This document shows positions 1 to 64,000 of a stretch of 64,000 nucleotides of DNA, one piece after another. Under the pieces are notes generated by a model that saw nothing but the letters and a program-made list of their open reading frames with translations, was not told the DNA's origin and did not search any database. The position numbers and the translations under genes were made by a program. Source of the stretch: Bryobacter sp. CoA8 C33 (GTDB taxonomy: Bacteria; Acidobacteriota; Terriglobia; Bryobacterales; Bryobacteraceae); contig JAINDK010000013.1 of NCBI GenBank assembly GCA_019931185.1, positions 1 through 64,000 on the forward strand, written 5' to 3'. Position 1 is the stretch's first letter, and every line of letters starts with the position of its first letter.

Positions 1-35
1 AAAATCTGACTGAAAATGCTGGATACTTGAGCCAT
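1..35 (-). CDS. N-terminal fragment of a probable IS4-type transposase, cut by window edge
   Basis: On the minus strand an ATG at 35 is preceded, seven bases upstream, by a strong AAGGAG ribosome site (43-48). The frame reads MAQVSSIFSQI and runs off the window at base 1. This opening resembles the start of IS4-family (DUF4372-type) transposases as I remember them, which usually begin M-x-x-V-S-x-x-F-S-Q-L/I-L. Only eleven residues are visible, so the identification is tentative. If right, the insertion sequence end should lie between about 60 and 120, just beyond the damaged 3' end of the neighbouring secreted-protein gene. Confidence 0.42.
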   Translation of the reverse strand, partial: MAQVSSIFSQI

Positions 36-405
36 GGGCGGTCTCCTTGGGAGGTTGAGATGTGTTCTTGCAGGAACTTCTTTAACTTACCAGTGGGCTG
101 CCCTGAGCTTCACCTCATGGAGCTAATTTGGACACGAGTGATATGGATGATATGTCGCGACCGGTGACTTTTTCCGTAAATTGACGAGCCACCTCAGTTA
201 TGATCGCCCAAGCTATGAAGCAATCGCTGCGGTTAGGCGGATCTTGATCGATGGCGGTTGCCATTGGGGGCGGATTCAGGTACTCAGAGCGGCAGAGGTT
301 TTCCTGGGAGGCGATGGAGACGCTGACGGAAACGGGACCAGCATCGAAGAGCACGGGGGCAAGGGTGGAATCAGCGCCGAGGGGCACGACACGATACTCA
401 CTGCG

Positions 406-1509
406 CTACCGGACGCCGTTGAGGGAGTGGGAGATGGTAACGGGGAGCAAGCCATTGAGAGCAGCGCCATCGAGTTGGACGTCGAGACGCCAGTTCGTGC
501 GGCCAGGTACGGTAAGGGGGCTGGCAGCAGGAAGCGGGGTGAGCGTGCAGGCGAAGCGCGGGGGAAGCAGGCGCAGCGTGACGGGAATGGGGTTGGACAG
601 AGCGGTGGGGGAGGTGAGCCTGTATGCGAAAGAGTCGGAGGTGAGATTGGGGGCTGGGGTGTAATCGAAACTGCCGTCAGCGCGGAGGATGAGGCGGCCG
701 GCGGGCTGGGCGGTGAGATCGGCGCGGAAGCCATTGTTGGCTTCGCGAACGCTGTCATTGGATAGAACACCGGAGGAGGCGGGGATGGTTTGGGTGATGG
801 GGGATTGAGAGAGGAGGTAGGTGTCTGGAGTGGCGTCGAGGGTGAAGGGGCGAGAGAGGACGATCCGGATTTCATCGATGGTGGTTTGGAGTTCGGTGGT
901 TTCGGTGGCGGTGAAGCCGCGAACGAAGCCGAATTCGAGAGGAGGAGCATTGGGGGAGAGGTTGAGGCGATTGCCGTTGGAGCGCTGAAATTCGCGGAAG
1001 TCCTTGGGGGAGAGGTTTGCGAGAGACTTGCGCTGCCAATTTTGATCGCGGGACCAGAGCATTGCCGGACCCACGAAGACGGTGCCGCCCTGGCGGATGG
1101 CGGGGTAGGTGCTGAGGCCTTCCGTGCAGGAAGTGCAGGAGTGGTTGACGAATTGGGAGGACTCGGAGTAGTGGATGCGGGAGATGGGTGGGCTGATGGA
1201 AGTAGAAACAGTCCAGTCTGGCTGGTTGAAGAAGAACCAGGCGGGAGCTTCAATGGCATGAGCGGGGTTGTAGTTGGGATAGCCACCGGAAGAGGAGCTG
1301 GGCGCGTTGAGCCGGATGGCGATGAAGCCGTAGAAGTTAGTGGGGTTGCCGAGGAAGTCGCGAGTTGTCGAGCGATCGAGGCGGGCGGTGGCGGGGTAAG
1401 TGTTGTCGCCGATGCGGGTGATGGTGTAGGGAGTGGTGAAATCGGTGTCTAAGAGAGTTTGTTGGGAGAAAGCGGGAAGGATCGAGAGAAGTAAGAGAAG
1501 AGCGCGCAT
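406..1509 (-). CDS. Secreted protein with a cadherin/Ig-like repeat, ended by an in-frame amber codon
   Basis: Exported protein of 367 residues. The ATG at 1509 opens a short signal peptide (MRALLLLLSILPAFS, cleavage near FS-QQ). Residues about 225-310 match the Ig-like 'tandem' domain type with SNDS, ADGSFDYTP and SFAYRL motifs, which are common in bacterial surface and adhesive proteins; the first 220 residues I do not recognise. The TAG at 406-408 falls inside what reads as a second beta-sandwich: the same frame continues for another 40 or so residues of coding-like, GC3-rich sequence with alternating hydrophobic residues (PVLFDAGPVSVSVSI). The annotated end is therefore probably premature. 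The gene is divergent from the sigma factor at 1593; a probable insertion sequence lies just beyond its 3' end. Confidence 0.7.
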   Translation of the reverse strand: MRALLLLLSILPAFSQQTLLDTDFTTPYTITRIGDNTYPATARLDRSTTRDFLGNPTNFYGFIAIRLNAPSSSSGGYPNYNPAHAIEAPAWFFFNQPDWTVSTSISPPISRIHYSESSQFVNHSCTSCTEGLSTYPAIRQGGTVFVGPAMLWSRDQNWQRKSLANLSPKDFREFQRSNGNRLNLSPNAPPLEFGFVRGFTATETTELQTTIDEIRIVLSRPFTLDATPDTYLLSQSPITQTIPASSGVLSNDSVREANNGFRADLTAQPAGRLILRADGSFDYTPAPNLTSDSFAYRLTSPTALSNPIPVTLRLLPPRFACTLTPLPAASPLTVPGRTNWRLDVQLDGAALNGLLPVTISHSLNGVR

Positions 1510-1592
1510 GGATGAAGGTTGCCTCTAATTGGTAACGCGGAGGCGGGCGGGAAACCTTATCATGGAAAAACGATGCGGAAGTAACGGAGCTG

Positions 1593-2150
1593 TTGGGTAG
1601 GTGGCGGCAGGGCGAAGCCGCGGCGGGGGAGGAGCTGTTTGGCCTGGTGTACCGGGAGTTGAGGCAGACGGCGGCGGCACTAATGCGGCGTGAGAACGAG
1701 GGGCATACGTTGCAGCCGACAGCGCTGGTGAGCGAGGCGTATTTGCGGTTAGTGGCGCAGCGGCGGAGTTTTCAGCACCGGCGGCATTTTTGTGGGGTGG
1801 CGGGGCAATTGATGCGGCGGGTGCTGATCGATCATGCGCGGGAGCCGGGAGCGTTGAAGCGGGGTGCGGGGCAGGCGCTAGTGCAGTTGGAGGAAGTGGG
1901 GGGCGGGTTTGGGGGGGAGGTGGATCTGCTGGATCTGGAGGGGGCGCTGCAGCGGCTGGAGAAGGAGTTGCCACAGCATGCGCGGGTGGTGGAGTACCGG
2001 TTTTTTGGGGGATTGACGCTGGAGGAGACGGCGTTATTGATGGAAATGAGTGTGCCGACGGCGTCGCGGTATTGGGCCTTTGCCAAGGCGTGGCTGTATC
2101 GGGAATTGCGGCCGGGCGGTGAGAAGGAAATTGAGGGAAGTGCGCGTTAG
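1593..2150 (+). CDS. ECF-family RNA polymerase sigma factor (SIG-like, Acidobacteria type)
   Basis: Small sigma-70 family regulator of about 185 residues that would direct RNA polymerase to a set of promoters. The region-2 part includes RELRQTAAALMRRE and SEAYLRLVAQ and the region-4 helix-turn-helix includes LTLEETALLMEMSVPTASRYW, a pattern typical of the ECF SIG-like group found with Ser/Thr kinases. The only start codon in frame is TTG at 1593, but conserved-looking sequence (VTELL) continues upstream without a start. An ATG at 1562 is one base out of frame across a run of five A, which suggests a frameshift or an indel. The kinase gene follows after five bases, so the two are very probably co-transcribed and functionally paired. 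Confidence 0.85.
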   Translation: MGRWRQGEAAAGEELFGLVYRELRQTAAALMRRENEGHTLQPTALVSEAYLRLVAQRRSFQHRRHFCGVAGQLMRRVLIDHAREPGALKRGAGQALVQLEEVGGGFGGEVDLLDLEGALQRLEKELPQHARVVEYRFFGGLTLEETALLMEMSVPTASRYWAFAKAWLYRELRPGGEKEIEGSAR

Positions 2151-2155
2151 AGATT

Positions 2156-4291
2156 ATGGCGAGTTTGCAGGAAGTGGAGGAGTTATTTGGGAGCTTGCTT
2201 GAGGTGGAAGCCGGAGCGCGGGAGGCGGCGTTGCGGGAGTGGACGGCGGGGCGTGAGGAGTTACAGAGAGAGTTGCGGGAATTGCTCGAGAGTCATGGAG
2301 AGGCGGGCAACTTTCTTGAGACGGGGCGAGGGGTGACGATGAAGGGGAGGCAACTGGGGCCTTGGAAGCTGGGGGAACTGGTGGGGATGGGGGGTATGGG
2401 AGATGTGTACCGCGCGGAGAGGGCGGATGGGCAGTTTGAGATGAGTGTGGCGGTAAAGGTGTTGGGGGCGGGGGTGATAACGGAGGAGGGGCGGCGACGA
2501 TTTCTGGCCGAGAGGCAGATCCTGGCGCGGCTGGACCATGCGGGGATTGCGCGACTGCTCGATGGGGGAATCACAGAGGAGGGCGAGCCGTATCTGGTGA
2601 TGGAGTATGTGGCGGGAAGGGGACTGGAGGAAGCGCTGGAGGGGATGGGGAGGCGGGGGAGGCTGGAGCTGTTGTTGGGCATTGCGCGGGCAGTGGAGTA
2701 TGCGCACCAGCAGTTGGTGGTGCATGCGGATTTGAAGCCGTCGAATGTGCTGGTGCGGGGGGACGGGACGCCGAAGTTGTTGGATTTTGGGATTGCGTGG
2801 GTGGACCGGGAGGATTTTGTAGGGGGAGCGATGGGGTGGACGCCATCGTATGCGAGCCCCGAACAGAGGCGGGGGGAGAGGCCGACGGTGGCGAGTGATG
2901 TTTATGGGTTGGGTTTATTATTGCGGGAAATTGCGGGGCCGTACGCGAAGGAGGCGGATCTGGCGGCGGTGGTGGGGTGTGCGACGGAGGAGGAGGCAGG
3001 GCGGCGGTATGCATCGGTGGAGCGGATGGCGGGGGAGATTGAGAATGTGCTGGCGCGGCGGCCGGTGGTGGCGCGGAGCGGATCGATTGGGTATGTGGTG
3101 GGAAGGTTTGTGCAGCGGCACTGGTTTGCGTTGGGGTGCGGGTTGGCGATTGTGTGCTTTGCCGGGTGTGCGGTGGAGCAGCGGAGGGTGGCGGAGGAGC
3201 ACTTTCTTGAATTGCGGCGAGCGGCGCGGATGATGGTGTTTGACGTGTATGAGGGGATCCAGTATCTGAACCCGCCGCCGGATGTGATGGAGCGGATTGT
3301 AGAGTCGAGCAGTGAGGTACTGGCGGCGCTGGAGAAGGCGAAGCAGGGGGAGCCGGGGTTTTTGTTTGACATTGCGAGCGCAGAGGAGAGGTTGGCGGAG
3401 TTGTTGATTCTGAGTGGGGGAGACGGGGCGCGGGCCGATGGGTTGTTGCGGAATTCGCTTGCAAAGGTGGAGGCACTGCTGGCGCGGGATGAGACGAAGG
3501 GGAGTTATCACCGGCTGGCGGCGAGTGCGTTGCGGTATATGGCGCAGAGACATGAAAAGGCGGGACGGAAGCAGGAGGCCCTGGCGGCACTGGATCGCAT
3601 GGAGCGGCATGTGAAGCGGGCGATTGGGTTGCCGGAGGCGAAGTCGCGGGATTGGATGTATCTGAGTGTGATTGATTTGCGGCGGGGGGAATGGGAGGGG
3701 GAGGCGCGGTTGCGGGGGGCGATTGAGCGGATTGAAAAGCGGGGGAAGGAGGGGCCATTCCGGGATGCACGGCATGCGCAACTGGCGCTGGAGGGACGAT
3801 TGAAGTTGGCGGGGATGAGGCCGAGGGATCTGGGGGAGGTGTTGGCGGGGTATGAGCGGGAGGCAGGATTGTTGCGCAGCGCGGGAAGGATGGTGGCGAT
3901 GGTGGAGATGAAGCATGGACTGGAGCTGGCGCGCCTCGACGGGGACAGACGCAGGGAGATGCTACAGAGGGCGCTGGAGGCGGCAAGGCTGATCGAGGCG
4001 ACGCAGGGAGCGAGCCCGGCCTACCATGTGTTGCGGGGCGATCTTGAAGCGGCCGCGGGAGACGCCGCCGCCGCAAGGCGAAGCTACGAGCGGGCACTGG
4101 GCGTGAACCAGTGGCATGCGGAGGCACTGGCGCGTGTGTTTGCGATACGGAAGGCGGGGTTTGACAAGGTGGCGAGGGAGAAGCGGTGCGGGGAGTATCG
4201 GGAGTTGGAAACGATGGCGAGAAGGCTGGGGAGGGAAAAGGAAATGCCGGGCGGGCTTGAGTTGGAGGCGTGCCCGCCCGGCGAAAAGTGA
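2156..4291 (+). CDS. Membrane Ser/Thr protein kinase with extracytoplasmic TPR-like region
   Basis: Pkn/Stk-type kinase of 711 residues, paired with the ECF sigma factor just upstream. After about 65 residues the kinase fold starts with the Gly-rich loop LVGMGGMGDVYRAE and Lys in VAVKVL. The catalytic loop reads VVHADLKPSN, so the Arg of the usual HRD is replaced by Ala while the catalytic Asp and the DFG motif (LLDFGIAW) are kept; non-RD kinases of this kind are not controlled by classical activation-loop phosphorylation. YASPEQRRG marks the APE region. One membrane helix lies near residues 322-342 (HWFALGCGLAIVCFAG). The remaining 370 residues are helical and TPR-like (RSYERALGVNQWHAEALARV) and should lie outside the membrane as a sensor. 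Third positions are extremely G-rich. The last codons form a perfect hairpin. Confidence 0.9.
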   Translation: MASLQEVEELFGSLLEVEAGAREAALREWTAGREELQRELRELLESHGEAGNFLETGRGVTMKGRQLGPWKLGELVGMGGMGDVYRAERADGQFEMSVAVKVLGAGVITEEGRRRFLAERQILARLDHAGIARLLDGGITEEGEPYLVMEYVAGRGLEEALEGMGRRGRLELLLGIARAVEYAHQQLVVHADLKPSNVLVRGDGTPKLLDFGIAWVDREDFVGGAMGWTPSYASPEQRRGERPTVASDVYGLGLLLREIAGPYAKEADLAAVVGCATEEEAGRRYASVERMAGEIENVLARRPVVARSGSIGYVVGRFVQRHWFALGCGLAIVCFAGCAVEQRRVAEEHFLELRRAARMMVFDVYEGIQYLNPPPDVMERIVESSSEVLAALEKAKQGEPGFLFDIASAEERLAELLILSGGDGARADGLLRNSLAKVEALLARDETKGSYHRLAASALRYMAQRHEKAGRKQEALAALDRMERHVKRAIGLPEAKSRDWMYLSVIDLRRGEWEGEARLRGAIERIEKRGKEGPFRDARHAQLALEGRLKLAGMRPRDLGEVLAGYEREAGLLRSAGRMVAMVEMKHGLELARLDGDRRREMLQRALEAARLIEATQGASPAYHVLRGDLEAAAGDAAAARRSYERALGVNQWHAEALARVFAIRKAGFDKVAREKRCGEYRELETMARRLGREKEMPGGLELEACPPGEK
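4246..4282 (-). terminator. 11-bp perfect inverted repeat, probable terminator for the TonB receptor
   Basis: GCCGGGCGGGC (4246-4256) pairs perfectly with GCCCGCCCGGC (4272-4282) around a 15-base loop. Read on the minus strand it lies just after the receptor stop codon (4296) and is followed by a T-rich stretch (ATTTCCTTTTCCC), as in an intrinsic terminator. It is inside the last codons of the convergent kinase gene, so one sequence serves both as coding DNA and as a stop signal. Confidence 0.55.
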
Positions 4292-4295
4292 GAGG

Positions 4296-7200
4296 CTAGA
4301 ACTCGACGCGGAGGGCGAGTTGGCCCTGGCGGGGGGTGTTCTGCTGGCCGGCGATGCGGCCGAACTGGGCGTTGGAGACGTTGGCTTGGGGGGCGGAGAA
4401 GACGGTGCGATTGAAGGCGTTGAAGAGTTCGGCGCGGAACTGGACGAGAACACGGTCCATGAGGCGGAGTCGCTTGATGAGGCCGAAGTTCTCGTTGAGG
4501 AAGTTGGGATTGCGTAGATCGGTGTAGGCGCGAGCCGAGGAGCCGAAGGTGAGAGCGGGGGGAGCGGCGAAGGCGGAGCGATTGATCCAGAAATCGCGGG
4601 CGGGATCGAAGTCGCCGCGGGTACCGGCGCGGTCGGAGCCGAGTGCATTCGGCCGGAGCACGGAGGTGAAAAGGGGCAGGCCGTTGTTGGCCGACAGGGT
4701 GATGGGGGTGCCGACGGAGTATTGGTGGATGCCGGTGAAGGTCCAGCCGCCGATCAGGTGGCGGGCGGCGCCGGAATTTTTGAATTCAGGCAGGGCGTAG
4801 CTGTAGCTGAGGGCGAAGACATGGGGGACATCGGTGGTGGCGATGGCCTTTTCAGCGCGGCGGTTGTAGGTGGTCTGGCCGGCGGGACCACCGCCGGCGA
4901 GGATGTCGGAATCGGAGATGGTTTTGGCCCAGGTATAGGCCATCTGGACGTCGAGGCCATGCCAGGAGCGGACCTGGAGCTGGGTCTGGAGGGCATGATA
5001 AGTGGAGGAGCCGGCGGGGTTGGAGCGGTTCCATACAGACTGCATGTGGGGGAAGGGGCGGAGGGCCTGAGCGACGGAACCGGTGAAGCCCGGGAAGGGT
5101 ACGCGAATGCCGGCGGCCTGGGCTTCGGGGGAAGTGACGGGCCGGGTGAGCAGGGAGCCGAGGGAAAGGAAGCGGGGGTCGAGTTCGTTCCAGTGAACGA
5201 GGCCATTGCCGATGCGGGTGCCCTTGGTGCCGAGGTAGGTGACTTCGAGGTTGATGCGCTGGGCGAGTTCGCGTTCAAGGGTGAAGGACCAGTTCTGGAA
5301 ATAGGGGGCGCGGCCGTCGGAGCGGAGCATCATGCGGACGTCGGCGCCGTTACCGGCCGAGGGGCTGATGAATGGGGGTTGGGGGAAATTTTGGGGGAAG
5401 CCGCCGTCCCAGTTGAAGCCGGGAGTGAAGCCGGCGTCCTGAGACAGGAAAACCGGTTGGGCGACGAAGCCGACGCTGGACTGGAGGGAATCGCGGAGAC
5501 CGGCGTTGGCGTTGCCCTGAGCGTAGTAGATACCGTAGCCGGAGCGGAGGACGGTTTTGTTGTTGAGAGCGTAGGCGAGGCCGAGGCGGGGGCCGAAGGC
5601 CTTGAAATCCGTATCGGCGAGACGCCCGAGGCCGCTTCTTCCCTGCCCTTCTCCGAGGAAGGTCATGGCACCAGGCAAGTTGCCGGCGGCGGGGTTGGGG
5701 AGCTTGAGATCGAAGGTGGAGAGATTGTTGCGGGCTTCATAGCGGGGGAGGAAGACGTCGTAGCGGAGGCCGTAGTTGAGGGTGAGCTTGCGGGAAATCT
5801 TCCAGTCGTCCTGGGCGTAGCCGGCCCAGTATTGATAGCGGTTGCGGGGGAAGTAGCTGAAGACCTGAAGCTGGCCGCGGTTGACGTTGCCGAGGAGGAA
5901 GGAGGCGATGGCGTTGCCGGAAGCAGCGGCGCCGGGGAGGCCGGTTTCGAGGGCGTTGAACTGGAACCAGCCCATGGTGCGCCAGGGGTCGATGCCGTTG
6001 GTTTCCATCCAGCGGTAGTCGAGGCCGAATTTGAGGTTGTGGCTGCCACGGGTCCAGGAGAAGGATTCGCCGAGCTGGAAGGCGTTGTTGGCCTGGAAGA
6101 CGCGGCTGTTGCAATTCTGGTCGCCGAGGCGGGAGAAGCCGCTGGCGATGAATTCGATACAGGGAAAGGTGTTGTCGGGGCCGCGGTTGACGCCGGTGAG
6201 GCCGAGGCGGTTGGGCCAGTCCTGATTGAGGCTGTAGGAAGCGATGCGGACGGCGGTGCGGGTGTAGCCGAGGGTGATGTGGTTGAGCTTGGTGGGGGAG
6301 AGAACAAGATCGTGGGAGAGGCGGACCCAGTTGTTGCGCGAGGCGGTGGAGCGGTTGGGGGTGATCGGGCCAGGGACGATTTCGGCGTCGCGGATCTCGT
6401 TCAGGTCGTTGTAGTAGTAGCCGGAGACGCGGTTGCGGTCGGAGAAGGCGTGGTCGATTTTGACGTTGTGCTGATTGGAATTCGTCTGGCCGCGGCCGAT
6501 GGAGAGGAAGTTGTTAAAGATCGAATTGTTGTCGGGGGTGGGGAGAAGGGGAAGGATGTTGCGGGCGACGGAGCTGAAGCGGCTGGCGGGGATGCGGTTG
6601 CCGGGGAACTGGTCGCGGGTGTTGGCGCCGCCGGCGGTGCGGTTGGTGGCGGGATCATAGATGGGGTTGGCGCGGGCGAAGTCACCCTGGCGGAAGTCAA
6701 CAGGGATAAGGCTCTGGAGGGTATTGGGCGAGCCCTGGCGGAAGCGGTAGCCGCCGTAGACGTAGTGGAAAAAGGTTTTGTTTTTGCCGTTGTAGAGTTT
6801 GGGGATCACAACGGGGCCGCCCAAGGTGACGCCGAACTCGTTTTGGCGGTTGACCTGGCGGGTGCGCTGAAAGAAGCCACGCGCGTCGAGTTTGTCGTTG
6901 CGGAGATAGTTGAAGACAGAGCCGTGGAGTTCGTTGGTGCCGGATTTGGTGGTGAAGATCTGCACGCCGCCGCCGGTGCGGCCGTATTCGGCGTTGAAGT
7001 TGGCGCGGACCATTTTGAATTCACCGATGGTTTCCACCGACGGGCGGGCATTGCCGGCGATGACGCCGCCAGATTCGATGCCGGTGGAGGCGACGCCGTC
7101 GAGCAGGACCTCTTTGGCGCGGGAGGGGGAACCAGAGATTTGGGTGTTGCCGGTGTCGCCGGTGACGCCGGGGGCGAGGAAGATGAACTGCTCGAGATTG

Positions 7201-7700
7201 CGGACGTTGCCGCCGACGAAGAGGGGGAGATCCATGAGCTTGGAGCGGTTGATGGTGGTGGCGAGGTCGGAGGTGGCTGTCTGCAGGGCGGGAATTTCGC
7301 CTGTCACTTCGACGGTCTGATCGACGGCGCCAACCTCGAGGCGGACATCGAGGTTGAGGGTTTGGGCGACGTTGAGCTCGATGCCCTTGCGGAGGGCTTT
7401 GCGGAAGCCCGAGGCCTCGACGGTGAGTTCATAGGAGCCGATGGGCAGTTGCGGGAGAACGTAGGTACCGGCTGAGGTGGTGGCGGTGCGGAATTCGAGG
7501 CGAGTGCCGGTGTTGGTGGCCTTGACGCTGGCGGCGACGATGGCGGCATCCGAGGGGTCGGTAACGCGGCCGGTGATAGTGCCGAGGGTGGTCTGGGCCA
7601 AGGACAATACGCAAGTGAAGGCGAAGCAAAAGGGCAGTTTATACAACTTGTATACTCCTGTAGTGAATAGACCGAGTTTACGAGAGAGGGGAATTAACAT
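4296..7700 (-). CDS. Oar-like TonB-dependent receptor with N-terminal carboxypeptidase-regulatory domain
   Basis: Outer-membrane beta-barrel receptor of 1134 residues, likely to import large carbohydrates or peptides using TonB energy. A signal peptide ends near SLAQ; residues about 40-125 form a CarboxypepD_reg-like Ig fold (GTITGRVTDPSDAAIVAASV, then GTYVLPQLPIGSYELTVEA). A plug domain follows (about 130-260) and the rest is barrel ending in the aromatic residue of LALRVEF, as needed for BAM insertion. Acidobacteria carry many such Oar/SusC-like receptors. The ATG at 7700 overlaps the stop of the DUF1080 gene in TGATG, arguing for translational coupling. A TTG at 7646 with AGGAG eight bases upstream gives a shorter and more typical signal peptide and is an equally possible start. 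Confidence 0.92.
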   Translation of the reverse strand: MLIPLSRKLGLFTTGVYKLYKLPFCFAFTCVLSLAQTTLGTITGRVTDPSDAAIVAASVKATNTGTRLEFRTATTSAGTYVLPQLPIGSYELTVEASGFRKALRKGIELNVAQTLNLDVRLEVGAVDQTVEVTGEIPALQTATSDLATTINRSKLMDLPLFVGGNVRNLEQFIFLAPGVTGDTGNTQISGSPSRAKEVLLDGVASTGIESGGVIAGNARPSVETIGEFKMVRANFNAEYGRTGGGVQIFTTKSGTNELHGSVFNYLRNDKLDARGFFQRTRQVNRQNEFGVTLGGPVVIPKLYNGKNKTFFHYVYGGYRFRQGSPNTLQSLIPVDFRQGDFARANPIYDPATNRTAGGANTRDQFPGNRIPASRFSSVARNILPLLPTPDNNSIFNNFLSIGRGQTNSNQHNVKIDHAFSDRNRVSGYYYNDLNEIRDAEIVPGPITPNRSTASRNNWVRLSHDLVLSPTKLNHITLGYTRTAVRIASYSLNQDWPNRLGLTGVNRGPDNTFPCIEFIASGFSRLGDQNCNSRVFQANNAFQLGESFSWTRGSHNLKFGLDYRWMETNGIDPWRTMGWFQFNALETGLPGAAASGNAIASFLLGNVNRGQLQVFSYFPRNRYQYWAGYAQDDWKISRKLTLNYGLRYDVFLPRYEARNNLSTFDLKLPNPAAGNLPGAMTFLGEGQGRSGLGRLADTDFKAFGPRLGLAYALNNKTVLRSGYGIYYAQGNANAGLRDSLQSSVGFVAQPVFLSQDAGFTPGFNWDGGFPQNFPQPPFISPSAGNGADVRMMLRSDGRAPYFQNWSFTLERELAQRINLEVTYLGTKGTRIGNGLVHWNELDPRFLSLGSLLTRPVTSPEAQAAGIRVPFPGFTGSVAQALRPFPHMQSVWNRSNPAGSSTYHALQTQLQVRSWHGLDVQMAYTWAKTISDSDILAGGGPAGQTTYNRRAEKAIATTDVPHVFALSYSYALPEFKNSGAARHLIGGWTFTGIHQYSVGTPITLSANNGLPLFTSVLRPNALGSDRAGTRGDFDPARDFWINRSAFAAPPALTFGSSARAYTDLRNPNFLNENFGLIKRLRLMDRVLVQFRAELFNAFNRTVFSAPQANVSNAQFGRIAGQQNTPRQGQLALRVEF

Positions 7701-8361
7701 CAGTTTACCTTAATGTTCTTGAAACAGGCGCGACCGCCGTGGTGGGTAAGCACGAGGGGGTAGGCGCGGCTGGGATTCTGGAGCAGTTCTTCGATGTGGT
7801 GGGGTTTGGAGATATCGGGCCGGGATTCGGCGGCGATGGCTTGGCGGAGTTTGTGGGAAGCGAGGTCGGTGGCGAGAACAAGTTTGCCGTCGATGTGGTG
7901 TTCGATTTTGGATCCAGCGACGCGAATGCGGACAGTATGCCACTGGCCGGGAGTGGGGCGGAGGGCGAGAGAAGGTGCGGCAAACAAATAGAGAGCGCCG
8001 GTGGCGCGGGTGGGAGAAACTTTTGCATCGCGGACGCGTTCATCGTCGAGCAGTTGGAGTTCGAGACCGAGGGCCTTGGGCACATCCGGGTCGTAGCGGC
8101 CGGTATCGGGGTTGGGGCGTGTACCGAAGACGAGATACTTGACTCCGGAGTTGGTACCGGGCGTGAGATACCAGTCAAAGGTGAGGTCGAAATTACGGAA
8201 GACGGCTTTGGTCGAGAGGTCAGCGCGGGGTCCATGGGGATGGTACAGCGGGTGGCGCCGCCCTCGATGGGCCAGGAAGCGGGAGAGATGCCGGGGCGGT
8301 TTTGGGTTTGCCAATCGTGGGGATTGAGCAATTGGGGGAGAAGAAGCAAGGGAGCAGCATG
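7700..8361 (-). pseudogene. DUF1080 (3-keto-disaccharide hydrolase-like) gene with two frameshifts, copy 1
   Basis: The longest open frame (7700-8314, 204 residues) carries most of a DUF1080 LamG-like fold: NFDLTFDWYLTPGTNSGVKY, KALGLELQLLDDE and GQWHTVRIRVAGSKIEHHIDG. The expected N-terminal part (SPASWPIEGGATR) is in another frame, and the natural start, ATG at 8361, is in a third. Lining up by hand with the related copy at 11190-11867 shows one missing base near the start and another around 8230. The gene is therefore broken, or the assembly has two indels. The family acts on sugars outside the cytoplasm. If translation starts inside, a shortened protein is possible. Its stop overlaps the TonB receptor start. 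Confidence 0.72.
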
Positions 8362-8396
8362 CGATACCAGATCAGCTTAACTTTTCGCTGTGTGAC

Positions 8397-8693
8397 TTAG
8401 TAGCTTACCGTTCCGCCGGTGCTTTTCCAGAACACATAGCAAGGCGAGGATAGGGGAAAGAGCGCCTGATCGGTGTCGAAATCTACGCAAACATGCAAGG
8501 CCCCGGAGTGGTCCCGGTCGAAGACTTCGACATGGAAGCGAATCTCCCATCCCTCGACCTCGTGAGTGAAGCAAATCTCTTCGGCCGGCTTCAAAAATGT
8601 CTCGTAGGACCATGCGGCGATCTCCGGACCAACCGAATCGGCGACTTTGCGCAAAAAAGTCCGATACCGCCGCCGTTTCGGCATCAACCACAT
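8397..8693 (-). CDS. Small conserved-looking protein of unknown function
   Basis: 98 residues (MWLMPKRRRYRTFLRKVADS start) with normal composition and alternating strands such as WEIRFHVEVFDRDHSGALHV, which look like a real alpha/beta fold. A second ATG three codons in is an alternative start. No signal peptide or membrane helix is seen. I do not recognise the family. It lies upstream of the DUF1080 copy and divergent from the WG-repeat gene. Confidence 0.6.
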   Translation of the reverse strand: MWLMPKRRRYRTFLRKVADSVGPEIAAWSYETFLKPAEEICFTHEVEGWEIRFHVEVFDRDHSGALHVCVDFDTDQALFPLSSPCYVFWKSTGGTVSY

Positions 8694-8792
8694 CGCAAGT
8701 AGTCCCCTCGGCGACGCGGAGCAGCAAAATCGAAAGGAATTTCGATTACAGTAAGCAGCTTAAACTGTCGATATTTAGGCAGCAAAGACGAG

Positions 8793-11036
8793 GTGGCGGT
8801 GATCGAACGGAATCGAGAGTTGGTTATTTTTTTGTGCCTCAGTAGCATTATGAGCTGCCGGGATTCAGGGATCGCCGCCAAGCGGCGGCTGGACGGGTAC
8901 GCCATTTGTTCCAGCTTTCACGAAGGCCTCGCAATTGTCCAGGATCTGAAAACCAGCTTATACGGGTACGTGGATCCGCAGGGAGAAATCGTGATACGGC
9001 CACGCTTCATCGACGCGCAGCCCTTCTCCGAAGGCCTTGCCGCAGCCCGGGAACCGGAAGTGAGACGGGTCGGCTTCATCAACCGTGAAGGGGCCGAGGC
9101 GATCCCCGCGCGTTATCAGGCGGCCGGGTTTTTCTCCGAGGGGTTGGCGACGGTTTTGGTGGAAGGCAAGCAAGGCTTTATCGACAAATCGGGGACGCTG
9201 CGAATCCCGGCGCGCTTCGACAAAGTCGGGCCATTTTCCCAAGGGTTGGCGCAATATGTTGAGAGCGGACTGACGGGTTTCGTGGATCAAAATGGGGTTG
9301 CCGTTATCCCGCCGGCGTACTATCGGGCCGGATCTTTCCATAACGGCCTCGCCTGGGCCTGCTCACGAACAAAGTGCGGCTACCTCGACCGTCAAGGTCA
9401 AATCCGGATTCCCTTCACCTTTGACGGGGCGGGCGATTTCTCAGCCGGCTTCGCTCCGGTCAGTATCGACGGGCGTTGGGGGTATGTAGATCGACAGGGG
9501 AAATGGTTGCATGAGCCTGCTTTTGCACTGGCGCACCCATTTTCCGAAGGATTCGCCATGGTGGGAAAGCAAGTCTCGAGCCAACCGGATCAGGGCTATG
9601 GCGGATATTCTGGGCCGGCAACGGTTTATGGATTTCTAGACGAACGGGGGAAATTTGCGATTTCCCCGAACCTGCTGGGAAGCGGCAGTTTTTCCTCTGG
9701 TTTGGCCAAGGTGCGGATCCCAGGCGGCGGTTTTCTGTGCTCGGACTGCTATTCGACGTCCTATCTCCGACCGGACGGAACACTGCTGAGCAATTTTGAA
9801 TCGGGCACGGAATTTCGTGAAGGGTTCGCCATCGTAAGCGACCAGCAGAGCCATTTCGTGATCGATGCGAGCGGCAAGGCGCTGGTGGCGTTTGCTGAAG
9901 AGAATCTCATCGAGCCGGATCGCGATTTGTTGCGCTTTGCCGCGACTCGCTACGGCTATGTCGGTGAGGCGGGGGAAGTAGTGATTCCGCACACACTTCT
10001 CCATGCCAAGCCTTTCAGCGAGGGGCTTGGGCTGGTGAGCGTGAAAGACACGAAGCGCTACGCGCGCCGCCTTTTCATCGACGGCCGCGGAAACGCGCAG
10101 ATTGAAGTGCCGCCAGAGGCTGGGGACGCGGAGCCGTTCTCCGAAGGGTTTTCTCTTCTGTCCCTGAACACGCGAGTATCGGGAAATGGCCAGCCTCTGG
10201 GGAAATCAAGTTATGGCTACATGGACAAAACCGGAGCGATTCGCATCGCGGGAGAGTTCAGTGGGGCGCAATCGTTTTCCGAGGGATTGGCAGCCGTGCA
10301 ATCTTCCGCGGAGCCGGGAGAAAAGAAGTGGGGCTATCTTAATCGCGAGGGCAAGTTTGCCATCTCGCCTCGCTTTCATGCCGCCGCGCCGTTCCTGAAT
10401 GGCATCGCCATGGTCACGGTGGTCGAGCCAACCGGAGCCAGTAAAGGCATTCTCTCAGGCGGAGCCATAGACGCGTCCGGCAAGATCGTCGTCCCCGCGT
10501 TTCACCCCGAGACGGACCCAGCCAGTAATCACCCGTCTCCAAGCCCAGGGGCACGGAAGCAGATGTCGAGGGAATGGATTCCGGTGCGCACAAAAACCGG
10601 CTTCGCTTTTGTGCGCCGTGACGGGAAAGCCGAAATCCGCAACCCGATTTACTTGGAGGGTGGCACATTTTCGGAAGGCTTGGCGCCAGTGCGGGTTGCC
10701 GGGGATCCTCATACCGTCCGCTGGGGCTTTCTCGACACCACGGGAAAACTGGCCATACCGGCTGCTTTTGACCACGTCAGACCCTTTCAGGAAGGCTTGG
10801 CAGTGGCGCAAGACAGTTCGGGCCGCTTCGGTTATCTGAACCACAAAGGCGAGTGGGCCATCCAGGCTTCGTTCTTCGAGGAAGCCAATGATTTCAATGG
10901 TGGCCGCGCTCTTGTCAAGCTGAATGGCTTTTATGGGTACCTCAAGACGAACGGTGAGTTTGCCATCCGTCCCCAGTTTATCGATGCCAAGAACTTCAGC
11001 GAAGGCTTGGCCGCAACGGCAAGGATCGTGCCCTGA
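8793..11036 (+). CDS. WG-repeat lipoprotein
   Basis: Protein of 747 residues made almost wholly of WG (KWG) beta repeats, each near 40 residues with a core like F-S-E-G-L-A followed by G-Y/F-V/L-D-x-x-G. At least 16 cores can be picked out (QPFSEGLAAA, GFFSEGLATV, GPFSQGLAQY and so on), with some weaker ones around residues 370-400. The N-terminus has a short hydrophobic stretch ending at Cys in LSSIMSC, a plausible though imperfect lipobox, so the protein is probably attached to a membrane outside the cytoplasm. Start GTG 8793; GTG 8799 is also possible. The repeat type is thought to mediate protein binding; no catalytic domain is present. The gene sits between two degraded DUF1080 copies. 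Confidence 0.88.
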   Translation: MAVIERNRELVIFLCLSSIMSCRDSGIAAKRRLDGYAICSSFHEGLAIVQDLKTSLYGYVDPQGEIVIRPRFIDAQPFSEGLAAAREPEVRRVGFINREGAEAIPARYQAAGFFSEGLATVLVEGKQGFIDKSGTLRIPARFDKVGPFSQGLAQYVESGLTGFVDQNGVAVIPPAYYRAGSFHNGLAWACSRTKCGYLDRQGQIRIPFTFDGAGDFSAGFAPVSIDGRWGYVDRQGKWLHEPAFALAHPFSEGFAMVGKQVSSQPDQGYGGYSGPATVYGFLDERGKFAISPNLLGSGSFSSGLAKVRIPGGGFLCSDCYSTSYLRPDGTLLSNFESGTEFREGFAIVSDQQSHFVIDASGKALVAFAEENLIEPDRDLLRFAATRYGYVGEAGEVVIPHTLLHAKPFSEGLGLVSVKDTKRYARRLFIDGRGNAQIEVPPEAGDAEPFSEGFSLLSLNTRVSGNGQPLGKSSYGYMDKTGAIRIAGEFSGAQSFSEGLAAVQSSAEPGEKKWGYLNREGKFAISPRFHAAAPFLNGIAMVTVVEPTGASKGILSGGAIDASGKIVVPAFHPETDPASNHPSPSPGARKQMSREWIPVRTKTGFAFVRRDGKAEIRNPIYLEGGTFSEGLAPVRVAGDPHTVRWGFLDTTGKLAIPAAFDHVRPFQEGLAVAQDSSGRFGYLNHKGEWAIQASFFEEANDFNGGRALVKLNGFYGYLKTNGEFAIRPQFIDAKNFSEGLAATARIVP

Positions 11037-11189
11037 TCAGGCGGCGGCCGACCTGGGTCACGGGGGCAGAACCCAAAGCCCGCAGCGCCGGAAGCTAAAC
11101 CGAAAACGGCTCCTGACCCTGGGCTGATCCAATTCGAATACAGCCTCGGGCTTTATTGGCAATCCTTCAGACGAGGACCTACACAACAG

Positions 11190-11867
11190 GCTCAGTAGGG
11201 CTCGGAGTGTTCGAAACTCATCACCAGGCCCCGCTCAGCAAGGAAATTGTAGAGCCAAGCAGTGCCGCCAGTCGGCGTCACCACCGCAATCCGCAGCAAG
11301 AGCGGCTGCTTGTGCAGCATGGCGCCGCCGAAGACGGCGAAGTTCTCCTTCGCCTTCGGCGGGGAGGCAAGATCGACATTGCCTAAGAGATGGCGGTCGA
11401 TGAGGTGTTGGATCTTAGACCCCACGACAAGAATGCGAGCGGTATGCTCCTGAATGGGGGTGAGGCGGAGGGAAATGACTGGGGCCGTGAAGAGAAAAAG
11501 AGTGCTGGTGGCGCGAGTGAATAACACTTCAAATTGGGAACTTGTTCCTCTTCGAACGGTTGGAGCTCGAGACCAAGGGCTTTGGGCGAATCCGGGTCGA
11601 AGCGGCCAGTACCGGGGTTTGGCCGTTTACCGAAGACGGGAAATTTCAATCCTGAATTGGTTTCAGGATTGAGATACCAGTAAAGCGTAAAGTCGAGGTT
11701 GCTTAAGTTGTCTTTGGGGAGAGGACCGACGCGGGTGTCATTCGGAATCAGTCAAAAGATAGCGCCATCGTCGATGGCCCAGGAGGCGAGGGGAACGACG
11801 GGGTTGATTTGAGTTTACCGCTCGCGAGAGGAGAGCAGTTGGGGCATAAGCAGGGTGGCAAGAGGCA
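11190..11867 (-). pseudogene. Degraded DUF1080-family gene, copy 2 (two stops, one frameshift)
   Basis: Read from ATG 11867 on the minus strand, the frame gives MPLATLLMPQLLSSRER, a stop, then VPLASWAIDDGAIF, another stop, then LSNLDFTLYWYLNPETNSG, PVFGKRPNPGTGRFDPDSP and KALGLELQPFEEEQVPN. It shifts frame near 11530 and resumes with FTRATSTLFLF and ARILVVGSKIQHLIDRHLL. These pieces follow copy 1 (7700-8361) segment by segment, so this is a decayed paralogue; the last 50 residues have diverged. It has at least three inactivating changes. Confidence 0.8.
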
Positions 11868-11887
11868 TGACTTGCTTTAACGACAGC

Positions 11888-13021
11888 TTAAATGATGGCC
11901 ACATCGGCGGCACAGGGGGCATGCCGGGATAGGACGAGAGTGAGCGCTCCGGAGACGGGTTCGATGCGGAAGCACTCAACGCAATCGGCGTCCTGGCTGG
12001 CTACGAGGAGGAATCCGCCGCTCGGGTCGATGGTGAGATTGCGGGCGTTGGATTGAGCGGCTAGAGGCTGGCGGCTGGAAAGAGTGAGCCTGCCGTCGGA
12101 GGGGGCCACGGCGAAGACGGCGATGCTCTGATGGACGCGGCAGATGTAGTAGTAGTGAGAGCCGTCGGCGGACAGGCAGCCCTCGGCGCCCCAGAAATCG
12201 GCCTTGCCGAGATTGTCGGGGTGGCCACGCGCAACGAAGCCGTCGGGATAGCAGCGGACAGTTTCGATCGGAATCAGCCCTGATTCGTTGTCAACCGCGC
12301 AGACGACGACGGTGCCATTGAGCTCACAATTCACGTAAGCCACAGGCAGGCGGGGATGGAAATTGATGCCGCGGGGGCCGCAACCCGGGGCCAAGTGTAC
12401 TTCACCTTTGGGAAGGAGGGTGCCGGTTGCGGTGTCGAGAAGATACTGGTGCACACGGTCTGTACCCAGATCCATGGCATACACCAAGTTGGTGTGGGGG
12501 TCGCCGTGGATGCCATGGGGGTGCGGCACGGACTGGCGGAGGGGGTGTGGGCCGGAGCCATGGTGTAAGGGTGAGGCGGTTAACTCTCCGATGAGGCCGG
12601 TATCGGGATCGAAGCGTAGAACGGAAATGCCGCCCTCCCAGTATCGAGTTACGAGCAGAAAGCGTCCGGTACGGTCGAAGGTGGCGCAGGTATTGCCGCG
12701 GCCACCCGTGGGCCGGGTACAGAGATGTTCGAGCAAACCATCGTTGCCGATGCGGTAGGAAGTGACGAAGCCGACACCGGCGGGCACACCGGTGTGGTGG
12801 GACAGCTCGTGCACGGCAACGAGAAAGTGGCGGTTGGGGTGTAGCTCAAGCCAAGTGGGAGAGTCCTGCCGGGTGAGCCTTGGCGTTGACGAAAGTGGAC
12901 CGTCGGCGGGATCGAAGGCAAAGGTGAGAATGCCCTCTCCGGGTTGCCGCGAGCCTACCCATCCCAACTGCCCGGGTTCAAAACCGGAATAACAACCGAC
13001 AAAGGCAAATCCCCGCGCCAT
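11888..13021 (-). CDS. Lactonase-family (6-phosphogluconolactonase-like) beta-propeller protein
   Basis: About 377 residues from ATG 13021 (MARGFAFVGCYSGF). It shows the seven-bladed propeller pattern of the YbhE/Pgl lactonase family: GEGILTFAFDPADGPL, SPTWLELHPNRHFLVAV, GRGNTCATFDRTGRFLLV, HGIHGDPHTNLVYAMDLGTD, GPRGINFHPRLPVAYV and NARNLTIDPSGGFLLVASQD. Members hydrolyse 6-phosphogluconolactone or other lactones, but many are uncharacterised. The open frame reaches 13171, but the extra N-terminus is unlike the family and would overlap the divergent gene at 13070. No signal peptide, so cytoplasmic. Confidence 0.82.
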   Translation of the reverse strand: MARGFAFVGCYSGFEPGQLGWVGSRQPGEGILTFAFDPADGPLSSTPRLTRQDSPTWLELHPNRHFLVAVHELSHHTGVPAGVGFVTSYRIGNDGLLEHLCTRPTGGRGNTCATFDRTGRFLLVTRYWEGGISVLRFDPDTGLIGELTASPLHHGSGPHPLRQSVPHPHGIHGDPHTNLVYAMDLGTDRVHQYLLDTATGTLLPKGEVHLAPGCGPRGINFHPRLPVAYVNCELNGTVVVCAVDNESGLIPIETVRCYPDGFVARGHPDNLGKADFWGAEGCLSADGSHYYYICRVHQSIAVFAVAPSDGRLTLSSRQPLAAQSNARNLTIDPSGGFLLVASQDADCVECFRIEPVSGALTLVLSRHAPCAADVAII

Positions 13022-13069
13022 GCTGACCATCTTATGCCGGCGGCGGGCATCCTGTAATCTAACCATCAG

Positions 13070-14239
13070 GTGATTGCATTTTTCACAACCCTGTTTCTGC
13101 TGCCCGGCTCTCATGAGCTGGCAACACCCGGTCCGGTGAACATCCCACTGAAGGGATCGAGTTATCTGCACTTGCGGTGGAAAAGTCTACGAGGATCGGG
13201 ATATTGGGAGCCGCCGACGCTGCGGCTGCCGATTGCCGGCACGTATTGGGTGAGCGCGGCGACGAAGACGGTCGTGAGAACGATGCCGGCAGTGGAGTTT
13301 AACCGTCTCATTGCCAGCGAAGGATTGTCGGTGGTGGAGGAGTATCGAAAGAAATATCGCCAACAGGACAAGCCGGGGCGTTATGTGGCTAGCGAGTATG
13401 CGAAGACCATGATTACAGTAGGGCCACCGGAACCCATACAGCCGTTGGAATTGAATCTGCCGATTGAGTTTGTGCTGCGCTATCCGCAACTGCTGCAACT
13501 GAATTTTCGCGGGGCGCCGATCGAGGGAATTCAGGTCAGCCTGAACGGTAAGGCGATTGGGCGAACGAACGGCGCGGGCCAATTGCCACTGCCACTATTG
13601 AACAGCGGCTCGAAACTGACGGCGACGGTGGTGCGGGTGTATCCCGACCCTTCGACGGCGCCTTGGGAGTTTTTTCACGCCTCGATGACACTGCCTCCGT
13701 TAAGCCAGCGTCAGGCCGCCGTCCACGATGGTCAATTGGCCGGTGATGAAGCGCGAGGCGGAGAGATAGAAAACAACGGCGTCGGCGACCTCATCGCCGG
13801 TGCCGAAACGTCCGGCAGGAGTTTTGTCGCGCAAGGCAAGCAGTGGGGCGGTATTGGCCTCCTCAAAGGGGATGGCTCCGGGGGCCACGCTGTTGACACT
13901 GATCGAGGGGGCCCAGGCGCGGGCCAAGGCCTTGGTCATGTGGATGACACCGGCCTTCGAGGCGCAGTAGTGGGCATAGTCGGGCCACGCCTCGATACCG
14001 CCGATGGAGGAAATGTTGACGATGCGTCCCTCCCCGCGCGCCATCATGCCGCGAGCAGCCTGCTGGGCACAAAAAAAGTAGGCTTTGAGGTTGGTGGAAT
14101 GGATAAAGTCCCAATCGGCCTCGGTAACTTCGAGAGGATTGATGCGAGTGAAGCGAGCCGCATTGTTAACGAGCCCATCGAGGGGGCCGGTCTCGGCGAA
14201 GAGGCGCTCGATTTCACTGACGCGGGAAAGATCGGCTGA
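13070..14239 (+). CDS. DUF4198-like exported protein whose frame lacks its natural stop
   Basis: A GTG start at 13070 gives a short signal peptide (MIAFFTTLFLLPGSHE). The following residues to about 205 match the DUF4198 pattern of periplasmic proteins often linked to metal uptake: FNRLIASEGLSVVEEYRKK, DKPGRYVASEYAKTMI, GQLPLPLLNSGSKLTATVV and WEFFHASMTLP, where the family normally ends. Here no stop occurs; the frame continues for about 180 low-complexity residues antisense to the SDR gene. A TAA sits one base out of frame at 13700-13702, so a one-base indel near 13690 would restore a normal end. The real protein is probably about 210 residues. It is divergent from the lactonase gene. Confidence 0.62.
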   Translation: MIAFFTTLFLLPGSHELATPGPVNIPLKGSSYLHLRWKSLRGSGYWEPPTLRLPIAGTYWVSAATKTVVRTMPAVEFNRLIASEGLSVVEEYRKKYRQQDKPGRYVASEYAKTMITVGPPEPIQPLELNLPIEFVLRYPQLLQLNFRGAPIEGIQVSLNGKAIGRTNGAGQLPLPLLNSGSKLTATVVRVYPDPSTAPWEFFHASMTLPPLSQRQAAVHDGQLAGDEARGGEIENNGVGDLIAGAETSGRSFVAQGKQWGGIGLLKGDGSGGHAVDTDRGGPGAGQGLGHVDDTGLRGAVVGIVGPRLDTADGGNVDDASLPARHHAASSLLGTKKVGFEVGGMDKVPIGLGNFERIDASEASRIVNEPIEGAGLGEEALDFTDAGKIG

Positions 14240-14416
14240 GAAGCTTGGCGCGTTATCACAGGCGCGGCTGAGAGCCTCGGCCTCGGCACGGGAATTGCCG
14301 TAGTGAATCAGCACTTGCGCGCCTTGCTGATGAAGACGGGTGACAATGGCCTTACCGATGCGGCGGGCCGCTCCGGTGACGAGAATGCGCTTGCCAGCAA
14401 GACTTTCCATGGGCAT
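13700..14416 (-). CDS. Short-chain dehydrogenase/reductase (pteridine-reductase-like)
   Basis: NAD(P)H-dependent oxidoreductase of about 238 residues with a Rossmann fold. The cofactor loop is TGAARRIG, the form seen in pteridine reductases and FolM-like SDRs, where Arg favours NADPH. NNA (in LDGLVNNAARF), Ser in ISSIGG, and the catalytic Tyr-x-x-x-Lys in HYCASKAG are all present; PGAI and the C-terminal VDGG are also as expected. The ATG at 14416 or 14407 fits family length; a TTG at 14440 is the longest option. It follows the SpeE-like gene within about 25-35 bases on the same strand and may be the last gene of that operon. Substrate cannot be read from sequence. Confidence 0.87.
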   Translation of the reverse strand: MPMESLAGKRILVTGAARRIGKAIVTRLHQQGAQVLIHYGNSRAEAEALSRACDNAPSFSADLSRVSEIERLFAETGPLDGLVNNAARFTRINPLEVTEADWDFIHSTNLKAYFFCAQQAARGMMARGEGRIVNISSIGGIEAWPDYAHYCASKAGVIHMTKALARAWAPSISVNSVAPGAIPFEEANTAPLLALRDKTPAGRFGTGDEVADAVVFYLSASRFITGQLTIVDGGLTLA

Positions 14417-14441
14417 ATTTATTGGGTAGCACGCACACAAG

Positions 14442-15938
14442 CTAGTGGGTCAGTTTTTTCCAATCTTCCTCGTAGTACCGAACGAGGGCCTGGTCATTGA
14501 GACGGTTGGGCTCGGCGGTGACCGCGGTCATGTCGAGGGGGAAATCAAAGAGGGTGGGCAGATTGGAGACCGTAAGGTAGCGGAGGCCAGCCGGCAAGGT
14601 CACCGGGGGATGCCACGGTTGACGGCCGGCGATGACAAAGCCCCATTCCCCGAAGCTTGGAACATAGACGTGATAGGGGAAGGTTTGGAACTGAGCCGCC
14701 TTTAACGTCTCGACGATGCACCAGAAGGATTGGCGGGCGAACAGGGGGCTTGTGCTCTGGACGACAAAGAAGCCGGATTGGGAGAGATGGTGGCCAAGTA
14801 GGCGGTAAAAGGCTGTGGTGTAGAGCTTGCCGAGGGAGAAGTTGGTGGGGTCGGGAAAGTCGATGATCACGGCATCGAAGAGGTCCCGCGACTGTTCGAG
14901 CCAGACGAAGGCGTCGGCGTTGATGACGCGCATCCGGGGATTGGTGAGTGAGCCGGCATTGAGTTGTTTGAGGTAACCGTGGGTGGAAAACAAGCTGGTC
15001 ATCTCGGGATCGAGATCGACCAGCGTGACTTGTTCAATGTGGGGATATTTGAGAATCTCGCGCGCGGCAAGCCCATCGCCGCCACCGAGAACGAGCACTC
15101 GCCGGGCCGTGGGCAGGGCCGCGAGCACGGGATGAACCAACCCCTCGTGGTAGCGGTATTCATCGCGGGAGGAGAACTGGAGGTGTGAACTGAGGAAGAG
15201 CCGGATGTCATCTTTCCAGCGAGTGAGAACGATGCGCTGATAGCGGGTCTGGCGGCTGAGGATGATTTCATCGGAGTAGAGATTCTCGTCAGCGGCGGCC
15301 ATCACATAATCGGCGCTGAACATGCCACCGCCCAAGGCAAGCAAGACCAGGGCGCATAGGACACGGAGGCCCTGATGGCGGGGGAGTTGCTCGCGGAACA
15401 GCCAGGTGCTCCACAGGGCCACCGCGGCGTTAACGATACCGAACAAAAGCGCGCCACGGACGAGGCCAAGCTTTGGAACCAGAACCAGCGGGAAGAGAAG
15501 GCTGGCCCCAAGGGCGCCCAGATAGTCGAAGGTAAGCACATGGGCAACAAGGTCGCGGAACTGAAAACGATCCTTGAGGATGCGCATGAGCAAGGGGATT
15601 TCAAGGCCAACCAGAATGCCGACGATGATGACCAGCAGATAGAGAACAAAGCGAAACGCCTGTGTGTAGGCGAATGCCAGAAAAAGAATGGAACTGGAAA
15701 AACCACCCACGAGCCCGACCAGGAGTTCGATTGTGATGAAACGCTGGACCAGGCCTTTACCGATGAAGCGGCTGAGCCAACTGCCGACACCCATGGCGAA
15801 AAGGTAAGCGCCAATGACGGTCGAGAATTGAAGGATGCTGTCGCCCAGCAAATAACTGGCGAGGGTGCCGGCGATCAACTCATAAATCAGCCCGCAGGCC
15901 GCAATCAGGAGAACCGAGAGAAAAAGAGCAATCGCCAT
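14442..15938 (-). CDS. Membrane-anchored spermidine synthase-like protein
   Basis: 498 residues: an N-terminal half of about seven hydrophobic helices (residues 1-215, starting MAIALFLSVLLIAACGLIYE) fused to an aminopropyltransferase/SAM-type methyltransferase fold. The second half has the polyamine-synthase motifs YHEGLVHP, VLVLGGGDGLAAREIL, VTLVDLDPEM and the catalytic-loop region IIDFPDPTNFSLGKLY. Such long membrane-fused SpeE relatives are usual in operons with DUF350 and DUF4178 genes; the true acceptor is not known and need not be putrescine. Three bases separate it from the DUF350 gene upstream. Confidence 0.88.
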   Translation of the reverse strand: MAIALFLSVLLIAACGLIYELIAGTLASYLLGDSILQFSTVIGAYLFAMGVGSWLSRFIGKGLVQRFITIELLVGLVGGFSSSILFLAFAYTQAFRFVLYLLVIIVGILVGLEIPLLMRILKDRFQFRDLVAHVLTFDYLGALGASLLFPLVLVPKLGLVRGALLFGIVNAAVALWSTWLFREQLPRHQGLRVLCALVLLALGGGMFSADYVMAAADENLYSDEIILSRQTRYQRIVLTRWKDDIRLFLSSHLQFSSRDEYRYHEGLVHPVLAALPTARRVLVLGGGDGLAAREILKYPHIEQVTLVDLDPEMTSLFSTHGYLKQLNAGSLTNPRMRVINADAFVWLEQSRDLFDAVIIDFPDPTNFSLGKLYTTAFYRLLGHHLSQSGFFVVQSTSPLFARQSFWCIVETLKAAQFQTFPYHVYVPSFGEWGFVIAGRQPWHPPVTLPAGLRYLTVSNLPTLFDFPLDMTAVTAEPNRLNDQALVRYYEEDWKKLTH

Positions 15939-15941
15939 GGA

Positions 15942-16154
15942 TTAGTGCACGGCCGAGGCGATGATGATGCTGAGGCCCAGGCTGAAGAAACCAACCAGGA
16001 TCGCCAAGGCAATGTTTTTTTCCTCGATGATTTGTTTCCACAGGTCGTAGGGAGTCAACCGGTCCCAGACCGAGAAGCTGACGGCAAACACCACGATGCC
16101 GAGAACGGCATAAAGAAGAGCGTTAAAAAGCGCAGCGGGCTGAAAGCCAGCCAT
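15942..16154 (-). CDS. DUF350 membrane protein
   Basis: 70 residues with two membrane helices (LLYAVLGIVVFAVSFSVWD and ALAILVGFFSLGLSIIIAS) separated by a charged loop with LTPYDLWKQIIEEKNIA, the typical signature of a single DUF350 unit (the family is related to YjfL). DUF350 proteins occur with SpeE, SpeD and DUF4178 genes and are proposed to work in envelope stress or lipid chemistry; no activity is established. It lies between a small membrane protein and the SpeE-like gene, separated by three bases on each side. Confidence 0.88.
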   Translation of the reverse strand: MAGFQPAALFNALLYAVLGIVVFAVSFSVWDRLTPYDLWKQIIEEKNIALAILVGFFSLGLSIIIASAVH

Positions 16155-16157
16155 AAG

Positions 16158-16343
16158 CTATTTGCCTCCCATGTAGCGGGCGTAATTGGCATAGATTGAG
16201 CGATAAGAGCCGGGATTATCGCGTACGCTGCGCGGAACATTTTTCACTTCGTCACCGCGGTTGATCACATAGCCGGTGTAGCCCATGTATCCGGCGAGGG
16301 CAGTGAGAAAGAGGCCGTAGGCCCCGTAAAGCTTATTCATCAT
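16158..16343 (-). CDS. Small single-pass membrane protein of the SpeE/DUF350 operon
   Basis: 61 residues from ATG 16343 (or ATG 16340), overlapping the end of the DUF4178 gene by about ten bases. One helix (YGAYGLFLTALAGYMGYTGY) is followed by a polar, Arg/Asn/Tyr-rich tail. The open frame extends upstream to 16418 but those codons lie inside the DUF4178 gene and are unlikely to be used. No family recognised; its position inside the operon is the main evidence that it is real. Confidence 0.7.
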   Translation of the reverse strand: MMNKLYGAYGLFLTALAGYMGYTGYVINRGDEVKNVPRSVRDNPGSYRSIYANYARYMGGK

Positions 16344-17673
16344 CGTCGTCGTTATCCTGAGAGGAAAGAGATCCCGATACGCCGAAGGGATCGGCCTCAG
16401 CCCAACGGGTAGTTTCAAAGTGGATGCGGCGGATGGTCACATAGAGAGGCGGGACCAGAAGCAAGGGAAAGACCAGGAAGTATGGCCAAAGAACCGCAAC
16501 GCCACGACGGACATTGATGCTGTAGTCTACTTGCTTGCCACCGGACAGTGAGTTAGCGAGACTTTTTTCCATGTCCGGTTCAATACGAAGGTAGTATTTT
16601 CCACCAGGAACCGCCCCGATACGAACCGAATCGGAGTTAGTTCCTTCCGACCAGTTACCATCGGAATCTCTGCCGGAATAGTAACTGATCTCCTTGCCAA
16701 AGTCGTAAGCCGTGCCGGTTTCGTCATGAATCAGTGCAAAACCGAGAAACATCCAATCATTGGCGAGGTTGGTTTTGATTTCAATCTCAACATTTTTCTC
16801 GCCACTGCTCAACTCGAAAACAGGGGTGACGAAACTGGGCTCAACAGAGCCGGGCGTGAAGGAATAGTTTGCCTGGAAAGCAGATTCCCCGTCAGCGAGC
16901 ACCGAGGTAAAGACCATTGTGGCCAGCAGGACAGCGCTGAGAAGCGCCATCATCCACCAAAGCGGCGCAGCGGAAGGATAGGGATTGGGTTGATTGGAAT
17001 AGACACCGAAAGAGGGAGGAGGGGGATTTAGCCCGAAGGCGGCGGTTAGCTCTTGCCCGGTCAAATACTTACCTAAGCTCCAGGTGGTTTCGTTTTTGTC
17101 TGATTCACTGGCTAGCAGATAGGGAGGGCATATGTATTCCTGAGCGGTGACGCGATCATTCAGTTGGACCCGCCAGGGAAATTCCCCTAAAACGAATACC
17201 GTGGAGGGCTGGGAAGTTTGAAAGAGACGGAACTGCTTGTTGTCATATTCAACAGTGGTCTGTCCCACGGCTGTCCTGGGAGTGGGAAGCGCACTGACGG
17301 GGACGATATCATTCCAATTCCCTCTGTACTCACTCAAATAGCGGAAGCCGCGGTAAGGGTTATACAAAACGTATTCGTCCCAGCCGTAATCAATACCGTC
17401 GGCAACAATGACACGATGCTGGAAACCGGTCACCTCCCAGGGCTGCCCATCGAGCTTGCCGCGAGTGCCGAGAGGGATCTTGGGGGTGAATCGCTCAGTC
17501 TTCTTCTTAAATCGACGAAGGATAGTGATCCGCTCATCGGAAGTATCAAGAAGACTCAGGCAACTCGGGCAGGCCGCGCTAAGGGAAGTGCCCATCCCGC
17601 GCAGAGTCATCGAACTGCCGCAATTGGGGCAGTTGAATGCACGAAGTTTCGGTTGCGGACGAACGGCAGCCAT
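16333..17673 (-). CDS. DUF4178 protein with zinc ribbon and two membrane segments
   Basis: 446 residues. An N-terminal zinc ribbon uses CPNCG and CPSC (residues about 15-38). Residues about 65-190 form a DUF4178 beta domain (GKLDGQPWEVTGFQHR, GYGWDEY-type strand DYGWDEYVLYNPYRGF, PWRVQLNDRV). A membrane helix near residues 235-260 (WWMMALLSAVLLATMVF) precedes an exported beta-sandwich, and a second helix (VLWPYFLVFPLLLVPPLYV) returns the chain to a short acidic cytoplasmic tail. The layout suggests a cytoplasmic DUF4178 head linked to a periplasmic sensor-like domain. Function is unknown; the family recurs with SpeD/SpeE-like genes. Confidence 0.85.
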   Translation of the reverse strand: MAAVRPQPKLRAFNCPNCGSSMTLRGMGTSLSAACPSCLSLLDTSDERITILRRFKKKTERFTPKIPLGTRGKLDGQPWEVTGFQHRVIVADGIDYGWDEYVLYNPYRGFRYLSEYRGNWNDIVPVSALPTPRTAVGQTTVEYDNKQFRLFQTSQPSTVFVLGEFPWRVQLNDRVTAQEYICPPYLLASESDKNETTWSLGKYLTGQELTAAFGLNPPPPSFGVYSNQPNPYPSAAPLWWMMALLSAVLLATMVFTSVLADGESAFQANYSFTPGSVEPSFVTPVFELSSGEKNVEIEIKTNLANDWMFLGFALIHDETGTAYDFGKEISYYSGRDSDGNWSEGTNSDSVRIGAVPGGKYYLRIEPDMEKSLANSLSGGKQVDYSINVRRGVAVLWPYFLVFPLLLVPPLYVTIRRIHFETTRWAEADPFGVSGSLSSQDNDDDDE

Positions 17674-17676
17674 GTT

Positions 17677-18309
17677 TTACCAGCCCTCGAATTGCCGGAG
17701 GTTTTTCAGGCGGAGTTCGTCGAAGCTGGCAATTCGACCGGAGTAAAGGGCCGGTTCTTCATCGCTGAAGTCGACCGTGAGGAATCGCGCATCCGCACTC
17801 CGCAAATCGACGAAGGTGCAGACTGTCTTGTCCCAAAACTGAAATGGAAGCTCACCCTCGACAGCGCGGTAGCTGGCTTGGGTGATCGTAGTGACCGTGT
17901 AATTTATGCCACCCACGACAAAGATCTTACCAGGGCTCAATGGTTCGGTGCCCAACGCAGAATCCATGGCTATCTTCCAGGTAACGGCGTATTGCAACTG
18001 GGCATCGGAAAGCCAGCCGGATTCACCCGTATTGGTAACGAAGTGCCACTCATTCCAGCCGCCGTTTTCGTACTCGTAACAAATGCGACCGATCACGACA
18101 AATGCCTTGTTCTCAAAGATGCCTTCGGTGCCGATCATGATCGGGCTTGGGTCGGCCGGATAGCTGGAAACCTCGCCGACTTTCTCAATGTTGACATCAG
18201 TTCGAACGAGAATGCTCGAGCAATAATCACATGTCGTTTGCACGGACTGAGCCCATTTGAAGACAACCGGGCCGCCGCAATTGGGGCAGTTCGATTGGGT
18301 CTGGCTCAT
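17677..18309 (-). CDS. DUF4178 protein with zinc ribbon
   Basis: 210 residues from ATG 18309, which overlaps the stop of the SpeD-like gene in ATGA, so the two are translationally coupled. Zinc-ribbon pairs CPNCG and CDYC are near residues 8-31. Two DUF4178-type modules follow: GTEGIFENKAFVVIGRI with WNEWHFV, then GKIFVVGGINYTVTTI. No membrane helix is present, unlike its downstream neighbour. Probably a soluble partner of the same complex. Confidence 0.85.
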   Translation of the reverse strand: MSQTQSNCPNCGGPVVFKWAQSVQTTCDYCSSILVRTDVNIEKVGEVSSYPADPSPIMIGTEGIFENKAFVVIGRICYEYENGGWNEWHFVTNTGESGWLSDAQLQYAVTWKIAMDSALGTEPLSPGKIFVVGGINYTVTTITQASYRAVEGELPFQFWDKTVCTFVDLRSADARFLTVDFSDEEPALYSGRIASFDELRLKNLRQFEGW

Positions 18310-18668
18310 GGGCAATAGGGTCTTTCGAGCTTGCGTACACGGACAGAGCCGGCACCGAGCCGTTGTTCGAGTGTTGTCTTGAAATCATACTCCGGACGGG
18401 GCTTGCAACAAAACAGATTCAGACAAATCGAGGCGTGCTCGGGAAAGGTATGGCAGGTGAGATGGCTTTCACTGAGCAGCAGCAAACCGGTAATGCCTCC
18501 GGGCAGGGGTGGAGCAGGCGAAGCAAATTGGTGCCAGCAAACGGGCTGGACGGGGTGGAGATCCATCCCGTCCACGAGAGCGGAAAAAAGAGCCTCCAAC
18601 GATTCTCGATGTCCGAGGAGAACCGGGTCGCAGCCGTAGGCTTCCACCAGCCACTCATACCCAGTCAT
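18306..18668 (-). CDS. S-adenosylmethionine decarboxylase-like (SpeD) proenzyme
   Basis: 120 residues from ATG 18668. The pyruvoyl-enzyme signature is intact: ESHLTCHTFPE holds the Glu-Ser autocleavage site and the processing His five residues later, and LFCCKP provides the Cys expected 20 residues after the Ser. The usual product would be decarboxylated SAM, the aminopropyl donor for a SpeE enzyme, and a SpeE-like gene lies in the same operon. Some SpeD homologues have changed substrate to ornithine or arginine, so SAM specificity is not certain. The gene starts immediately after the SPFH gene and its stop overlaps the DUF4178 start. Confidence 0.87.
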   Translation of the reverse strand: MTGYEWLVEAYGCDPVLLGHRESLEALFSALVDGMDLHPVQPVCWHQFASPAPPLPGGITGLLLLSESHLTCHTFPEHASICLNLFCCKPRPEYDFKTTLEQRLGAGSVRVRKLERPYCP

Positions 18669-18669
18669 C

Positions 18670-19713
18670 TTATGCTTCGGGTTGTTTGAAACCGCACTCC
18701 GGGCAGAATTTCGCGCCCTTGAGGATCTTCGCGCCACAATTCATGCAGAACTTGGTTTCACCTGCTGACACCGTTACACCAGCGGCAGCTACGGGAGCGA
18801 CGGGAGGAGGAGGCTGCACGAGCGGGGCCTGCGGCTGCGCCATCGCTTGCTGGAAGGCTCCCGCCATCTGACTGGCCATTCCCATACCCGCGGTGAGACT
18901 GGCGCCGATACCGGCCAAGCCACCCTCGTTCGCAGCGGCGATGGGGATCGACTGAGCGGTTTTGTACTGTGTGTATTGCGCCATGTTACCAATCATGTTC
19001 ATGCCGATGCGTTCGTCGAGAAGCTTCTGCAACTCTTCGGGCAAGCTGAGGTTTTCGACGATCAGGGAGTCCAGCGTGAGACCCAGCGCGGCAAAGTCGG
19101 GCTGCAAGGTCGCCATCATGGCCTTACCGACTTCGATCTGATTGGCAGCCATATCAAGGAAGGGGATACCGGACTGCGCGAAGGCGTCCGAGATGTGGGC
19201 CACAATCATGTTGCGCAATTGGCCTTCGATTTCGGCGGCGCGATAGATATCCCGGGTTCCGGAAACCTTGGAATGAAAAGCTCGCGGTTCGGCGACGTGC
19301 CAAGAGTAGATTCCGAAACAACGCAACCGCACCATGCCGAAATCCTTGTCGCGGATTGTGACGGGCTGGGGGGTACCCCATTTCTGATTGGGCTGAGTGC
19401 GCGTGGAGAAGAAATAGACATCACTCTTGAACGGAGACTGGAACATTTTGTCCCAATTGCGCAAGTTCGTGAGGATGGGAAGGTTTTGGGTGTTGAGAGT
19501 GTGGAGACCAGGGCCGAAAACATCGGCAACCTGACCTTCGTTGACGAAGGCGGCCATCTGGCTCTCACGCACCGTGAGCTTAGCACCGTTCTGAATCTCC
19601 ATGTCCTGCATGGGATAGCGGTAGCTCAAGATGCCATCCTCCGGCTCGACGTGCTGTATTACGTCAATAAACTGCTTGGCGGCAAAACTCTTGAGATTGT
19701 CAAGAATACTCAA
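18670..19713 (-). CDS. SPFH-domain protein with C-terminal zinc ribbon (YdjI/virion-core-like)
   Basis: 347 residues from TTG 19713, chosen because AGGAGG lies seven bases upstream; the frame extends to 19776 without a better site. The start (SILDNLKSFAAKQFIDVIQ) and ESQMAAFVNEGQVADVFGPG are typical of the SPFH group called virion core protein or YdjI. A long helical region with Ala/Gly/Met-rich stretches follows, then a Pro-rich linker and a zinc ribbon FCMNCG...FCPECG. SPFH proteins organise membrane domains and recruit partners. It is the first gene of the operon with SpeD, two DUF4178, DUF350 and SpeE-like proteins, and shares a short divergent promoter region with the S41 peptidase. Confidence 0.88.
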   Translation of the reverse strand: MSILDNLKSFAAKQFIDVIQHVEPEDGILSYRYPMQDMEIQNGAKLTVRESQMAAFVNEGQVADVFGPGLHTLNTQNLPILTNLRNWDKMFQSPFKSDVYFFSTRTQPNQKWGTPQPVTIRDKDFGMVRLRCFGIYSWHVAEPRAFHSKVSGTRDIYRAAEIEGQLRNMIVAHISDAFAQSGIPFLDMAANQIEVGKAMMATLQPDFAALGLTLDSLIVENLSLPEELQKLLDERIGMNMIGNMAQYTQYKTAQSIPIAAANEGGLAGIGASLTAGMGMASQMAGAFQQAMAQPQAPLVQPPPPVAPVAAAGVTVSAGETKFCMNCGAKILKGAKFCPECGFKQPEA

Positions 19714-19809
19714 TGGGGAGCCTCCTGGGCTTCCCTGATCATAACGAAAATACGGAAGAAATGTTCCCTGGATCACTCTGTCCCGTCCATGGTATTACTG
19801 ATGGAAAGC

Positions 19810-21543
19810 ATGAACAACCTTCGTTTTCTCTCGATTTTTCTCGCAGCGTTGGTGGTAAGCGGGCAAATGACCACCGACCAAAAGATTGCGGATCTAAACG
19901 CAATTGGCCAGTTCTATACCCGGCACTACACCCCAGCGAAATGGAAGCTTTTCCAGTTCGGCTTCGACTTGAACAACCTCCGTCCCTGGCTGGACCGGGC
20001 GCGGGCGACCCGCAACGATCTCGAATACTTCGACTTGGTAATCGATTATCTCGCCTCGCTCAAGGATGGTCATGTTCGATACTCCATCCCATCCAACTTC
20101 AGCGCTTATCTCCAATTTGACGTGGATCTTTACGATGGCAAGGCGACAATCGACTTCATCTCGCAACAGTTTCCTCGCAGGGATTTTGCCATTGCAATCG
20201 GGGATGAACTGGTCAGCCTGGACGGCCTGACTCCAGAGCAATGGATTCCAAGGCTGACCAAGTATGGCGAGGGAGCGAATTCAAAAGCGACAAGGCGTCG
20301 CGCGGCGGACTTCATTACCTTCCGCCCTCAGGCATCGATTCCCTGGGCCCATGAAATCGGCGAAACCGCTCGCGTTGTGCTTCGCAAACAGGATGGGGAA
20401 ACGGTCACTTATGACATACCCTGGCGCAAGCAAGGGCAAGCGGTCACGAAGTTGCCCGCCGTACTGGGTCCGCGCACTGCCGGTCGAATCGGCCTGGATC
20501 TTCTTCGGCCGGAGCGTCTTGAGAAAGCGGCGGCTCGCTCGGCTCAGTGGGGCCTCAGCAGCAATGCCTTGCTTCGCCCGGAACCGGAAGCACTCTCTGA
20601 GTATGAACAACTCATGAGGTCACACCAACAAGCCGAGGCCCACCCGGTCGACCGTGCTCTTTTGCCACTTGGCCAACCAACTCCCTTGTATGTTCCCCCG
20701 CCCGGCTTCCGTCTGCGGCTCGGTCAAGCGGCCTCGGATCAGTTCCTCTCCGGCACTTTCCCGCTCGATGGCCGCACCGTGGGCTGGATCCGGCTCCCGA
20801 CTTTCAATCCTTCCAATCAAACCTTGGCCCTTACTCAATTCCGCAGCGAAATAGCTGCGTTGGAGGCTACAACTTCCGCTCTCGTCATTGATGTCATGCA
20901 CAATCCGGGCGGCAATGTTTGCTACGCACAGGAATTACTTCGCTACCTGATGCCGCAAAACTTTTGGGGCGTCGGCTACTGGATCAAGCCGACGGCCGTT
21001 TGGCGGCAGTTCTTCGAGGCACGTCAGTTGAATGCGCAAAACTTGCCCGCCAACAGCTGGAACCGTGTCGCTGTGAATGAGTATTGGCGCCTGTTCGAAG
21101 CCGCTTACGAGAATTCCGAGGAAACCGGTGTCTATCCGATTTGCAGCGATTCCTTGATGGCCACACCGCAGGATGTGCTCTACACCAAACCGGTGATGCT
21201 GTTGACGAATGAATTCAGCGTCTCGGCAGCAGACACGTTTCCCGCTCTATTTCAGGATGCCCGCCGCGGACCTGTCGTGGGAATTCGCACGGGAGGACTG
21301 GGAGGAAATGTCAATGATTACTTCGTCACTGGCAGCGCCGAAGCCAGCCTGCGCATCACCCGTTCACTAATCGTGCGGGAAAATTCCCGTGATAGCGAAG
21401 CCGGTCCCACACGGTTTTTGGAAAATGTGGGTGTCAAGCCTGATGTGGAACTCGACATCATGACGACTGAAAATCTGCTGAACGGCGGCCGGACTTTCGT
21501 CGAAGGCTGGATGAATGAACTGCGAAAGCTGCTCGCGCCATAG
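19810..21543 (+). CDS. Secreted S41-family (C-terminal-processing-type) peptidase
   Basis: About 577 residues with a signal peptide from ATG 19810 (MNNLRFLSIFLAALVVSG); ATG 19801 is an alternative. The S41 core is clear: VGWIRLPTFN, ALVIDVMHNPGGNVCYA, and the nucleophile region LTNEFSVSAADTFPAL, with the catalytic Ser in the SVSAAD stretch; GIRTGGLGGN follows. Residues about 110-300 correspond to the PDZ-like region (GDELVSLDG). The protein is probably periplasmic or exported; members process tails of other proteins. Its end is three bases from the end of the convergent T6SS kinase gene. Confidence 0.87.
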   Translation: MNNLRFLSIFLAALVVSGQMTTDQKIADLNAIGQFYTRHYTPAKWKLFQFGFDLNNLRPWLDRARATRNDLEYFDLVIDYLASLKDGHVRYSIPSNFSAYLQFDVDLYDGKATIDFISQQFPRRDFAIAIGDELVSLDGLTPEQWIPRLTKYGEGANSKATRRRAADFITFRPQASIPWAHEIGETARVVLRKQDGETVTYDIPWRKQGQAVTKLPAVLGPRTAGRIGLDLLRPERLEKAAARSAQWGLSSNALLRPEPEALSEYEQLMRSHQQAEAHPVDRALLPLGQPTPLYVPPPGFRLRLGQAASDQFLSGTFPLDGRTVGWIRLPTFNPSNQTLALTQFRSEIAALEATTSALVIDVMHNPGGNVCYAQELLRYLMPQNFWGVGYWIKPTAVWRQFFEARQLNAQNLPANSWNRVAVNEYWRLFEAAYENSEETGVYPICSDSLMATPQDVLYTKPVMLLTNEFSVSAADTFPALFQDARRGPVVGIRTGGLGGNVNDYFVTGSAEASLRITRSLIVRENSRDSEAGPTRFLENVGVKPDVELDIMTTENLLNGGRTFVEGWMNELRKLLAP

Positions 21544-21546
21544 AGC

Positions 21547-23241
21547 CTATTTCGGGCGAATCCCGGCGTCGACTACGCAACGAAATCCGATATCACTGTT
21601 CTTGTAACTCGCTGGCGCGCTGGCGAACTGTGTGCTGACGTTCGGTACCAGAGGGCGCGCGAAGCTTCCGCCGCGAATCTGCACCCAGAGATCATTCTCT
21701 CCCGGCGGCGGGTTCATCACGGAGGCAAAGTAGCGCAGGGCGGGAGGACTCGCCTTAACCCGTTCGTCGATCCATTCAAAGACATTCCCGGCCAAGTCCT
21801 GAGCTTTGTAAATACTGTCGGAGGAGGGCCAGGAACCAACCGGCTTGGGGCCCTTGTTGCCCTTGAGCTTGGGGTTGTCCTCCACCACGGCCAACTCGGG
21901 GAGATGTTCATACCCCCAGGGATAAGTTCGGCCCTGCATGCCACGGGCCGCCTTTTCCCATTCCACTGCATAGGGTATGCGTTTGCCAGCCCAACTGGCG
22001 AACTCCCTTGCGTCCATGAACGTGACATTGACGACAGGCAATGGCCGGGAGGCTTCATCATCGGGAAATCCTTGCGGCAAAGGCCAGCCGCGATCCAGGG
22101 CGAATTTCTTGTATACCGCGTTTGTCACCTCGTAAGCGTCAATGTAGAAAGCCTTTTGCGAACGCTTCTCGTTTGATTCGCCAAAGAGAAAGTCGCCTTC
22201 CCGCACCAGAACCATCTCACCGGTTTGAGTTTGAATCCGAGGTGGCAACTCCACTTCCGCCACGCCAACATTTGCCTTTTTCGCCGGCGAAGGGTTGCCC
22301 GGCCGCGGCAAAAGATTTACGACAAGCAAAACGATGATCAGCGCCAATGCTCCGATCCCGCCATAAACGACACCCTTGGGAATCTCAACCCTCGGACGCG
22401 ACGATTCCGTGATCTTTTCCTCATTGCCGTTTTCTAAACCCTTAAGCAATGTTTCCAATTCCCGCAAGATCACCTCAAAGGACTCCGGACGCTTAGCCTG
22501 ATCCTTGTCCGTGCAGCGCTTAATCAGATCGGTTACCGGAGCAGGCGTCTGCGCTTCCGTTAACGGCGCCAAATCAAGCGGCTCATTGAGGATCTTGAAA
22601 AATAACTCTTGAATGTTTGCAGCCCGGAATGGTTTGATGCCGGTGAATAACTCGAACATCACAATGCCGAAAGCATAGATGTCGGACCGGTTCGAAACGT
22701 CCTTGGCGTTCACCTGTTCAGGGGCCATGTAATAAGGCGTGCCCATGGTATGACCGGTGCGCGTGATCGACAGGTCCTGCGTTTTGGCGATACCGAAGTC
22801 CATCAGCTTCACCTGTCCGGCATGGCTGACGAAGACGTTATCGGGCTTCAAATCCCGATGAATGATACCTAATTCATGCACGTGCTTCAAAGCCCGGGCC
22901 AATTGCACCAGCACTCGCATCTTCTCCACCGCCCCTGGCACCTGCCCCTGCTGGATGGAAGCACGCAAGTCATTCCCCTTCAAGTACTCCATGACCATGA
23001 AGGGACGGCCTTCATGGTCACCAAAATCATAAACTCGCACGATGTTTTCATGCGAGATTGCGCCCACGGTCTGCGCCTCGCGGAGAAAGCGCTTCTTGGT
23101 ATCGTCGTCGAGCATTCCTGCATCGGTCAGAATTTTGACGACCACAGTACGATTGATCAAAGTGTCGGTGGCCTTATAGACGTGCGACATCCCACCGCCG
23201 AGAAACTGGTCGAACCGGTACTTGCCAAGTTGCTGCTGCAT
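21547..23241 (-). CDS. T6SS-linked Ser/Thr kinase (PpkA-like) fused to a sulfatase-modifying-factor fold
   Basis: 564 residues from ATG 23241, which overlaps the tssM stop in TGATG; the longer frame to 23274 is unlikely. Residues about 7-270 form an intact RD kinase: FLGGGMSHVYKA, VVVKIL, IIHRDLKPDN, LMDFGIAK, MGTPYYMAPEQ. One membrane helix (GALALIIVLLVVNLL) is near 305-320. The C-terminal 220 residues are an FGE/SUMF1-type domain (MVLVREGDFLFG, YEVTNAVYKKFA, PVVNVTFMDAREFASWAG, LAGNVFEWI, IRGGSF, GFRCV) but the catalytic Cys pair expected after GGSF is absent, so it is probably a binding domain outside the membrane. PpkA kinases turn on T6SS by Thr phosphorylation; context supports that role here. 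Confidence 0.88.
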   Translation of the reverse strand: MQQQLGKYRFDQFLGGGMSHVYKATDTLINRTVVVKILTDAGMLDDDTKKRFLREAQTVGAISHENIVRVYDFGDHEGRPFMVMEYLKGNDLRASIQQGQVPGAVEKMRVLVQLARALKHVHELGIIHRDLKPDNVFVSHAGQVKLMDFGIAKTQDLSITRTGHTMGTPYYMAPEQVNAKDVSNRSDIYAFGIVMFELFTGIKPFRAANIQELFFKILNEPLDLAPLTEAQTPAPVTDLIKRCTDKDQAKRPESFEVILRELETLLKGLENGNEEKITESSRPRVEIPKGVVYGGIGALALIIVLLVVNLLPRPGNPSPAKKANVGVAEVELPPRIQTQTGEMVLVREGDFLFGESNEKRSQKAFYIDAYEVTNAVYKKFALDRGWPLPQGFPDDEASRPLPVVNVTFMDAREFASWAGKRIPYAVEWEKAARGMQGRTYPWGYEHLPELAVVEDNPKLKGNKGPKPVGSWPSSDSIYKAQDLAGNVFEWIDERVKASPPALRYFASVMNPPPGENDLWVQIRGGSFARPLVPNVSTQFASAPASYKNSDIGFRCVVDAGIRPK

Positions 23242-26200
23242 CAATTCCCCGCGCGGGCCACGTTGCTCGTACATGGCAGCCCTGCCAGATATCCTTTCCG
23301 GAAAAGCGGGATGGGCATTTCAAGGTCAAGAGTCATCGACAGTGGCCGTCCCTGGTCATCGGTCATGATCTTCGTGCCAGAGCGCTGGTACCAAAGTACG
23401 GTGTGCGTTGTGGCCGAGTTCTGATTCCAGCGTTCCGCGTCGTTGAACCATTGAAATACACCCAGCGGACCATCAAAGCTGACCGTCCCGCCACCCACGA
23501 TCGTGGAGCGCACGCCCGCTCCAGCGCCATTCCAGACAAAGGGCTTAGATGGAGTCGAGGCATTCTTGAATTCAGCGCTCTGGCCGTCGAGAACAAGCCG
23601 GACTTCCCGCTTCATCTCGGAATTCAGTTTAATGGCGTAACGAAAATTCGGCGTGGAATTGAGCCCATAGGCCGTCTCCGTCACCGCCGCCAACCGGTTG
23701 AAGGCGGCCACAAAAACCGGCGTCAAGGCCATCTGCGACGAGGGCACAGCCCGGTACTCGCCACCCTGATTTGCAAGAAGGGCCTTCAGCTTCGTGTCAT
23801 GGAACACCCACAGGGCCCCGTTCTGCGGCGCGAAAATGCCATTGAAATCCGCCAGCGTGGCCTGCGATTTGCCCGCGGGGTTGAATGGTGCCTTCGAGAT
23901 CAACTCGTTGAACTGCTTGCAAAAACCGGCGCCGGCGCCGTTCAACTCCGCCGGACCCAGCCCCCGTAGAAAGCTCTCGACGTTGCTAATCGGGTCTTCC
24001 AGCAGCTTCAAAACCATCGCATCGACCTTATCGATCGGATCGGGCCGAAACTTCTGCGCCACGTTGCGCGCCGTCATCTTGGCCGCCGTGGCCAAACTCA
24101 GGCCTTGGGCAGCCGCCGGGTCTTGCGCCGCTTGGCTGGCTGGCATATTTGCAATTGTTTCGATCGAACCCTGCAATTGAAGCAACCCTGCCATATAAGG
24201 CTGATTCTCGCCGCCGATCAACTGGCCCGCGCTCGACGGCACAACAAGAAACTGTGCAGGCTGGAACAAATCGGAGATCAATTTCTCGCTCACCGCCGTA
24301 TGTTTTGAAACCAGATAGATGGCGGCCAGCAACGGGCTCTGATTGCCGGAATGTAGCTTCAACTTTTCTGAGGCGTCTTTGAGCGTGGCGTAGCGCAGTA
24401 CGGTAACACCGCGCAAATACGCTTTCCACTCATCGGCGAAGTCCTTGGCGTAACGGGCACGCAACCGCTGTTCGAGTTCGGCGAGATTGACGCTCATCTT
24501 CACCTCCTCTCCCAGCACCCAGGTCTCGCCGCCGAAATACTTCGGCAGGTTCTTCAAGGCATCTTGCATCCAGGCGAAGCCTTCCCTTGAAAACCCTCCC
24601 GCCACTTCCTTTTCGACCCGCACAGCCCTGGCGCCATCAGGATAGAGCCTGTTGTAATTGACGGCCGCGTTGGTCCGCCCCGCTTCGGCCACGATCGTAT
24701 TGTACAGACGTTCCTCTCCGGAGAATTGCTTGAGGAATCGGCGGGTGCGGTCGACCGTAAGCGCATCATTCTCCTTCGAGAACGGATTGGATAAGCGGAG
24801 TTCCTCGGCGTAGAAGTCAAACTGCCGGGAAATCAGAGCAGTTCGCCCGGGATCCACTTGCTTGAGGCCTTGCCAATACTTCTGCAGAATGGGACTTACA
24901 AATGCCCGCGTGCTCTTCTCGGAATTCGACGTCGTGATCAGATAGGCCTTCAAAGCGTTGTAGGAGGACACGTAGTCATCCTGCGGACCGGGTGCGGGGG
25001 GAAGTCGCTTCATGAAGTCGAGCAAAGCCGTCTGTGTCTCCCCAAACAGCACGTTGCGAAAACTTTCAAAGTAAAGTTTTCGCGACACAGGCAGAAGCGT
25101 ATCGCCCGTGTACAGGCCCCAGCGCAACATCAGGGGAGCTCCGTCTCTTTCCCAGCCGCGCAACCGCTCCAGGGAGCCACGCAGACGGTCCAATTTTGTC
25201 AAAGTCTCCAACGAAGGGATCTCTCCCTGTGTCGCCTGCACAACCCGGAGCGCCCGGCCCGCCTCCGCCAGCTCCGAGGCCAGTGATCGGTTGTTCAGGT
25301 AGCTCACCGTAATGAGCACCGCCGCGCCCAGCCCCAAGGCCCCGGCGGCCGCCAGCAGCAGCCGGCGCAGCGAATTTGTCTTCGTGCTGACGCTCGAGGC
25401 GCCTGAGGCTGCCTGGTCCTTAATCAGGACCTCGGAGAAGAATCTCGTAAGGAAGACCCATTGCGGCAAGCGGCGCTGCGTGCCCGCCGCATCACTGACG
25501 AGTACCGGCCGGACACCAGCAAAGTAAAAACCGCGGACAAAGGGCGATACGGCGACTTGACTCGGACGGCAGAGATCCACCAGAAAGGTCGTCGCGGCCT
25601 GTTTGAGCTTGCGGAACTCGCGTGGAAACTCATAAACCGAAGGCCGGCCCAACGGATTCGCATCGCGCTCTTGCAGGCCGATGCGACGCTCGGCAAGACT
25701 GCGAAAAAGCTCTTCGATCAGATCGGAGAAATGACGGCTCGCCTGCTCGGCATAAACCCCGTTGGCGGTGAGATCGCGGATGGGAATCGTGGCGCCCAGC
25801 ACTTGCGTGGCCTCGTCGTTACTCATGTTGGCGACATAGGCGGCAAAATGCGGCATCTGATCTGCCTTGGTAAACAAAACGTAGACTGGCAGCCGGGAGC
25901 CGAGTGCTCCCGACAGCCCGGTCAACCGTTGATTGAGAATGCGCGCCTTCGTGGACATCATTTCTCCCGCACCCTGCTGAAAGAATTCCTCGATGCCCAC
26001 TAACAGCAGCACGCTTCGCGGAGCAGGGATGGATCTTGCCCGCAGCGCCATGAAGCCACTCGGGGCGAAACGCTGCGCGAATGCCGCCCACAGTTTATCG
26101 TTTTCGAGCAGCGTTGGCGCCACTTCCATGAAAACACCTCGCCGCGCCAGCCAGACATTCGCCGACCGGGTTTGCACCAGTTGATTGCCTTCCTGATAGA

Positions 26201-26576
26201 CGAGTCCCGCCAGCAGCTCCGGATCAAGGCCGCTGTTCAGAATGAGTGTCGTCTTGGCGGCGCCTCTTCCGCCCAGCACGAAAAAGATGGGTAGCCGGTC
26301 CAGACTTTGTCCTGTTGCCTGCAATTTCTTGCCGGCTTCCGCCAGAACAAAGTCCAACTCGCTGCCCAACTCGCCCGACAAAGCCAATGCCTTGCGCCGC
26401 TGATCCGCCTGGAACCGCCAATAGGCGGCTATGCCGGCGATGGCGGTCACAATCAGCCAGAACAGACTGCGCACAGTCCAAACGGACTGCCCCTTGACGC
26501 TCAGCCAGTCCGGTAGCAACCAGCCCATGATGATTGCGAGCATCCAAAGCAAGGCGGTAGTGCCATAGAATTGCAT
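23241..26576 (-). CDS. tssM: Type VI secretion membrane-complex protein TssM (IcmF)
   Basis: 1111 residues, the inner-membrane, peptidoglycan-spanning part of the T6SS. Two helices are near the N-terminus (WMLAIIMGWLLPDW, SLFWLIVTAIAGIAAY) and a third near residue 410 (LLLAAAGALGLGAAVLITVSYL). The cytoplasmic P-loop reads VLGGRGAAKTTLILNSG: the Gly before Lys is Ala, so nucleotide binding may be weak, as in some TssM proteins. IcmF-type sequence (VYVLFTKADQMPHF; LTGLSGALG) follows and the C-terminal domain ends with the beta-rich SFDGPLGVFQWFNDAE. It lies between tssL and the kinase gene, overlapping the latter. Confidence 0.9.
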   Translation of the reverse strand: MQFYGTTALLWMLAIIMGWLLPDWLSVKGQSVWTVRSLFWLIVTAIAGIAAYWRFQADQRRKALALSGELGSELDFVLAEAGKKLQATGQSLDRLPIFFVLGGRGAAKTTLILNSGLDPELLAGLVYQEGNQLVQTRSANVWLARRGVFMEVAPTLLENDKLWAAFAQRFAPSGFMALRARSIPAPRSVLLLVGIEEFFQQGAGEMMSTKARILNQRLTGLSGALGSRLPVYVLFTKADQMPHFAAYVANMSNDEATQVLGATIPIRDLTANGVYAEQASRHFSDLIEELFRSLAERRIGLQERDANPLGRPSVYEFPREFRKLKQAATTFLVDLCRPSQVAVSPFVRGFYFAGVRPVLVSDAAGTQRRLPQWVFLTRFFSEVLIKDQAASGASSVSTKTNSLRRLLLAAAGALGLGAAVLITVSYLNNRSLASELAEAGRALRVVQATQGEIPSLETLTKLDRLRGSLERLRGWERDGAPLMLRWGLYTGDTLLPVSRKLYFESFRNVLFGETQTALLDFMKRLPPAPGPQDDYVSSYNALKAYLITTSNSEKSTRAFVSPILQKYWQGLKQVDPGRTALISRQFDFYAEELRLSNPFSKENDALTVDRTRRFLKQFSGEERLYNTIVAEAGRTNAAVNYNRLYPDGARAVRVEKEVAGGFSREGFAWMQDALKNLPKYFGGETWVLGEEVKMSVNLAELEQRLRARYAKDFADEWKAYLRGVTVLRYATLKDASEKLKLHSGNQSPLLAAIYLVSKHTAVSEKLISDLFQPAQFLVVPSSAGQLIGGENQPYMAGLLQLQGSIETIANMPASQAAQDPAAAQGLSLATAAKMTARNVAQKFRPDPIDKVDAMVLKLLEDPISNVESFLRGLGPAELNGAGAGFCKQFNELISKAPFNPAGKSQATLADFNGIFAPQNGALWVFHDTKLKALLANQGGEYRAVPSSQMALTPVFVAAFNRLAAVTETAYGLNSTPNFRYAIKLNSEMKREVRLVLDGQSAEFKNASTPSKPFVWNGAGAGVRSTIVGGGTVSFDGPLGVFQWFNDAERWNQNSATTHTVLWYQRSGTKIMTDDQGRPLSMTLDLEMPIPLFRKGYLAGLPCTSNVARAGN

Positions 26577-26591
26577 GGGTCGTCTTCCTTC

Positions 26592-27299
26592 TTACCGGCG
26601 TGTCAGCTCGAGGGCAATGGTCTGCAGTTCACCGCCCGCCGAACCAAGCATGATTTTATAGATAACGAACAGAACGGCGGCAAGCACGCAAAGTCCGCCA
26701 CCAGCCAGCGCCATGCGCTTCAGCCAAGGATCAGTCTGAGCCGGGATGAAGTCGTTTTGCGGCAGTTCAGCGGAGGGTCCGAGCGGCGGCATCGCGCCGC
26801 GAACTCGCCGCACCTTGTCCAGGCACGCCTCCACGATCCTTTTCAACTCCGCCTGCCCAACCGCGGAATAACGCCCGCGGAAGCCCAAGCTGATGCACAA
26901 TGCGTAAAGCTCAAGTAGATCCGCGCCCGAAAGGCTATCCGTCTGGCGAAGGATGTTTTCCAGATTTTGAAAAAAAATCTCCCCGGCGATGTGGACCCCG
27001 AATAACTCCTCCTGCAATGGCTTCCTCCGCCAATCAGAAAAGGCTGTCTGGTTTTGCGTCAGGATCGTCTCATCGAGGTAGGCCACTATGGCAAACATCG
27101 CCAGCTTCGTTTCCTCCTCGGAAAAGCGGTTCCGCCGCGCAGCATCAACCGCTGCCCGGAGCGCATTCTTCATGTTTTCCCGCAAACCAAGAGGATCCTG
27201 CGTCATCCGAGGATTGGACCAGATGCGTGCCACGGCCGTCAGCGGTTCCTGAAAGATCACTGCCAGTGTTTCCCGCTCCATCAGACTCTGAGATGGCAT
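26592..27299 (-). CDS. tssL: Type VI secretion membrane protein TssL (DotU/IcmH)
   Basis: 235 residues: a helical cytoplasmic hook domain with VAYLDETIL, the family signature, and GEIFFQNLENILRQ and LELYALCISLGFRGRY, followed by a single C-terminal membrane anchor (LAGGGLCVLAAVLFVIYKI). No peptidoglycan-binding extension is present. GGGGG lies five bases before ATG 27299. tssK ends nine bases upstream and tssM starts 15 bases downstream, so the three are one transcript. It forms the membrane complex with TssM. Confidence 0.92.
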   Translation of the reverse strand: MPSQSLMERETLAVIFQEPLTAVARIWSNPRMTQDPLGLRENMKNALRAAVDAARRNRFSEEETKLAMFAIVAYLDETILTQNQTAFSDWRRKPLQEELFGVHIAGEIFFQNLENILRQTDSLSGADLLELYALCISLGFRGRYSAVGQAELKRIVEACLDKVRRVRGAMPPLGPSAELPQNDFIPAQTDPWLKRMALAGGGLCVLAAVLFVIYKIMLGSAGGELQTIALELTRR

Positions 27300-27308
27300 G
27301 CATTCCCC

Positions 27309-28643
27309 CTATTCTGCTTCGACAATGACAATCAACTCGATCTCCGGCACCGGAAACTCCCCTGGCACATACACTCCCACCTGCTTGATCTTGGCAATTT
27401 GCTGCCAACAGGGACCGGCCCGGGAGATCGAAAAATACTGCATTTCCGTTCGAGTCTGAATCTCACTCGGCGGAATTGGCAGATGGCTCAACTCAAGTCC
27501 GGGATGAGCCCCCTGCACCAGACGCTCAATGAAATCGCGGGAACAGACCTTCACCAACCGCGGCGTTTGCAAAATCAAAACACTCTCCGCTGTCTGCGCC
27601 CGGATACCCAATATCCACTTTGCCTTCCCCAGACAGCGATCGTCCCCCACCTCGCTTTCGTAGAGATAAGGGGAATAAAGACGAAGTGGAATCTGCTGCG
27701 CCGACGAAGGGAGTATCGTCTCAAGAGCCTCCCGGATATGCTTATCAAGCAGCGGGAAACAACGCTCCGGCTCGAGATGATCGTACAACGGAAGATCGGC
27801 CGGGTCCTTGCGCAGGTTGAAGGTGCAAAGAGCACCACCCAGCTTGAGAAGCTGCCGGTACAGTTCCTCGGGATGGCCTTTCTTAACCAGTGCCGTGTGC
27901 CGCAGATCCGCCAGCGAAGAGTTGATGCAGTGCAGATACCAGAAGCTTGCTACATCCCGCTGGCTCATTCCGCCCAGCTTCGCGCTGGCCCTCTCTGGGC
28001 GCAATGCCATCGCTTTGGCGGTTAGTATTTCCACCAGCCGGTTGAGCAGGATCAGCAACCGCCGCGAGCCCTGTATGGTAACCAGGGGAGGTATAAAGTC
28101 CGGATCGAAAATCAAGTTACCCGCCCCGTCACGCATCACCCGGCCGATCGGCATCGAGCTCAGACCAGAACTCAGTTCGGAATCGAGAAGGAGCTGAAAA
28201 TTCTTCCGCCCCACCGTCACCGGCCGCTCCTCCGCACCGCCATTCTCATCCACCATCATGCGCTCATCTGGCGCGAAGCGCGTCTGCGATCCGGAGCAGT
28301 TCGCCCCTCCGAATACATACGTCGGCAACGACAGATGCACCGTGGCGAAACGGGCTACCGGACTGATCAGTTCGGCGATGGGACGGCTTTGCGGCAAAAC
28401 GTCTGATTCGGGCATTACAAACGCCAAACCATCCGGCATGAACCCTCGGGCATGCAGCAGCTCCAACCGCCCATTCTTCAGAGCTTCCGCACTCCACTCG
28501 ATGCCGGCAAATCCATAGGCGGAATAATGCAGCGACTGCGAAGTGAAGTCAATCAGATCCTCGAAATATCGCTTCTGCGCCTGAAAGTGATGAGGCGCGA
28601 GGTGCATTCCTTCAGACCAAACAACACGAGAAAGTTGCTTCAT
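27309..28643 (-). CDS. tssK: Type VI secretion baseplate protein TssK
   Basis: 444 residues with the start typical of TssK (VVWSEGMHLAPHHFQAQKRYFE) and conserved RPIAELISPVARFATVHLSLP, SFWYLHCINSSLADLRH and HPEELYRQLLKLGGALCTF. TssK connects the T6SS baseplate to TssL/TssM. It is the first gene of the T6SS run here; its start is 53 bases from the divergent GEFTRM-protein gene. No sheath, tube, ATPase or spike genes occur in the window, so the rest of the system must lie elsewhere. Confidence 0.92.
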   Translation of the reverse strand: MKQLSRVVWSEGMHLAPHHFQAQKRYFEDLIDFTSQSLHYSAYGFAGIEWSAEALKNGRLELLHARGFMPDGLAFVMPESDVLPQSRPIAELISPVARFATVHLSLPTYVFGGANCSGSQTRFAPDERMMVDENGGAEERPVTVGRKNFQLLLDSELSSGLSSMPIGRVMRDGAGNLIFDPDFIPPLVTIQGSRRLLILLNRLVEILTAKAMALRPERASAKLGGMSQRDVASFWYLHCINSSLADLRHTALVKKGHPEELYRQLLKLGGALCTFNLRKDPADLPLYDHLEPERCFPLLDKHIREALETILPSSAQQIPLRLYSPYLYESEVGDDRCLGKAKWILGIRAQTAESVLILQTPRLVKVCSRDFIERLVQGAHPGLELSHLPIPPSEIQTRTEMQYFSISRAGPCWQQIAKIKQVGVYVPGEFPVPEIELIVIVEAE

Positions 28644-28696
28644 CGCCGTTGAGTTCTCAGGCTATCATAAAGGCACGATTTCAAAGGTTTATTCTC

Positions 28697-30175
28697 ATGT
28701 CCTTCGAGTCCACCTACCAATTGGTTGCCCCCGTTTCCGACACAGCCGACGCGCTTTGCTACAAAGCGATTCAGAAACTCACCGGCGAGGAGGTTTGGAT
28801 CCATATCGTCAGGACCACGGGGACCGGCATCCTGGAAAGCGCCCAAAAAGCAAATGCGGTGCCAGGTTTTGCTGAAAAGCCCGTTCTCGAAGTCGTACGG
28901 GAGGGCGCGAAAGCCTACATCGTTACCCGGCCACTTCCTCCCGGGGCGAGCCTTCGCGATTGGCTGGCCAGCCTTTCGCAAGTCAAGACCCCCGACCCAA
29001 TGCAAATGACGGGGGCCTTCCGCCTGGATCACCTCCCTAACATGTCGGCCGACCTGCCAACCATGCAGATGCCAGCTTTCGCTCCGCCGCCGCAGCCGCA
29101 GCAACCACCCCTGCCTCCGCCTCCCGAGCCACCCCCTCCTCCCGCTCCAATCCCGGCTCCGGCCTCGACGGGTGAGTTTACTCGTGTCTTCGAGACGCCA
29201 AACCCGCTCGCGCCACCACCATCCACGCTCCCCGCTCCACCAACCACAAGTCCGGAACCCGGCGAATTCACCCGAATGTTTCAGACACCCGGCCCCGTGG
29301 CTCCTCCACCCTTCATCCCCCCTCCCGCCGCAAGAAATGAACCGGGAGAATTCACCCGCATGTTTCAATCGCCGCTGGCCCAATCCACTCCCGCACCGGT
29401 CAATCCGATCTCCCATCCCGTAGCCCCACCCCAGTCGGAACAGGCTGGAGAGTTTACGCGCATGTTTCGCTCCGTCGAGCCATCTTCTGTTTTTTCCGGA
29501 TCAGAAACCGCCCCCCCTCCTCCCTCTCCGTCCAGCTCAGCCGGCCCAGGAGACTTCACACGTCTTCTGCAAACGCCTCCCGCGCCAGTGTCCGACGCGC
29601 CTCTTCCTGCTTCCCCCGCCCCGCCGCTGGTTCCGCCGGCGCCAACTGCCATGCCGCCACTGCCTGGGCCATCCTTTACCTCACCCTCCGTCGCGGCCCC
29701 AAGCTTCACTCCTCCCTCTATCGGACCTTCTCTCACGCCCCCGTCTTTTTCCCCGCCGCTCATCCATCCCTCATCTGGCGGGAGCGAGCCTTTTCCCGAA
29801 AATTTCGCGGGCCCGCTCCCTGTCAATCCTGGTTCGGTGCAACCGGGTTTGCTGTCCGGCGCAGAGAGCGCCACTCAGTTCTTCCGTGCCCCCGGTTCCA
29901 CTCCGTCCGCGATGCCCGGAGCCATGCCGCCTCCCGCCTCCGGTCCGGGCGAATTCACTCGCATGATGCAGGCGCCCTCCCCGGCCTCCGTCCCTGCCGT
30001 TGGTGTTCCCCAACCTCAACCCCAAGGCCCGGAGGCCCCTCCGCCGGCGGTCTTCTCGCAAACCCCTCCTCCCACGGCAGGCCGGAAAATCAATCTCTGG
30101 TTGATCCTGGGAAATGTGGTCATCGTCTTGATGATCATCCTTCTCATCGTCGTCATCATGAAGTCCAGCCGTTAG
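28697..30175 (+). CDS. Pro-rich tail-anchored protein with six GEFTRM-type motifs
   Basis: 492 residues from ATG 28697; the frame extends back to 28649 but those codons lie in the tssK promoter region. Residues 1-110 form a compact alpha/beta domain of unknown type (SFESTYQLVAPVSDTADAL, EVWIHIVRTTG, AYIVTRPLPPGASLRDWL). The middle 330 residues are Pro-rich and disordered and carry six copies of a short motif: TGEFTRVFETP, PGEFTRMFQTP, PGEFTRMFQSP, AGEFTRMFRSV, PGDFTRLLQTP and PGEFTRMMQAP. The last 25 residues are one membrane helix (LILGNVVIVLMIILLIVVI) with a short KSSR tail. The conserved Thr in each motif is a plausible phosphorylation site for the nearby PpkA-like kinase; this is inference. 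Divergent from tssK. Confidence 0.82.
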   Translation: MSFESTYQLVAPVSDTADALCYKAIQKLTGEEVWIHIVRTTGTGILESAQKANAVPGFAEKPVLEVVREGAKAYIVTRPLPPGASLRDWLASLSQVKTPDPMQMTGAFRLDHLPNMSADLPTMQMPAFAPPPQPQQPPLPPPPEPPPPPAPIPAPASTGEFTRVFETPNPLAPPPSTLPAPPTTSPEPGEFTRMFQTPGPVAPPPFIPPPAARNEPGEFTRMFQSPLAQSTPAPVNPISHPVAPPQSEQAGEFTRMFRSVEPSSVFSGSETAPPPPSPSSSAGPGDFTRLLQTPPAPVSDAPLPASPAPPLVPPAPTAMPPLPGPSFTSPSVAAPSFTPPSIGPSLTPPSFSPPLIHPSSGGSEPFPENFAGPLPVNPGSVQPGLLSGAESATQFFRAPGSTPSAMPGAMPPPASGPGEFTRMMQAPSPASVPAVGVPQPQPQGPEAPPPAVFSQTPPPTAGRKINLWLILGNVVIVLMIILLIVVIMKSSR

Positions 30176-30196
30176 ACGGCTCTCCGCGATCCGCCT

Positions 30197-32023
30197 TCAT
30201 TTTGCTTGCAGGTCTCGCCCGGCCAGACTCGTGAAATCTTCACCCGGATTGATGAACTGATTTCGTTCAAAGGCGTGCTGCCGGTCGTGCAACTCCCGAT
30301 AGCGGCCGCCAATCGCCATCAATTCCGCGTGTTTACCCCGCTCCACTATGGCGCCGCCTTCAATCACCAGAATCTGGTCGGCCGCGCGAATCGTCGACAA
30401 ACGATGCGCGATCACAAAAGTCGTTCGCCCGTTGCGCAAATGCGACAACGCTTGCTGAATCAACGCCTCGCTCTCACTGTCCAGGCTCGAGGTCGCTTCA
30501 TCCAGAATCAGGATACGCGGATCCGCCAGTATCGCCCGGGCAATCGCTACCCGTTGGCGCTGCCCTCCTGAAAGCTTCACCCCCCGCTCCCCGACAACCG
30601 TGTCGTAGCCCTTTTCAAAGCGCTGTATGAACTCATCACAATGCGCTACCCGGCAGGCCGCCTCGATTTCCGCCCGGCTCGCTCCCGGGTTCGCGAAACT
30701 GATGTTGTCCGCTATCGTGCCGTCAAACAGAAAATTGTCCTGAAACACCACACCCAGGTTCGAGCGGTATTCCCGCATCCGCAATTGCGACAACTCCCGG
30801 CCATCGACCAGTATGCGACCCGATTGCGGTTGGTTGAAGTTCATCACTAGACTGATGAGTGTGCTCTTGCCCGATCCCGAGGATCCTACCAGCGCTGTCG
30901 TCGATCCAGCCGGAGCCTCGAACGAAATATGCCGCAGCACCGGCGCCCCGGGCTGATACTCAAAACTCACATCCTCAAACTTGATGTGCCCTTCCAAGTC
31001 TCCCGCCGCCTGACGGTTAGCATCGTCGCTATCCTCAGTCTTTAAGTCCAATACTTCCCGGATCCGGTCCAATCCCGCTAGAGCCTCGGTGATCTGCGTT
31101 CCGATCGATGCAAGCTCGACCACCGGCATCGTCATCATCCCCGTGAAGGCGACATACATGAACAGATCCCCCAGCGTCATCTCCCCTCGAATCACGCTCG
31201 AGCCACCGACAAAAAAGATCACCATCCCGATCGCGCCCACGATCATCGACGAAAATGCCATCACAAAGGAGACGCCCGTCATCGACCGCGCAATGTTCCG
31301 GAATAACTGGTGCACGCCGCGGGCAAAGACAAGTTTCTCGCGGCGCTCCGCCGTATACGCTTTCACAACGCGAATGCCGCCCAGGCTCTCCGACAACCGC
31401 CCAGTCACCTGGCTCTGAATCTCGCCCCGCTCACGGAACAACGGACGCAGCCGCTTGAACGCCATCGAAAGCACAATGCCGAAAACCGCCAGCACGGCAA
31501 TCGTGATCAGCGTCATGCTCCAGTTCAGGTAAAGCAGGACTGCCAAACACAAACTCGCCGTCACTAGGCCTCCCAATAACTGCACCACACCCGTGCCGAC
31601 CAGATTGCGCACCCCTTCGGCGTCCTGCATGATCCGCGATATCAACTGCCCCGTCTTCATCGCGTCGAAGTAGCTCACCGGAAGCCGCTCGATATGCTCA
31701 TGCACGCGTTTTCTCATTTCGGTAATCGCGCGCTGCGCTGCCACGCCCAGTATCTGCGACAGCGCAAATGCCGTCACGGCCTGCAGCATCGTCGCCACCA
31801 AAGCCGCCAGCGCAACCAGCCACAGTAACTCCTGCCGGCTCTTACCAATCACCTCATCAATCAGAAATTTCGTCGAAGCCGGCAGCACCAAACTGAGTGA
31901 CCGGCTGATTAGCATCAGGCTCAAGCCGAAGGCCAGACGCCAACGATGCGTCCAAAGCAACTGGCGTGTCTCCGCCAGGGCCTTCGAATAGTTGATTTTC
32001 TTCTTATCTGCTTTGGGCTGCAT
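30197..32023 (-). CDS. MsbA-type ABC exporter (membrane and ATPase domains fused)
   Basis: 608-residue half-transporter that works as a homodimer. Residues about 25-330 hold six membrane helices; residues about 360-590 are the ATPase with Walker A GSSGSGKST, Q-loop VFQDNFLFDGT, signature LSGGQRQR, Walker B ILILDEATS and switch His in VIAHRLST. Related to MsbA lipid exporters and multidrug exporters; the substrate cannot be read. It is convergent with the GEFTRM gene and follows the DUF1501 gene on the same strand after 40 bases. Confidence 0.92.
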   Translation of the reverse strand: MQPKADKKKINYSKALAETRQLLWTHRWRLAFGLSLMLISRSLSLVLPASTKFLIDEVIGKSRQELLWLVALAALVATMLQAVTAFALSQILGVAAQRAITEMRKRVHEHIERLPVSYFDAMKTGQLISRIMQDAEGVRNLVGTGVVQLLGGLVTASLCLAVLLYLNWSMTLITIAVLAVFGIVLSMAFKRLRPLFRERGEIQSQVTGRLSESLGGIRVVKAYTAERREKLVFARGVHQLFRNIARSMTGVSFVMAFSSMIVGAIGMVIFFVGGSSVIRGEMTLGDLFMYVAFTGMMTMPVVELASIGTQITEALAGLDRIREVLDLKTEDSDDANRQAAGDLEGHIKFEDVSFEYQPGAPVLRHISFEAPAGSTTALVGSSGSGKSTLISLVMNFNQPQSGRILVDGRELSQLRMREYRSNLGVVFQDNFLFDGTIADNISFANPGASRAEIEAACRVAHCDEFIQRFEKGYDTVVGERGVKLSGGQRQRVAIARAILADPRILILDEATSSLDSESEALIQQALSHLRNGRTTFVIAHRLSTIRAADQILVIEGGAIVERGKHAELMAIGGRYRELHDRQHAFERNQFINPGEDFTSLAGRDLQAK

Positions 32024-32062
32024 CTGGCGCCCTTCTATTCTCCCAGAACCAGCCGGACCGCA

Positions 32063-33478
32063 TCAGGCGCAGAGTTTCTTCACGACGTTGCCATGCACAT
32101 CCGTCAGGCGGAAATCGCGGCCCATGTGCCGGTAAGTCAGTCGCAGGTGGTCCATGCCTAACAGATGCAGAATCGTGGCCTGCAAATCCCAGACATCGAT
32201 CTTGTCCTCGACGATGTTCAAGCCCAACTCGTCAGTCTTGCCGATTACTTGACCAGGCTTGATACCCGCGCCCGCCATCCAGATCGAATACCCATTCGGA
32301 TGGTGGTCCCGGCCGGCATTGTCGGCTTCCTCGGGCCGCCGAATCTCCGACATCGGCGTCCGGCCGAATTCCCCGCCCCAAACCACGAGCGTTTCCTCCA
32401 GTAATCCCCGCTGCTTCAAGTCATTCAGCAGCGCGCCCGTCGGCTGGTCGGTCTGCTCGCACATCTTCGGCAATCCATTGTTGATCGCCGAATGATGGTC
32501 CCACCCCGAATGCGCCACCAGCACAAACCGCACCCCACGCTCCACCAGGCGGCGCGCCAACAGTAGATTCGTCCCATATTGCTGCGAGGCCTTCTTGTTG
32601 ATGCCGTACATCTCAATCGTCGCCGGGGATTCCTTGCTCAAGTCCACCAGCTCCGGTCCCGCCGATTGCATCCGGTAGGCCAACTCATAGGAGTGAATGC
32701 GCGATGCAATCTCGGCATCCCCCGTGCGCTCCAGATGTTCAGCGTTCAGGTCCTTGAGCGCATCGAGCCGCTCGCGCTGCGCCGCCTCCGGCATCCCCTT
32801 CGGACTGGACAAATATAAGATCGGATCGCCACTCGAGCGGAGGTTCGTGCCTTGATAGAGCGACGGCAAGAATCCGTTTGTCCATAAGTCGGACCCAGCG
32901 CTCGATCCCGGGCCGGACTGCAGAGCGACAAAAGCCGGCAGGTTCTTCGATTCCGAACCAAGGCCATAGGTCACCCACGAACCCATCGAAGGCCGTCCCC
33001 CCGTCATGTGTCCTGAAAACAACAACAACTGCCCCGGATGATGATTGAAGGCCTCCGAATGCATCGACCGGATCAGGCAAATATCGTCGGCATGACTTGC
33101 CGTGTGCGGAATCAAGTCCGACAACTCCGCTCCGCTCTGGCCGAAGCGGGCGAATTTACGCGGCGAGGCCAGGATCTTCGCGCTGGGTTTGATGAAGGCT
33201 AGCTTCAAGTCCTTCGTCATGGATGGGGGCAGTGATTGTCCATGCCATCGCTGCAACTCCGGCTTGGGATCAAACAGATCCATTTGCGACGGAGCGCCTT
33301 CCTGAAACAGGAAAATCACATTCTTCGCCTTCGGCTTGTAGTGCGGCGCCTTCGCAGCCAGCGGGTCGTTCACCGCGCCCGTCATCAACTCGGCCAACGC
33401 CAACGTTCCCATGCCGGCCAGCGACCGTCTCAGAAAATCCCGCCTCAGGTGTGTCTCAATGATTTGTTGCGAATTCAT
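32063..33478 (-). CDS. DUF1501 protein with twin-arginine signal
   Basis: 471 residues from ATG 33478, which has AAGGAG six bases upstream; the longer frame to 33550 overlaps the upstream gene. RRDFLRRSLAGMGTLALAEL is a Tat signal. The fold is sulfatase/alkaline-phosphatase-like (NVIFLFQEGAPSQMDLFDPK, HHPGQLLLFSGHMTGGRPSMG, LVVWGGEFGRTPMSE, DHHPNGYSIWMAGAGIKPG). DUF1501 genes almost always accompany the large PSD1 cytochrome gene, as here, 14 bases upstream, and the pair is frequent in Planctomycetes, Verrucomicrobia and Acidobacteria. Activity unproven; a role in degrading complex organic matter is often suggested. Confidence 0.92.
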   Translation of the reverse strand: MNSQQIIETHLRRDFLRRSLAGMGTLALAELMTGAVNDPLAAKAPHYKPKAKNVIFLFQEGAPSQMDLFDPKPELQRWHGQSLPPSMTKDLKLAFIKPSAKILASPRKFARFGQSGAELSDLIPHTASHADDICLIRSMHSEAFNHHPGQLLLFSGHMTGGRPSMGSWVTYGLGSESKNLPAFVALQSGPGSSAGSDLWTNGFLPSLYQGTNLRSSGDPILYLSSPKGMPEAAQRERLDALKDLNAEHLERTGDAEIASRIHSYELAYRMQSAGPELVDLSKESPATIEMYGINKKASQQYGTNLLLARRLVERGVRFVLVAHSGWDHHSAINNGLPKMCEQTDQPTGALLNDLKQRGLLEETLVVWGGEFGRTPMSEIRRPEEADNAGRDHHPNGYSIWMAGAGIKPGQVIGKTDELGLNIVEDKIDVWDLQATILHLLGMDHLRLTYRHMGRDFRLTDVHGNVVKKLCA

Positions 33479-33492
33479 GCGCGGCTCCTTGT

Positions 33493-36057
33493 CTATTCCC
33501 GGGTGATGAACTCGTCGAGGTTCATCAGCACACTCGCTAGCGTGGTCCAAACAGCCATTTCAAGCGGCGTCGAACCATCGGGTTGATGGGGCGCCAGTTG
33601 CGCGATCGATTGCGCATCGTCGGCCAGCAGCTTCCGTTGCCGGTCATAATAAAGCCGCAGGCGCGATACTTCGGCGGCCGATGGCGCCCGGCCCAGCGCT
33701 TCACGGTAGGCGAAATTCAACCGTGGCTCGAAATCCCCGCGAGCCTCAACGAGCAGCCGCGCCGAGAAAGCTTGCGCTGCCTCGAGAAAGGCCGGGTCAT
33801 TCAGCAGATTGAGCGCCTGCAAAGGTGTATTCGAGCGGTCGCGGCGACACGCTGTCACGCTCGCCTTCGGAGCATCGAAGTTGACCAGCAGGGGATAGGG
33901 AGTTGTGCGCAAGAACTGTATGTACAGGCCCCGCCGGTAGCGGTTTTCGCCTTTCTCCTCAGGCCATGCCGTACCCCAGCCACGCGATCCATAGCCCGCC
34001 TCGAGCACCCCCGCTGGCAGTGGGGGATGAATACCCGGTCCACCAATCTTTCCCGTTAGTAGTCCGCTTACCCGCAACGCCGAATCCCGGATCAGTTCTC
34101 CCGGCAGGCGCAGCCGGCTCTGCCGAGCCAGCAACGCATTGCTGGGATCCTTTTCGCTCAACTCCGGCCGGGCCTGCGAACTCTGCCGGTATGTCGCCGA
34201 AAGAACGATCGTGCGGATCAACTGTTTCCGGCTCCAACCACCCTCGCGAAACTCGACGGCCAGCCAATCAAGCAGTTCCGGATATACCGGCGCTTCACTC
34301 CGCAGACCAAAGTCCTCGCTCGACCGGGCCAAACCAGCACCGAACAATTCCTGCCAAATGCGATTCACGGCCACCCTCGCCGTCAATGGATTCTCCGGTG
34401 CCACCAGCCATTCCGCCAGATCGAGACGCGTTCCCGTCTTGGCCGGAATCGCCGGCAGCGCGGACAAGCTCGCCGCCTCCACCGCGATACCCGGGCTGCG
34501 GTAATCTCCTCGCAAACGGATGTAGGAAGGCGCTCTCACCGCCGCCTCCTCGATCGTCATCGCTTGCGACAGTTGCGGATACTCGCGCTTGAGTTCCTTC
34601 AACTTCCGCGCCAACTCGTCGAGCTTCAATTCTTTCCATCTCTTATTGCCCACGGCAAAGTGGTAGTTCGAAATGAAATGATCCGTGAGAATGGCTTGCT
34701 GCCGCGCCGTGCGCCGCCCCAGCGGGATCTGCACAATCTTGCCGCCATCCCCATCCTCGGTCAGCTTATTGACGCAATCCCAGGCAAGGTCCCAATCCGT
34801 CCGCTCGCCCGGATGAGCGATCGTGTACAGAATGTTCTTTTCCCAGTCGGCCTGTAATTCAGCTACCTTGTATTCCGCCAGCAATGCTTCCCGCTTGCGC
34901 TGGTGCTCGGCTTGCGTCTTCAGCCACGGTCCGATTTCCCCCGGCAGCGGAGCATCGATGTTGACCTCTTCCACATTGTCGAAGTATGCGAAGAGGGAAT
35001 AGAAATCCTTTTGCGAGATCGGGTCGTACTTGTGGTCGTGACACTGCGCACACGCTACCGTCAATCCGAGCCAAACCGATGCCACGGTACTGCTGCGGTC
35101 CGAGGTCGCCTCAAAACGGAACTGCCGGTCGTCGACTCCCCCCTCGCGATTGGTCAACGTGTTGCGGTGGAATCCGGTGGCCACCCGCGTCTCCGTCGTG
35201 GCGTTGGGCAGCAGGTCACCGGCAATCTGCTGGCGCGTGAATTCATCAAACGGCAGATCCCGGTTGATCGCATCGATCACCCAGTTCCGCCATCTCCACG
35301 CCCACGGCCGGATCCAGTCCTTTTCATAGCCATCGGAATCCGCGTAGCGCGCTTGGTCCAACCAGTGCCGCGCCCACTTTTCCCCGAAGTGAGGTGAGGC
35401 CAGCAACCGGTCCACCTCCCGCTCATATGCATCCGGACGATGGTCCGCCAGAAAACGCTCCGTCTCCTCGCGTGTCGGCGGCAATCCCGTGAGGTCCAAA
35501 CTCAGCCGGCGCAACAACAAACGGCGTTCCGCTTCCGGTGCCGCGACGATCTGCTCTTTGGCGAGACGAGCCAACACAAACTGGTCAACTGCATTGTGGC
35601 CACCAGCCACCGCCGGCACAGCGGGACGCACCAAGGGGCGAAACGCCCAATGCCGCGAAGCGGGCGCCTTGGCGGCGGATCTCGCCCGTAATGCCGCTGG
35701 CATCAGGGCTCCTTTATCAATCCACGTCTTCAGCGTGGCGATCTCCTCCGGCTTCAGACTTTTGCCGCCAGGCGGCATCGCCGGCGCCCCCTTGGCCCCG
35801 GAAATCCGCAAATACAAGGGACTTTCTTCGCTCTTTCCCGGCAGAATCGCCGCCCCGCTATAGCCTCCCTTCAATGCCTGCTCCGCATCATCGAGCCGGA
35901 ATCCGCTCTGCTGCATCCCTGCCCCGTGGCAACTGTAACAGTTCCGCCGCAGGATCGGCTGTACATCCCGGGTGAAATCGACGGCTGCTGAAGCCAAAGC
36001 AGCACCGGCGCAGAACACCCATACCATTCCCCAAGAGGAAAAATTCTTGCCGCTCAT
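33493..36057 (-). CDS. PSD1 / planctomycete-type cytochrome c protein (DUF1549, DUF1553)
   Basis: 854 residues exported by a signal peptide (MVWVFCAGAALASAA). Residues about 25-100 form a cytochrome c domain with one haem site CYSCH (in RRNCYSCHGAG) and MPPGG for the distal ligand region. DUF1549 follows (FVLARLAKEQI, RRLSLDLTGLPPTREE, RWARHWLDQARYADSDGYE) and then DUF1553 (LADWLVAPENPLTARVAVNR-type stretch, RRGLYIQFLRTTPYP, RSNTPLQALNLLNDP). Upstream is GGAG five bases before the ATG. It forms an operon with the DUF1501 gene. The partners are thought to act in the periplasm; substrate unknown. Confidence 0.93.
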   Translation of the reverse strand: MSGKNFSSWGMVWVFCAGAALASAAVDFTRDVQPILRRNCYSCHGAGMQQSGFRLDDAEQALKGGYSGAAILPGKSEESPLYLRISGAKGAPAMPPGGKSLKPEEIATLKTWIDKGALMPAALRARSAAKAPASRHWAFRPLVRPAVPAVAGGHNAVDQFVLARLAKEQIVAAPEAERRLLLRRLSLDLTGLPPTREETERFLADHRPDAYEREVDRLLASPHFGEKWARHWLDQARYADSDGYEKDWIRPWAWRWRNWVIDAINRDLPFDEFTRQQIAGDLLPNATTETRVATGFHRNTLTNREGGVDDRQFRFEATSDRSSTVASVWLGLTVACAQCHDHKYDPISQKDFYSLFAYFDNVEEVNIDAPLPGEIGPWLKTQAEHQRKREALLAEYKVAELQADWEKNILYTIAHPGERTDWDLAWDCVNKLTEDGDGGKIVQIPLGRRTARQQAILTDHFISNYHFAVGNKRWKELKLDELARKLKELKREYPQLSQAMTIEEAAVRAPSYIRLRGDYRSPGIAVEAASLSALPAIPAKTGTRLDLAEWLVAPENPLTARVAVNRIWQELFGAGLARSSEDFGLRSEAPVYPELLDWLAVEFREGGWSRKQLIRTIVLSATYRQSSQARPELSEKDPSNALLARQSRLRLPGELIRDSALRVSGLLTGKIGGPGIHPPLPAGVLEAGYGSRGWGTAWPEEKGENRYRRGLYIQFLRTTPYPLLVNFDAPKASVTACRRDRSNTPLQALNLLNDPAFLEAAQAFSARLLVEARGDFEPRLNFAYREALGRAPSAAEVSRLRLYYDRQRKLLADDAQSIAQLAPHQPDGSTPLEMAVWTTLASVLMNLDEFITRE

Positions 36058-37151
36058 GAAAACTCCACTAAGAAATCACTATATTGCAGACCAAGCACGG
36101 TGACTAGCTCAACACTATTATCTCCCTCGTTCCCCTTGCTTCCTGCCAGCCTCTATTATTTCTTCCCCCACATATTCACCACGCCTGCTTGCCAACTCGA
36201 CGCCTTGCCTGCCTGGTCAATCTCAATACCGTCAACTCCTCGCGAGCAAAACTCTCCCCGGCGGAGGCCTTCCACACGTAAATCGAACCCGGCCGCGGGA
36301 GCAGCACGCCCAGCAAATTACCATACTAAGCCGATCCGATCCTCTTGTCCGTCTGAATCTCGACAAAAACTCTTCGAACCGAACCCAGATACGTCCGATT
36401 CTCTTTCGCAAACCTCCGCCATCGCAGACTACCGCCCGCCTGCTCGCTTGAAGAGTATCCGGAACTTCGAATTCACGGGGACCTGTCCCCGGCTTGACAA
36501 AGCTGTGACTCTGTCGACGCCGCAACGGGGAAAACCCGGCCCATAGCCATCAGGCTTACCCTGCCGCGCGAGCACTAAGCAGAACAAGCTTGTCTCCTCA
36601 CCACGACAGCAGCATGGCCGGTGGCGATGCGTCGCGGACCGAAGCAATGACGATCACATCTGAATACTCCTTGATTCCGGTCCGTTTGCACCCGATGCTC
36701 CGAAACGAGTTACCCTATCTTCCTTCATCTTGCCTGCGCGCAGGGGCTTCCGCATTCCACCGCCCGGACTAGCGCTACCTTCCCTGGGCCACATCCGTTA
36801 CGCCATGCTGACATGCTGCTACACAATCCAGCGTTCCGGCTTACCCGCCATCCGGAAGCATCCAGGCGAAAGGACCGAGGTCTGCTTCAACCGATGCCAT
36901 TTCTCAATCGGCCCACCTGGACTTGAGCCGCTGCGGCCAGCGAACCTGCTGCTCGGCGAGGCTCGATTCCTTTTGCGGCTCCTAACTCACAAACACCGCC
37001 CCACCGATCCGCGCGAAATCATTCACACAGTTTCACCATTTTTTGATTATTTCTTAAACCATTGATTTTATGCAGCTTACGCTTACTTTTTCAGTCGCCT
37101 TACCGGCCCCTTCGCCCCGGCTCGCCCCCCCGGTCTGCTAGCGTTGGCCTC
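36058..37151. other. Gene-poor gap, with a short GGGGAC/GTCCCC palindrome
   Basis: About 1.1 kb with only short frames of poor composition (Ser/Pro-rich translations without motifs) on either strand. A 16-bp inverted repeat, CGGGGACCTGTCCCCG, occurs at 36476-36491. The region presumably includes promoters for the PSD1 gene at the left end and the orphan gene at the right end. No RNA gene was recognised. Confidence 0.5.
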
Positions 37152-37154
37152 GTG

Positions 37155-38087
37155 ATGAATCTCGACTCATTCAAACACTGTCTGGCGCTCGACGCCCTCT
37201 CACTCACTTCCGTGCTCACGCCGTTGCTGCATCAATACCGCGCGGGAATCGATGAATCTCTGCTGGCCAACCGCATCGATTTGGAGATGACCGTCAGCCG
37301 TCCGGGTCCGGTCGATGATGTCTGGATGGCCGTACCGGCAGACGGGCAATACGGCTTCATCAAGGTGGCCACTCGCGTTTCCGTCCAGTTGCAGAAAATG
37401 TTGCGTTGCTGGCTCCAAATGCACTGGTTTGCAAGGCCCGGGAATCTCGCCGACCGCACCCGCACTGCTCAGTTGTTGGCTTATCTCGCCGCGAAGCCTT
37501 TTTTCCCTAAGGTGAAAAACGCCTATGGCTATGATCTTCTCGACGACAAGTCGATGAGCGCGATGGAGCGCAGTGTCCGCTGCGACATCAGCGATGTGCT
37601 CGGCCGTGCCTCTAACCTCATGCGCATTCTCGGCGAGCACGAATTAGCCGACTATTACGACCCAGCCCATGCCGCCCGGTTCCTTGAGGAAGTCCAGTAT
37701 AATTCCAAGTTGTTTTTTGAGATTCTGACCCGCGAATCACGCATCCTGCATGCCTGGATCCCACTGATCGGCCGCAAACCAACGGAACGGCAGCTAGAGT
37801 TAGCCCGCCGCGAGACCCGTACCGCCCTGAACGACTTGTTCCGCCGTGGAGATGACCTCGCCTATCTGCTGCCACTTTTCGAGCTGGAAATCCTCGCTGC
37901 CCTTGAGGCCTATATCGGACGGCCTGTCAGCCGCGTCTTGACCTTGCGCGGCAACCCCCGGCACGAACCGCAAAAAATTGCCGTTTCCCGCACCGGCAAT
38001 GTAATCCCCTTTCCGAAACCCATCCCGCGCAGGAGGCGCTACCCAATCATTGCATTGCCGTTGACCGGCGGTGATCGCGCCGCCTGA
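37155..38087 (+). CDS. Helical protein of unknown function
   Basis: 310 residues from ATG 37155 (GTG 37152 directly before it also possible; the frame opens at 37062 without a believable start region). Mostly helical and soluble: FKHCLALDALSLTSVLTPLL, a beta piece ANRIDLEMTVSRPG, FIKVATRVSVQLQKMLRCW, then ISDVLGRASNLMRILGEHEL and ARRETRTALNDLFRRGDDLA. The tail is basic (FPKPIPRRRRYP). No signal peptide, helix or catalytic motif is visible, and I do not recognise the family. It stands alone between two minus-strand transcription units. Confidence 0.72.
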   Translation: MNLDSFKHCLALDALSLTSVLTPLLHQYRAGIDESLLANRIDLEMTVSRPGPVDDVWMAVPADGQYGFIKVATRVSVQLQKMLRCWLQMHWFARPGNLADRTRTAQLLAYLAAKPFFPKVKNAYGYDLLDDKSMSAMERSVRCDISDVLGRASNLMRILGEHELADYYDPAHAARFLEEVQYNSKLFFEILTRESRILHAWIPLIGRKPTERQLELARRETRTALNDLFRRGDDLAYLLPLFELEILAALEAYIGRPVSRVLTLRGNPRHEPQKIAVSRTGNVIPFPKPIPRRRRYPIIALPLTGGDRAA

Positions 38088-38245
38088 ACTCTGATCCACT
38101 CCGACTCGCGGAAGCTGCTTCAACCGGATTTGGCGGTCCGGTAATGCTCCTCCTGGCAGACTTCCGCTCGCCCCGGGGACCGGCACGGTCCAACCTTGTT
38201 GCACGGGGGTGCACAAGGATTGGCAGGACCTGCCGCGCCCTGGCA

Positions 38246-38282
38246 CAAAAAAATCCGCCCGGGCTGTGAGGCACCCGGGCGG
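38246..38282 (-). terminator. Intrinsic terminator of the FecR-domain gene
   Basis: Read on the minus strand, CCGCCCGGG (38274-38282) pairs with CCCGGGCGG (38255-38263) around a ten-base loop, followed by A and seven T. It lies 63 bases past the stop of the gene starting at 40732. This is the clearest rho-independent terminator in the window. Confidence 0.85.
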
Positions 38283-38344
38283 GCTTCAGGGAAGATGCAG
38301 CCAGCGGCTCGGCCAAGGCTCATCTCAAATGCAATTCGTTTTCT

Positions 38345-40732
38345 TCAGTTGCCCCCACGCGGGGAACGCGACCCGCCACCGGAGCCGGAATGGCCTCCAC
38401 CAGAACTGTTTCCGCCACGATAGCCTCCTCCGCCATAGCCACCCGACGGCGCGCCCATCCGCGGCGAAGCTTCTCCACCTCCGCCACGATAGCCTCCCCC
38501 GCCATAACCACCCGACGGCGCACTCATCCGCGGCGAAGCTTCTCCACCCCCGCCACGGTAGCCGCCATCATAGGGCCCAGTTTGACGCCGGGAAGGCTCC
38601 ACGCCCCGGTATCCTCCTCGCACACCTCCGCCGTAGCTGTCTATCGAGCCGCCCTCAGTAGAGGATTCTCGCCGCGGCGTGGCATCCGTATCCCGGCTGC
38701 TATTGCGAGTGCCGCCAAAGCCGCCCCATCCGGTGCGCCTTTCCCCCCTTTGTCCCCCTCCAAAGGGATCGGCTGCACCCGTGGAGGAATCTATCCGCGG
38801 CCGAATTGTACCGCCCAAGCCGTCTCCAGGTTCCACCATCCGTGGGGAAACATCTACTGCACCCACGCCGCGTGAACGGGAGGCGCCATCCACAACCGGC
38901 ATTTCACCTCCGCGTGTAACTCCATTCCGCTGAACGAACCCATCGCGTTCTCTCGAGTTCGCACCGGTCTCGCCAAATCGCCGCCAGCCGCTTGTGTCCT
39001 CGCCTCGCGTACGTGAACTCCCCCGGCTATCCCTTTGCACGAAGCCACCCTCGGCGGCATCTTGACGGCGATAGCCATCACTGCCCACACCCTCGCTGCC
39101 AATCCTGCGGAATCCATCCATGCCCGGCGCCGTGCGCGTGCCGCCGCTACGGTTCACAAACCCTTCACCACCCGGGCGGCGATAACCGTTCTCGCCCGCG
39201 ACGGTTCCGCTTCGGCCCGTATCCAGGCGGCGGAAGCCATCCGCTTCGCCGGGCCCCGAGCCACGCCGCCCCTCATCCGCCCTGACTCCAACTGTGCCAC
39301 GAGCCAATTGTTCAAAATTGCGCTGTTGCTGCTCAAACGGGATGCGATCCACATTCGCCGCTTCTCGCCGCGCCGTGAACCGCGCCTCCTCGCGAGACCG
39401 TAATTCCCTTCCCGCCGTCACCCCAGTTTGCTCTACCGCCGCAAACCCAACACTTTCCCGGCTCGGTGCTATACCCACCGGACCGCGAAACTCACTCACT
39501 CCCGACAACTCAGCCGCCCGCGCCGCTCGAACGCCCGCACCGTTCCCATACCCTAGGCCACGATTGAAATTTTGCGCCTCGACATAGCTCACAGCCCCGT
39601 CCACACGCGCATTGCGGTAAACGTTCGTAATATTGACCTGATTGATCACCGTGATGTTGTTCACATTGCGGCCGCCGTAATACCCCCTCCCCCACCAAGC
39701 ATGCAGGCTCTCAAACGGCGCCAGCGGCACCCAACCGACATTGCCCCAGCCGAAACCAACGCTCAGGTTCAGATTGCCGCCGCCAAAGCCGATAAAGCTC
39801 ACCAGCCCAGGCGACCAGAAATGCCGCGGACCAAACGAACCCGGCCACCAGCACCAGTTGCCCGCATTCCAAAACCAGCGCCCATAATGATATGGTGCCC
39901 ACCCCCACGGGTCATAGCTCACCCACGACCACCCATACCAGTCCAACCACGACCAGCGGCCCAGCCGATACGGCGCCCAGCCCGCCGCCACGCGCGGCCG
40001 CCAAACTCGCCCATACGGCGGGGCCAACACCCAATCCCCATAAGCATCCAATTGTTCTCCGCCATACACTCCCTGCGGCAGATACTGATTGCTGCGCGAG
40101 GCGGCCAGTTCCCGGTCGCGGTTCCGGTTCCACTGATCCCATTTGTCCACCGGAGCCAAACTCAGCGATTGAAAACTCGTTTCTCCATTTGCTTCCCGGC
40201 GTATCCGCACCGTCCGGTTTTCCCGCAAACGCCGCGAACCCTGCGGAGTGAACACATCCACTTCACCATCCCGCACCGTGATCTCCGTTGTCCCATCCTC
40301 AAACACCTGGATCCGGTACTCACCCCTCTCAAGCGGACGGATACTCGCCACAGGCGTATTCACATCCACCTCCGCACTCGAATTCTGCCAGACCCGAAAG
40401 CTCACCAAGCCAGCCGCCAAATTAACCTGATAACGGTCATACTGCAATTCCGCCAGCCGAATTTCTGTATCGGCCCCCAGCCGAATCATGTTGGCGAAAT
40501 CAAACTGCAGCTCCGCCTTCGAACCCGGTCCGGTCAATAAACGGTCCTGCTGCACCAACGGCGCATTCAGCGTGGCAGCAACCTGATCCCCGCTGTCCCC
40601 CCGCCGCACCGATACCTCCCCGGCAATCACACTCACCCGCGCAACACCCCGGTTTCGATCCTCATTCTGCTGACCCATAACCGGTGACATCAATCCCAAA
40701 ACCATCATCCAAGCACTCAGTAAGCCTTTCAT
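38345..40732 (-). CDS. Exported FecR-domain protein with Trp/Tyr-rich middle and Gly-rich tail
   Basis: 795 residues from ATG 40732 (AAGGA seven bases upstream). A signal peptide (MKGLLSAWMMVLGLMSPVMG) is followed by a FecR domain (residues about 30-150: VSVIAGEVSVRRGDSG, GSKAELQFDFANMIRLG, VNTPVASIRP, VRDGEVDVFTPQG). Residues about 205-370 are a Trp/Tyr/Gly-rich block (WSWLDWYGWSWVSYDPWGW) found in the acidobacterial/planctomycete DUF6600 type. The C-terminal 400 residues are Arg/Gly-rich with a 23-residue tandem repeat near the end. FecR domains usually sense signals for sigma factors, but no sigma gene is adjacent. Divergent from the YfhO-like gene, with start codons only 76 bases apart. 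Confidence 0.85.
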   Translation of the reverse strand: MKGLLSAWMMVLGLMSPVMGQQNEDRNRGVARVSVIAGEVSVRRGDSGDQVAATLNAPLVQQDRLLTGPGSKAELQFDFANMIRLGADTEIRLAELQYDRYQVNLAAGLVSFRVWQNSSAEVDVNTPVASIRPLERGEYRIQVFEDGTTEITVRDGEVDVFTPQGSRRLRENRTVRIRREANGETSFQSLSLAPVDKWDQWNRNRDRELAASRSNQYLPQGVYGGEQLDAYGDWVLAPPYGRVWRPRVAAGWAPYRLGRWSWLDWYGWSWVSYDPWGWAPYHYGRWFWNAGNWCWWPGSFGPRHFWSPGLVSFIGFGGGNLNLSVGFGWGNVGWVPLAPFESLHAWWGRGYYGGRNVNNITVINQVNITNVYRNARVDGAVSYVEAQNFNRGLGYGNGAGVRAARAAELSGVSEFRGPVGIAPSRESVGFAAVEQTGVTAGRELRSREEARFTARREAANVDRIPFEQQQRNFEQLARGTVGVRADEGRRGSGPGEADGFRRLDTGRSGTVAGENGYRRPGGEGFVNRSGGTRTAPGMDGFRRIGSEGVGSDGYRRQDAAEGGFVQRDSRGSSRTRGEDTSGWRRFGETGANSRERDGFVQRNGVTRGGEMPVVDGASRSRGVGAVDVSPRMVEPGDGLGGTIRPRIDSSTGAADPFGGGQRGERRTGWGGFGGTRNSSRDTDATPRRESSTEGGSIDSYGGGVRGGYRGVEPSRRQTGPYDGGYRGGGGEASPRMSAPSGGYGGGGYRGGGGEASPRMGAPSGGYGGGGYRGGNSSGGGHSGSGGGSRSPRGGN
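38411..38569. repeat. 69-bp tandem repeat in the 3' part of the FecR-domain gene
   Basis: Two near-identical 69-bp units (38411-38479 and 38480-38548) and the start of a third. They keep the reading frame and encode the 23-residue unit GGYGGGGYRGGGGEASPRM plus x-APS. Copy number is likely to vary by slippage. Confidence 0.85.
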
Positions 40733-40808
40733 GGCTGCATCCTTTCTCACCTTTCTCCTACAATTCCTTTGCCAAATCGCTAAGCTGTTGGTGATACTAG
40801 ACTTTGTG

Positions 40809-43055
40809 ATGAGATTGGCCCTCCCCTCATTTCGCCCCGGTGGTGCTTTTCAACCACTCTTGGCCATAGGGAGCCGCTTGGCCGCGCCTGCGTTGCTCTT
40901 TCTGCTGATGGTCGCCGCCTACTGGCGCATTCTCCTCACCGACCAATACAGTTGGATGAACGGCCACGACATCTCGAGCCAAGTCCTGCCCTGGCTTCAA
41001 TTCCAGGCTGGAGAGTGGAAAGCCGGACGCGTCCCGCTCTGGAGCCCCTATGAATGGGCCGGCCAAAACTTAGTCGGCCAAGGGCAGCCCGGCGTGTTCA
41101 ATCCCATGAACTGGCTCTTGTTTGCCGCCCCCTTGCGCCGCGGCTGGCTCCGCGAGGGCGTTCTGCACTGGTGGTTCTTCCTCCTTCATTACATTGCCGC
41201 GCTCAATCTCTTCGTGCTTGCCCGCGGCCTCGGCGCCAGCCGCCTGCCGGCCATTCTCGGCGGCTTGTGCTTCGGCCTGTTGGGCTTTCTCGGCTCCAAT
41301 GATTGGCCCCAGATGATCAGCGGCGTCATCTGGGCGCCCTTGGCTTTCCACTTCCTGCTCCAGGCCCGCCTTCCCCGGTATGCACTTCCCTCTGCCACCC
41401 TCGCCGGCATCTGTCTCGGCTTATGCTGGCTCAGCGGCCACCACCAACTTCCCATCTTCGTCAGCCTCGGTCTGGCAGGCGGCGCGCTCTCCCTCCGCAT
41501 CCGCTCTGCCGCCTGGAGCTTTCTCATCGGCGGACTCATCGCCGCACCCCAGCTTCTTACCGGCCTCGCCTACGGCCGTCTGGCCGTCCGCTGGGTCGGC
41601 ATGGAAAACCCCATCGGGTGGCAGGACAAAGTTGCCTACTTCGTTCACGAGCAGTACGCCAATCCCCCCGCTGCTCTGCTCTCGGTGCTGCTTCCCGGCG
41701 CCGAGCATCATACCAGTCTTTTCCTCGGAACCACCGCTCTTGGTCTCTCCGTCTTGGCCCTGCGCACTCAGTGGCAACGCCCTGAAATTCGCTTCTTCTT
41801 TCTGCTTGGTCTCGCCGCTCTACTTTACGGCATGGGGCGTCAGGGCCTGATCGAGCCTGTCCTGTACAGCCTCGCTCCGATGGTCGAAAAAGCCCGTAGC
41901 CCCTCGATGGCTGCCTCCCTGTTCACACTCTCGTTCTCTCTGCTGGCCGCCGTCGGCGCCGAAGCCATTCGCCAGAACTGTGGCCCCTCCACTCTTTGGC
42001 GCTGGCACGCCGGCTTTGCCGCTGCCGTCACGGCGCTTTTCCTCTTCGCCAAACTGTTTCCCGCCGCGCAGTCCCAGTTGGACCAGCGCTGGTTCGGCGT
42101 GGCCGTCGCCAGCGCCCTGACAGGCCTCGGATACCGGGCCTTGGCCAGCGGCCACCTGTCGTTACGCCACTGGTCGCCGCTGATGCTCTTTGCCGTGTTG
42201 CTCGAGTCCGCCAACATGACCTATTACGACATGGGCAACCGTCATGACCGCCATGTCAAAGACCTCCTCAAACCCTTGTCCCAGTTCATGGATGTGCGCG
42301 ATTACCTCGCCACCCGTCCCGCACCGGTCCGTATCACAATCGATGATCAGCAGATCCCATTCAACTTCGGCGACTGGCACGGTGTCGAAGTCATGGGAGG
42401 ATACTTGGCCAGCCTCACCCGCATCCACTCGGAAGTAGACTGGTTCTCGCCCCGCACGCTGCCGCTGGCTGGTATCGGCTACCACGTCGGCCCCTCCCCC
42501 CGCATCGAGGGCTCGCGCCAGGTCTTTGAAGGGCAAGAAGGCATCAAGGTTTGGGAATACCCGCTTGCTCCCTTCCCCCGCGTCTTTCTCGTTAACAGCG
42601 CTCTCTCTTACCGCGATACCAACGAATTGGGCTTGCTTCTACAAAACGAAGCACTCGACCTGCGCACGACCGCGCTGACCGTCGCACCGCCGCCAGCCTT
42701 GGAGGAATGTGCGCCAGGCGAGGCCCTGCTGACTCGGCACGACCCCAATCGCGTCAGCCTGATCTCACGCACTCGCTGCCGCTCCCTGCTCGTGTTGGCC
42801 GATTCCTGGGACCCCGGCTGGGAAGTCCGTGTCGATGGAAAATCCGCCGAGCCGCTGCGCGTCTATCACGCACTGCGGGGTGTGATCGTTCCAGCAGGAT
42901 CTCATACGGTCGAGTGGCGCTATTTCCCCCCCGGCTTGCGCTGGGGCCTGGCTTGTGCCGCAGCTGGATGGGTGCTGGTGGTTCTGGGTCTTTCTCTTAA
43001 CTGGCCTCTGGATGCGCGGATGCAGCGCCGGTTTCGTGGCCCCGTCAGACCATGA
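40809..43055 (+). CDS. YfhO-like multi-spanning membrane protein
   Basis: 748 residues from ATG 40809 (GTG 40806 also possible). About 12 helices over residues 15-490 (LLFLLMVAAYWRILL, LLHYIAALNLFVLARGLGA, FFLLGLAALLYGMG) followed by a soluble C-terminal domain of 230 residues and one or two last helices (GLACAAAGWVLVVLGLSL). Key family elements are YSWMNGHDISSQVLPWLQF, LWSPYEWAGQNLVGQGQPG and the late SLLVLADSWDPGWEVRVDG with HTVEWRYFPPGLRWG. YfhO/GT-C-fold proteins are thought to modify surface polymers such as teichoic acid or glycans. It is divergent from the FecR gene. Confidence 0.85.
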   Translation: MRLALPSFRPGGAFQPLLAIGSRLAAPALLFLLMVAAYWRILLTDQYSWMNGHDISSQVLPWLQFQAGEWKAGRVPLWSPYEWAGQNLVGQGQPGVFNPMNWLLFAAPLRRGWLREGVLHWWFFLLHYIAALNLFVLARGLGASRLPAILGGLCFGLLGFLGSNDWPQMISGVIWAPLAFHFLLQARLPRYALPSATLAGICLGLCWLSGHHQLPIFVSLGLAGGALSLRIRSAAWSFLIGGLIAAPQLLTGLAYGRLAVRWVGMENPIGWQDKVAYFVHEQYANPPAALLSVLLPGAEHHTSLFLGTTALGLSVLALRTQWQRPEIRFFFLLGLAALLYGMGRQGLIEPVLYSLAPMVEKARSPSMAASLFTLSFSLLAAVGAEAIRQNCGPSTLWRWHAGFAAAVTALFLFAKLFPAAQSQLDQRWFGVAVASALTGLGYRALASGHLSLRHWSPLMLFAVLLESANMTYYDMGNRHDRHVKDLLKPLSQFMDVRDYLATRPAPVRITIDDQQIPFNFGDWHGVEVMGGYLASLTRIHSEVDWFSPRTLPLAGIGYHVGPSPRIEGSRQVFEGQEGIKVWEYPLAPFPRVFLVNSALSYRDTNELGLLLQNEALDLRTTALTVAPPPALEECAPGEALLTRHDPNRVSLISRTRCRSLLVLADSWDPGWEVRVDGKSAEPLRVYHALRGVIVPAGSHTVEWRYFPPGLRWGLACAAAGWVLVVLGLSLNWPLDARMQRRFRGPVRP

Positions 43056-43132
43056 AGGATTGGCACAATCGTCGAGGCACCCATCAATCAGAAACAACAA
43101 AGGCTCACTCAATTTGCCACCAGCCCGCGGCG

Positions 43133-44491
43133 CTAAACAGGCTGTGCTTCCTCCGTGGCGATGCGCTCAGTTTGAGCCGCACGCATGCCCTGAACCAGCT
43201 TGGTCAAGCTCGCCAGAACATTAGCGGTTGCTTCCCGTTCCGCCGCGGTGTCACTCAAGTCAATGGGGCGTTCCAGATTTGAGACAGCTCTCAGAACACG
43301 CTGAAATCCATGCTCCATTTCATAGATGCTGCTGCGAAGCTGCGCAAGCTCGTTGATCTCCTGCTCGGAGGACTGCAGTAATCCGATCGCTCCCATCAAA
43401 TCCGTCTCCAACCGTTCCATCCGATCCCCCAATGCCGCGATCTCGCCGCTTAGCCCTTTCTCCGCTCGCGTTTGCTCCGCCTCCAGTTGCCCGAATCGTT
43501 CCTGCGTGCTCCGCACCTCACTCCCCAATGCCTCAAATGCGCCGCTGAGCTTTTGCGAATCCCTGCCAATCGAAGCAAAGATCTGATCAAAAATCCGAAT
43601 CTGCTCATTCCATCTGTCCCCAGCTGCTTCTATAGCGCGCAAATCCCCGCGCAGCACTTCAAATCGGTTCTCAACAGGGGCCAAGCGAGCCAACAAATCC
43701 TCGATACCGGCTTGTACGGATCCTGTTTGCGACTCGAGCGCCGTTATACGCGCCGTGATATCCAACTTCCCAGCAACGCTATCCCGCAATTCGGCGAACG
43801 CAATTTCCAGTTGGCTCATCCGCTTCTCCATGGCGACATCCAGGCTCGATTGCACACTCGTCCTCGCTATCCCTGTTTCCGCTTCCCGCTCGCGCTGCCT
43901 CCATTCCGGCTCTTCCCGGTCCGCCACTGCCCGGGATTCGGTTGTGCCCTCCCGAGCATTCAGTTCCAGTCCCGATCCCTCTTCTCTTACCGTTTGGGTT
44001 CGTGAGTTCTCGATTTCCTGTTCAAACACAGTGGTTGCCATCCACTCCGGCTCGGCTTTCCGGCTTGTTTCAGTTTCTACTGTTTCCTTTCCCAGCCTTT
44101 CCGCTATAGGCAATCGGGCTAGATCCACTGTTGCCGCCTCTTCGGATGCGGAATCCCAGTACTGTGTGGGGGCCTCGTCCTTTTGCTCCAAAGCGACTTC
44201 ATACCCTGCCATTTGCCCAGCCTGTTTGGCGCCATCTCCTGTGTCCGGCTCAGCCTGTCCTGATTTGATCTCACCCCCAGTCTGATTCGCCGTTGAGCAC
44301 TCATCCCACTTGCTTGCTGCCTGCTCTTCCCGGTTTTGTTCAAGTTCAGATTCGCGATCGCGATCAGTAGCGCATTGAGCAAGCATCTGTTTGACTTGCT
44401 GTCTGCGTGCTTCCGCCTGTCTCGCGAGGTCCAGCAACAACTCGCGCCGCTGTTGCATCATTTTTTCAGGACTGGACTCAAATTGACTCAT
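43133..44491 (-). CDS. Long coiled-coil protein
   Basis: 452 residues without signal peptide or membrane helix. Residues 1-45 are a helix (ELLLDLARQAEARRQQVKQM); 50-200 are acidic, Glu/Thr/Gln-rich and probably disordered; 210-440 is an almost continuous heptad coiled coil (MEKRMSQLEIAFAELRDSVAG, LARLAPVENRFEVLRGDLR, LEAEQTRAEKGLSGEIAALG). It may act as a scaffold. Codon use is less GC-rich than in neighbours. Function unknown. Confidence 0.75.
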   Translation of the reverse strand: MSQFESSPEKMMQQRRELLLDLARQAEARRQQVKQMLAQCATDRDRESELEQNREEQAASKWDECSTANQTGGEIKSGQAEPDTGDGAKQAGQMAGYEVALEQKDEAPTQYWDSASEEAATVDLARLPIAERLGKETVETETSRKAEPEWMATTVFEQEIENSRTQTVREEGSGLELNAREGTTESRAVADREEPEWRQREREAETGIARTSVQSSLDVAMEKRMSQLEIAFAELRDSVAGKLDITARITALESQTGSVQAGIEDLLARLAPVENRFEVLRGDLRAIEAAGDRWNEQIRIFDQIFASIGRDSQKLSGAFEALGSEVRSTQERFGQLEAEQTRAEKGLSGEIAALGDRMERLETDLMGAIGLLQSSEQEINELAQLRSSIYEMEHGFQRVLRAVSNLERPIDLSDTAAEREATANVLASLTKLVQGMRAAQTERIATEEAQPV

Positions 44492-45469
44492 AAAAAAATT
44501 TCTTCTTTGGCTGCCTCATTTATTGGACGGCAAAGCCTCCTCGTCGGGAGTAATCCCCGATTGATGGCTGGCATCCCCAAAGGTTGATTCGAATCCATGC
44601 TCGGCGCGCCCACTTAATTCTCACCAGACCGCGCGTTTTTTCCGCAGCCAAGTGACCACCAGCCTTGCAGTTGGCTTTTTTAAGGCTCATTGTTTTCACC
44701 TCTCGTGCTCCCGTCAGGCAACAAGCTTTTCTGATTGCGCTTCATCCTCTCCTCGATCAGCAATTCAGTGCACGGTTCATCGCCCAGTACAAACCTTGCG
44801 ACAAACCACTTCTTCGCCCAAAGGATCGCCTCTACTCCACTTCAGTCTTTACCTTTTCATCTTTCCAGCCTTTCTGCCTATCTGTGGTCGACGAAGAAGT
44901 ACGGCGTCCGAACCCCTTGGCTCAAAAGGCAAGGTACCTCTGTACCCTCTCTAAACATTTCGGCCAGTTCTTCCCGGTTTTTAGCTGAATCTCCTCAGTG
45001 GATTTCCGCAGTCCAATCCCGAAACAAACCCTCTCTCCCGCTCCTCGATCATTCACTTCTTTACCCGCCGCCTCATCCCGCGATCCCCACAGCCTGGGCC
45101 AGTGTCAGCCCCAGCAAAGCAGAAATGTTGCAAAGCGCAGCCCCCCCTATTTCTTGGCCCTTGCCAGGGACCGGATCTTGCCGGTAGCATTGCAGTCTGT
45201 ATAAATCTACAACAACTCCTTACCAAACACCTTCCCATCAGATCGGTTTGTCGCCAAAACCCACCCCATTCCCCTCAGGCCAGCCCGACCACTGCGGCTA
45301 GCTCTTCATTTCGGTCCGAAAGCTAACGCTGAGCCTGCAGTCATTTCGACTTCCAGCGAAAGCCATCCCGGTCGGATCGAGTTGCCCCCTTACGCTGAGT
45401 TCCCGACTCCCTTGCAGCAAAAACTTTTATCGAGCTTCCCTGCTTCTCGCCGATATCCCCCCGAATGGC
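44492..45469. other. Gene-poor CT-rich gap
   Basis: About 980 bases with no convincing gene. Frames on both strands are short, Ser/Pro/Leu-rich and lack a ribosome site. The top strand is CT-rich. No tRNA or hairpin-plus-T-run was recognised. Confidence 0.5.
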
Positions 45470-45808
45470 CTAGCAATAACCGAGCCGCGCTCCGATCTCA
45501 TTCAGTTGGGAATGCAGCAGGCGGAACTGGTCGCGAAATGAAGAAGTTTTCATGCCAAGCCGGACAACCGTGTCCACCTCGTTCAACACAGCCAATGTCA
45601 CTTCGTCGAGTTTTTTCAACGCTGGTTCCGGTCCAAGATCGGCTCGCGCAGCGGATAGATCTTCAATCAGGCGGTTGATTTCCGTGAGAGCTTGGCGGTC
45701 ACGCACACGCAACTCGAGAAGACGTATTATCTGATGGCTAGTTGCCAGATAATCTAACTCGAAATGCTTTCGTTGATTGCCCTCAGCTGGGCGGACATGG
45801 CGATCCAT
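45470..45808 (-). CDS. Small coiled-coil protein with one LExDYL repeat
   Basis: 112 residues with GAGGGGG five bases before ATG 45808. Residues about 17-55 (FELDYLATSHQIIRLLELR) match a repeat unit found twice in the next gene upstream; the rest is helical (EINRLIEDLSAARADLG, DQFRLLHSQLNEIGARLG). No known family or catalytic residue. Probably co-transcribed with its neighbour 28 bases upstream. Confidence 0.7.
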   Translation of the reverse strand: MDRHVRPAEGNQRKHFELDYLATSHQIIRLLELRVRDRQALTEINRLIEDLSAARADLGPEPALKKLDEVTLAVLNEVDTVVRLGMKTSSFRDQFRLLHSQLNEIGARLGYC

Positions 45809-45836
45809 GGCATCCCCCTCTGGCTACATCTCTTGG

Positions 45837-46247
45837 CTAACTTAGTGTGACGCTCAGTTCCTGAATCTCGCTCTGCAGCCGGGAAAGCCGATCGGTCATC
45901 GGCGGCTCGGTGGCAAACACTGGAGCAGCAGACCAACTGAGCTGGACGGCCAGTTCTTCCATTTGCTGCTGTAGTTGCTGGAATTCCAACGCCATGGCGT
46001 AAACCTTGGATTTCTGACGCAATAGTTCCTGGACTTTGCTCGCCGCGCTAAGATACCTTTCTTCCAGTTCACGCGGATCGGACGATTCCAGGATCTCTTT
46101 CGCCAACTTCACCATTTTCCCGTGAGTTTGCGCAATTTCCCCTTCTACGCTGTAGACAGCTTTCTTTCTCTGCAACAAGTCCTCAATCTGGCAGGCAAGG
46201 CTCAGATAATCGTGTTCCAGATCGCGCAGACTTCTCTTGGTTGACAT
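45837..46247 (-). CDS. Small coiled-coil protein with two LExxYL repeats
   Basis: 136 residues, entirely helical. Two copies of a 40-residue unit can be lined up: LEHDYLSLACQIEDLLQRKK (residues 10-29) and LEERYLSAASKVQELLRQKS (about 61-80), each followed by a helix ending near MxxLA. The C-terminus (RLSRLQSEIQELSVTLS) is a further heptad stretch. Purine-rich AGGAAGGGG precedes the start. Unknown function; likely a structural or adaptor protein with the gene downstream. Confidence 0.7.
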   Translation of the reverse strand: MSTKRSLRDLEHDYLSLACQIEDLLQRKKAVYSVEGEIAQTHGKMVKLAKEILESSDPRELEERYLSAASKVQELLRQKSKVYAMALEFQQLQQQMEELAVQLSWSAAPVFATEPPMTDRLSRLQSEIQELSVTLS

Positions 46248-46307
46248 TGCGTGGCCCCTTCCTAGGCATTATCGGAGCTGAAAGAAGCCTCTTTAAGAAA
46301 TTTTCTG

Positions 46308-47123
46308 CTATTTGCCGCCGGTGATTTCCAGTAGCTCAATTTCGAAAATCAATGCTGCTCCGCCCGGTATCGAAGGCCGCCCAGAATCCCCATAAGCCAG
46401 ATCCGCCGGACACACCAGCCGGGACTTCCCCCCCACCTTCATCCGCTGCACACCCTCCGTCCAGCAAGGAATCACATTCCCCAATGGAAATTGCGCCGGC
46501 TCGTTGCGCTTGTAGGAACTGTCGAACTCCGTGCCGTCCACCAACGTTCCGCGATAGTGCACCTTCACCGTGTCGCTCGCCTTGGGATTAGCTCCGCTAC
46601 CCGCTGCCAGTTCCCGATACAACAGCCCGGATTCGGTCTTGAGCACCCCTAGCTCTCCGCCAGCCTTGGCGATAAAATCTATCGAACGCTGCTTCTCTTT
46701 TTCCGCTTGACGGCTTTGACGAGCCTGCACCAGCCCCTGCAACTTAGGACCCCATTCGCTCAAGGGTACTGCCGGTTGATTGGCCGCTGCATCCTGAATC
46801 GCCTGCTGCACCACGGCCAGTTCCTCGGAGCTCAAGTCAAACTGGCCAAGCGAGCGGTGAATCGACAACCCAATGGCATAGATCGTCTTTAGCTCGTCCG
46901 TCTGCGGGACCGCCGTCGAAGCAGGCTTCGTCGCTGCAGCCGGCCGAACCGCCGTCACCGGGCGTGCCGTCACCGGGCGCACGGTGCCGCCCTGCTTGAG
47001 CGCCGGCGCTGTCTTCGAAGCTGGCTTTGCCGTCGCCGCGACCGCCGTCTTCGGGCTGCTCGCTACCTTCGGGGCCGGAGCCTGCGCGAACATCAGCGCC
47101 ATGGACAGGAAAAGGAAACTCAT
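46308..47123 (-). CDS. FKBP-type peptidyl-prolyl cis-trans isomerase, exported
   Basis: 271 residues that should help proteins fold in the periplasm. After a signal peptide (MSFLFLSMALMFAQA) comes an Ala/Pro/Lys-rich linker (to about residue 70), a helical FKBP_N domain (IYAIGLSIHRSLGQFDLSSE) and the FKBP domain from about 175 on: VKVHYRGTLVDGTEFDSSYK, GVQRMKVGGKSRLVCPADLAYG, IPGGAALIFEIELLEI. The active-site Tyr, Phe-Asp and the YG...IP region are kept, so it is probably active. Confidence 0.93.
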   Translation of the reverse strand: MSFLFLSMALMFAQAPAPKVASSPKTAVAATAKPASKTAPALKQGGTVRPVTARPVTAVRPAAATKPASTAVPQTDELKTIYAIGLSIHRSLGQFDLSSEELAVVQQAIQDAAANQPAVPLSEWGPKLQGLVQARQSRQAEKEKQRSIDFIAKAGGELGVLKTESGLLYRELAAGSGANPKASDTVKVHYRGTLVDGTEFDSSYKRNEPAQFPLGNVIPCWTEGVQRMKVGGKSRLVCPADLAYGDSGRPSIPGGAALIFEIELLEITGGK

Positions 47124-47474
47124 TTCTGACAGCCTAACACCTCACCGGTGCGCCAAGCCCACTTCCCCTCTCCTCAATCGGCTTAACACTCCTGGGAATC
47201 CCAACTCCCCCGCACAATTCCCCTGCCGCACTCCTTGATCCGGCGGAGCCGGGCAGCTCATCACCAGGCTCGCTCGCACAGCCCGTCTGGATCCCGCGCA
47301 GCCATCCGCACTTCTTCACGGCTCGGTTCCACGTTCACGGCTCCTTCAGTTTTTTTATCACATTCATTACAGAACACTTAGCTCTCAGCTCCGCCATTTT
47401 TCCGAGTTCTCCCTGCTAGCTTGCTTGGCGAGTGCGCAAGCCGCACATTCCCCTCCAACTCAGAGCTGAAAAAC
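47124..47474. other. Intergenic gap between FKBP gene and terminase cassette
   Basis: About 350 bases between divergent genes, without a convincing frame. It contains an AT-richer stretch (TTTTTTTATCACATTCATTA, 47350-47369) that could belong to the promoter of the cassette starting at 47475. No phage attachment-like repeat was seen. Confidence 0.45.
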
Positions 47475-47939
47475 ATGAAAAACCAAGATGATCCGCGGCA
47501 AAACCTGCCGTCGCCCGAAGTGGAAACCCGCAAGCGCCACCGCTTTCGCTCCATTGCTCCGATCCACGTGAACGATCTCGAAGACCCGCGCGGCCATGCC
47601 GAAATGCTCGATCGCCTCTTTGCGGAAATCCCCCCGTCTAACATTCTCGAGGAGGGAGATCTCGTCTCGGCCGGACAGCTCCGCTGGAGCACCGAGCGTC
47701 TTCACAATCTCGCCGAGTGCGAACTCAATCAACAAATCCGCCTCCCGCTGCTGTCCCGCGCCAGCGATTCCAGGAACCGCCTCATGCTCGGCCACCGCCT
47801 GTGCGCCATCGAAAAGCACTACCTCGTATTGCACAAACACCGCTTCGACCACCTCAAGATGCTCAACACGCTCTCGGCACGCGTCGAAAAGTGGTCCGCC
47901 CCCAAGCCGGTTCGCGCCCGGCGGGAAAAGGAAATCTGA
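47475..47939 (+). CDS. Unknown helical protein, first gene of the terminase cassette
   Basis: 154 residues from ATG 47475. Basic N-terminus (ETRKRHRFRSI), then helices with STERLHNLAECELNQQIRLP and LCAIEKHYLVLHKHRFDHLK. The composition and position, just before a terminase, would fit a small-subunit or DNA-binding helper, but no helix-turn-helix is obvious and I do not recognise the family. The next gene starts five bases after its stop. Confidence 0.68.
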   Translation: MKNQDDPRQNLPSPEVETRKRHRFRSIAPIHVNDLEDPRGHAEMLDRLFAEIPPSNILEEGDLVSAGQLRWSTERLHNLAECELNQQIRLPLLSRASDSRNRLMLGHRLCAIEKHYLVLHKHRFDHLKMLNTLSARVEKWSAPKPVRARREKEI

Positions 47940-47944
47940 TCACC

Positions 47945-48169
47945 ATGGCCCGTCGCAAATCGCCCGCTCCGCGCCTGTACGCCTTGCTCCCCTCACCCGC
48001 GCTGCCAGCGCCCCCGGAACAGCTCGTTGAATCGGGCTCCGTCCGCCTCGGCCACTTGCTCGAAGTCATCGCCGGGGCCCTCGAACCCTACCCCGAGGCC
48101 CGTCAGGCCCTCACCACCGCCATCCGCGACAGGCTCGGCGCGCAGCCGGAAACCCGGGTTCTCGCCTGA
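47945..48169 (+). CDS. Small unknown protein of the terminase cassette
   Basis: 74 residues from ATG 47945 (MARRKSPAPRLYALLPSPAL), with a basic, Pro-rich start and a helical end (VRLGHLLEVIAGALEPYPEA). The stop overlaps the terminase ATPase start in TGATG, so translation is coupled. The frame is open far upstream but that part lies over the previous gene. Function unknown. Confidence 0.62.
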   Translation: MARRKSPAPRLYALLPSPALPAPPEQLVESGSVRLGHLLEVIAGALEPYPEARQALTTAIRDRLGAQPETRVLA

Positions 48170-48930
48170 TGGATGCCGCCCACGCCCTCCGCATGGTCGC
48201 CAGCCGCCTTGACCCCGTCGCCTTCGCGCATTACTTCCTCGGCATCGAAGCCGACGCGCAACAGGCGCTGGTCCTGCGCTCGCGCGCCCCCCAACTCATC
48301 CTCAATTGCTCGCGCCAATGGGGCAAGTCCACCGTCTCAAGCATACTCGCCCTCCACAAGGCCTTCTTTGAGCCGCGCAGCCTCGTCCTCGTCGTCAGCC
48401 CAACTCTCCGGCAAAGCGGCGAGTTGATTCGGAAAATTATTGCCCACCTCCCCACCCTCGGCCTCCGCAAGCGCGGGGATGGCGTCAATTCTCTCTCGAT
48501 TGAGTTGCCCAATGGCTCCCGCATCGTCGGCCTGCCCGGTCGCGACGGCACCATCCGCGGCTTCTCCGGCACCAGCCTGCTGCTCATCGATGAAGCCAGC
48601 CAGGTCGCCGACAGCCTTTACCGCAGCGTCCGCCCCTTTCTGGCCGCCTCCCGCGATGGCCGCCTCGTTCTCATGTCGACCCCCTTCGGCACCCGCGGCT
48701 TCTTCTGGGAGGAGTGGGAACGCGGCGAAGGCTGGCAACGCATCGAAACTCCCGCCACCGCCTGCCCCCGCTTCCGCCCCGAATTCCTCGAGCGCGAGCG
48801 CAAGTCGATGGGAGAATCCTGGTTCCGTCAGGAATACCTTTGCCAGTTCCTTGAAAACCAGAACACCTTTCTGCCCCGCGCCTGGGTCGAGGAGGCTTTC
48901 ACGGCCGACATCGAGGCCTTCCCTTTCTAA
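48169..48930 (+). CDS. Terminase large-subunit ATPase domain as a separate protein
   Basis: 253 residues equal to the N-terminal motor half of a phage large terminase. Walker A is SRQWGKST (residues 48-55), Walker B LLLIDEAS (D141, E142), and the coupling motif is LMSTPFGTRG (169 onward). VVSPTLRQSGELIRKI gives the usual second strand. Length stops exactly at the end of the ATPase region (FRQEYLCQFLENQNTF, then AWVEEAF), so this is not a random truncation. The nuclease half is the next gene, nine bases on, with its own ribosome site. In phages both halves are one protein that packages DNA into capsids. Confidence 0.85.
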   Translation: MDAAHALRMVASRLDPVAFAHYFLGIEADAQQALVLRSRAPQLILNCSRQWGKSTVSSILALHKAFFEPRSLVLVVSPTLRQSGELIRKIIAHLPTLGLRKRGDGVNSLSIELPNGSRIVGLPGRDGTIRGFSGTSLLLIDEASQVADSLYRSVRPFLAASRDGRLVLMSTPFGTRGFFWEEWERGEGWQRIETPATACPRFRPEFLERERKSMGESWFRQEYLCQFLENQNTFLPRAWVEEAFTADIEAFPF

Positions 48931-48939
48931 GGAGCAATC

Positions 48940-49554
48940 ATGAACCGGTCTCTTGAAAAAAATGAATACTTCCTCGGCCTCGACCTCGGCCGCAAACAGG
49001 ACCACTCCGCCCTCATCGTCCTCGAGCGCAGCCTCAAGGCCATCAACACCCGCTATGTCGACGCCTACACTCAGTGGGAAACCCTGCTCAGCGTCCGCTA
49101 CGCCCGCCGCTGGAAACTCGGCACCGCCTATGGCGCCGTCGCCGCCGCCGTCGGCGAGGTCTACCGTAAAGTCGAGGCCCTCGGCCGCCCGGTCCTCGTC
49201 TTTGACCAAACCGGCGTCGGCGATGCCGTCTATGAAATGATCCGCGAAAACCTCCGCGGCACCAATGTCGAAGGCGTCGTTCTCACCCATGAACTCAAGC
49301 GCGACATGTACTCCGCCCTTGAAACCAACCTCGAGCAAGGCAAACTCCGCATCGCCGAAAATTGCCACTCCAGCCGCGAACTCAAACAGGAACTCCTCAG
49401 CGTCGAGATCCGCCGCGTCGGCTTCGGCTACAAATATGGCGCCTTCGACAAAGGCGCCCATGACGACCTCGTCATGGCCCTCGCCCTCGCCTGCTGGCGC
49501 GAACGCCTCGGACAGCGTCCCACTGCTTCGCTCGAACGCATCCCCGGCTTCTGA
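48940..49554 (+). CDS. Terminase-type RNase H-fold nuclease as a separate protein
   Basis: 204 residues matching the C-terminal nuclease half of large terminases. All expected metal ligands are visible: Asp15 in FLGLDLGRKQDHSAL, Asp89 in VLVFDQTGVGDAVYEM, and His-Asp-Asp (174-176) in KGAHDDLVMALALACW. A clear AAGGAG precedes ATG 48940, showing it is translated on its own. With the ATPase gene upstream it could rebuild a two-chain terminase. No portal, capsid, protease or integrase gene is nearby, so a domesticated role or a non-phage mobile element is possible. Convergent with the sulfatase, stop to stop. Confidence 0.85.
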   Translation: MNRSLEKNEYFLGLDLGRKQDHSALIVLERSLKAINTRYVDAYTQWETLLSVRYARRWKLGTAYGAVAAAVGEVYRKVEALGRPVLVFDQTGVGDAVYEMIRENLRGTNVEGVVLTHELKRDMYSALETNLEQGKLRIAENCHSSRELKQELLSVEIRRVGFGYKYGAFDKGAHDDLVMALALACWRERLGQRPTASLERIPGF

Positions 49555-51171
49555 CTAGCGGATCCAGGCGTAATGCACGCCCCGGTCGCCCACGCGCGCC
49601 TCAAACCGCGCCGCCCCGGCCGGCACCTTGACTCCCTTCAACTCCAGGCGGTCCTGCCCGGCGGCAATCACATGCCGCCCCACCCAGCTCGCCTCAAGCA
49701 TGGTCTCCGCCTTCGGCGGCTCGAAGTAAAACGTGACCGTGTAGGGCCCGCGAGCCTCCACCTGCACTTCCCAGTGCCCCAGCCCCTTGCTGTCCCAACT
49801 CGCCGCCGGCCCCCGCCAATCCTGCCGCGTCAACAACACCGGCGCCTTGCGTCCAATTACAATCCGCGGCGGCTCATACCCGCCCGCCCCCACGTCGCGA
49901 AACCACGCCTCATAGCTCATCCGCAACTGCCGCACCACATTCGCCTCACTCGCGGCCAAGTCCCTGCTCTCGGCCCGGTCCGCGCTCAGATCGTACAGTT
50001 CCTTGCCATTGATCAGCTTCCAGCGCTGCGTCACTACTGCCGAGTTCTCAAACGCCCGCGGCGCATCCCCGCGATGCCATTGCAAATAGAGCGTCCGGTC
50101 GCTCCAGCTCGCGCTCGCCTTCGGGTCAGTCAACAAGGGCGCCAGGCTCCGGCCGTCGAGTCCGGCCGGAGCCGCCGCCCCCGCGCATTCGAGCACCGTC
50201 GGCGTGATGTCGATATGCGCCGCCGCCCGGTCCACCACCGTCCCCGGTTGGATCCGCGCCGGCCACCGCACCAGCAACGGCACCCGGATCCCGCCCTCAT
50301 AGGGCGAGCCCTTCAAACCCCGCAAGCCATCGTTGAACCGCCTCTGCTGCGGCCCGTTATCCGTCATGAACATCAGTATCGTGTCCCGCTCAAGGCCCGT
50401 TTTCCGCAACACCCCGTTCAGCCGCCCCATGTTCTCATCGAGATTCGCCACCATCGCGTAAATCCGCGCCGTCGTCTCGTCCAGACCCTGTTCCCGAAAC
50501 GGCTTCACCAGCGCCTCGTCCACCTCGAGCGGCGTATGCGGCGCGTTCGTCGCCAAGTAACAGAAGAACGGCCGCTTCTGGTTGCGTTCAATAAACTGCC
50601 CCGCCTCCCGGAAGAAAATGTCCGTGCAATAACCCTTCTGCTGCTCCCATCGCCCGTTGCGCGACAACACCGGATCGAAATATGAAGGCTTCACCCCACT
50701 GATCGCCTCCGGCACATCCCCCGGCTGCACCAGCCCGCCCCCGTTCAACACCAGGCTTTCGTCAAAACCCTGATCGATCGAGCGCAGCGGATAGTTGTCC
50801 CCCAAATGCCACTTGCCGAATATCCCCGTCCGGTACCCCGCCTTGCGCAGCATCTCGGCCAGCGTCGTCTCCCCCGGCCGCATCATGCTCCGCCCCAGAT
50901 ACGTATCCACCACGCCCGTGCGGTAGTTGTAGCGCCCCGTCAGCAGACAAGCCCGCGTCGGCGAGCAAACCGGCGAGCTGTAGTAGCGCTCAAAGCGCGC
51001 CCCTTCCCCTGCCAGCCGGTCCAGGTTCGGCGTCCGCAATTGCTTGTTCCCATGCAGGCTCAGATCCCCAAAACCCTGATCGTCCGTGATCACCAAAATC
51101 ACATTCGGCCGTTTTGCCGTTTGCACAAACGAACCGGCCAGGGCACTAAACAATTCGCGGCGAAGAAGCAT
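49555..51171 (-). CDS. Sulfatase (arylsulfatase family)
   Basis: 538 residues from ATG 51171; the longer frame to 51369 runs over the RNase R gene. Signature [17 protein letters not shown] holds the C-x-P-x-R site in which Cys becomes formylglycine, and metal ligands are in [23 protein letters not shown] and FMTDNGPQ. A short N-terminal stretch ([16 protein letters not shown]) may be a signal. The C-terminal 120 residues are a beta domain ([20 protein letters not shown]). It probably removes sulfate from glycans. Divergent from RNase R by about 28 bases. Confidence 0.92.
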
Positions 51172-51199
51172 CCGCCTGATTCTATCCGACAATGAAGAT

Positions 51200-53452
51200 G
51201 TGAAGGACGAAGCACTGCTGGCCCACTTGAGCCGGCAACCCCATGGCCGGGCCACCGTAAAGACGCTGACCCGCGAGTTGGGCAACAAAGGTGCCCGCCG
51301 CGAAGAAGTCGAACGCTCACTCGAGCGGCTCGCCCGCAAGGGCCTGCTCATCGAGTTGCGTAACCACAACTACCAGCTCGCCAGCAAAGCCCGCGAATTC
51401 TCCGCCGGGCTTCTTCGCATGCATCGCGACGGCTTCGGCTTCGTCATCCTCGACCAGAAGCCCGAAGGCATCGAAGGCGACGTCTTTATCAATCCCGATT
51501 CCGCCCAAAAGGCCATGCACGGCGACCGCGTCCTCGTCCGCCTCGGCCGCATCGGCCACGATGGCCGCGTCAACGGCGAGATCGTTCGCGTCCTCCAGCG
51601 CGCCAACCGGCAGATCGTCGGCCAGTTCCGCCTCACCCGCCGCGGCGCCTTCGTCGTGCCCTACGACCAGAAAATCCGCCAATGGATTCAGATCCCCGAA
51701 GGCCTCGAAATCCCCGCCCCCGAGCCCAATCCAGACCGCGTCGGCGCCCAGCCCGTCCAGGTCACCCAAGTCGCCCAACTCAACGGCATGATGGTCAATG
51801 TCGAAGTTCTCGATTTTCCCGATGACGACGCCCCCGCCATCGGCCGCGTCGTCGAACTCCTCGGCTTCGAGGACGATTTCGGCGTCGATGTCGAGATCCT
51901 CATCCGCAAGCACCACCTCCCACACATGTTCCCCTTGGAGGTCATCGAACAGGCTCGCGCCGTCTCGCGCGAGATCGGCCCGCGCGAGTGGGAGGGCCGC
52001 CGCGACTTCCGCGACTACGACATCATCACCATCGACGGCGAAACCGCCCGCGATTTCGACGATGCCGTCTGGGCCGAACGCCTCGACAACGGCAACTACC
52101 AACTGCACGTCCACATTGCCGACGTCAGTTGGTATGTCCGCCCCGGCTCCCCCATCGACCACGAAGCCGCCCTCCGCGGCACCAGCGTCTATTTTCCCGA
52201 TCGCGCCATCCCGATGCTCCCCGTCGAGCTATCCACCGACATCTGCAGCCTCCGCCCCAACGAAGAACGCCTCGTCATGAGCGTCCTGCTCGAGCTCGAT
52301 CACCACGGCGCCATCCTCAGCCAGGAATTCTGCCGTGGCGTCATCCGCAGCCGCGAGCGCATGACTTACACCAACGTCTACAAACTCCTCGATGGCGCTC
52401 CCGCCGAACAAGCCCCCTTGCGCGAACGCTACGCCCAGATCCTCCCGCGCCTTGAATGCATGTGGGATCTCGCCCTCATCCTCAACCGCATGCGCTCCCG
52501 CCGCGGCTCCATCGATTTCGACCTCCCCGAGCCCATCATCGAATTCGACGAATTCGGCGAAATGGTCGGCGTCTCCCGCAGCCCCCGCAATATCGCCCAC
52601 CGCCTCATCGAAGAATTGATGCTCATCGCCAACGAAGCCGTCGCCAGCCATCTCGAAGCCTCTCTCCGCCCCAGCCTCTACCGCGTTCACGAAACCCCAG
52701 ACGCCAAACGCGTCGCTGAATTCGAGGAAGCCGCCAGCCGCTTCGGCGTCTCCCTCGGCCTTGGCGCCGTCCCCGTCAAGAAGTTCGCCAATATCAAGCG
52801 CACCCGCGACGGCCGCAAACTCCGCAAGGATGTCGTCGTCTCCAACCCCTCGGCCACCGTCACCAGCAAACACTACCAGCGCCTCGTCGCCAAAATCGAA
52901 GGCCGCCCCGAGGAACGCGTCCTCAGCTTCCTCATGCTCCGCTCCCTCAAGCAGGCCCGCTACGCCAGCGAAAACCTCGGCCACTTCGCCCTCGCCTCCC
53001 GCGCCTATACCCACTTCACTTCCCCCATCCGCCGCTACCCTGACCTCATCGTCCACCGCATCCTCGCCGGCATGACCTTCGAAGCTGATTCCCTCAAGGA
53101 ACTCGGCGATGACACCAGCTTCACCGAACGCCGCGCCGCCGAGGCCGAACGCGAGCTCGTCGAGTGGAAAAAGATGCGCTTCATGAGCGAACGCGTCGGC
53201 GATGAGTTCCCCGCCCTCATCATCTCCACCACCAAGTACGGCTGCTTCGTCGAACTCGAAGACCTCTTCATTGAAGGACTCATCCCCATCGACGCCCTGC
53301 CCCGCGACCATTACACCTACCAGGAAAACGCCCGCCGCATCATCGGCCAGCGCACCCGCCGCTGCTTCGCCATCGGCGACCGCGTCCGCGTCGCCCTCGT
53401 AAAGGTCGATCTCACCGACAAGCGCCTTACCTTCATGCTCGTCGATCACTAA
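51200..53452 (+). CDS. rnr: Ribonuclease R (RNB-family 3'-5' exoribonuclease)
   Basis: 750 residues from GTG 51200; the frame opens at 51086 inside the sulfatase coding region. An N-terminal winged helix (LLAHLSRQPHGRATVKTLTR) is followed by cold-shock OB folds (GFVILDQKPEGIEGDVFI, MHGDRVLVRLGR), the RNB domain with the Asp cluster TIDGETARDFDDAVW, and SPIRRYPDLIVHRIL, then the C-terminal S1 domain (YGCFVELEDLFIEGLIPI). It degrades structured RNA from the 3' end and helps mRNA turnover. Ordinary for the family in length and motifs. Confidence 0.92.
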   Translation: MKDEALLAHLSRQPHGRATVKTLTRELGNKGARREEVERSLERLARKGLLIELRNHNYQLASKAREFSAGLLRMHRDGFGFVILDQKPEGIEGDVFINPDSAQKAMHGDRVLVRLGRIGHDGRVNGEIVRVLQRANRQIVGQFRLTRRGAFVVPYDQKIRQWIQIPEGLEIPAPEPNPDRVGAQPVQVTQVAQLNGMMVNVEVLDFPDDDAPAIGRVVELLGFEDDFGVDVEILIRKHHLPHMFPLEVIEQARAVSREIGPREWEGRRDFRDYDIITIDGETARDFDDAVWAERLDNGNYQLHVHIADVSWYVRPGSPIDHEAALRGTSVYFPDRAIPMLPVELSTDICSLRPNEERLVMSVLLELDHHGAILSQEFCRGVIRSRERMTYTNVYKLLDGAPAEQAPLRERYAQILPRLECMWDLALILNRMRSRRGSIDFDLPEPIIEFDEFGEMVGVSRSPRNIAHRLIEELMLIANEAVASHLEASLRPSLYRVHETPDAKRVAEFEEAASRFGVSLGLGAVPVKKFANIKRTRDGRKLRKDVVVSNPSATVTSKHYQRLVAKIEGRPEERVLSFLMLRSLKQARYASENLGHFALASRAYTHFTSPIRRYPDLIVHRILAGMTFEADSLKELGDDTSFTERRAAEAERELVEWKKMRFMSERVGDEFPALIISTTKYGCFVELEDLFIEGLIPIDALPRDHYTYQENARRIIGQRTRRCFAIGDRVRVALVKVDLTDKRLTFMLVDH

Positions 53453-53482
53453 CTCTCCCGGCAGGATTGTTAAACTGCGCTT

Positions 53483-53986
53483 ATGTCCTCCCGCGTTACT
53501 ACCTTGAAGGGAAATCCCCTCGCCCTTATCGGCCCGGAACTCAAAGCCGGCGATGCCGCTCCTGATTTTGAACTGATCGGCTCCGACCTCAAGCCCGTCC
53601 ATCTCGGCCCCGGCGGCTCCGTGCGCATCTTCAGCGTCGTCCCCAGCCTCGATACCCCCGTCTGCGATGCCCAAACCAAGCGCTTCAACGACGAAATCGC
53701 CAAGCTCGACGGCGTTGAAGTCATCACTGTTTCCATGGACCTGCCCTTCGCCCAGAGCCGCTGGTGCGGCGCATTCGGCGTCGATAAGGTCAAGATGCTC
53801 AGCGACCACAAAACAGCCAGCTTCGGTACGGCCTACGGCACGCTCATCGAACCCCTCCGCATCGAGAGCCGCGCCATTTTCGTCATCGGCAAGGACAACG
53901 TCTTGAAGCACGTCGAGTACGTCAGCGAAGTGGCTGACCATCCCAACTACGACGCCGCCCTCGCTGCCGCGAAAGCCGCCGCCTAA
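53483..53986 (+). CDS. tpx: Thiol peroxidase
   Basis: 167-residue atypical 2-Cys peroxiredoxin that reduces peroxides using thioredoxin. The peroxidatic Cys is in PSLDTPVCDAQTKRF and the resolving Cys in SRWCGAFGV, about 34 residues later, as in Tpx. KGNPL and PDFELIGSDL near the N-terminus are also typical. It follows RNase R after 30 bases and may share its transcript. Confidence 0.95.
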   Translation: MSSRVTTLKGNPLALIGPELKAGDAAPDFELIGSDLKPVHLGPGGSVRIFSVVPSLDTPVCDAQTKRFNDEIAKLDGVEVITVSMDLPFAQSRWCGAFGVDKVKMLSDHKTASFGTAYGTLIEPLRIESRAIFVIGKDNVLKHVEYVSEVADHPNYDAALAAAKAAA

Positions 53987-53991
53987 GCCAA

Positions 53992-54081
53992 AGCCGCCAA
54001 CCATTCACCGCCGCCACCGCCCCCCACTTCCATCCGGTCCCCGGTTTCGGAATCAAGCGGCTGTTGGCGGCTCTTTTTTTC
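53992..54081 (+). terminator. 10-bp inverted repeat with T run after tpx (long loop)
   Basis: AGCCGCCAAC (53992-54001) pairs perfectly with GTTGGCGGCT (54063-54072), which is followed by CTCTTTTTTTCCC. The stem and T run look like an intrinsic terminator for tpx, but the 61-base loop is unusual and may fold into its own hairpins. Confidence 0.5.
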
Positions 54082-54311
54082 CCTTCTTTGGGTCCTTACT
54101 CTCCAGCGGGGCCAAGAGCTGTGGCCCAACTTCGAGAATTCGAACGCTACCGGAAAAGCAGCCTCCAATCCACCCTGGCTCTGTATCCCCCGCGGCGCCA
54201 CGACAATGCCAGCCTACGCGAAATCCGCCGGTTGCGCGAGTCTTGCCGGTGGCGGTGAATTCCCTTGCCTATCCCAGGAGGGAAACACGCCCGCCCCCAT
54301 CTAAACGTCCT
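54082..54311. other. Short gap without a clear gene
   Basis: Only a 60-codon plus-strand frame ending at 54258 is present; its last part (AQLREFERYRKSSLQSTLAL) has some coding flavour but no start signal. It could be a remnant. Nothing else is seen. Confidence 0.35.
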
Positions 54312-54761
54312 TCACCGCCACGTCCTACGCCCCTTGCCCAAAACGTCTCCCTTGAGCTCCAACTGCGGCAATTTCGGTTGTCGCGGCGCAAGTGAACTCC
54401 GGTTGCCACCTCGGTTCGCAATCATTTTTTGTCCGTCCCCCAACCAGATTTCCCCTGGCTTCAAGTACAGGCGTTGCCTTGTCCAGAAGATCCGGTTCCC
54501 CACCCGGTAGGACAAATAGCCGTCGGCCGGACGAGTCAAGCGAAACAGGTTGAACTCTTTTTGATTGATTCCGCTGTAGGGTTGCCGTACCAATGGCTCC
54601 GCCGCCGCGCGCTGCCCTACGCCAAGCTGAAAATCAGGCTGCGCCTCTTCGGCGTGAAAGCTAGCCGCAACGGTATTTTGCCGACGATTGCCATCACAGC
54701 CGGTGAGAAGGAGGATTGAATAAACCGCCCACAAGGAGCGTACTGCCGCTGTTCGACCCAC
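54312..54761 (-). CDS. Small lipoprotein of unknown function
   Basis: 149 residues from GTG 54761. The lipobox is clear (SILLLTGC), so the mature protein of about 127 residues is lipid-anchored. It then reads GVGQRAAAEPLVRQPYSGI, ADGYLSYRVGNRIFWTRQ and LYLKPGEIWLGDGQKM, suggesting a small beta fold, and ends with a basic tail. No family recognised. Divergent from the M24 peptidase gene by 39 bases. Confidence 0.65.
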   Translation of the reverse strand: MGRTAAVRSLWAVYSILLLTGCDGNRRQNTVAASFHAEEAQPDFQLGVGQRAAAEPLVRQPYSGINQKEFNLFRLTRPADGYLSYRVGNRIFWTRQRLYLKPGEIWLGDGQKMIANRGGNRSSLAPRQPKLPQLELKGDVLGKGRRTWR

Positions 54762-54800
54762 AATTCAGGATAAGCCCGCGCTTACGGATGTTAAGCTAGA

Positions 54801-55859
54801 TTGTTGGTGTTAACCGACCTTCTTGGCGACCGCAAATTGGACGGCCTACTTGTCTCTACGCTGACCAATGTTCGCTTTTATTCCGGCTTCACCGGATCGA
54901 ACGGACTCCTTTTGGTCAGCGCCAGCGGCGGAATTCTTTTCACCGACCCCCGCTACACCACCCAGGCCCGCGCTGAGTCTCGCTTCCCTGTCGAAATCGT
55001 CAAAGGCCCCCTGCTGGCCGCCATCGCCAAGCGCTTGGCCCGCCTGCGCGTCCATCGCCTCGGCATCGAGGACCAGCGCATCAGCCACACTCTCTACTCC
55101 AGCCTTGCCAAACTCGCCCGCCTCGTTCCCCTCGGCATGGATATTGAGTCGCCCCGCTGGATCAAGTCAGACGCTGAGATCGCCGCCATCCGCGCCAGCG
55201 TTGCCCTCAACTCCGCCGCCCTCGACGCCGCCCTCGCTCATTTCCGCCCCGGCATCACGGAGACCGAGTTGGCCGCCGAAATCGACTACCAGATGCGGCT
55301 CCGCGGCGCCTCCGGCCCGGCCTTTGACACCATCGTCGCCAGCGGCCCCCATTCAGCGCGTCCCCACGCCCGCCCCCGCCCCGAACCCGTCCGCCCCGGC
55401 GGCTACCTCCTGATCGACATGGGCGCCTGCCTCAATGGCTACATGAGCGACATGACCCGCACCTTCGGCGTCGGCCGCATGCCCCGCCGCGCCCGTCAAA
55501 TCTACGACGCCGTCCTCGAGTCGCAATTAGCCGCCCTCGCCGCCGTCCGCCCCGGCCGCCGTTGTGGCCAAGTCCACGCCGCCGCCGTCGCGGCCCTCCG
55601 CAAACACGAACTCCACAAGTACTTCATCCATTCCACCGGCCACGGCCTCGGCCTCGAAATCCACGAGCCGCCCCGCCTCGCCAAAGCGGATAAAGCCATC
55701 CTCGCCCCTGGCATGGTCATCACCATCGAACCCGGCGTCTACATCGAGGATTTCGGCGGCGTCCGCATCGAGGATACAGTACTGGTTACGGCCAACGGCA
55801 TGGAGCGCCTTACACAAACGCCAAAGGCTTGGACGATACTAGATGAGAACCCCTCATGA
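54801..55859 (+). CDS. M24-family Xaa-Pro aminopeptidase
   Basis: 352 residues; start TTG 54801 (TTG 54804 and GTG 54807 adjacent). The N-terminal creatinase-like domain (LDGLLVSTLTNVRFYSGFTG, GILFTDPRYTTQA) is followed by the pita-bread metalloprotease domain with five metal ligands: Asp in LLIDMGAC, Asp in YMSDMTRTFG, His in HSTGHGLGLEIHE, Glu in ITIEPGVYIE and Glu in GVRIEDTVLV. It removes N-terminal residues before proline. Its stop overlaps the accB start (ATGA), a common arrangement in which an efp gene is often also present, but not here. Confidence 0.9.
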   Translation: MLVLTDLLGDRKLDGLLVSTLTNVRFYSGFTGSNGLLLVSASGGILFTDPRYTTQARAESRFPVEIVKGPLLAAIAKRLARLRVHRLGIEDQRISHTLYSSLAKLARLVPLGMDIESPRWIKSDAEIAAIRASVALNSAALDAALAHFRPGITETELAAEIDYQMRLRGASGPAFDTIVASGPHSARPHARPRPEPVRPGGYLLIDMGACLNGYMSDMTRTFGVGRMPRRARQIYDAVLESQLAALAAVRPGRRCGQVHAAAVAALRKHELHKYFIHSTGHGLGLEIHEPPRLAKADKAILAPGMVITIEPGVYIEDFGGVRIEDTVLVTANGMERLTQTPKAWTILDENPS

Positions 55860-56302
55860 AAATTGAAGAGATCAAAGAACTGATCCAGCTCGCTCACGAT
55901 AGTGGCGTCGCCGAGTTGGAAGTGCAGCGCGGCGAGCACCGCGTCCGGATTAAACGCGCCGGCCTCGAACGGGAAGTAGTTCTTTCCGCCCCGGCGCCAG
56001 TTGCCTATCCGGGGCCCACCCCAGCGGCTGCCCCCGCGCCTGCCGCCGTCGAAAAAGACAACCTCTACATGGTCACCTCCCCGATCGTCGGCACCTTTTA
56101 TTCCGCCCCCAGCCCCGACTCCCCCTCCTTCGTCAAGCCCGGTGACTCGGTCAGCCCCAAGTCCACCGTCTGCATTATCGAATCCATGAAACTCATGAAT
56201 GAGATCGAGGCCGAAGTCTCCGGTATCGTCGTCGCCTGTCTGGTCGAGAATGGCAAACCCGTCGAGTACGGCGAAGCGCTTTTCAGCATCCGTCCCCACT
56301 AG
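55856..56302 (+). CDS. accB: Biotin carboxyl carrier protein of acetyl-CoA carboxylase
   Basis: 148 residues. The start MKIEEIKELIQLAHDSGVAE and the C-terminal biotinyl domain with ESMKLMNEIEAEVSG (biotin on Lys of MKLM) are typical. A Pro/Ala-rich linker joins them. Overlaps the M24 peptidase gene by four bases and is followed six bases later by accC. It carries CO2 for the first step of fatty-acid synthesis. Confidence 0.95.
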   Translation: MKIEEIKELIQLAHDSGVAELEVQRGEHRVRIKRAGLEREVVLSAPAPVAYPGPTPAAAPAPAAVEKDNLYMVTSPIVGTFYSAPSPDSPSFVKPGDSVSPKSTVCIIESMKLMNEIEAEVSGIVVACLVENGKPVEYGEALFSIRPH

Positions 56303-56308
56303 GCCATC

Positions 56309-57664
56309 ATGTTTCAGAAAATCCTGATTGCCAATCGTGGAGAAATCGCCCTGCGCGTCATCTGCGCCGCCAAGGACCTCGGCATCAAAACCGTCGCGGT
56401 CTACTCCGAGCCCGACCGTCACAGCCTCCATGTCCGCTTTGCCGATGAAGCCGTCTGCATCGGCCCGGCCCGCAGCGCCCGCAGTTACCTCGACATCCCC
56501 AGCGTCATCAGCGCCGCCGAGATCACCAATGCCGAAGCCATCCACCCAGGTTACGGGTTCCTGAGCGAAAACGACCGTTTCGCCGAAGTCTGCCGTGCCA
56601 GTGGCATCAAGTTCATCGGCCCTCCCCCCGACGTCACGCGCATGATGGGCCTCAAGCAAAAAGCCCGTCAGGTGATGAAGGATGCCGGCGTCCCGGTCCT
56701 GCCCGGCTCCCAGGAAGCCTTGACCAGCGCCGAGGAAGCTCTCGAATTCGCCGCCAGCATCGGCTACCCCGTCATCCTCAAGGCTGCTGCCGGCGGCGGC
56801 GGCCGCGGCATGCGCGTCGTCGAGCGCGCTGAAGATCTCCCCGCCCTGCTCGCGCAGGCTCAGTCGGAAGCCGGCGCCGCCTTCAGCGTTCCCGATATCT
56901 ACCTCGAAAAATACATCGGCGCTCCCCGCCACATCGAATTCCAGGTCCTCGCCGATGAGCACGGCAATGTCGAAGTGCTTGGCGAACGCGAATGCTCCAT
57001 CCAGCGCCGCCACCAGAAGCTGATCGAGGAGGCCCCCTCCCCGGCCGTCACCCCAGAATTGCGCGCCGATACCATCGCCGCCCTCAAAACCGCTCTCAAA
57101 GCCATCGGCTACCAGAACGCCGGTACCGTCGAGTTCCTTATGGACGAACACGGCAAGCTTTACTTCATCGAGGTCAATGCCCGCATCCAGGTCGAACACC
57201 CCGTCACCGAAATGATCACCGGCGTCGATCTCGTCAAAGCCCAGATCCGCATCGCCGCGGGGGAAAGCCTCCCGTCGATCCTCGGCGGCCCCATAGAAAT
57301 CCGCGGCCATGCCATCGAATGCCGCATCAACGCCGAACACCCGCGGACCTTCGCTCCCTGCCCCGGCAAGATCACCGGCCTCAATCTCCCCGGCGGCATC
57401 GGCGTCCGCGTCGATACTGCTGTCTATACCGACGGAGTCATTCCTCCCTACTACGACTCCCTCGTCGCCAAGCTCATCGTCCATGGCGCCAATCGTGCCG
57501 AAGCCATCGCTCGCATGAAGCGCGCCCTCGACATGTTCGTCGTCGAGGGCATCTATACCTCCATCCCCCTGCAAAAGAAAATCATGCATGACGGCGATTT
57601 TGCCAGCGGCGCGCTCGACACCACTTACATCGCCCGCAAACTTCCTGAGTTTTTGAAATCCTAG
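56309..57664 (+). CDS. accC: Biotin carboxylase subunit of acetyl-CoA carboxylase
   Basis: 451 residues of ATP-grasp fold. [42 protein letters not shown] (ATP loop), [44 protein letters not shown] and ITGVDLV are all present. It carboxylates the biotin of AccB using ATP and bicarbonate. The transferase genes accA/accD are not in the window. The pgi gene follows after twelve bases. Confidence 0.97.
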
Positions 57665-57676
57665 GAGAACTTCCTC

Positions 57677-59059
57677 ATGTCGATCAGCTTCGACCCCCGT
57701 AACCTCCTCGCCACCATGGTCGGCGAGGAGCATGGCCTCACCGCCGCTGAAATCGAGGACAATCAGCCCACCGCCCTGGCTGCCCTCGCCTCCTTCCGCC
57801 AGCTTTGGCAGCAAGGGCTCTATGGCTTCCCCGATCTCCCCGCCAACCAGAAACTGATTCGCGAAATCGACGCCATGGCCAGAAAATTCGCCGGCTCCTA
57901 CGACACGGTTTGTGTCGTTGGCATCGGCGGCAGCGCGCTCGGATGCTGGGCCCTCGATTGCGCCCTACGCGGTCCGCACCCCGTCCAGGGCCAACACTCC
58001 GCCAAGCACCCCCGCGTTGTGATCCTCGACAACGTCGACCCGGACTTCATCGAGCATGCCCTCGACAGCATGTCCCCCAAGAAGACCCTCGTCGTCGTCA
58101 TCGCCAAGTCCGGCTCGACGGCGGAGACCATGAGCAGCTTCCTCGTCGTCCGCCAGTGGCTGCTCGACGCCCTCGGCAAGAAAGCCGCCGCCCGCATCAT
58201 CGCCATCACCAGCGAAGGCCGCGGCGACCTCAAGGTCCTCGCCTCGCGCGAAAGCTACACCACCTTCCACATCCCGGAAAACGTCGGCGGCCGCTTCAGC
58301 GTCCTTTCCGCCGTCGGCCTCGTCCCCGCCGCCCTCGCCGGCATCAACATCAAGAAGCTTTGCCGCGGCGCCGCCGCCATGACCGAAGCCTGCTGGAGCG
58401 ATGACCTCGACACTAACATCGCCCTCTCGGCGGCCCTTCACCACTGGCTCATCTGGACACGCAAGCACAAATCCATCCAGGTCGCCTTCCCCTATTCCAA
58501 TTTTCTCTGGGGCGCCGCATTCTGGTTCCGCCAGCTCTGGGCCGAATCCCTCGGCAAGGCCAGGGACCGCTCCGGCGCTACCGTTCATGTCGGACAAACC
58601 CCAGTTGCCGCCCTCGGCACCACCGACCAGCACTCCCAGGTCCAGCTCTACATGGAGGGCCCCAACGATAAGGTCTTCTCCTTCTGGACCGTCAACAAGC
58701 CCTCCCATACTGTAAAAATTCCCAAAGCCCGCCTCGGCCTCGATGGCTTTGACTATCTCGGCGGCCAGACCATGAGCAAACTTCTCGACGCCGAACGCCG
58801 CGCCACCGAGGCCGCTCTCGCCTCCAGTTCCCGCCCCAACTGCACCTTTACTCTCGACCGCGTCGATGAAGAACATCTCGGCGCCTTCCTCCAGATGATG
58901 GAGTTTGAGACCGCCTTCCTCGGCGAACTGCTCAACATCAATGCCTTCGATCAGGAAGGCGTCGAATTGGGCAAGAAGTTCACCTACGCCCTCATGGGCC
59001 GCGCCGGCTGGGACGAATTCAAGGAACGCTTTGACGATTACGAGAAGAAACGCGCTTAG
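57677..59059 (+). CDS. pgi: Glucose-6-phosphate isomerase
   Basis: 460 residues interconverting glucose-6-phosphate and fructose-6-phosphate. The phosphosugar-binding SIS motifs are clear: VCVVGIGGSALGCWAL, VVIAKSGSTAETMSSFLV, and the Glu/His region NVGGRFSVLSAVGLVPAAL; GTTDQHSQVQLYMEGPNDK holds another catalytic loop. AGGAG lies seven bases before ATG 57677. The 3' end overlaps the next gene by 29 bases. Confidence 0.94.
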   Translation: MSISFDPRNLLATMVGEEHGLTAAEIEDNQPTALAALASFRQLWQQGLYGFPDLPANQKLIREIDAMARKFAGSYDTVCVVGIGGSALGCWALDCALRGPHPVQGQHSAKHPRVVILDNVDPDFIEHALDSMSPKKTLVVVIAKSGSTAETMSSFLVVRQWLLDALGKKAAARIIAITSEGRGDLKVLASRESYTTFHIPENVGGRFSVLSAVGLVPAALAGINIKKLCRGAAAMTEACWSDDLDTNIALSAALHHWLIWTRKHKSIQVAFPYSNFLWGAAFWFRQLWAESLGKARDRSGATVHVGQTPVAALGTTDQHSQVQLYMEGPNDKVFSFWTVNKPSHTVKIPKARLGLDGFDYLGGQTMSKLLDAERRATEAALASSSRPNCTFTLDRVDEEHLGAFLQMMEFETAFLGELLNINAFDQEGVELGKKFTYALMGRAGWDEFKERFDDYEKKRA

Positions 59060-60176
59060 CCTGCTCGCCGCGCCGGCCCCGGGGCTGATCGAATCCATCG
59101 ACACCCGCCTCCTCTGGGAGGGCAAGCGGGCTCATACCTGTTGGTTCCATCCCAAGATCGCCGTCACCCCCCGCGGCCTCCTCATGACCGTTCAGCTCAT
59201 CACCGCCTCCGACGTCATGCACCAGCCCCACTTCTCGGAAAGCTTCGACGGCGGCAAGACTTGGTCCGCCCGCCAGCCCATCCCCGCCCTCGAGCGCATC
59301 CGCCTCGGCAATGGCTTCGAGGATGTCGTCAGCGACGTCGTACCCGAATACCATAAGCCCACCGGCGCCGTGCTCTGCCTCGGCCAGGATGTCCACTACC
59401 AGGACGAAAAACTCATTCGTCCCGATGACGACCGCTGGATCCGCTACTTCGTTCGCCGCCCGGATGGCTCCTGGAGTCAACCCCGCAAGCTCGACTTCTC
59501 CCACCCCGCCGCCACCCGCACCATGAGCGCCGGTTGCGGCCAGCGCTGGACTTTTCCCAACGGCGACGTCCTCGTCCCCATTGCCATGCTCGCCTCCGGC
59601 GAAGCCCGCACCGTCTCCACCCTGCTGTGCTCCTTCGATGGCGAAACCCTCACTCCCAAACGCATCGGCCGCATCCTCGCCTTACCCGTGCGCCGAGGCC
59701 TGCTCGAACCTTCCCTCACCCGCTTTGGCGGTAAGTTCTGGATGACCCTCCGCTCCGAGGACGAACGCGCCCATTGGGTCAGTTCCGCCAACGGCCTCGA
59801 CTGGAGCCCCCTGCGAACCTGGACCTATGACGACGGCGAACCCCTCGTTACCAGCAGCACCCAACAGCACTGGATTCGTCACCGCGAAGCCCTCTTTCTC
59901 GCCTACACCCGCCGCGATCCCGGCAATCTCAAGATTCTCCGCTGGCGCACCCCCACCTTCCTCGCTCAATTCGATACCCGCCGCGGCGTCCTGCTCCGCT
60001 CCACCGAGAGCATCCTCGTGCCCCGCGACGGTGACGCCATGCACGGCAATTTCCACGTCACCACCATCTCCCCCCGCGAAACCGTCATCAGCCTCGGCGA
60101 CCTCATCGTCGATACCCCTTTCCGCGGCGATACCCTTCTCACCACGATTCGCTGGCGCCGCGATAACCAAGCCTGA
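59031..60176 (+). CDS. Exo-alpha-sialidase-like BNR-propeller protein
   Basis: 381 residues from TTG 59031, chosen for AAGGA five bases upstream; it overlaps the end of pgi by 29 bases, and the frame to 58905 is only shadow. The start TITRRNALSLLAAPAPG resembles a Tat or Sec signal. Asp-box-like SFDGGKTWS and repeated WTLRSE/ WVSSANGLDWS strands mark a sialidase-type propeller; the Arg triad is hard to assign. It may cleave or bind glycans outside the cell. A hairpin follows its stop. Confidence 0.78.
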   Translation: MTITRRNALSLLAAPAPGLIESIDTRLLWEGKRAHTCWFHPKIAVTPRGLLMTVQLITASDVMHQPHFSESFDGGKTWSARQPIPALERIRLGNGFEDVVSDVVPEYHKPTGAVLCLGQDVHYQDEKLIRPDDDRWIRYFVRRPDGSWSQPRKLDFSHPAATRTMSAGCGQRWTFPNGDVLVPIAMLASGEARTVSTLLCSFDGETLTPKRIGRILALPVRRGLLEPSLTRFGGKFWMTLRSEDERAHWVSSANGLDWSPLRTWTYDDGEPLVTSSTQQHWIRHREALFLAYTRRDPGNLKILRWRTPTFLAQFDTRRGVLLRSTESILVPRDGDAMHGNFHVTTISPRETVISLGDLIVDTPFRGDTLLTTIRWRRDNQA

Positions 60177-60186
60177 TTTCAAGCAG

Positions 60187-60215
60187 AAAGGCCACCCCTG
60201 GCAGGAGTGGCCTTT
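60187..60215. terminator. Bidirectional hairpin between convergent genes
   Basis: AAAGGCCAC (60187-60195) pairs with GTGGCCTTT (60207-60215) around eleven bases, between the sialidase-like gene and the aldolase gene, which face each other. The A/T ends supply short U runs on both strands. Confidence 0.6.
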
Positions 60216-60239
60216 CATCTCAATGTTGGATGCGCGGAC

Positions 60240-61235
60240 TTAGCTCAACCGGCTCCACCACGGCTTGGCGGCCGTGATCGCCGCGTTCACCGCGTTGATG
60301 TTCTTCACGCCTTCCGTATCGAGCCACTGTTGGAGCGCCTCGAGGCCCTGCTTGGCATACACCGGAATGCCTTCCTTCCAAGTTGCCCGTCCACACAACA
60401 CACCGCTGAACGGCGTCCCGGCTTCCGTGGCCATCGCCAGACTTTCGGTGAATTGCGCGTTGCCCACCCCAGCGCTCAAATAAATGAACGGCAAGCCCGT
60501 CACATCCGCCGCCGCCCGGTAGTGGCCCAGCGCCTCGGCCCGCGTATAGGCGGCCGCACCCTTGTAAACGCTCGAGCCTTCCACATACTCGGCATTCACC
60601 GGCACTTCCACTTTCAGCACATCCACCTTGTACTTCGGCTTGGAGAACTCCTCCATGCTTTTCAGCACCACCTGGGGCTTGATCTTGGCAAACTCCAGGC
60701 CCTTCTCGTCCCCGCCATTCGGGTCGTAGCCGACAAACTCGAGAAAGAACGGAATCTGATTATCCTCGCACTCACTGCCAATGCGCTCGATGAAAGCGTG
60801 CTTGATATCGTTCACTTTCGCCGAGTCAAATGGCGTGTAATAGATCAGAATCTTAACCGCGTCGGCGCCCAGTTCCTTGATGCGCAGCACGCTCAGGTCC
60901 GGCAGCAGGTCGGGAAGGCGTCCAGGTTGGGTGTTGTCATAGCCGCTCTTCTCATAAGCCAGCAACAGGCCCGCATTGGCCGCGCGCGCCTTCGCCGCCG
61001 GCAATCCAAATTCAGTATCAAGCAGAATCGCGCTCGCATGCGGCGTCAGCGTCCGGACCACCGCTACCTTAAACTCCTCCATCATCTCCTGGGTGACTTC
61101 ACTCTGAGGCACACCCTTGGCGGCAGCGAGGCTCTTGGCCAAACTCCCCCGTTGGTCCATCGCCGCTGCCGCGATGATCCCCTCCTTGTTGCTCAGCTTG
61201 TTCAGATGGTCTTTTTTGCCTTGACTTAAACTCAT
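60240..61235 (-). CDS. Tagatose-1,6-bisphosphate aldolase-type (LacD family) class I aldolase
   Basis: 331 residues of TIM-barrel LacD family. Motifs: GIIAAAAMDQRGSLAKSL, ASAILLDTEFGLPAA, DAVKILIYYTPFD, IPFFLEFVGYD, the Schiff-base Lys in KVDVLKVEVPVN, LPFIYLSAGV and FSGVLCGRATW. It splits tagatose- or related ketose-bisphosphates into triose phosphates. No lac/tagatose pathway genes are near, so it may act as a general class I aldolase; no fructose-bisphosphate aldolase is in the window. Convergent with the sialidase gene. Confidence 0.88.
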   Translation of the reverse strand: MSLSQGKKDHLNKLSNKEGIIAAAAMDQRGSLAKSLAAAKGVPQSEVTQEMMEEFKVAVVRTLTPHASAILLDTEFGLPAAKARAANAGLLLAYEKSGYDNTQPGRLPDLLPDLSVLRIKELGADAVKILIYYTPFDSAKVNDIKHAFIERIGSECEDNQIPFFLEFVGYDPNGGDEKGLEFAKIKPQVVLKSMEEFSKPKYKVDVLKVEVPVNAEYVEGSSVYKGAAAYTRAEALGHYRAAADVTGLPFIYLSAGVGNAQFTESLAMATEAGTPFSGVLCGRATWKEGIPVYAKQGLEALQQWLDTEGVKNINAVNAAITAAKPWWSRLS

Positions 61236-61260
61236 TTTCGTGGTCCTTCTTTCTTACAGT

Positions 61261-63051
61261 CTATAAATCTTCTGCCGCCTGGGTCCAGCGGCTGCGCCGC
61301 CGCCAGTAGGCTTGTGCTCGTCCGGTATCGCGCAGAATCTGAGCTTTCAGCTCCTCCGCGCTGTCAAATTTCTTCTCCTCCCGAACCCAGGCGTAAAAGC
61401 TCACCCGTATCTTCGCCGGAGTCTCCCCTTCCAATATCCCCAACAGGAATGTCTCGATCGTCAATTCCTGCCCACCAAAAGTCGGACGGTAGCCGATGTT
61501 CGTGATCGATTGCCAGTTTCGCCCGTCATATGAATCCTCCGTTGCCGTTACATAAACCCCCGCGCGCGGAATCACCCTCTCCGCCTGCTCGATGGCGCGC
61601 ACATCGAGGTTCAACGTCGGCACCGTCTGCCGCCGGCCCACCCCATGCCCACTCACCACCTGGCCCTCCAGCGCGAACTCCCGCCCCAACCAACGGTTGG
61701 CCAACTCCACACGCCCCCGCGACAACGCTTCCCGGATCGCTGAGCTCGAAACGACTCTGCCCCGAGTCGCCACCGCCTCGGTTACCTCCACCGCAAAACC
61801 AAACTCCCGCGCCAGTTCCTGCAGTTGCTTCACATCCCCGCTCGCCCGGTGGCCAAAGCGAAAGTTATCCCCCACCAGCACCACCTTGGCATCCAAACCC
61901 TCAACCAAAACCCGGCGCACGAACTCCCGCGGACTCAAAGCCGCCAGCGCGGCATCGAACGGCGCCACCACCGCCTGCGTAATCCCCGCCTCGCGCATCC
62001 GCTCAAGCCGCGCCTCGATTGGCTCAAGACTCAACGGCGCCTGCTCCGGCTTCAGCAGCTTGCGCGGGTGCGGATGAAAGGTCAAAACCGTCGGCTTCAG
62101 CCACTGCTCTCCGGCCCGCGCCACACATCGCGCAAACACCTCCCCATGTCCCACATGCACTCCGTCAAAATTTCCCACCGCCACCGCCGACGGCCGCGCC
62201 TCCGCTCCTACATCCTTCACGTTCCAATACACCCGAAACTCAGCATCTGGTCTCGCCCCCGGCGCCGGCGCCGCCGGACCCACCGCGATCTCCAGCCCGT
62301 CGTAGGCCAGCCTCACCCGCGGCGGCAACAACGCCTCGGTCCGCGCGTGCGGCAAATCATGGCAAACATGCGTCAAATAGGCCCGCCGCGCCCCCGTCCG
62401 CTCGATGTTTTTCAGCGCCAGCGAGACATGGGAATGTGTCGGATGCGGCTTGTAGCGCAAACCATCGACAAACAACACGTCCAGCCCCGACAACAGACCA
62501 AAACTCTCCTCCGGGATCCGGTTGTGGTCCGTCAGGTACGCTGCGCTCCCAAACCGGTAGCCGGTCGACCGGCCCCGTCCGTGCTCGAGCGGAACAGGAA
62601 CAAACTGAAGCCCATGCACCTCAAACGGCTCCCGGTCAATTTCCCGCATCTCCAGCTTGGGCTTCGTCGATTGTGTCGGCTTTTCCTCAAACGCGTAGGC
62701 ATAGATCCTACGTACCGCCTCGATCACATCCCCGGTAGCATAAATCGGAATCGTTTCCTTCTGGCGATAATTGAATGGCCGCACATCGTCCAGCCCCAAG
62801 ATGTGGTCCGCGTGCGCGTGTGTCAGCAGGATTGCGTCGACCCGCTCTAGGCCCGCCTCCAATGCCTGCGCGCGAAAGTCCGGTCCCGCGTCGATCACCA
62901 CCACCCGGCCCTCGTATCGCACCGCCACGCTCGGCCGCAGCCTCCGGTCCCGCGGGTCCAGGCTTTGGCATACCCGGCAATAGCAGCCGATCATCGGCAC
63001 GCCCACACTGGTACCCGATCCCAAAACCGTGATGCGGATTGGCGTCGTCAA
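61261..63051 (-). CDS. Fusion of PhnP-like metallo-beta-lactamase domain and RibF (riboflavin kinase/FAD synthetase)
   Basis: 596 residues in one open frame. Residues 1-255 are an MBL-fold phosphodiesterase of PhnP type: CYCRVC (C23, C25, C28) zinc site, THAHADH (77-83), VPVPLEHGRG, YLTDHN, THSHVSL. Residues about 285-585 are a full RibF: GNFDGVHVGH (293-302) adenylyltransferase motif, VVLVGDNFRFGHRASGD, SSSAIREAL, and the kinase part with SGHGVGRRQTVPTLNLD and TNIGYRPTFGG, followed by IETFLLG. RibF alone makes FMN and FAD from riboflavin. No start signal for a separate RibF is evident at the junction. DUF1844 gene is nine bases upstream. Confidence 0.9.
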   Translation of the reverse strand: MTTPIRITVLGSGTSVGVPMIGCYCRVCQSLDPRDRRLRPSVAVRYEGRVVVIDAGPDFRAQALEAGLERVDAILLTHAHADHILGLDDVRPFNYRQKETIPIYATGDVIEAVRRIYAYAFEEKPTQSTKPKLEMREIDREPFEVHGLQFVPVPLEHGRGRSTGYRFGSAAYLTDHNRIPEESFGLLSGLDVLFVDGLRYKPHPTHSHVSLALKNIERTGARRAYLTHVCHDLPHARTEALLPPRVRLAYDGLEIAVGPAAPAPGARPDAEFRVYWNVKDVGAEARPSAVAVGNFDGVHVGHGEVFARCVARAGEQWLKPTVLTFHPHPRKLLKPEQAPLSLEPIEARLERMREAGITQAVVAPFDAALAALSPREFVRRVLVEGLDAKVVLVGDNFRFGHRASGDVKQLQELAREFGFAVEVTEAVATRGRVVSSSAIREALSRGRVELANRWLGREFALEGQVVSGHGVGRRQTVPTLNLDVRAIEQAERVIPRAGVYVTATEDSYDGRNWQSITNIGYRPTFGGQELTIETFLLGILEGETPAKIRVSFYAWVREEKKFDSAEELKAQILRDTGRAQAYWRRRSRWTQAAEDL

Positions 63052-63060
63052 TGCCCCTGC

Positions 63061-63348
63061 TTACTTCTTCTCTTCCGCCGTCAGCGCCTGCACGTAACGG
63101 AACCGCAATTCCGTCAGGGAATTCTCGAGTATCCGCTTCTCTTCGAGCGCCAGGTTCCCCTTCGTCTTCTCTTCAATCACCGCCAGCAGATCGATAGTAT
63201 GCTTGGCCCACGCCAAATTCGGCTTCGTTTCCTCTTGCTCACTGCCCGGCATCCGCAACATCCCCAATTGCACCTGCGCTTGCATGATAAAGGAGGCAAT
63301 GAGCAACTCGAAACTGGCCGGCGGCGGTGTCGCCTCGTTTTCGCTCAT
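63061..63348 (-). CDS. DUF1844 protein
   Basis: 95 residues from ATG 63348 (MSENEATPPPASFELLIASF). The sequence matches DUF1844: SFELLIASFIMQAQVQLG, NLAWAKHTIDLLAVIEEKTKG and LTELRFRYVQ. Small helical protein common in Acidobacteria and Deltaproteobacteria; function unknown. The frame continues to 63372 but the second Met fits the family. Probably co-transcribed with the MBL-RibF fusion, nine bases downstream. Confidence 0.88.
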   Translation of the reverse strand: MSENEATPPPASFELLIASFIMQAQVQLGMLRMPGSEQEETKPNLAWAKHTIDLLAVIEEKTKGNLALEEKRILENSLTELRFRYVQALTAEEKK

Positions 63349-63398
63349 ACCCAATAGTGTAGCGAAGCACACCCCAAAACCGCTAAACTTGCCGCATT

Positions 63399-64000
63399 AT
63401 GCGCTTCTGCTTCCTCGCGGTCTTCCTCTTCGCTTCCTCGTGCCTGCCCGCCCAGCCCCGCCGCCCCTTCCATTATGCCGATACCGATAACTGGCGCAGC
63501 CTCTCCGGTCAGAAACTCTCCGCCAACGGCCTCTGGCTCGGCTATGGCCTTTTCCCGCAGGATGCCAATGGAGAGGTAGTGCTCCGACATCTCCAAAACA
63601 ATACCGAACTGCGCGAACCCGCCGGACTCCGCCCTCCGCCCCCTCCTCCCGACCCCGAGCGCGAAACCCCTCCCCCCCAACGCACCACAACCCTCGCCTT
63701 TACCGCCGATGCCTCCTTCGCAGTCTTCACCACCTTTCCTCCTAAAGGTCAGGACAAGGCCAAAGCCGGCCTTGTCATCACCAATCTTGTTTCCTCTCAA
63801 TCCTCCCGCCTCGCCGACATCAAATCCTTTCAGCTCCCCGCCGACTCCTCCTCCTCGCTTGCCTATCTCCGCGACGACAATGAAAAAACCCTCGTTCTCC
63901 GCCGCCTCGCCGATTCCACCGAGCGTACCTTCCCCGGCGTCACCAGCTACAGCTTCAGCAAGGATGGGCTCTGCCTCGTCTTTGCCACCGCCGAGGGTGT
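63399..64000 (+). CDS. Start of an S9-type (prolyl-oligopeptidase-like) exported peptidase, cut by window edge
   Basis: From ATG 63399 the frame is open to the window end (over 200 residues). A signal peptide (MRFCFLAVFLFASSCLPAQ) leads into YADTDNWRSLSGQKLSANGL and GYGLFPQDANGEVVLRHLQ, which is the usual N-terminal propeller opening of the large acidobacterial S9 peptidases. Further propeller-like strands follow (LAFTADASFAVFTTFPPKGQ, SYSFSKDGLCLVFATAEG). The catalytic domain is outside the window. Divergent from DUF1844. Confidence 0.72.
   Translation, partial: MRFCFLAVFLFASSCLPAQPRRPFHYADTDNWRSLSGQKLSANGLWLGYGLFPQDANGEVVLRHLQNNTELREPAGLRPPPPPPDPERETPPPQRTTTLAFTADASFAVFTTFPPKGQDKAKAGLVITNLVSSQSSRLADIKSFQLPADSSSSLAYLRDDNEKTLVLRRLADSTERTFPGVTSYSFSKDGLCLVFATAEG

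Follow-up and report, generated by a model that had tools for sequence, protein, structure and literature searches.

A split terminase cassette of Bryobacter belongs to a dispersed Bryobacteraceae family without adjoining virion genes

Introduction

Tailed viruses use a terminase to pump and cut DNA. To our knowledge, terminases are considered to be confined to tailed phages and herpesviruses. According to the accessible passages of a 2019 survey, terminase had not been identified in non-viral mobile elements (PMC6563490). As far as their available text goes, one acidobacterial genome paper treats terminase genes as prophage markers (PMC5900883) and another describes scattered phage-related genes without intact prophages (PMC3174227). 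What, then, does a terminase do in a bacterial genome when no virion gene adjoins it? The question is raised by a stretch of 64,000 nucleotides, hereafter the window, from Bryobacter sp. CoA8 C33 (GCA_019931185.1, contig JAINDK010000013.1, positions 1 to 64,000, forward strand). A sequence-only reading had noticed in it an isolated cassette encoding an intact, split terminase preceded by two small unknown genes, and had considered a domesticated DNA-translocating nuclease, a defence or competence device, a gene-transfer-agent outpost or a part of a small mobile element among its possible identities.

Results

Motor and nuclease are encoded by separate genes

The cassette (47475-49554) consists of four tightly packed genes on the forward strand: gene A (47475..47939, 154 aa), gene B (47945..48169, 74 aa), the ATPase or motor of a large terminase subunit (TerL) as a gene of its own (48169..48930, 253 aa), whose ATG overlaps the TGA of gene B, and a separate TerL nuclease of RNase H fold (48940..49554, 204 aa). 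The ribosome-binding site AAGGAG that had been attributed to the nuclease gene is indeed present on the same strand (48929..48934), where it overlaps the ATPase stop codon and sits five bases ahead of the nuclease ATG.

The ATPase belongs to Terminase_6N (E 3e-8) and the nuclease to Terminase_6C (E 2.8e-5), both above the curated Pfam cut-offs. In PHROG, the ATPase matches phrog_7579 'terminase large subunit' (E 6e-49), and the nuclease matches phrog_27743, which carries no function (E 3e-24), as well as phrog_5909 'terminase large subunit' (E 8e-9). Three motifs can be read on the forward strand of the ATPase gene, NCSRQWGKST (residues 46-55, 48304..48333), LLLIDEA (48577..48597) and STP (48676..48684), which we take to be Walker A, Walker B and the coupling motif, respectively. 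The nuclease carries the metal ligands D15, D89 and D176. For its predicted structure (pLDDT 89.5), the PDB entry that fits best is a terminase nuclease, and all 15 matches at E <= 0.001 are terminase entries, headed by that of phage G20c (5m1p).

The neighbours of the cassette are an FKBP-type isomerase (46308-47123), a sulfatase and an RNase R-like gene. No portal or capsid gene was found near it when the proteins of two related phages were compared with the loci, and no full prophage holds the cassette. Its supposed isolation stands as far as phage genes beside it are concerned, but not at the genome scale, since two further ATPase copies are found on contigs C3 and C135, making three motor copies in total. 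Two small helical-looking genes lie beside the FKBP gene in the window (45470-46247); relatives of these genes are found beside FKBP in another species (G001, L220).

Gene B is a small terminase tail and gene A probably a relative of a helical family

The gene that precedes TerL in the Thermus and Meiothermus phages has a helix-turn-helix (HTH)-like start and ends with a tail such as EWARLKALVLEALAPYPEARAALVERL. A model built from two phage small terminase (TerS) tails alone and run against 896 upstream peptides finds gene B (E 6e-4 in the window; 3e-6, 0.0044 and 0.0045 in three orthologs), and hhalign pairs gene B with the TerS tail at probability 96 (E 7e-9). Judging from these profile comparisons, gene B is the C-terminal tail of a TerS, and what the window copy has of a TerS is this tail alone, the N-terminal HTH part being absent. 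After iteration, the tail is found in 11 of 109 non-redundant loci (eight duplicates having been dropped). Full-length TerS matches occur in two of these 109 (L064 and L104) and partial ones in eight more, among them L057.

Gene A has no family match in Pfam, PHROG, NCBIfam or PADLOC. However, it weakly resembles an unnamed helical family, for which we coined the name KHGL and whose members combine a basic motif of the RANGAKSRGPxTPEGKxRSSxNALxHGL kind with a helical body. A KHGL model built without gene A retrieves it at E 0.034 in the window and at 0.0022-0.12 in the orthologs, and hhalign gives E 9e-5 with probability 60. Gene A is probably related to KHGL through the C-terminal helical part of the latter and lacks the basic N-terminal motif. 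Hence, the two small genes exist in the tight operon as described, but they are no longer both without relatives.

Six KHGL members have no significant match in Pfam or PHROG, four have none above the NCBIfam cut-offs and three have none in PADLOC; the family has no match in the phage collection and four among plasmids. It is found in 34 of 61 genomes, with at least 40 matches in the richest (our alignment A2 leaves out two KHGL rows). Of the 90 loci whose upstream DNA is long enough, 42 have a KHGL-type gene at most 1.7 kb upstream of the motor, on the same strand in 25 and divergent in 17; this count includes the window and its three orthologs and was made with a model that had absorbed gene A. 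Without them, adjacency is seen in 38 of 86 loci, against a chance expectation that we estimate at roughly 1% (about 30-40 copies per 7 Mb). The predicted KHGL fold is all-helical and confident (pLDDT 90); the model has no PDB or BFVD match at E <= 0.001, so that no function follows from the fold. In L092 (9896-11245), a KHGL protein leads, within a single open frame, into the motor before a stop; this damaged copy is a possible natural fusion of the two partners. A small Picosynechococcus plasmid (L263, 5672-6640) carries a KHGL relative beside methyltransferase, restriction and toxin-antitoxin genes.

The window copy is retained at one place under purifying selection

Three other species (G003, G004 and G006) carry the four genes intact at the position of the window copy, which makes four species in all. 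The sulfatase and RNase R genes are its neighbours there too, some 4 kb more distant in G006. The FKBP neighbour is not common to G003 or G006, where it sits on other contigs. The motor proteins of the three orthologs are 76-80% identical to that of the window, and all three terminases are split. The four-gene order is not kept everywhere, however. In a fifth species (G001), the copy at this place (contig C45, L214 at 7336-7824) has an internal deletion: gene A is kept and gene B is joined in frame to the end of the nuclease, the motor therefore being deleted. In G002, G005 and G007, contigs end before the locus can be read.

Among the window orthologs, dN/dS is 0.02-0.23 for the ATPase, 0.06-0.25 for the nuclease and 0.09-0.26 for the neighbouring RNase R, with dS near saturation in several pairs. 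It reaches 0.20-0.41 for gene A and 0.13-0.77 for gene B (one pair saturated for each), which thus change faster than motor and nuclease. These ratios indicate that the motor and nuclease of the window are under purifying selection like RNase R. Ordinary prophage decay was rejected on motif conservation and dN/dS. We confirm that motor and nuclease are intact, that the terminase is split without phage genes around it and that this state is not decay, as the sequence-only reading had held.

The cassette is one member of a dispersed family

The window copy is one old member of a dispersed, multi-copy Bryobacteraceae family that is sparser in other Acidobacteriota. A motor search at E <= 0.001 matched 36 of 101 relatives, own genome included, with up to ten matches per genome. 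Ten of these 36 genomes lie outside the family and match weakly (E 4e-4 to 8e-10), in open frames of 475-720 aa that look like ordinary fused TerLs. Scanning named genomes yielded 54 loci, every one in an Acidobacteriota assembly, most of these assemblies carrying Bryobacterales or Solibacter in their titles; as the scan relies on peptides of the window protein, it favours close relatives. In an even sample of 396 Acidobacteriota genomes, six others match at E <= 1e-25, all from families of other classes.

The 109 loci comprise 66 split cassettes (motor then nuclease), 12 fused in one open frame, two with the nuclease first and 29 incomplete ones, some of them cut by contig ends. The incomplete loci include 15 with an intact motor but no intact nuclease, three in which only the nuclease is intact and 11 with neither. 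Since 29 of 109 loci are incomplete and the motor is deleted in G001, the cassette is dispensable. The split is constant among the close orthologs, no rejoined gene being found there, but the 12 fused loci indicate that it is not universal in the wider family. On the motor tree, the fused state has to change six times, and at least four of these changes fall on well-supported branches; fusion or fission has therefore occurred more than once.

Catalytic residues are nearly invariant across the family. In 83 full-length nucleases, window included, the columns of D15, D89 and D176 hold an aspartate in 81, 83 and 81 cases. In 95 full-length ATPases, the Walker A lysine is kept in 94, the Walker B aspartate and glutamate in 92 and 95, and the S, T and P of the coupling motif in 95, 93 and 92, respectively. 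The 74/74 ligand figure of alignment A3 was not taken as a count, since this alignment omits nine of the 83 nucleases (L057, L090, L097, L099, L100, L137, L146, L149 and L151), among them that of L057, which lacks the third ligand region.

Several loci have repeats nearby. Short tandem repeats lie exactly between the motor and nuclease genes in L051, L056, L061 and L116. Tandem repeats were rejected as a general companion of the cassette, as they make up 1.1% of bases near it and 1.3% far from it over all loci. In L058, an array situated about 0.8-2.2 kb upstream of the motor has a repeat unit that is presumably CRISPR-like, of type I-C.

Outside the family, 11 loci from other Acidobacteriota families (L249-L259) carry one to four nuclease genes, nine of them having two to four. 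Fifteen of their 24 nucleases keep D-D-D and nine have lost at least one ligand in open frames (one by a mere D to E change), each locus keeping at least one nuclease with all three ligands. TerS or its tail is found in seven of the 11 and KHGL in none. The tandem nucleases suggest that unlike subunits form a complex, a state that would explain why a split is kept. In a first tree, two phage TerLs joined the window clade (99/81), and a second tree placed them otherwise. When plasmids and other Acidobacteriota are included, the phage TerLs leave the window clade, and phages, plasmids and non-family Acidobacteriota form one group (98/99) in this tree, whose root is not fixed.

Other copies have moved between contexts

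Other copies are 80-95% identical in unrelated contexts. Among 27 locus pairs at least 80% identical in motor DNA, 18 show no flank match, nine of these with both flanks testable; a script had flagged 20 pairs, from which L114/L154 (match running to -3115) and L157/L158 were removed as doubtful. Two of the nine pairs come from a same genome (L136/L137 at 93% and L096/L098 at 86%). In one genome, the KHGL gene and the cassette of L056 and L061 match as a single unit of about 2.7 kb with unrelated flanks. The two also apparently form one unit in L138/L139 and L134/L156, where the right side reaches contig ends.

L067 (G007) and L069 (G005) are 90% identical over the unit, with a dS of 0.20-0.24 compared with 0.85 for RNase R in the same two genomes. 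The L067 copy is embedded in an array of 25-base repeats and has a palindromic repeat (REP) next to it. Its right flank, the array and the palindrome are present without the cassette in G005, the left flank not being in common, and the right flank is present without array or palindrome in G003. This empty site (L067 versus L228 and L244) is partial and is the one case found; none was found for the window copy. No terminal inverted repeats above shuffles were detected in 12 loci (smallest fraction 0.023) and no target duplication was seen at cassette copies. The unit ends coincide with gene ends, as in ordinary recombination of selected genes. The part of a small mobile element that had been proposed for the cassette therefore suits the family, given its movement and partial empty site, better than the window copy, which keeps one place in four species.

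The palindrome, CCCCACGCTTACGCATGGGG, is dispersed in G003, G005 and G007, for instance in L074 at 9460 and L067 at 1492, with 21 hits in G003; the 25-base repeat has 22 hits. In G003, three of the four cassettes have one of the 21 palindromes within about 1.2 kb, and two palindromes lie beside KHGL genes. In L179, a gene lies between two palindromes and is presumably a RAYT-type transposase.

Virion and defence genes near the cassettes

When 26 proteins of two related phages were compared with the 109 loci, TerL and TerS alone matched, except for a weak gp36-like hit in L101 (E 8e-5). Pfam Phage_portal was not found in the own genome and was found in one of the 22 cassette genomes searched (G048, contigs C15, C56 and C157, none with a cassette), G028, G038, G051 and G057 being matching family genomes outside these 22. 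Four of 14 control genomes were positive. Searches of the cassette genomes with Portal_Mu and the Riverbug portal, run with no positive control, were empty.

The four window proteins and three KHGL proteins have no PADLOC match at E <= 1. Defence neighbours were compared between genes near the cassette (120 of 313) and, in the same loci, genes far from it (120 of 230). Among the top 25 families, near genes include AbiEii, HicB, DUF433, Macro and a BREX gene, and far genes include Cas and BrxL genes. Defence-island enrichment was rejected, as no clear excess over the far control appeared among these families.

Discussion

Gene identities, intact active sites, long selected retention, the spread of relatives and the lack of adjoining virion genes are directly supported. 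The cassette is probably a stand-alone machine with no virion of its own. Our preferred explanation, held tentatively and at somewhat less than an even chance, is a domesticated, virion-free terminase module, a DNA-translocating nuclease that belongs to a dispersed family outside the phage life cycle and perhaps acts in defence. The defensive use taken by itself is a possibility of slightly lower standing. Equally tentative, and lowest of these three, is its fuller version: a terminase serving the cell or a non-viral element, in which motor and nuclease are separate and exchangeable, some lineages pair one motor with several nucleases, a few of them catalytically dead, KHGL replaces the DNA-binding part of TerS and the complex most likely attacks foreign DNA or blocks phage packaging. 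We thus read the cassette as a terminase holoenzyme without virion that has spread and is kept by selection.

The module would combine four parts: B as a TerS tail, A as a helical partner, and a motor and a nuclease that form distinct subunits. Gene B may dock the motor and A or KHGL may guide or nucleate the complex on DNA; the motor would use ATP to translocate double-stranded DNA, which the nuclease, made as a protein of its own, would cut. The likeliest use would be acting on foreign DNA or phage packaging, either by cutting DNA or by competing for the portal of an incoming phage. Such a role fits the many divergent copies, their turnover and the fast-changing A and B genes. However, the lack of PADLOC matches and of a clear defence excess over the control speaks against it, and so do the tape-measure-like proteins found on plasmids with the same split pair, which point to phage or satellite biology.

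These plasmids bear mainly on the next most likely explanation after action on foreign DNA or phage packaging, namely a packaging module of a phage satellite or plasmid, whose own TerS and TerL would pack element DNA into the empty heads of a helper, chromosomal copies being reduced or stranded. We consider it unlikely, albeit the strongest competitor. The split pair is carried by Salinibacter ruber plasmids pSR11 (11.2 kb), pSR14 (14.9 kb) and pSR31 (31.6 kb, with two nucleases 64% identical), along with ParA on all three, a P4-family primase on pSR11 and a tape-measure-like protein on pSR11 and pSR14. The TerS tail is present on pSR14 (LLDALQEYPEARQAVADAL) and pSR31, no portal or capsid match occurs among ten proteins scanned from the three plasmids, and cassette copies do move between contexts. 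Conversely, TerS was not detected on pSR11, the chromosomal unit has no integrase, replication or capsid gene, the window copy has no TerS HTH part, full-length TerS is as rare as reported above and the window copy stays at one place in four species. The movement of copies could also reflect a self-moving element using motor and nuclease as transposition machinery, as the multi-copy, dispersed family, the L056/L061 unit, the pairs with unmatched flanks and the partial empty site of L067 would allow. The absence of inverted repeats and target duplications, the unit ends at gene ends and an empty site that shares the right flank, array and REP but not the left flank make this quite improbable.

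The nearest annotated relatives are TerLs of Thermus and Meiothermus phages and gene B is a phage TerS tail, so that the cassettes could be remnants of ordinary prophages. We regard this as very unlikely, given intact active sites, purifying selection, up to ten matches per genome, a cassette order repeated at many places and no virion gene beside 109 loci apart from one weak hit. Known gene transfer agents can have scattered genes, which would allow the cassette to be an outlying part of such an agent with its capsid genes elsewhere. This origin was rejected as extremely improbable on a test that rests on the portal: the own genome lacks Phage_portal, as do 21 of the 22 cassette genomes searched, with a positive control.

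The terminase machine thus seems to live outside viruses, related copies being scattered through the genomes of relatives. If this is true, the DNA-packaging motor is reusable, as a selected, dispersed, virion-free family would indicate, and it would be the first machine to use a terminase for anything but virus assembly. In openly accessible abstracts and passages of the literature, preprints excluded, we found no prior report of such a family. Moreover, separate subunits allow motor and nuclease, which are hard to part in phages, to be tested singly.

Comparison with known systems delimits what is particular to the cassette. In Thermus phage Riverbug and Meiothermus phages MMP17/MMP7, the TerL is 50% and 42% identical in the motor and 35-36% in the nuclease, and a TerS gene with the same C-terminal tail lies directly upstream. 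In the phages, however, a single polypeptide forms TerL, and portal, head and tail genes come after it, whereas the window encodes motor and nuclease in two genes with no virion genes behind them. Likewise, the G20c nuclease, whose fold comes closest to that of the window nuclease (E 2e-7, TM 0.64/0.70), is the C-terminal domain of a single phage TerL chain. For Salinibacter, the accessible text of a paper on its genomes notes a terminase on pSR31 and similar small plasmids (PMC6060240). The three plasmids share separate motor and nuclease genes in the same order, but they are small plasmids with ParA and other genes, and no KHGL-type gene was found among the proteins tested. Finally, the thaumarchaeal NitKor-E1, as described in the available passages of PMC6563490, also has TerS and TerL without other phage genes, its terminase being called there a likely relic. 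NitKor-E1 is a single element with a tyrosine integrase, whereas the family described here has many copies, split subunits under selection and no integrase.
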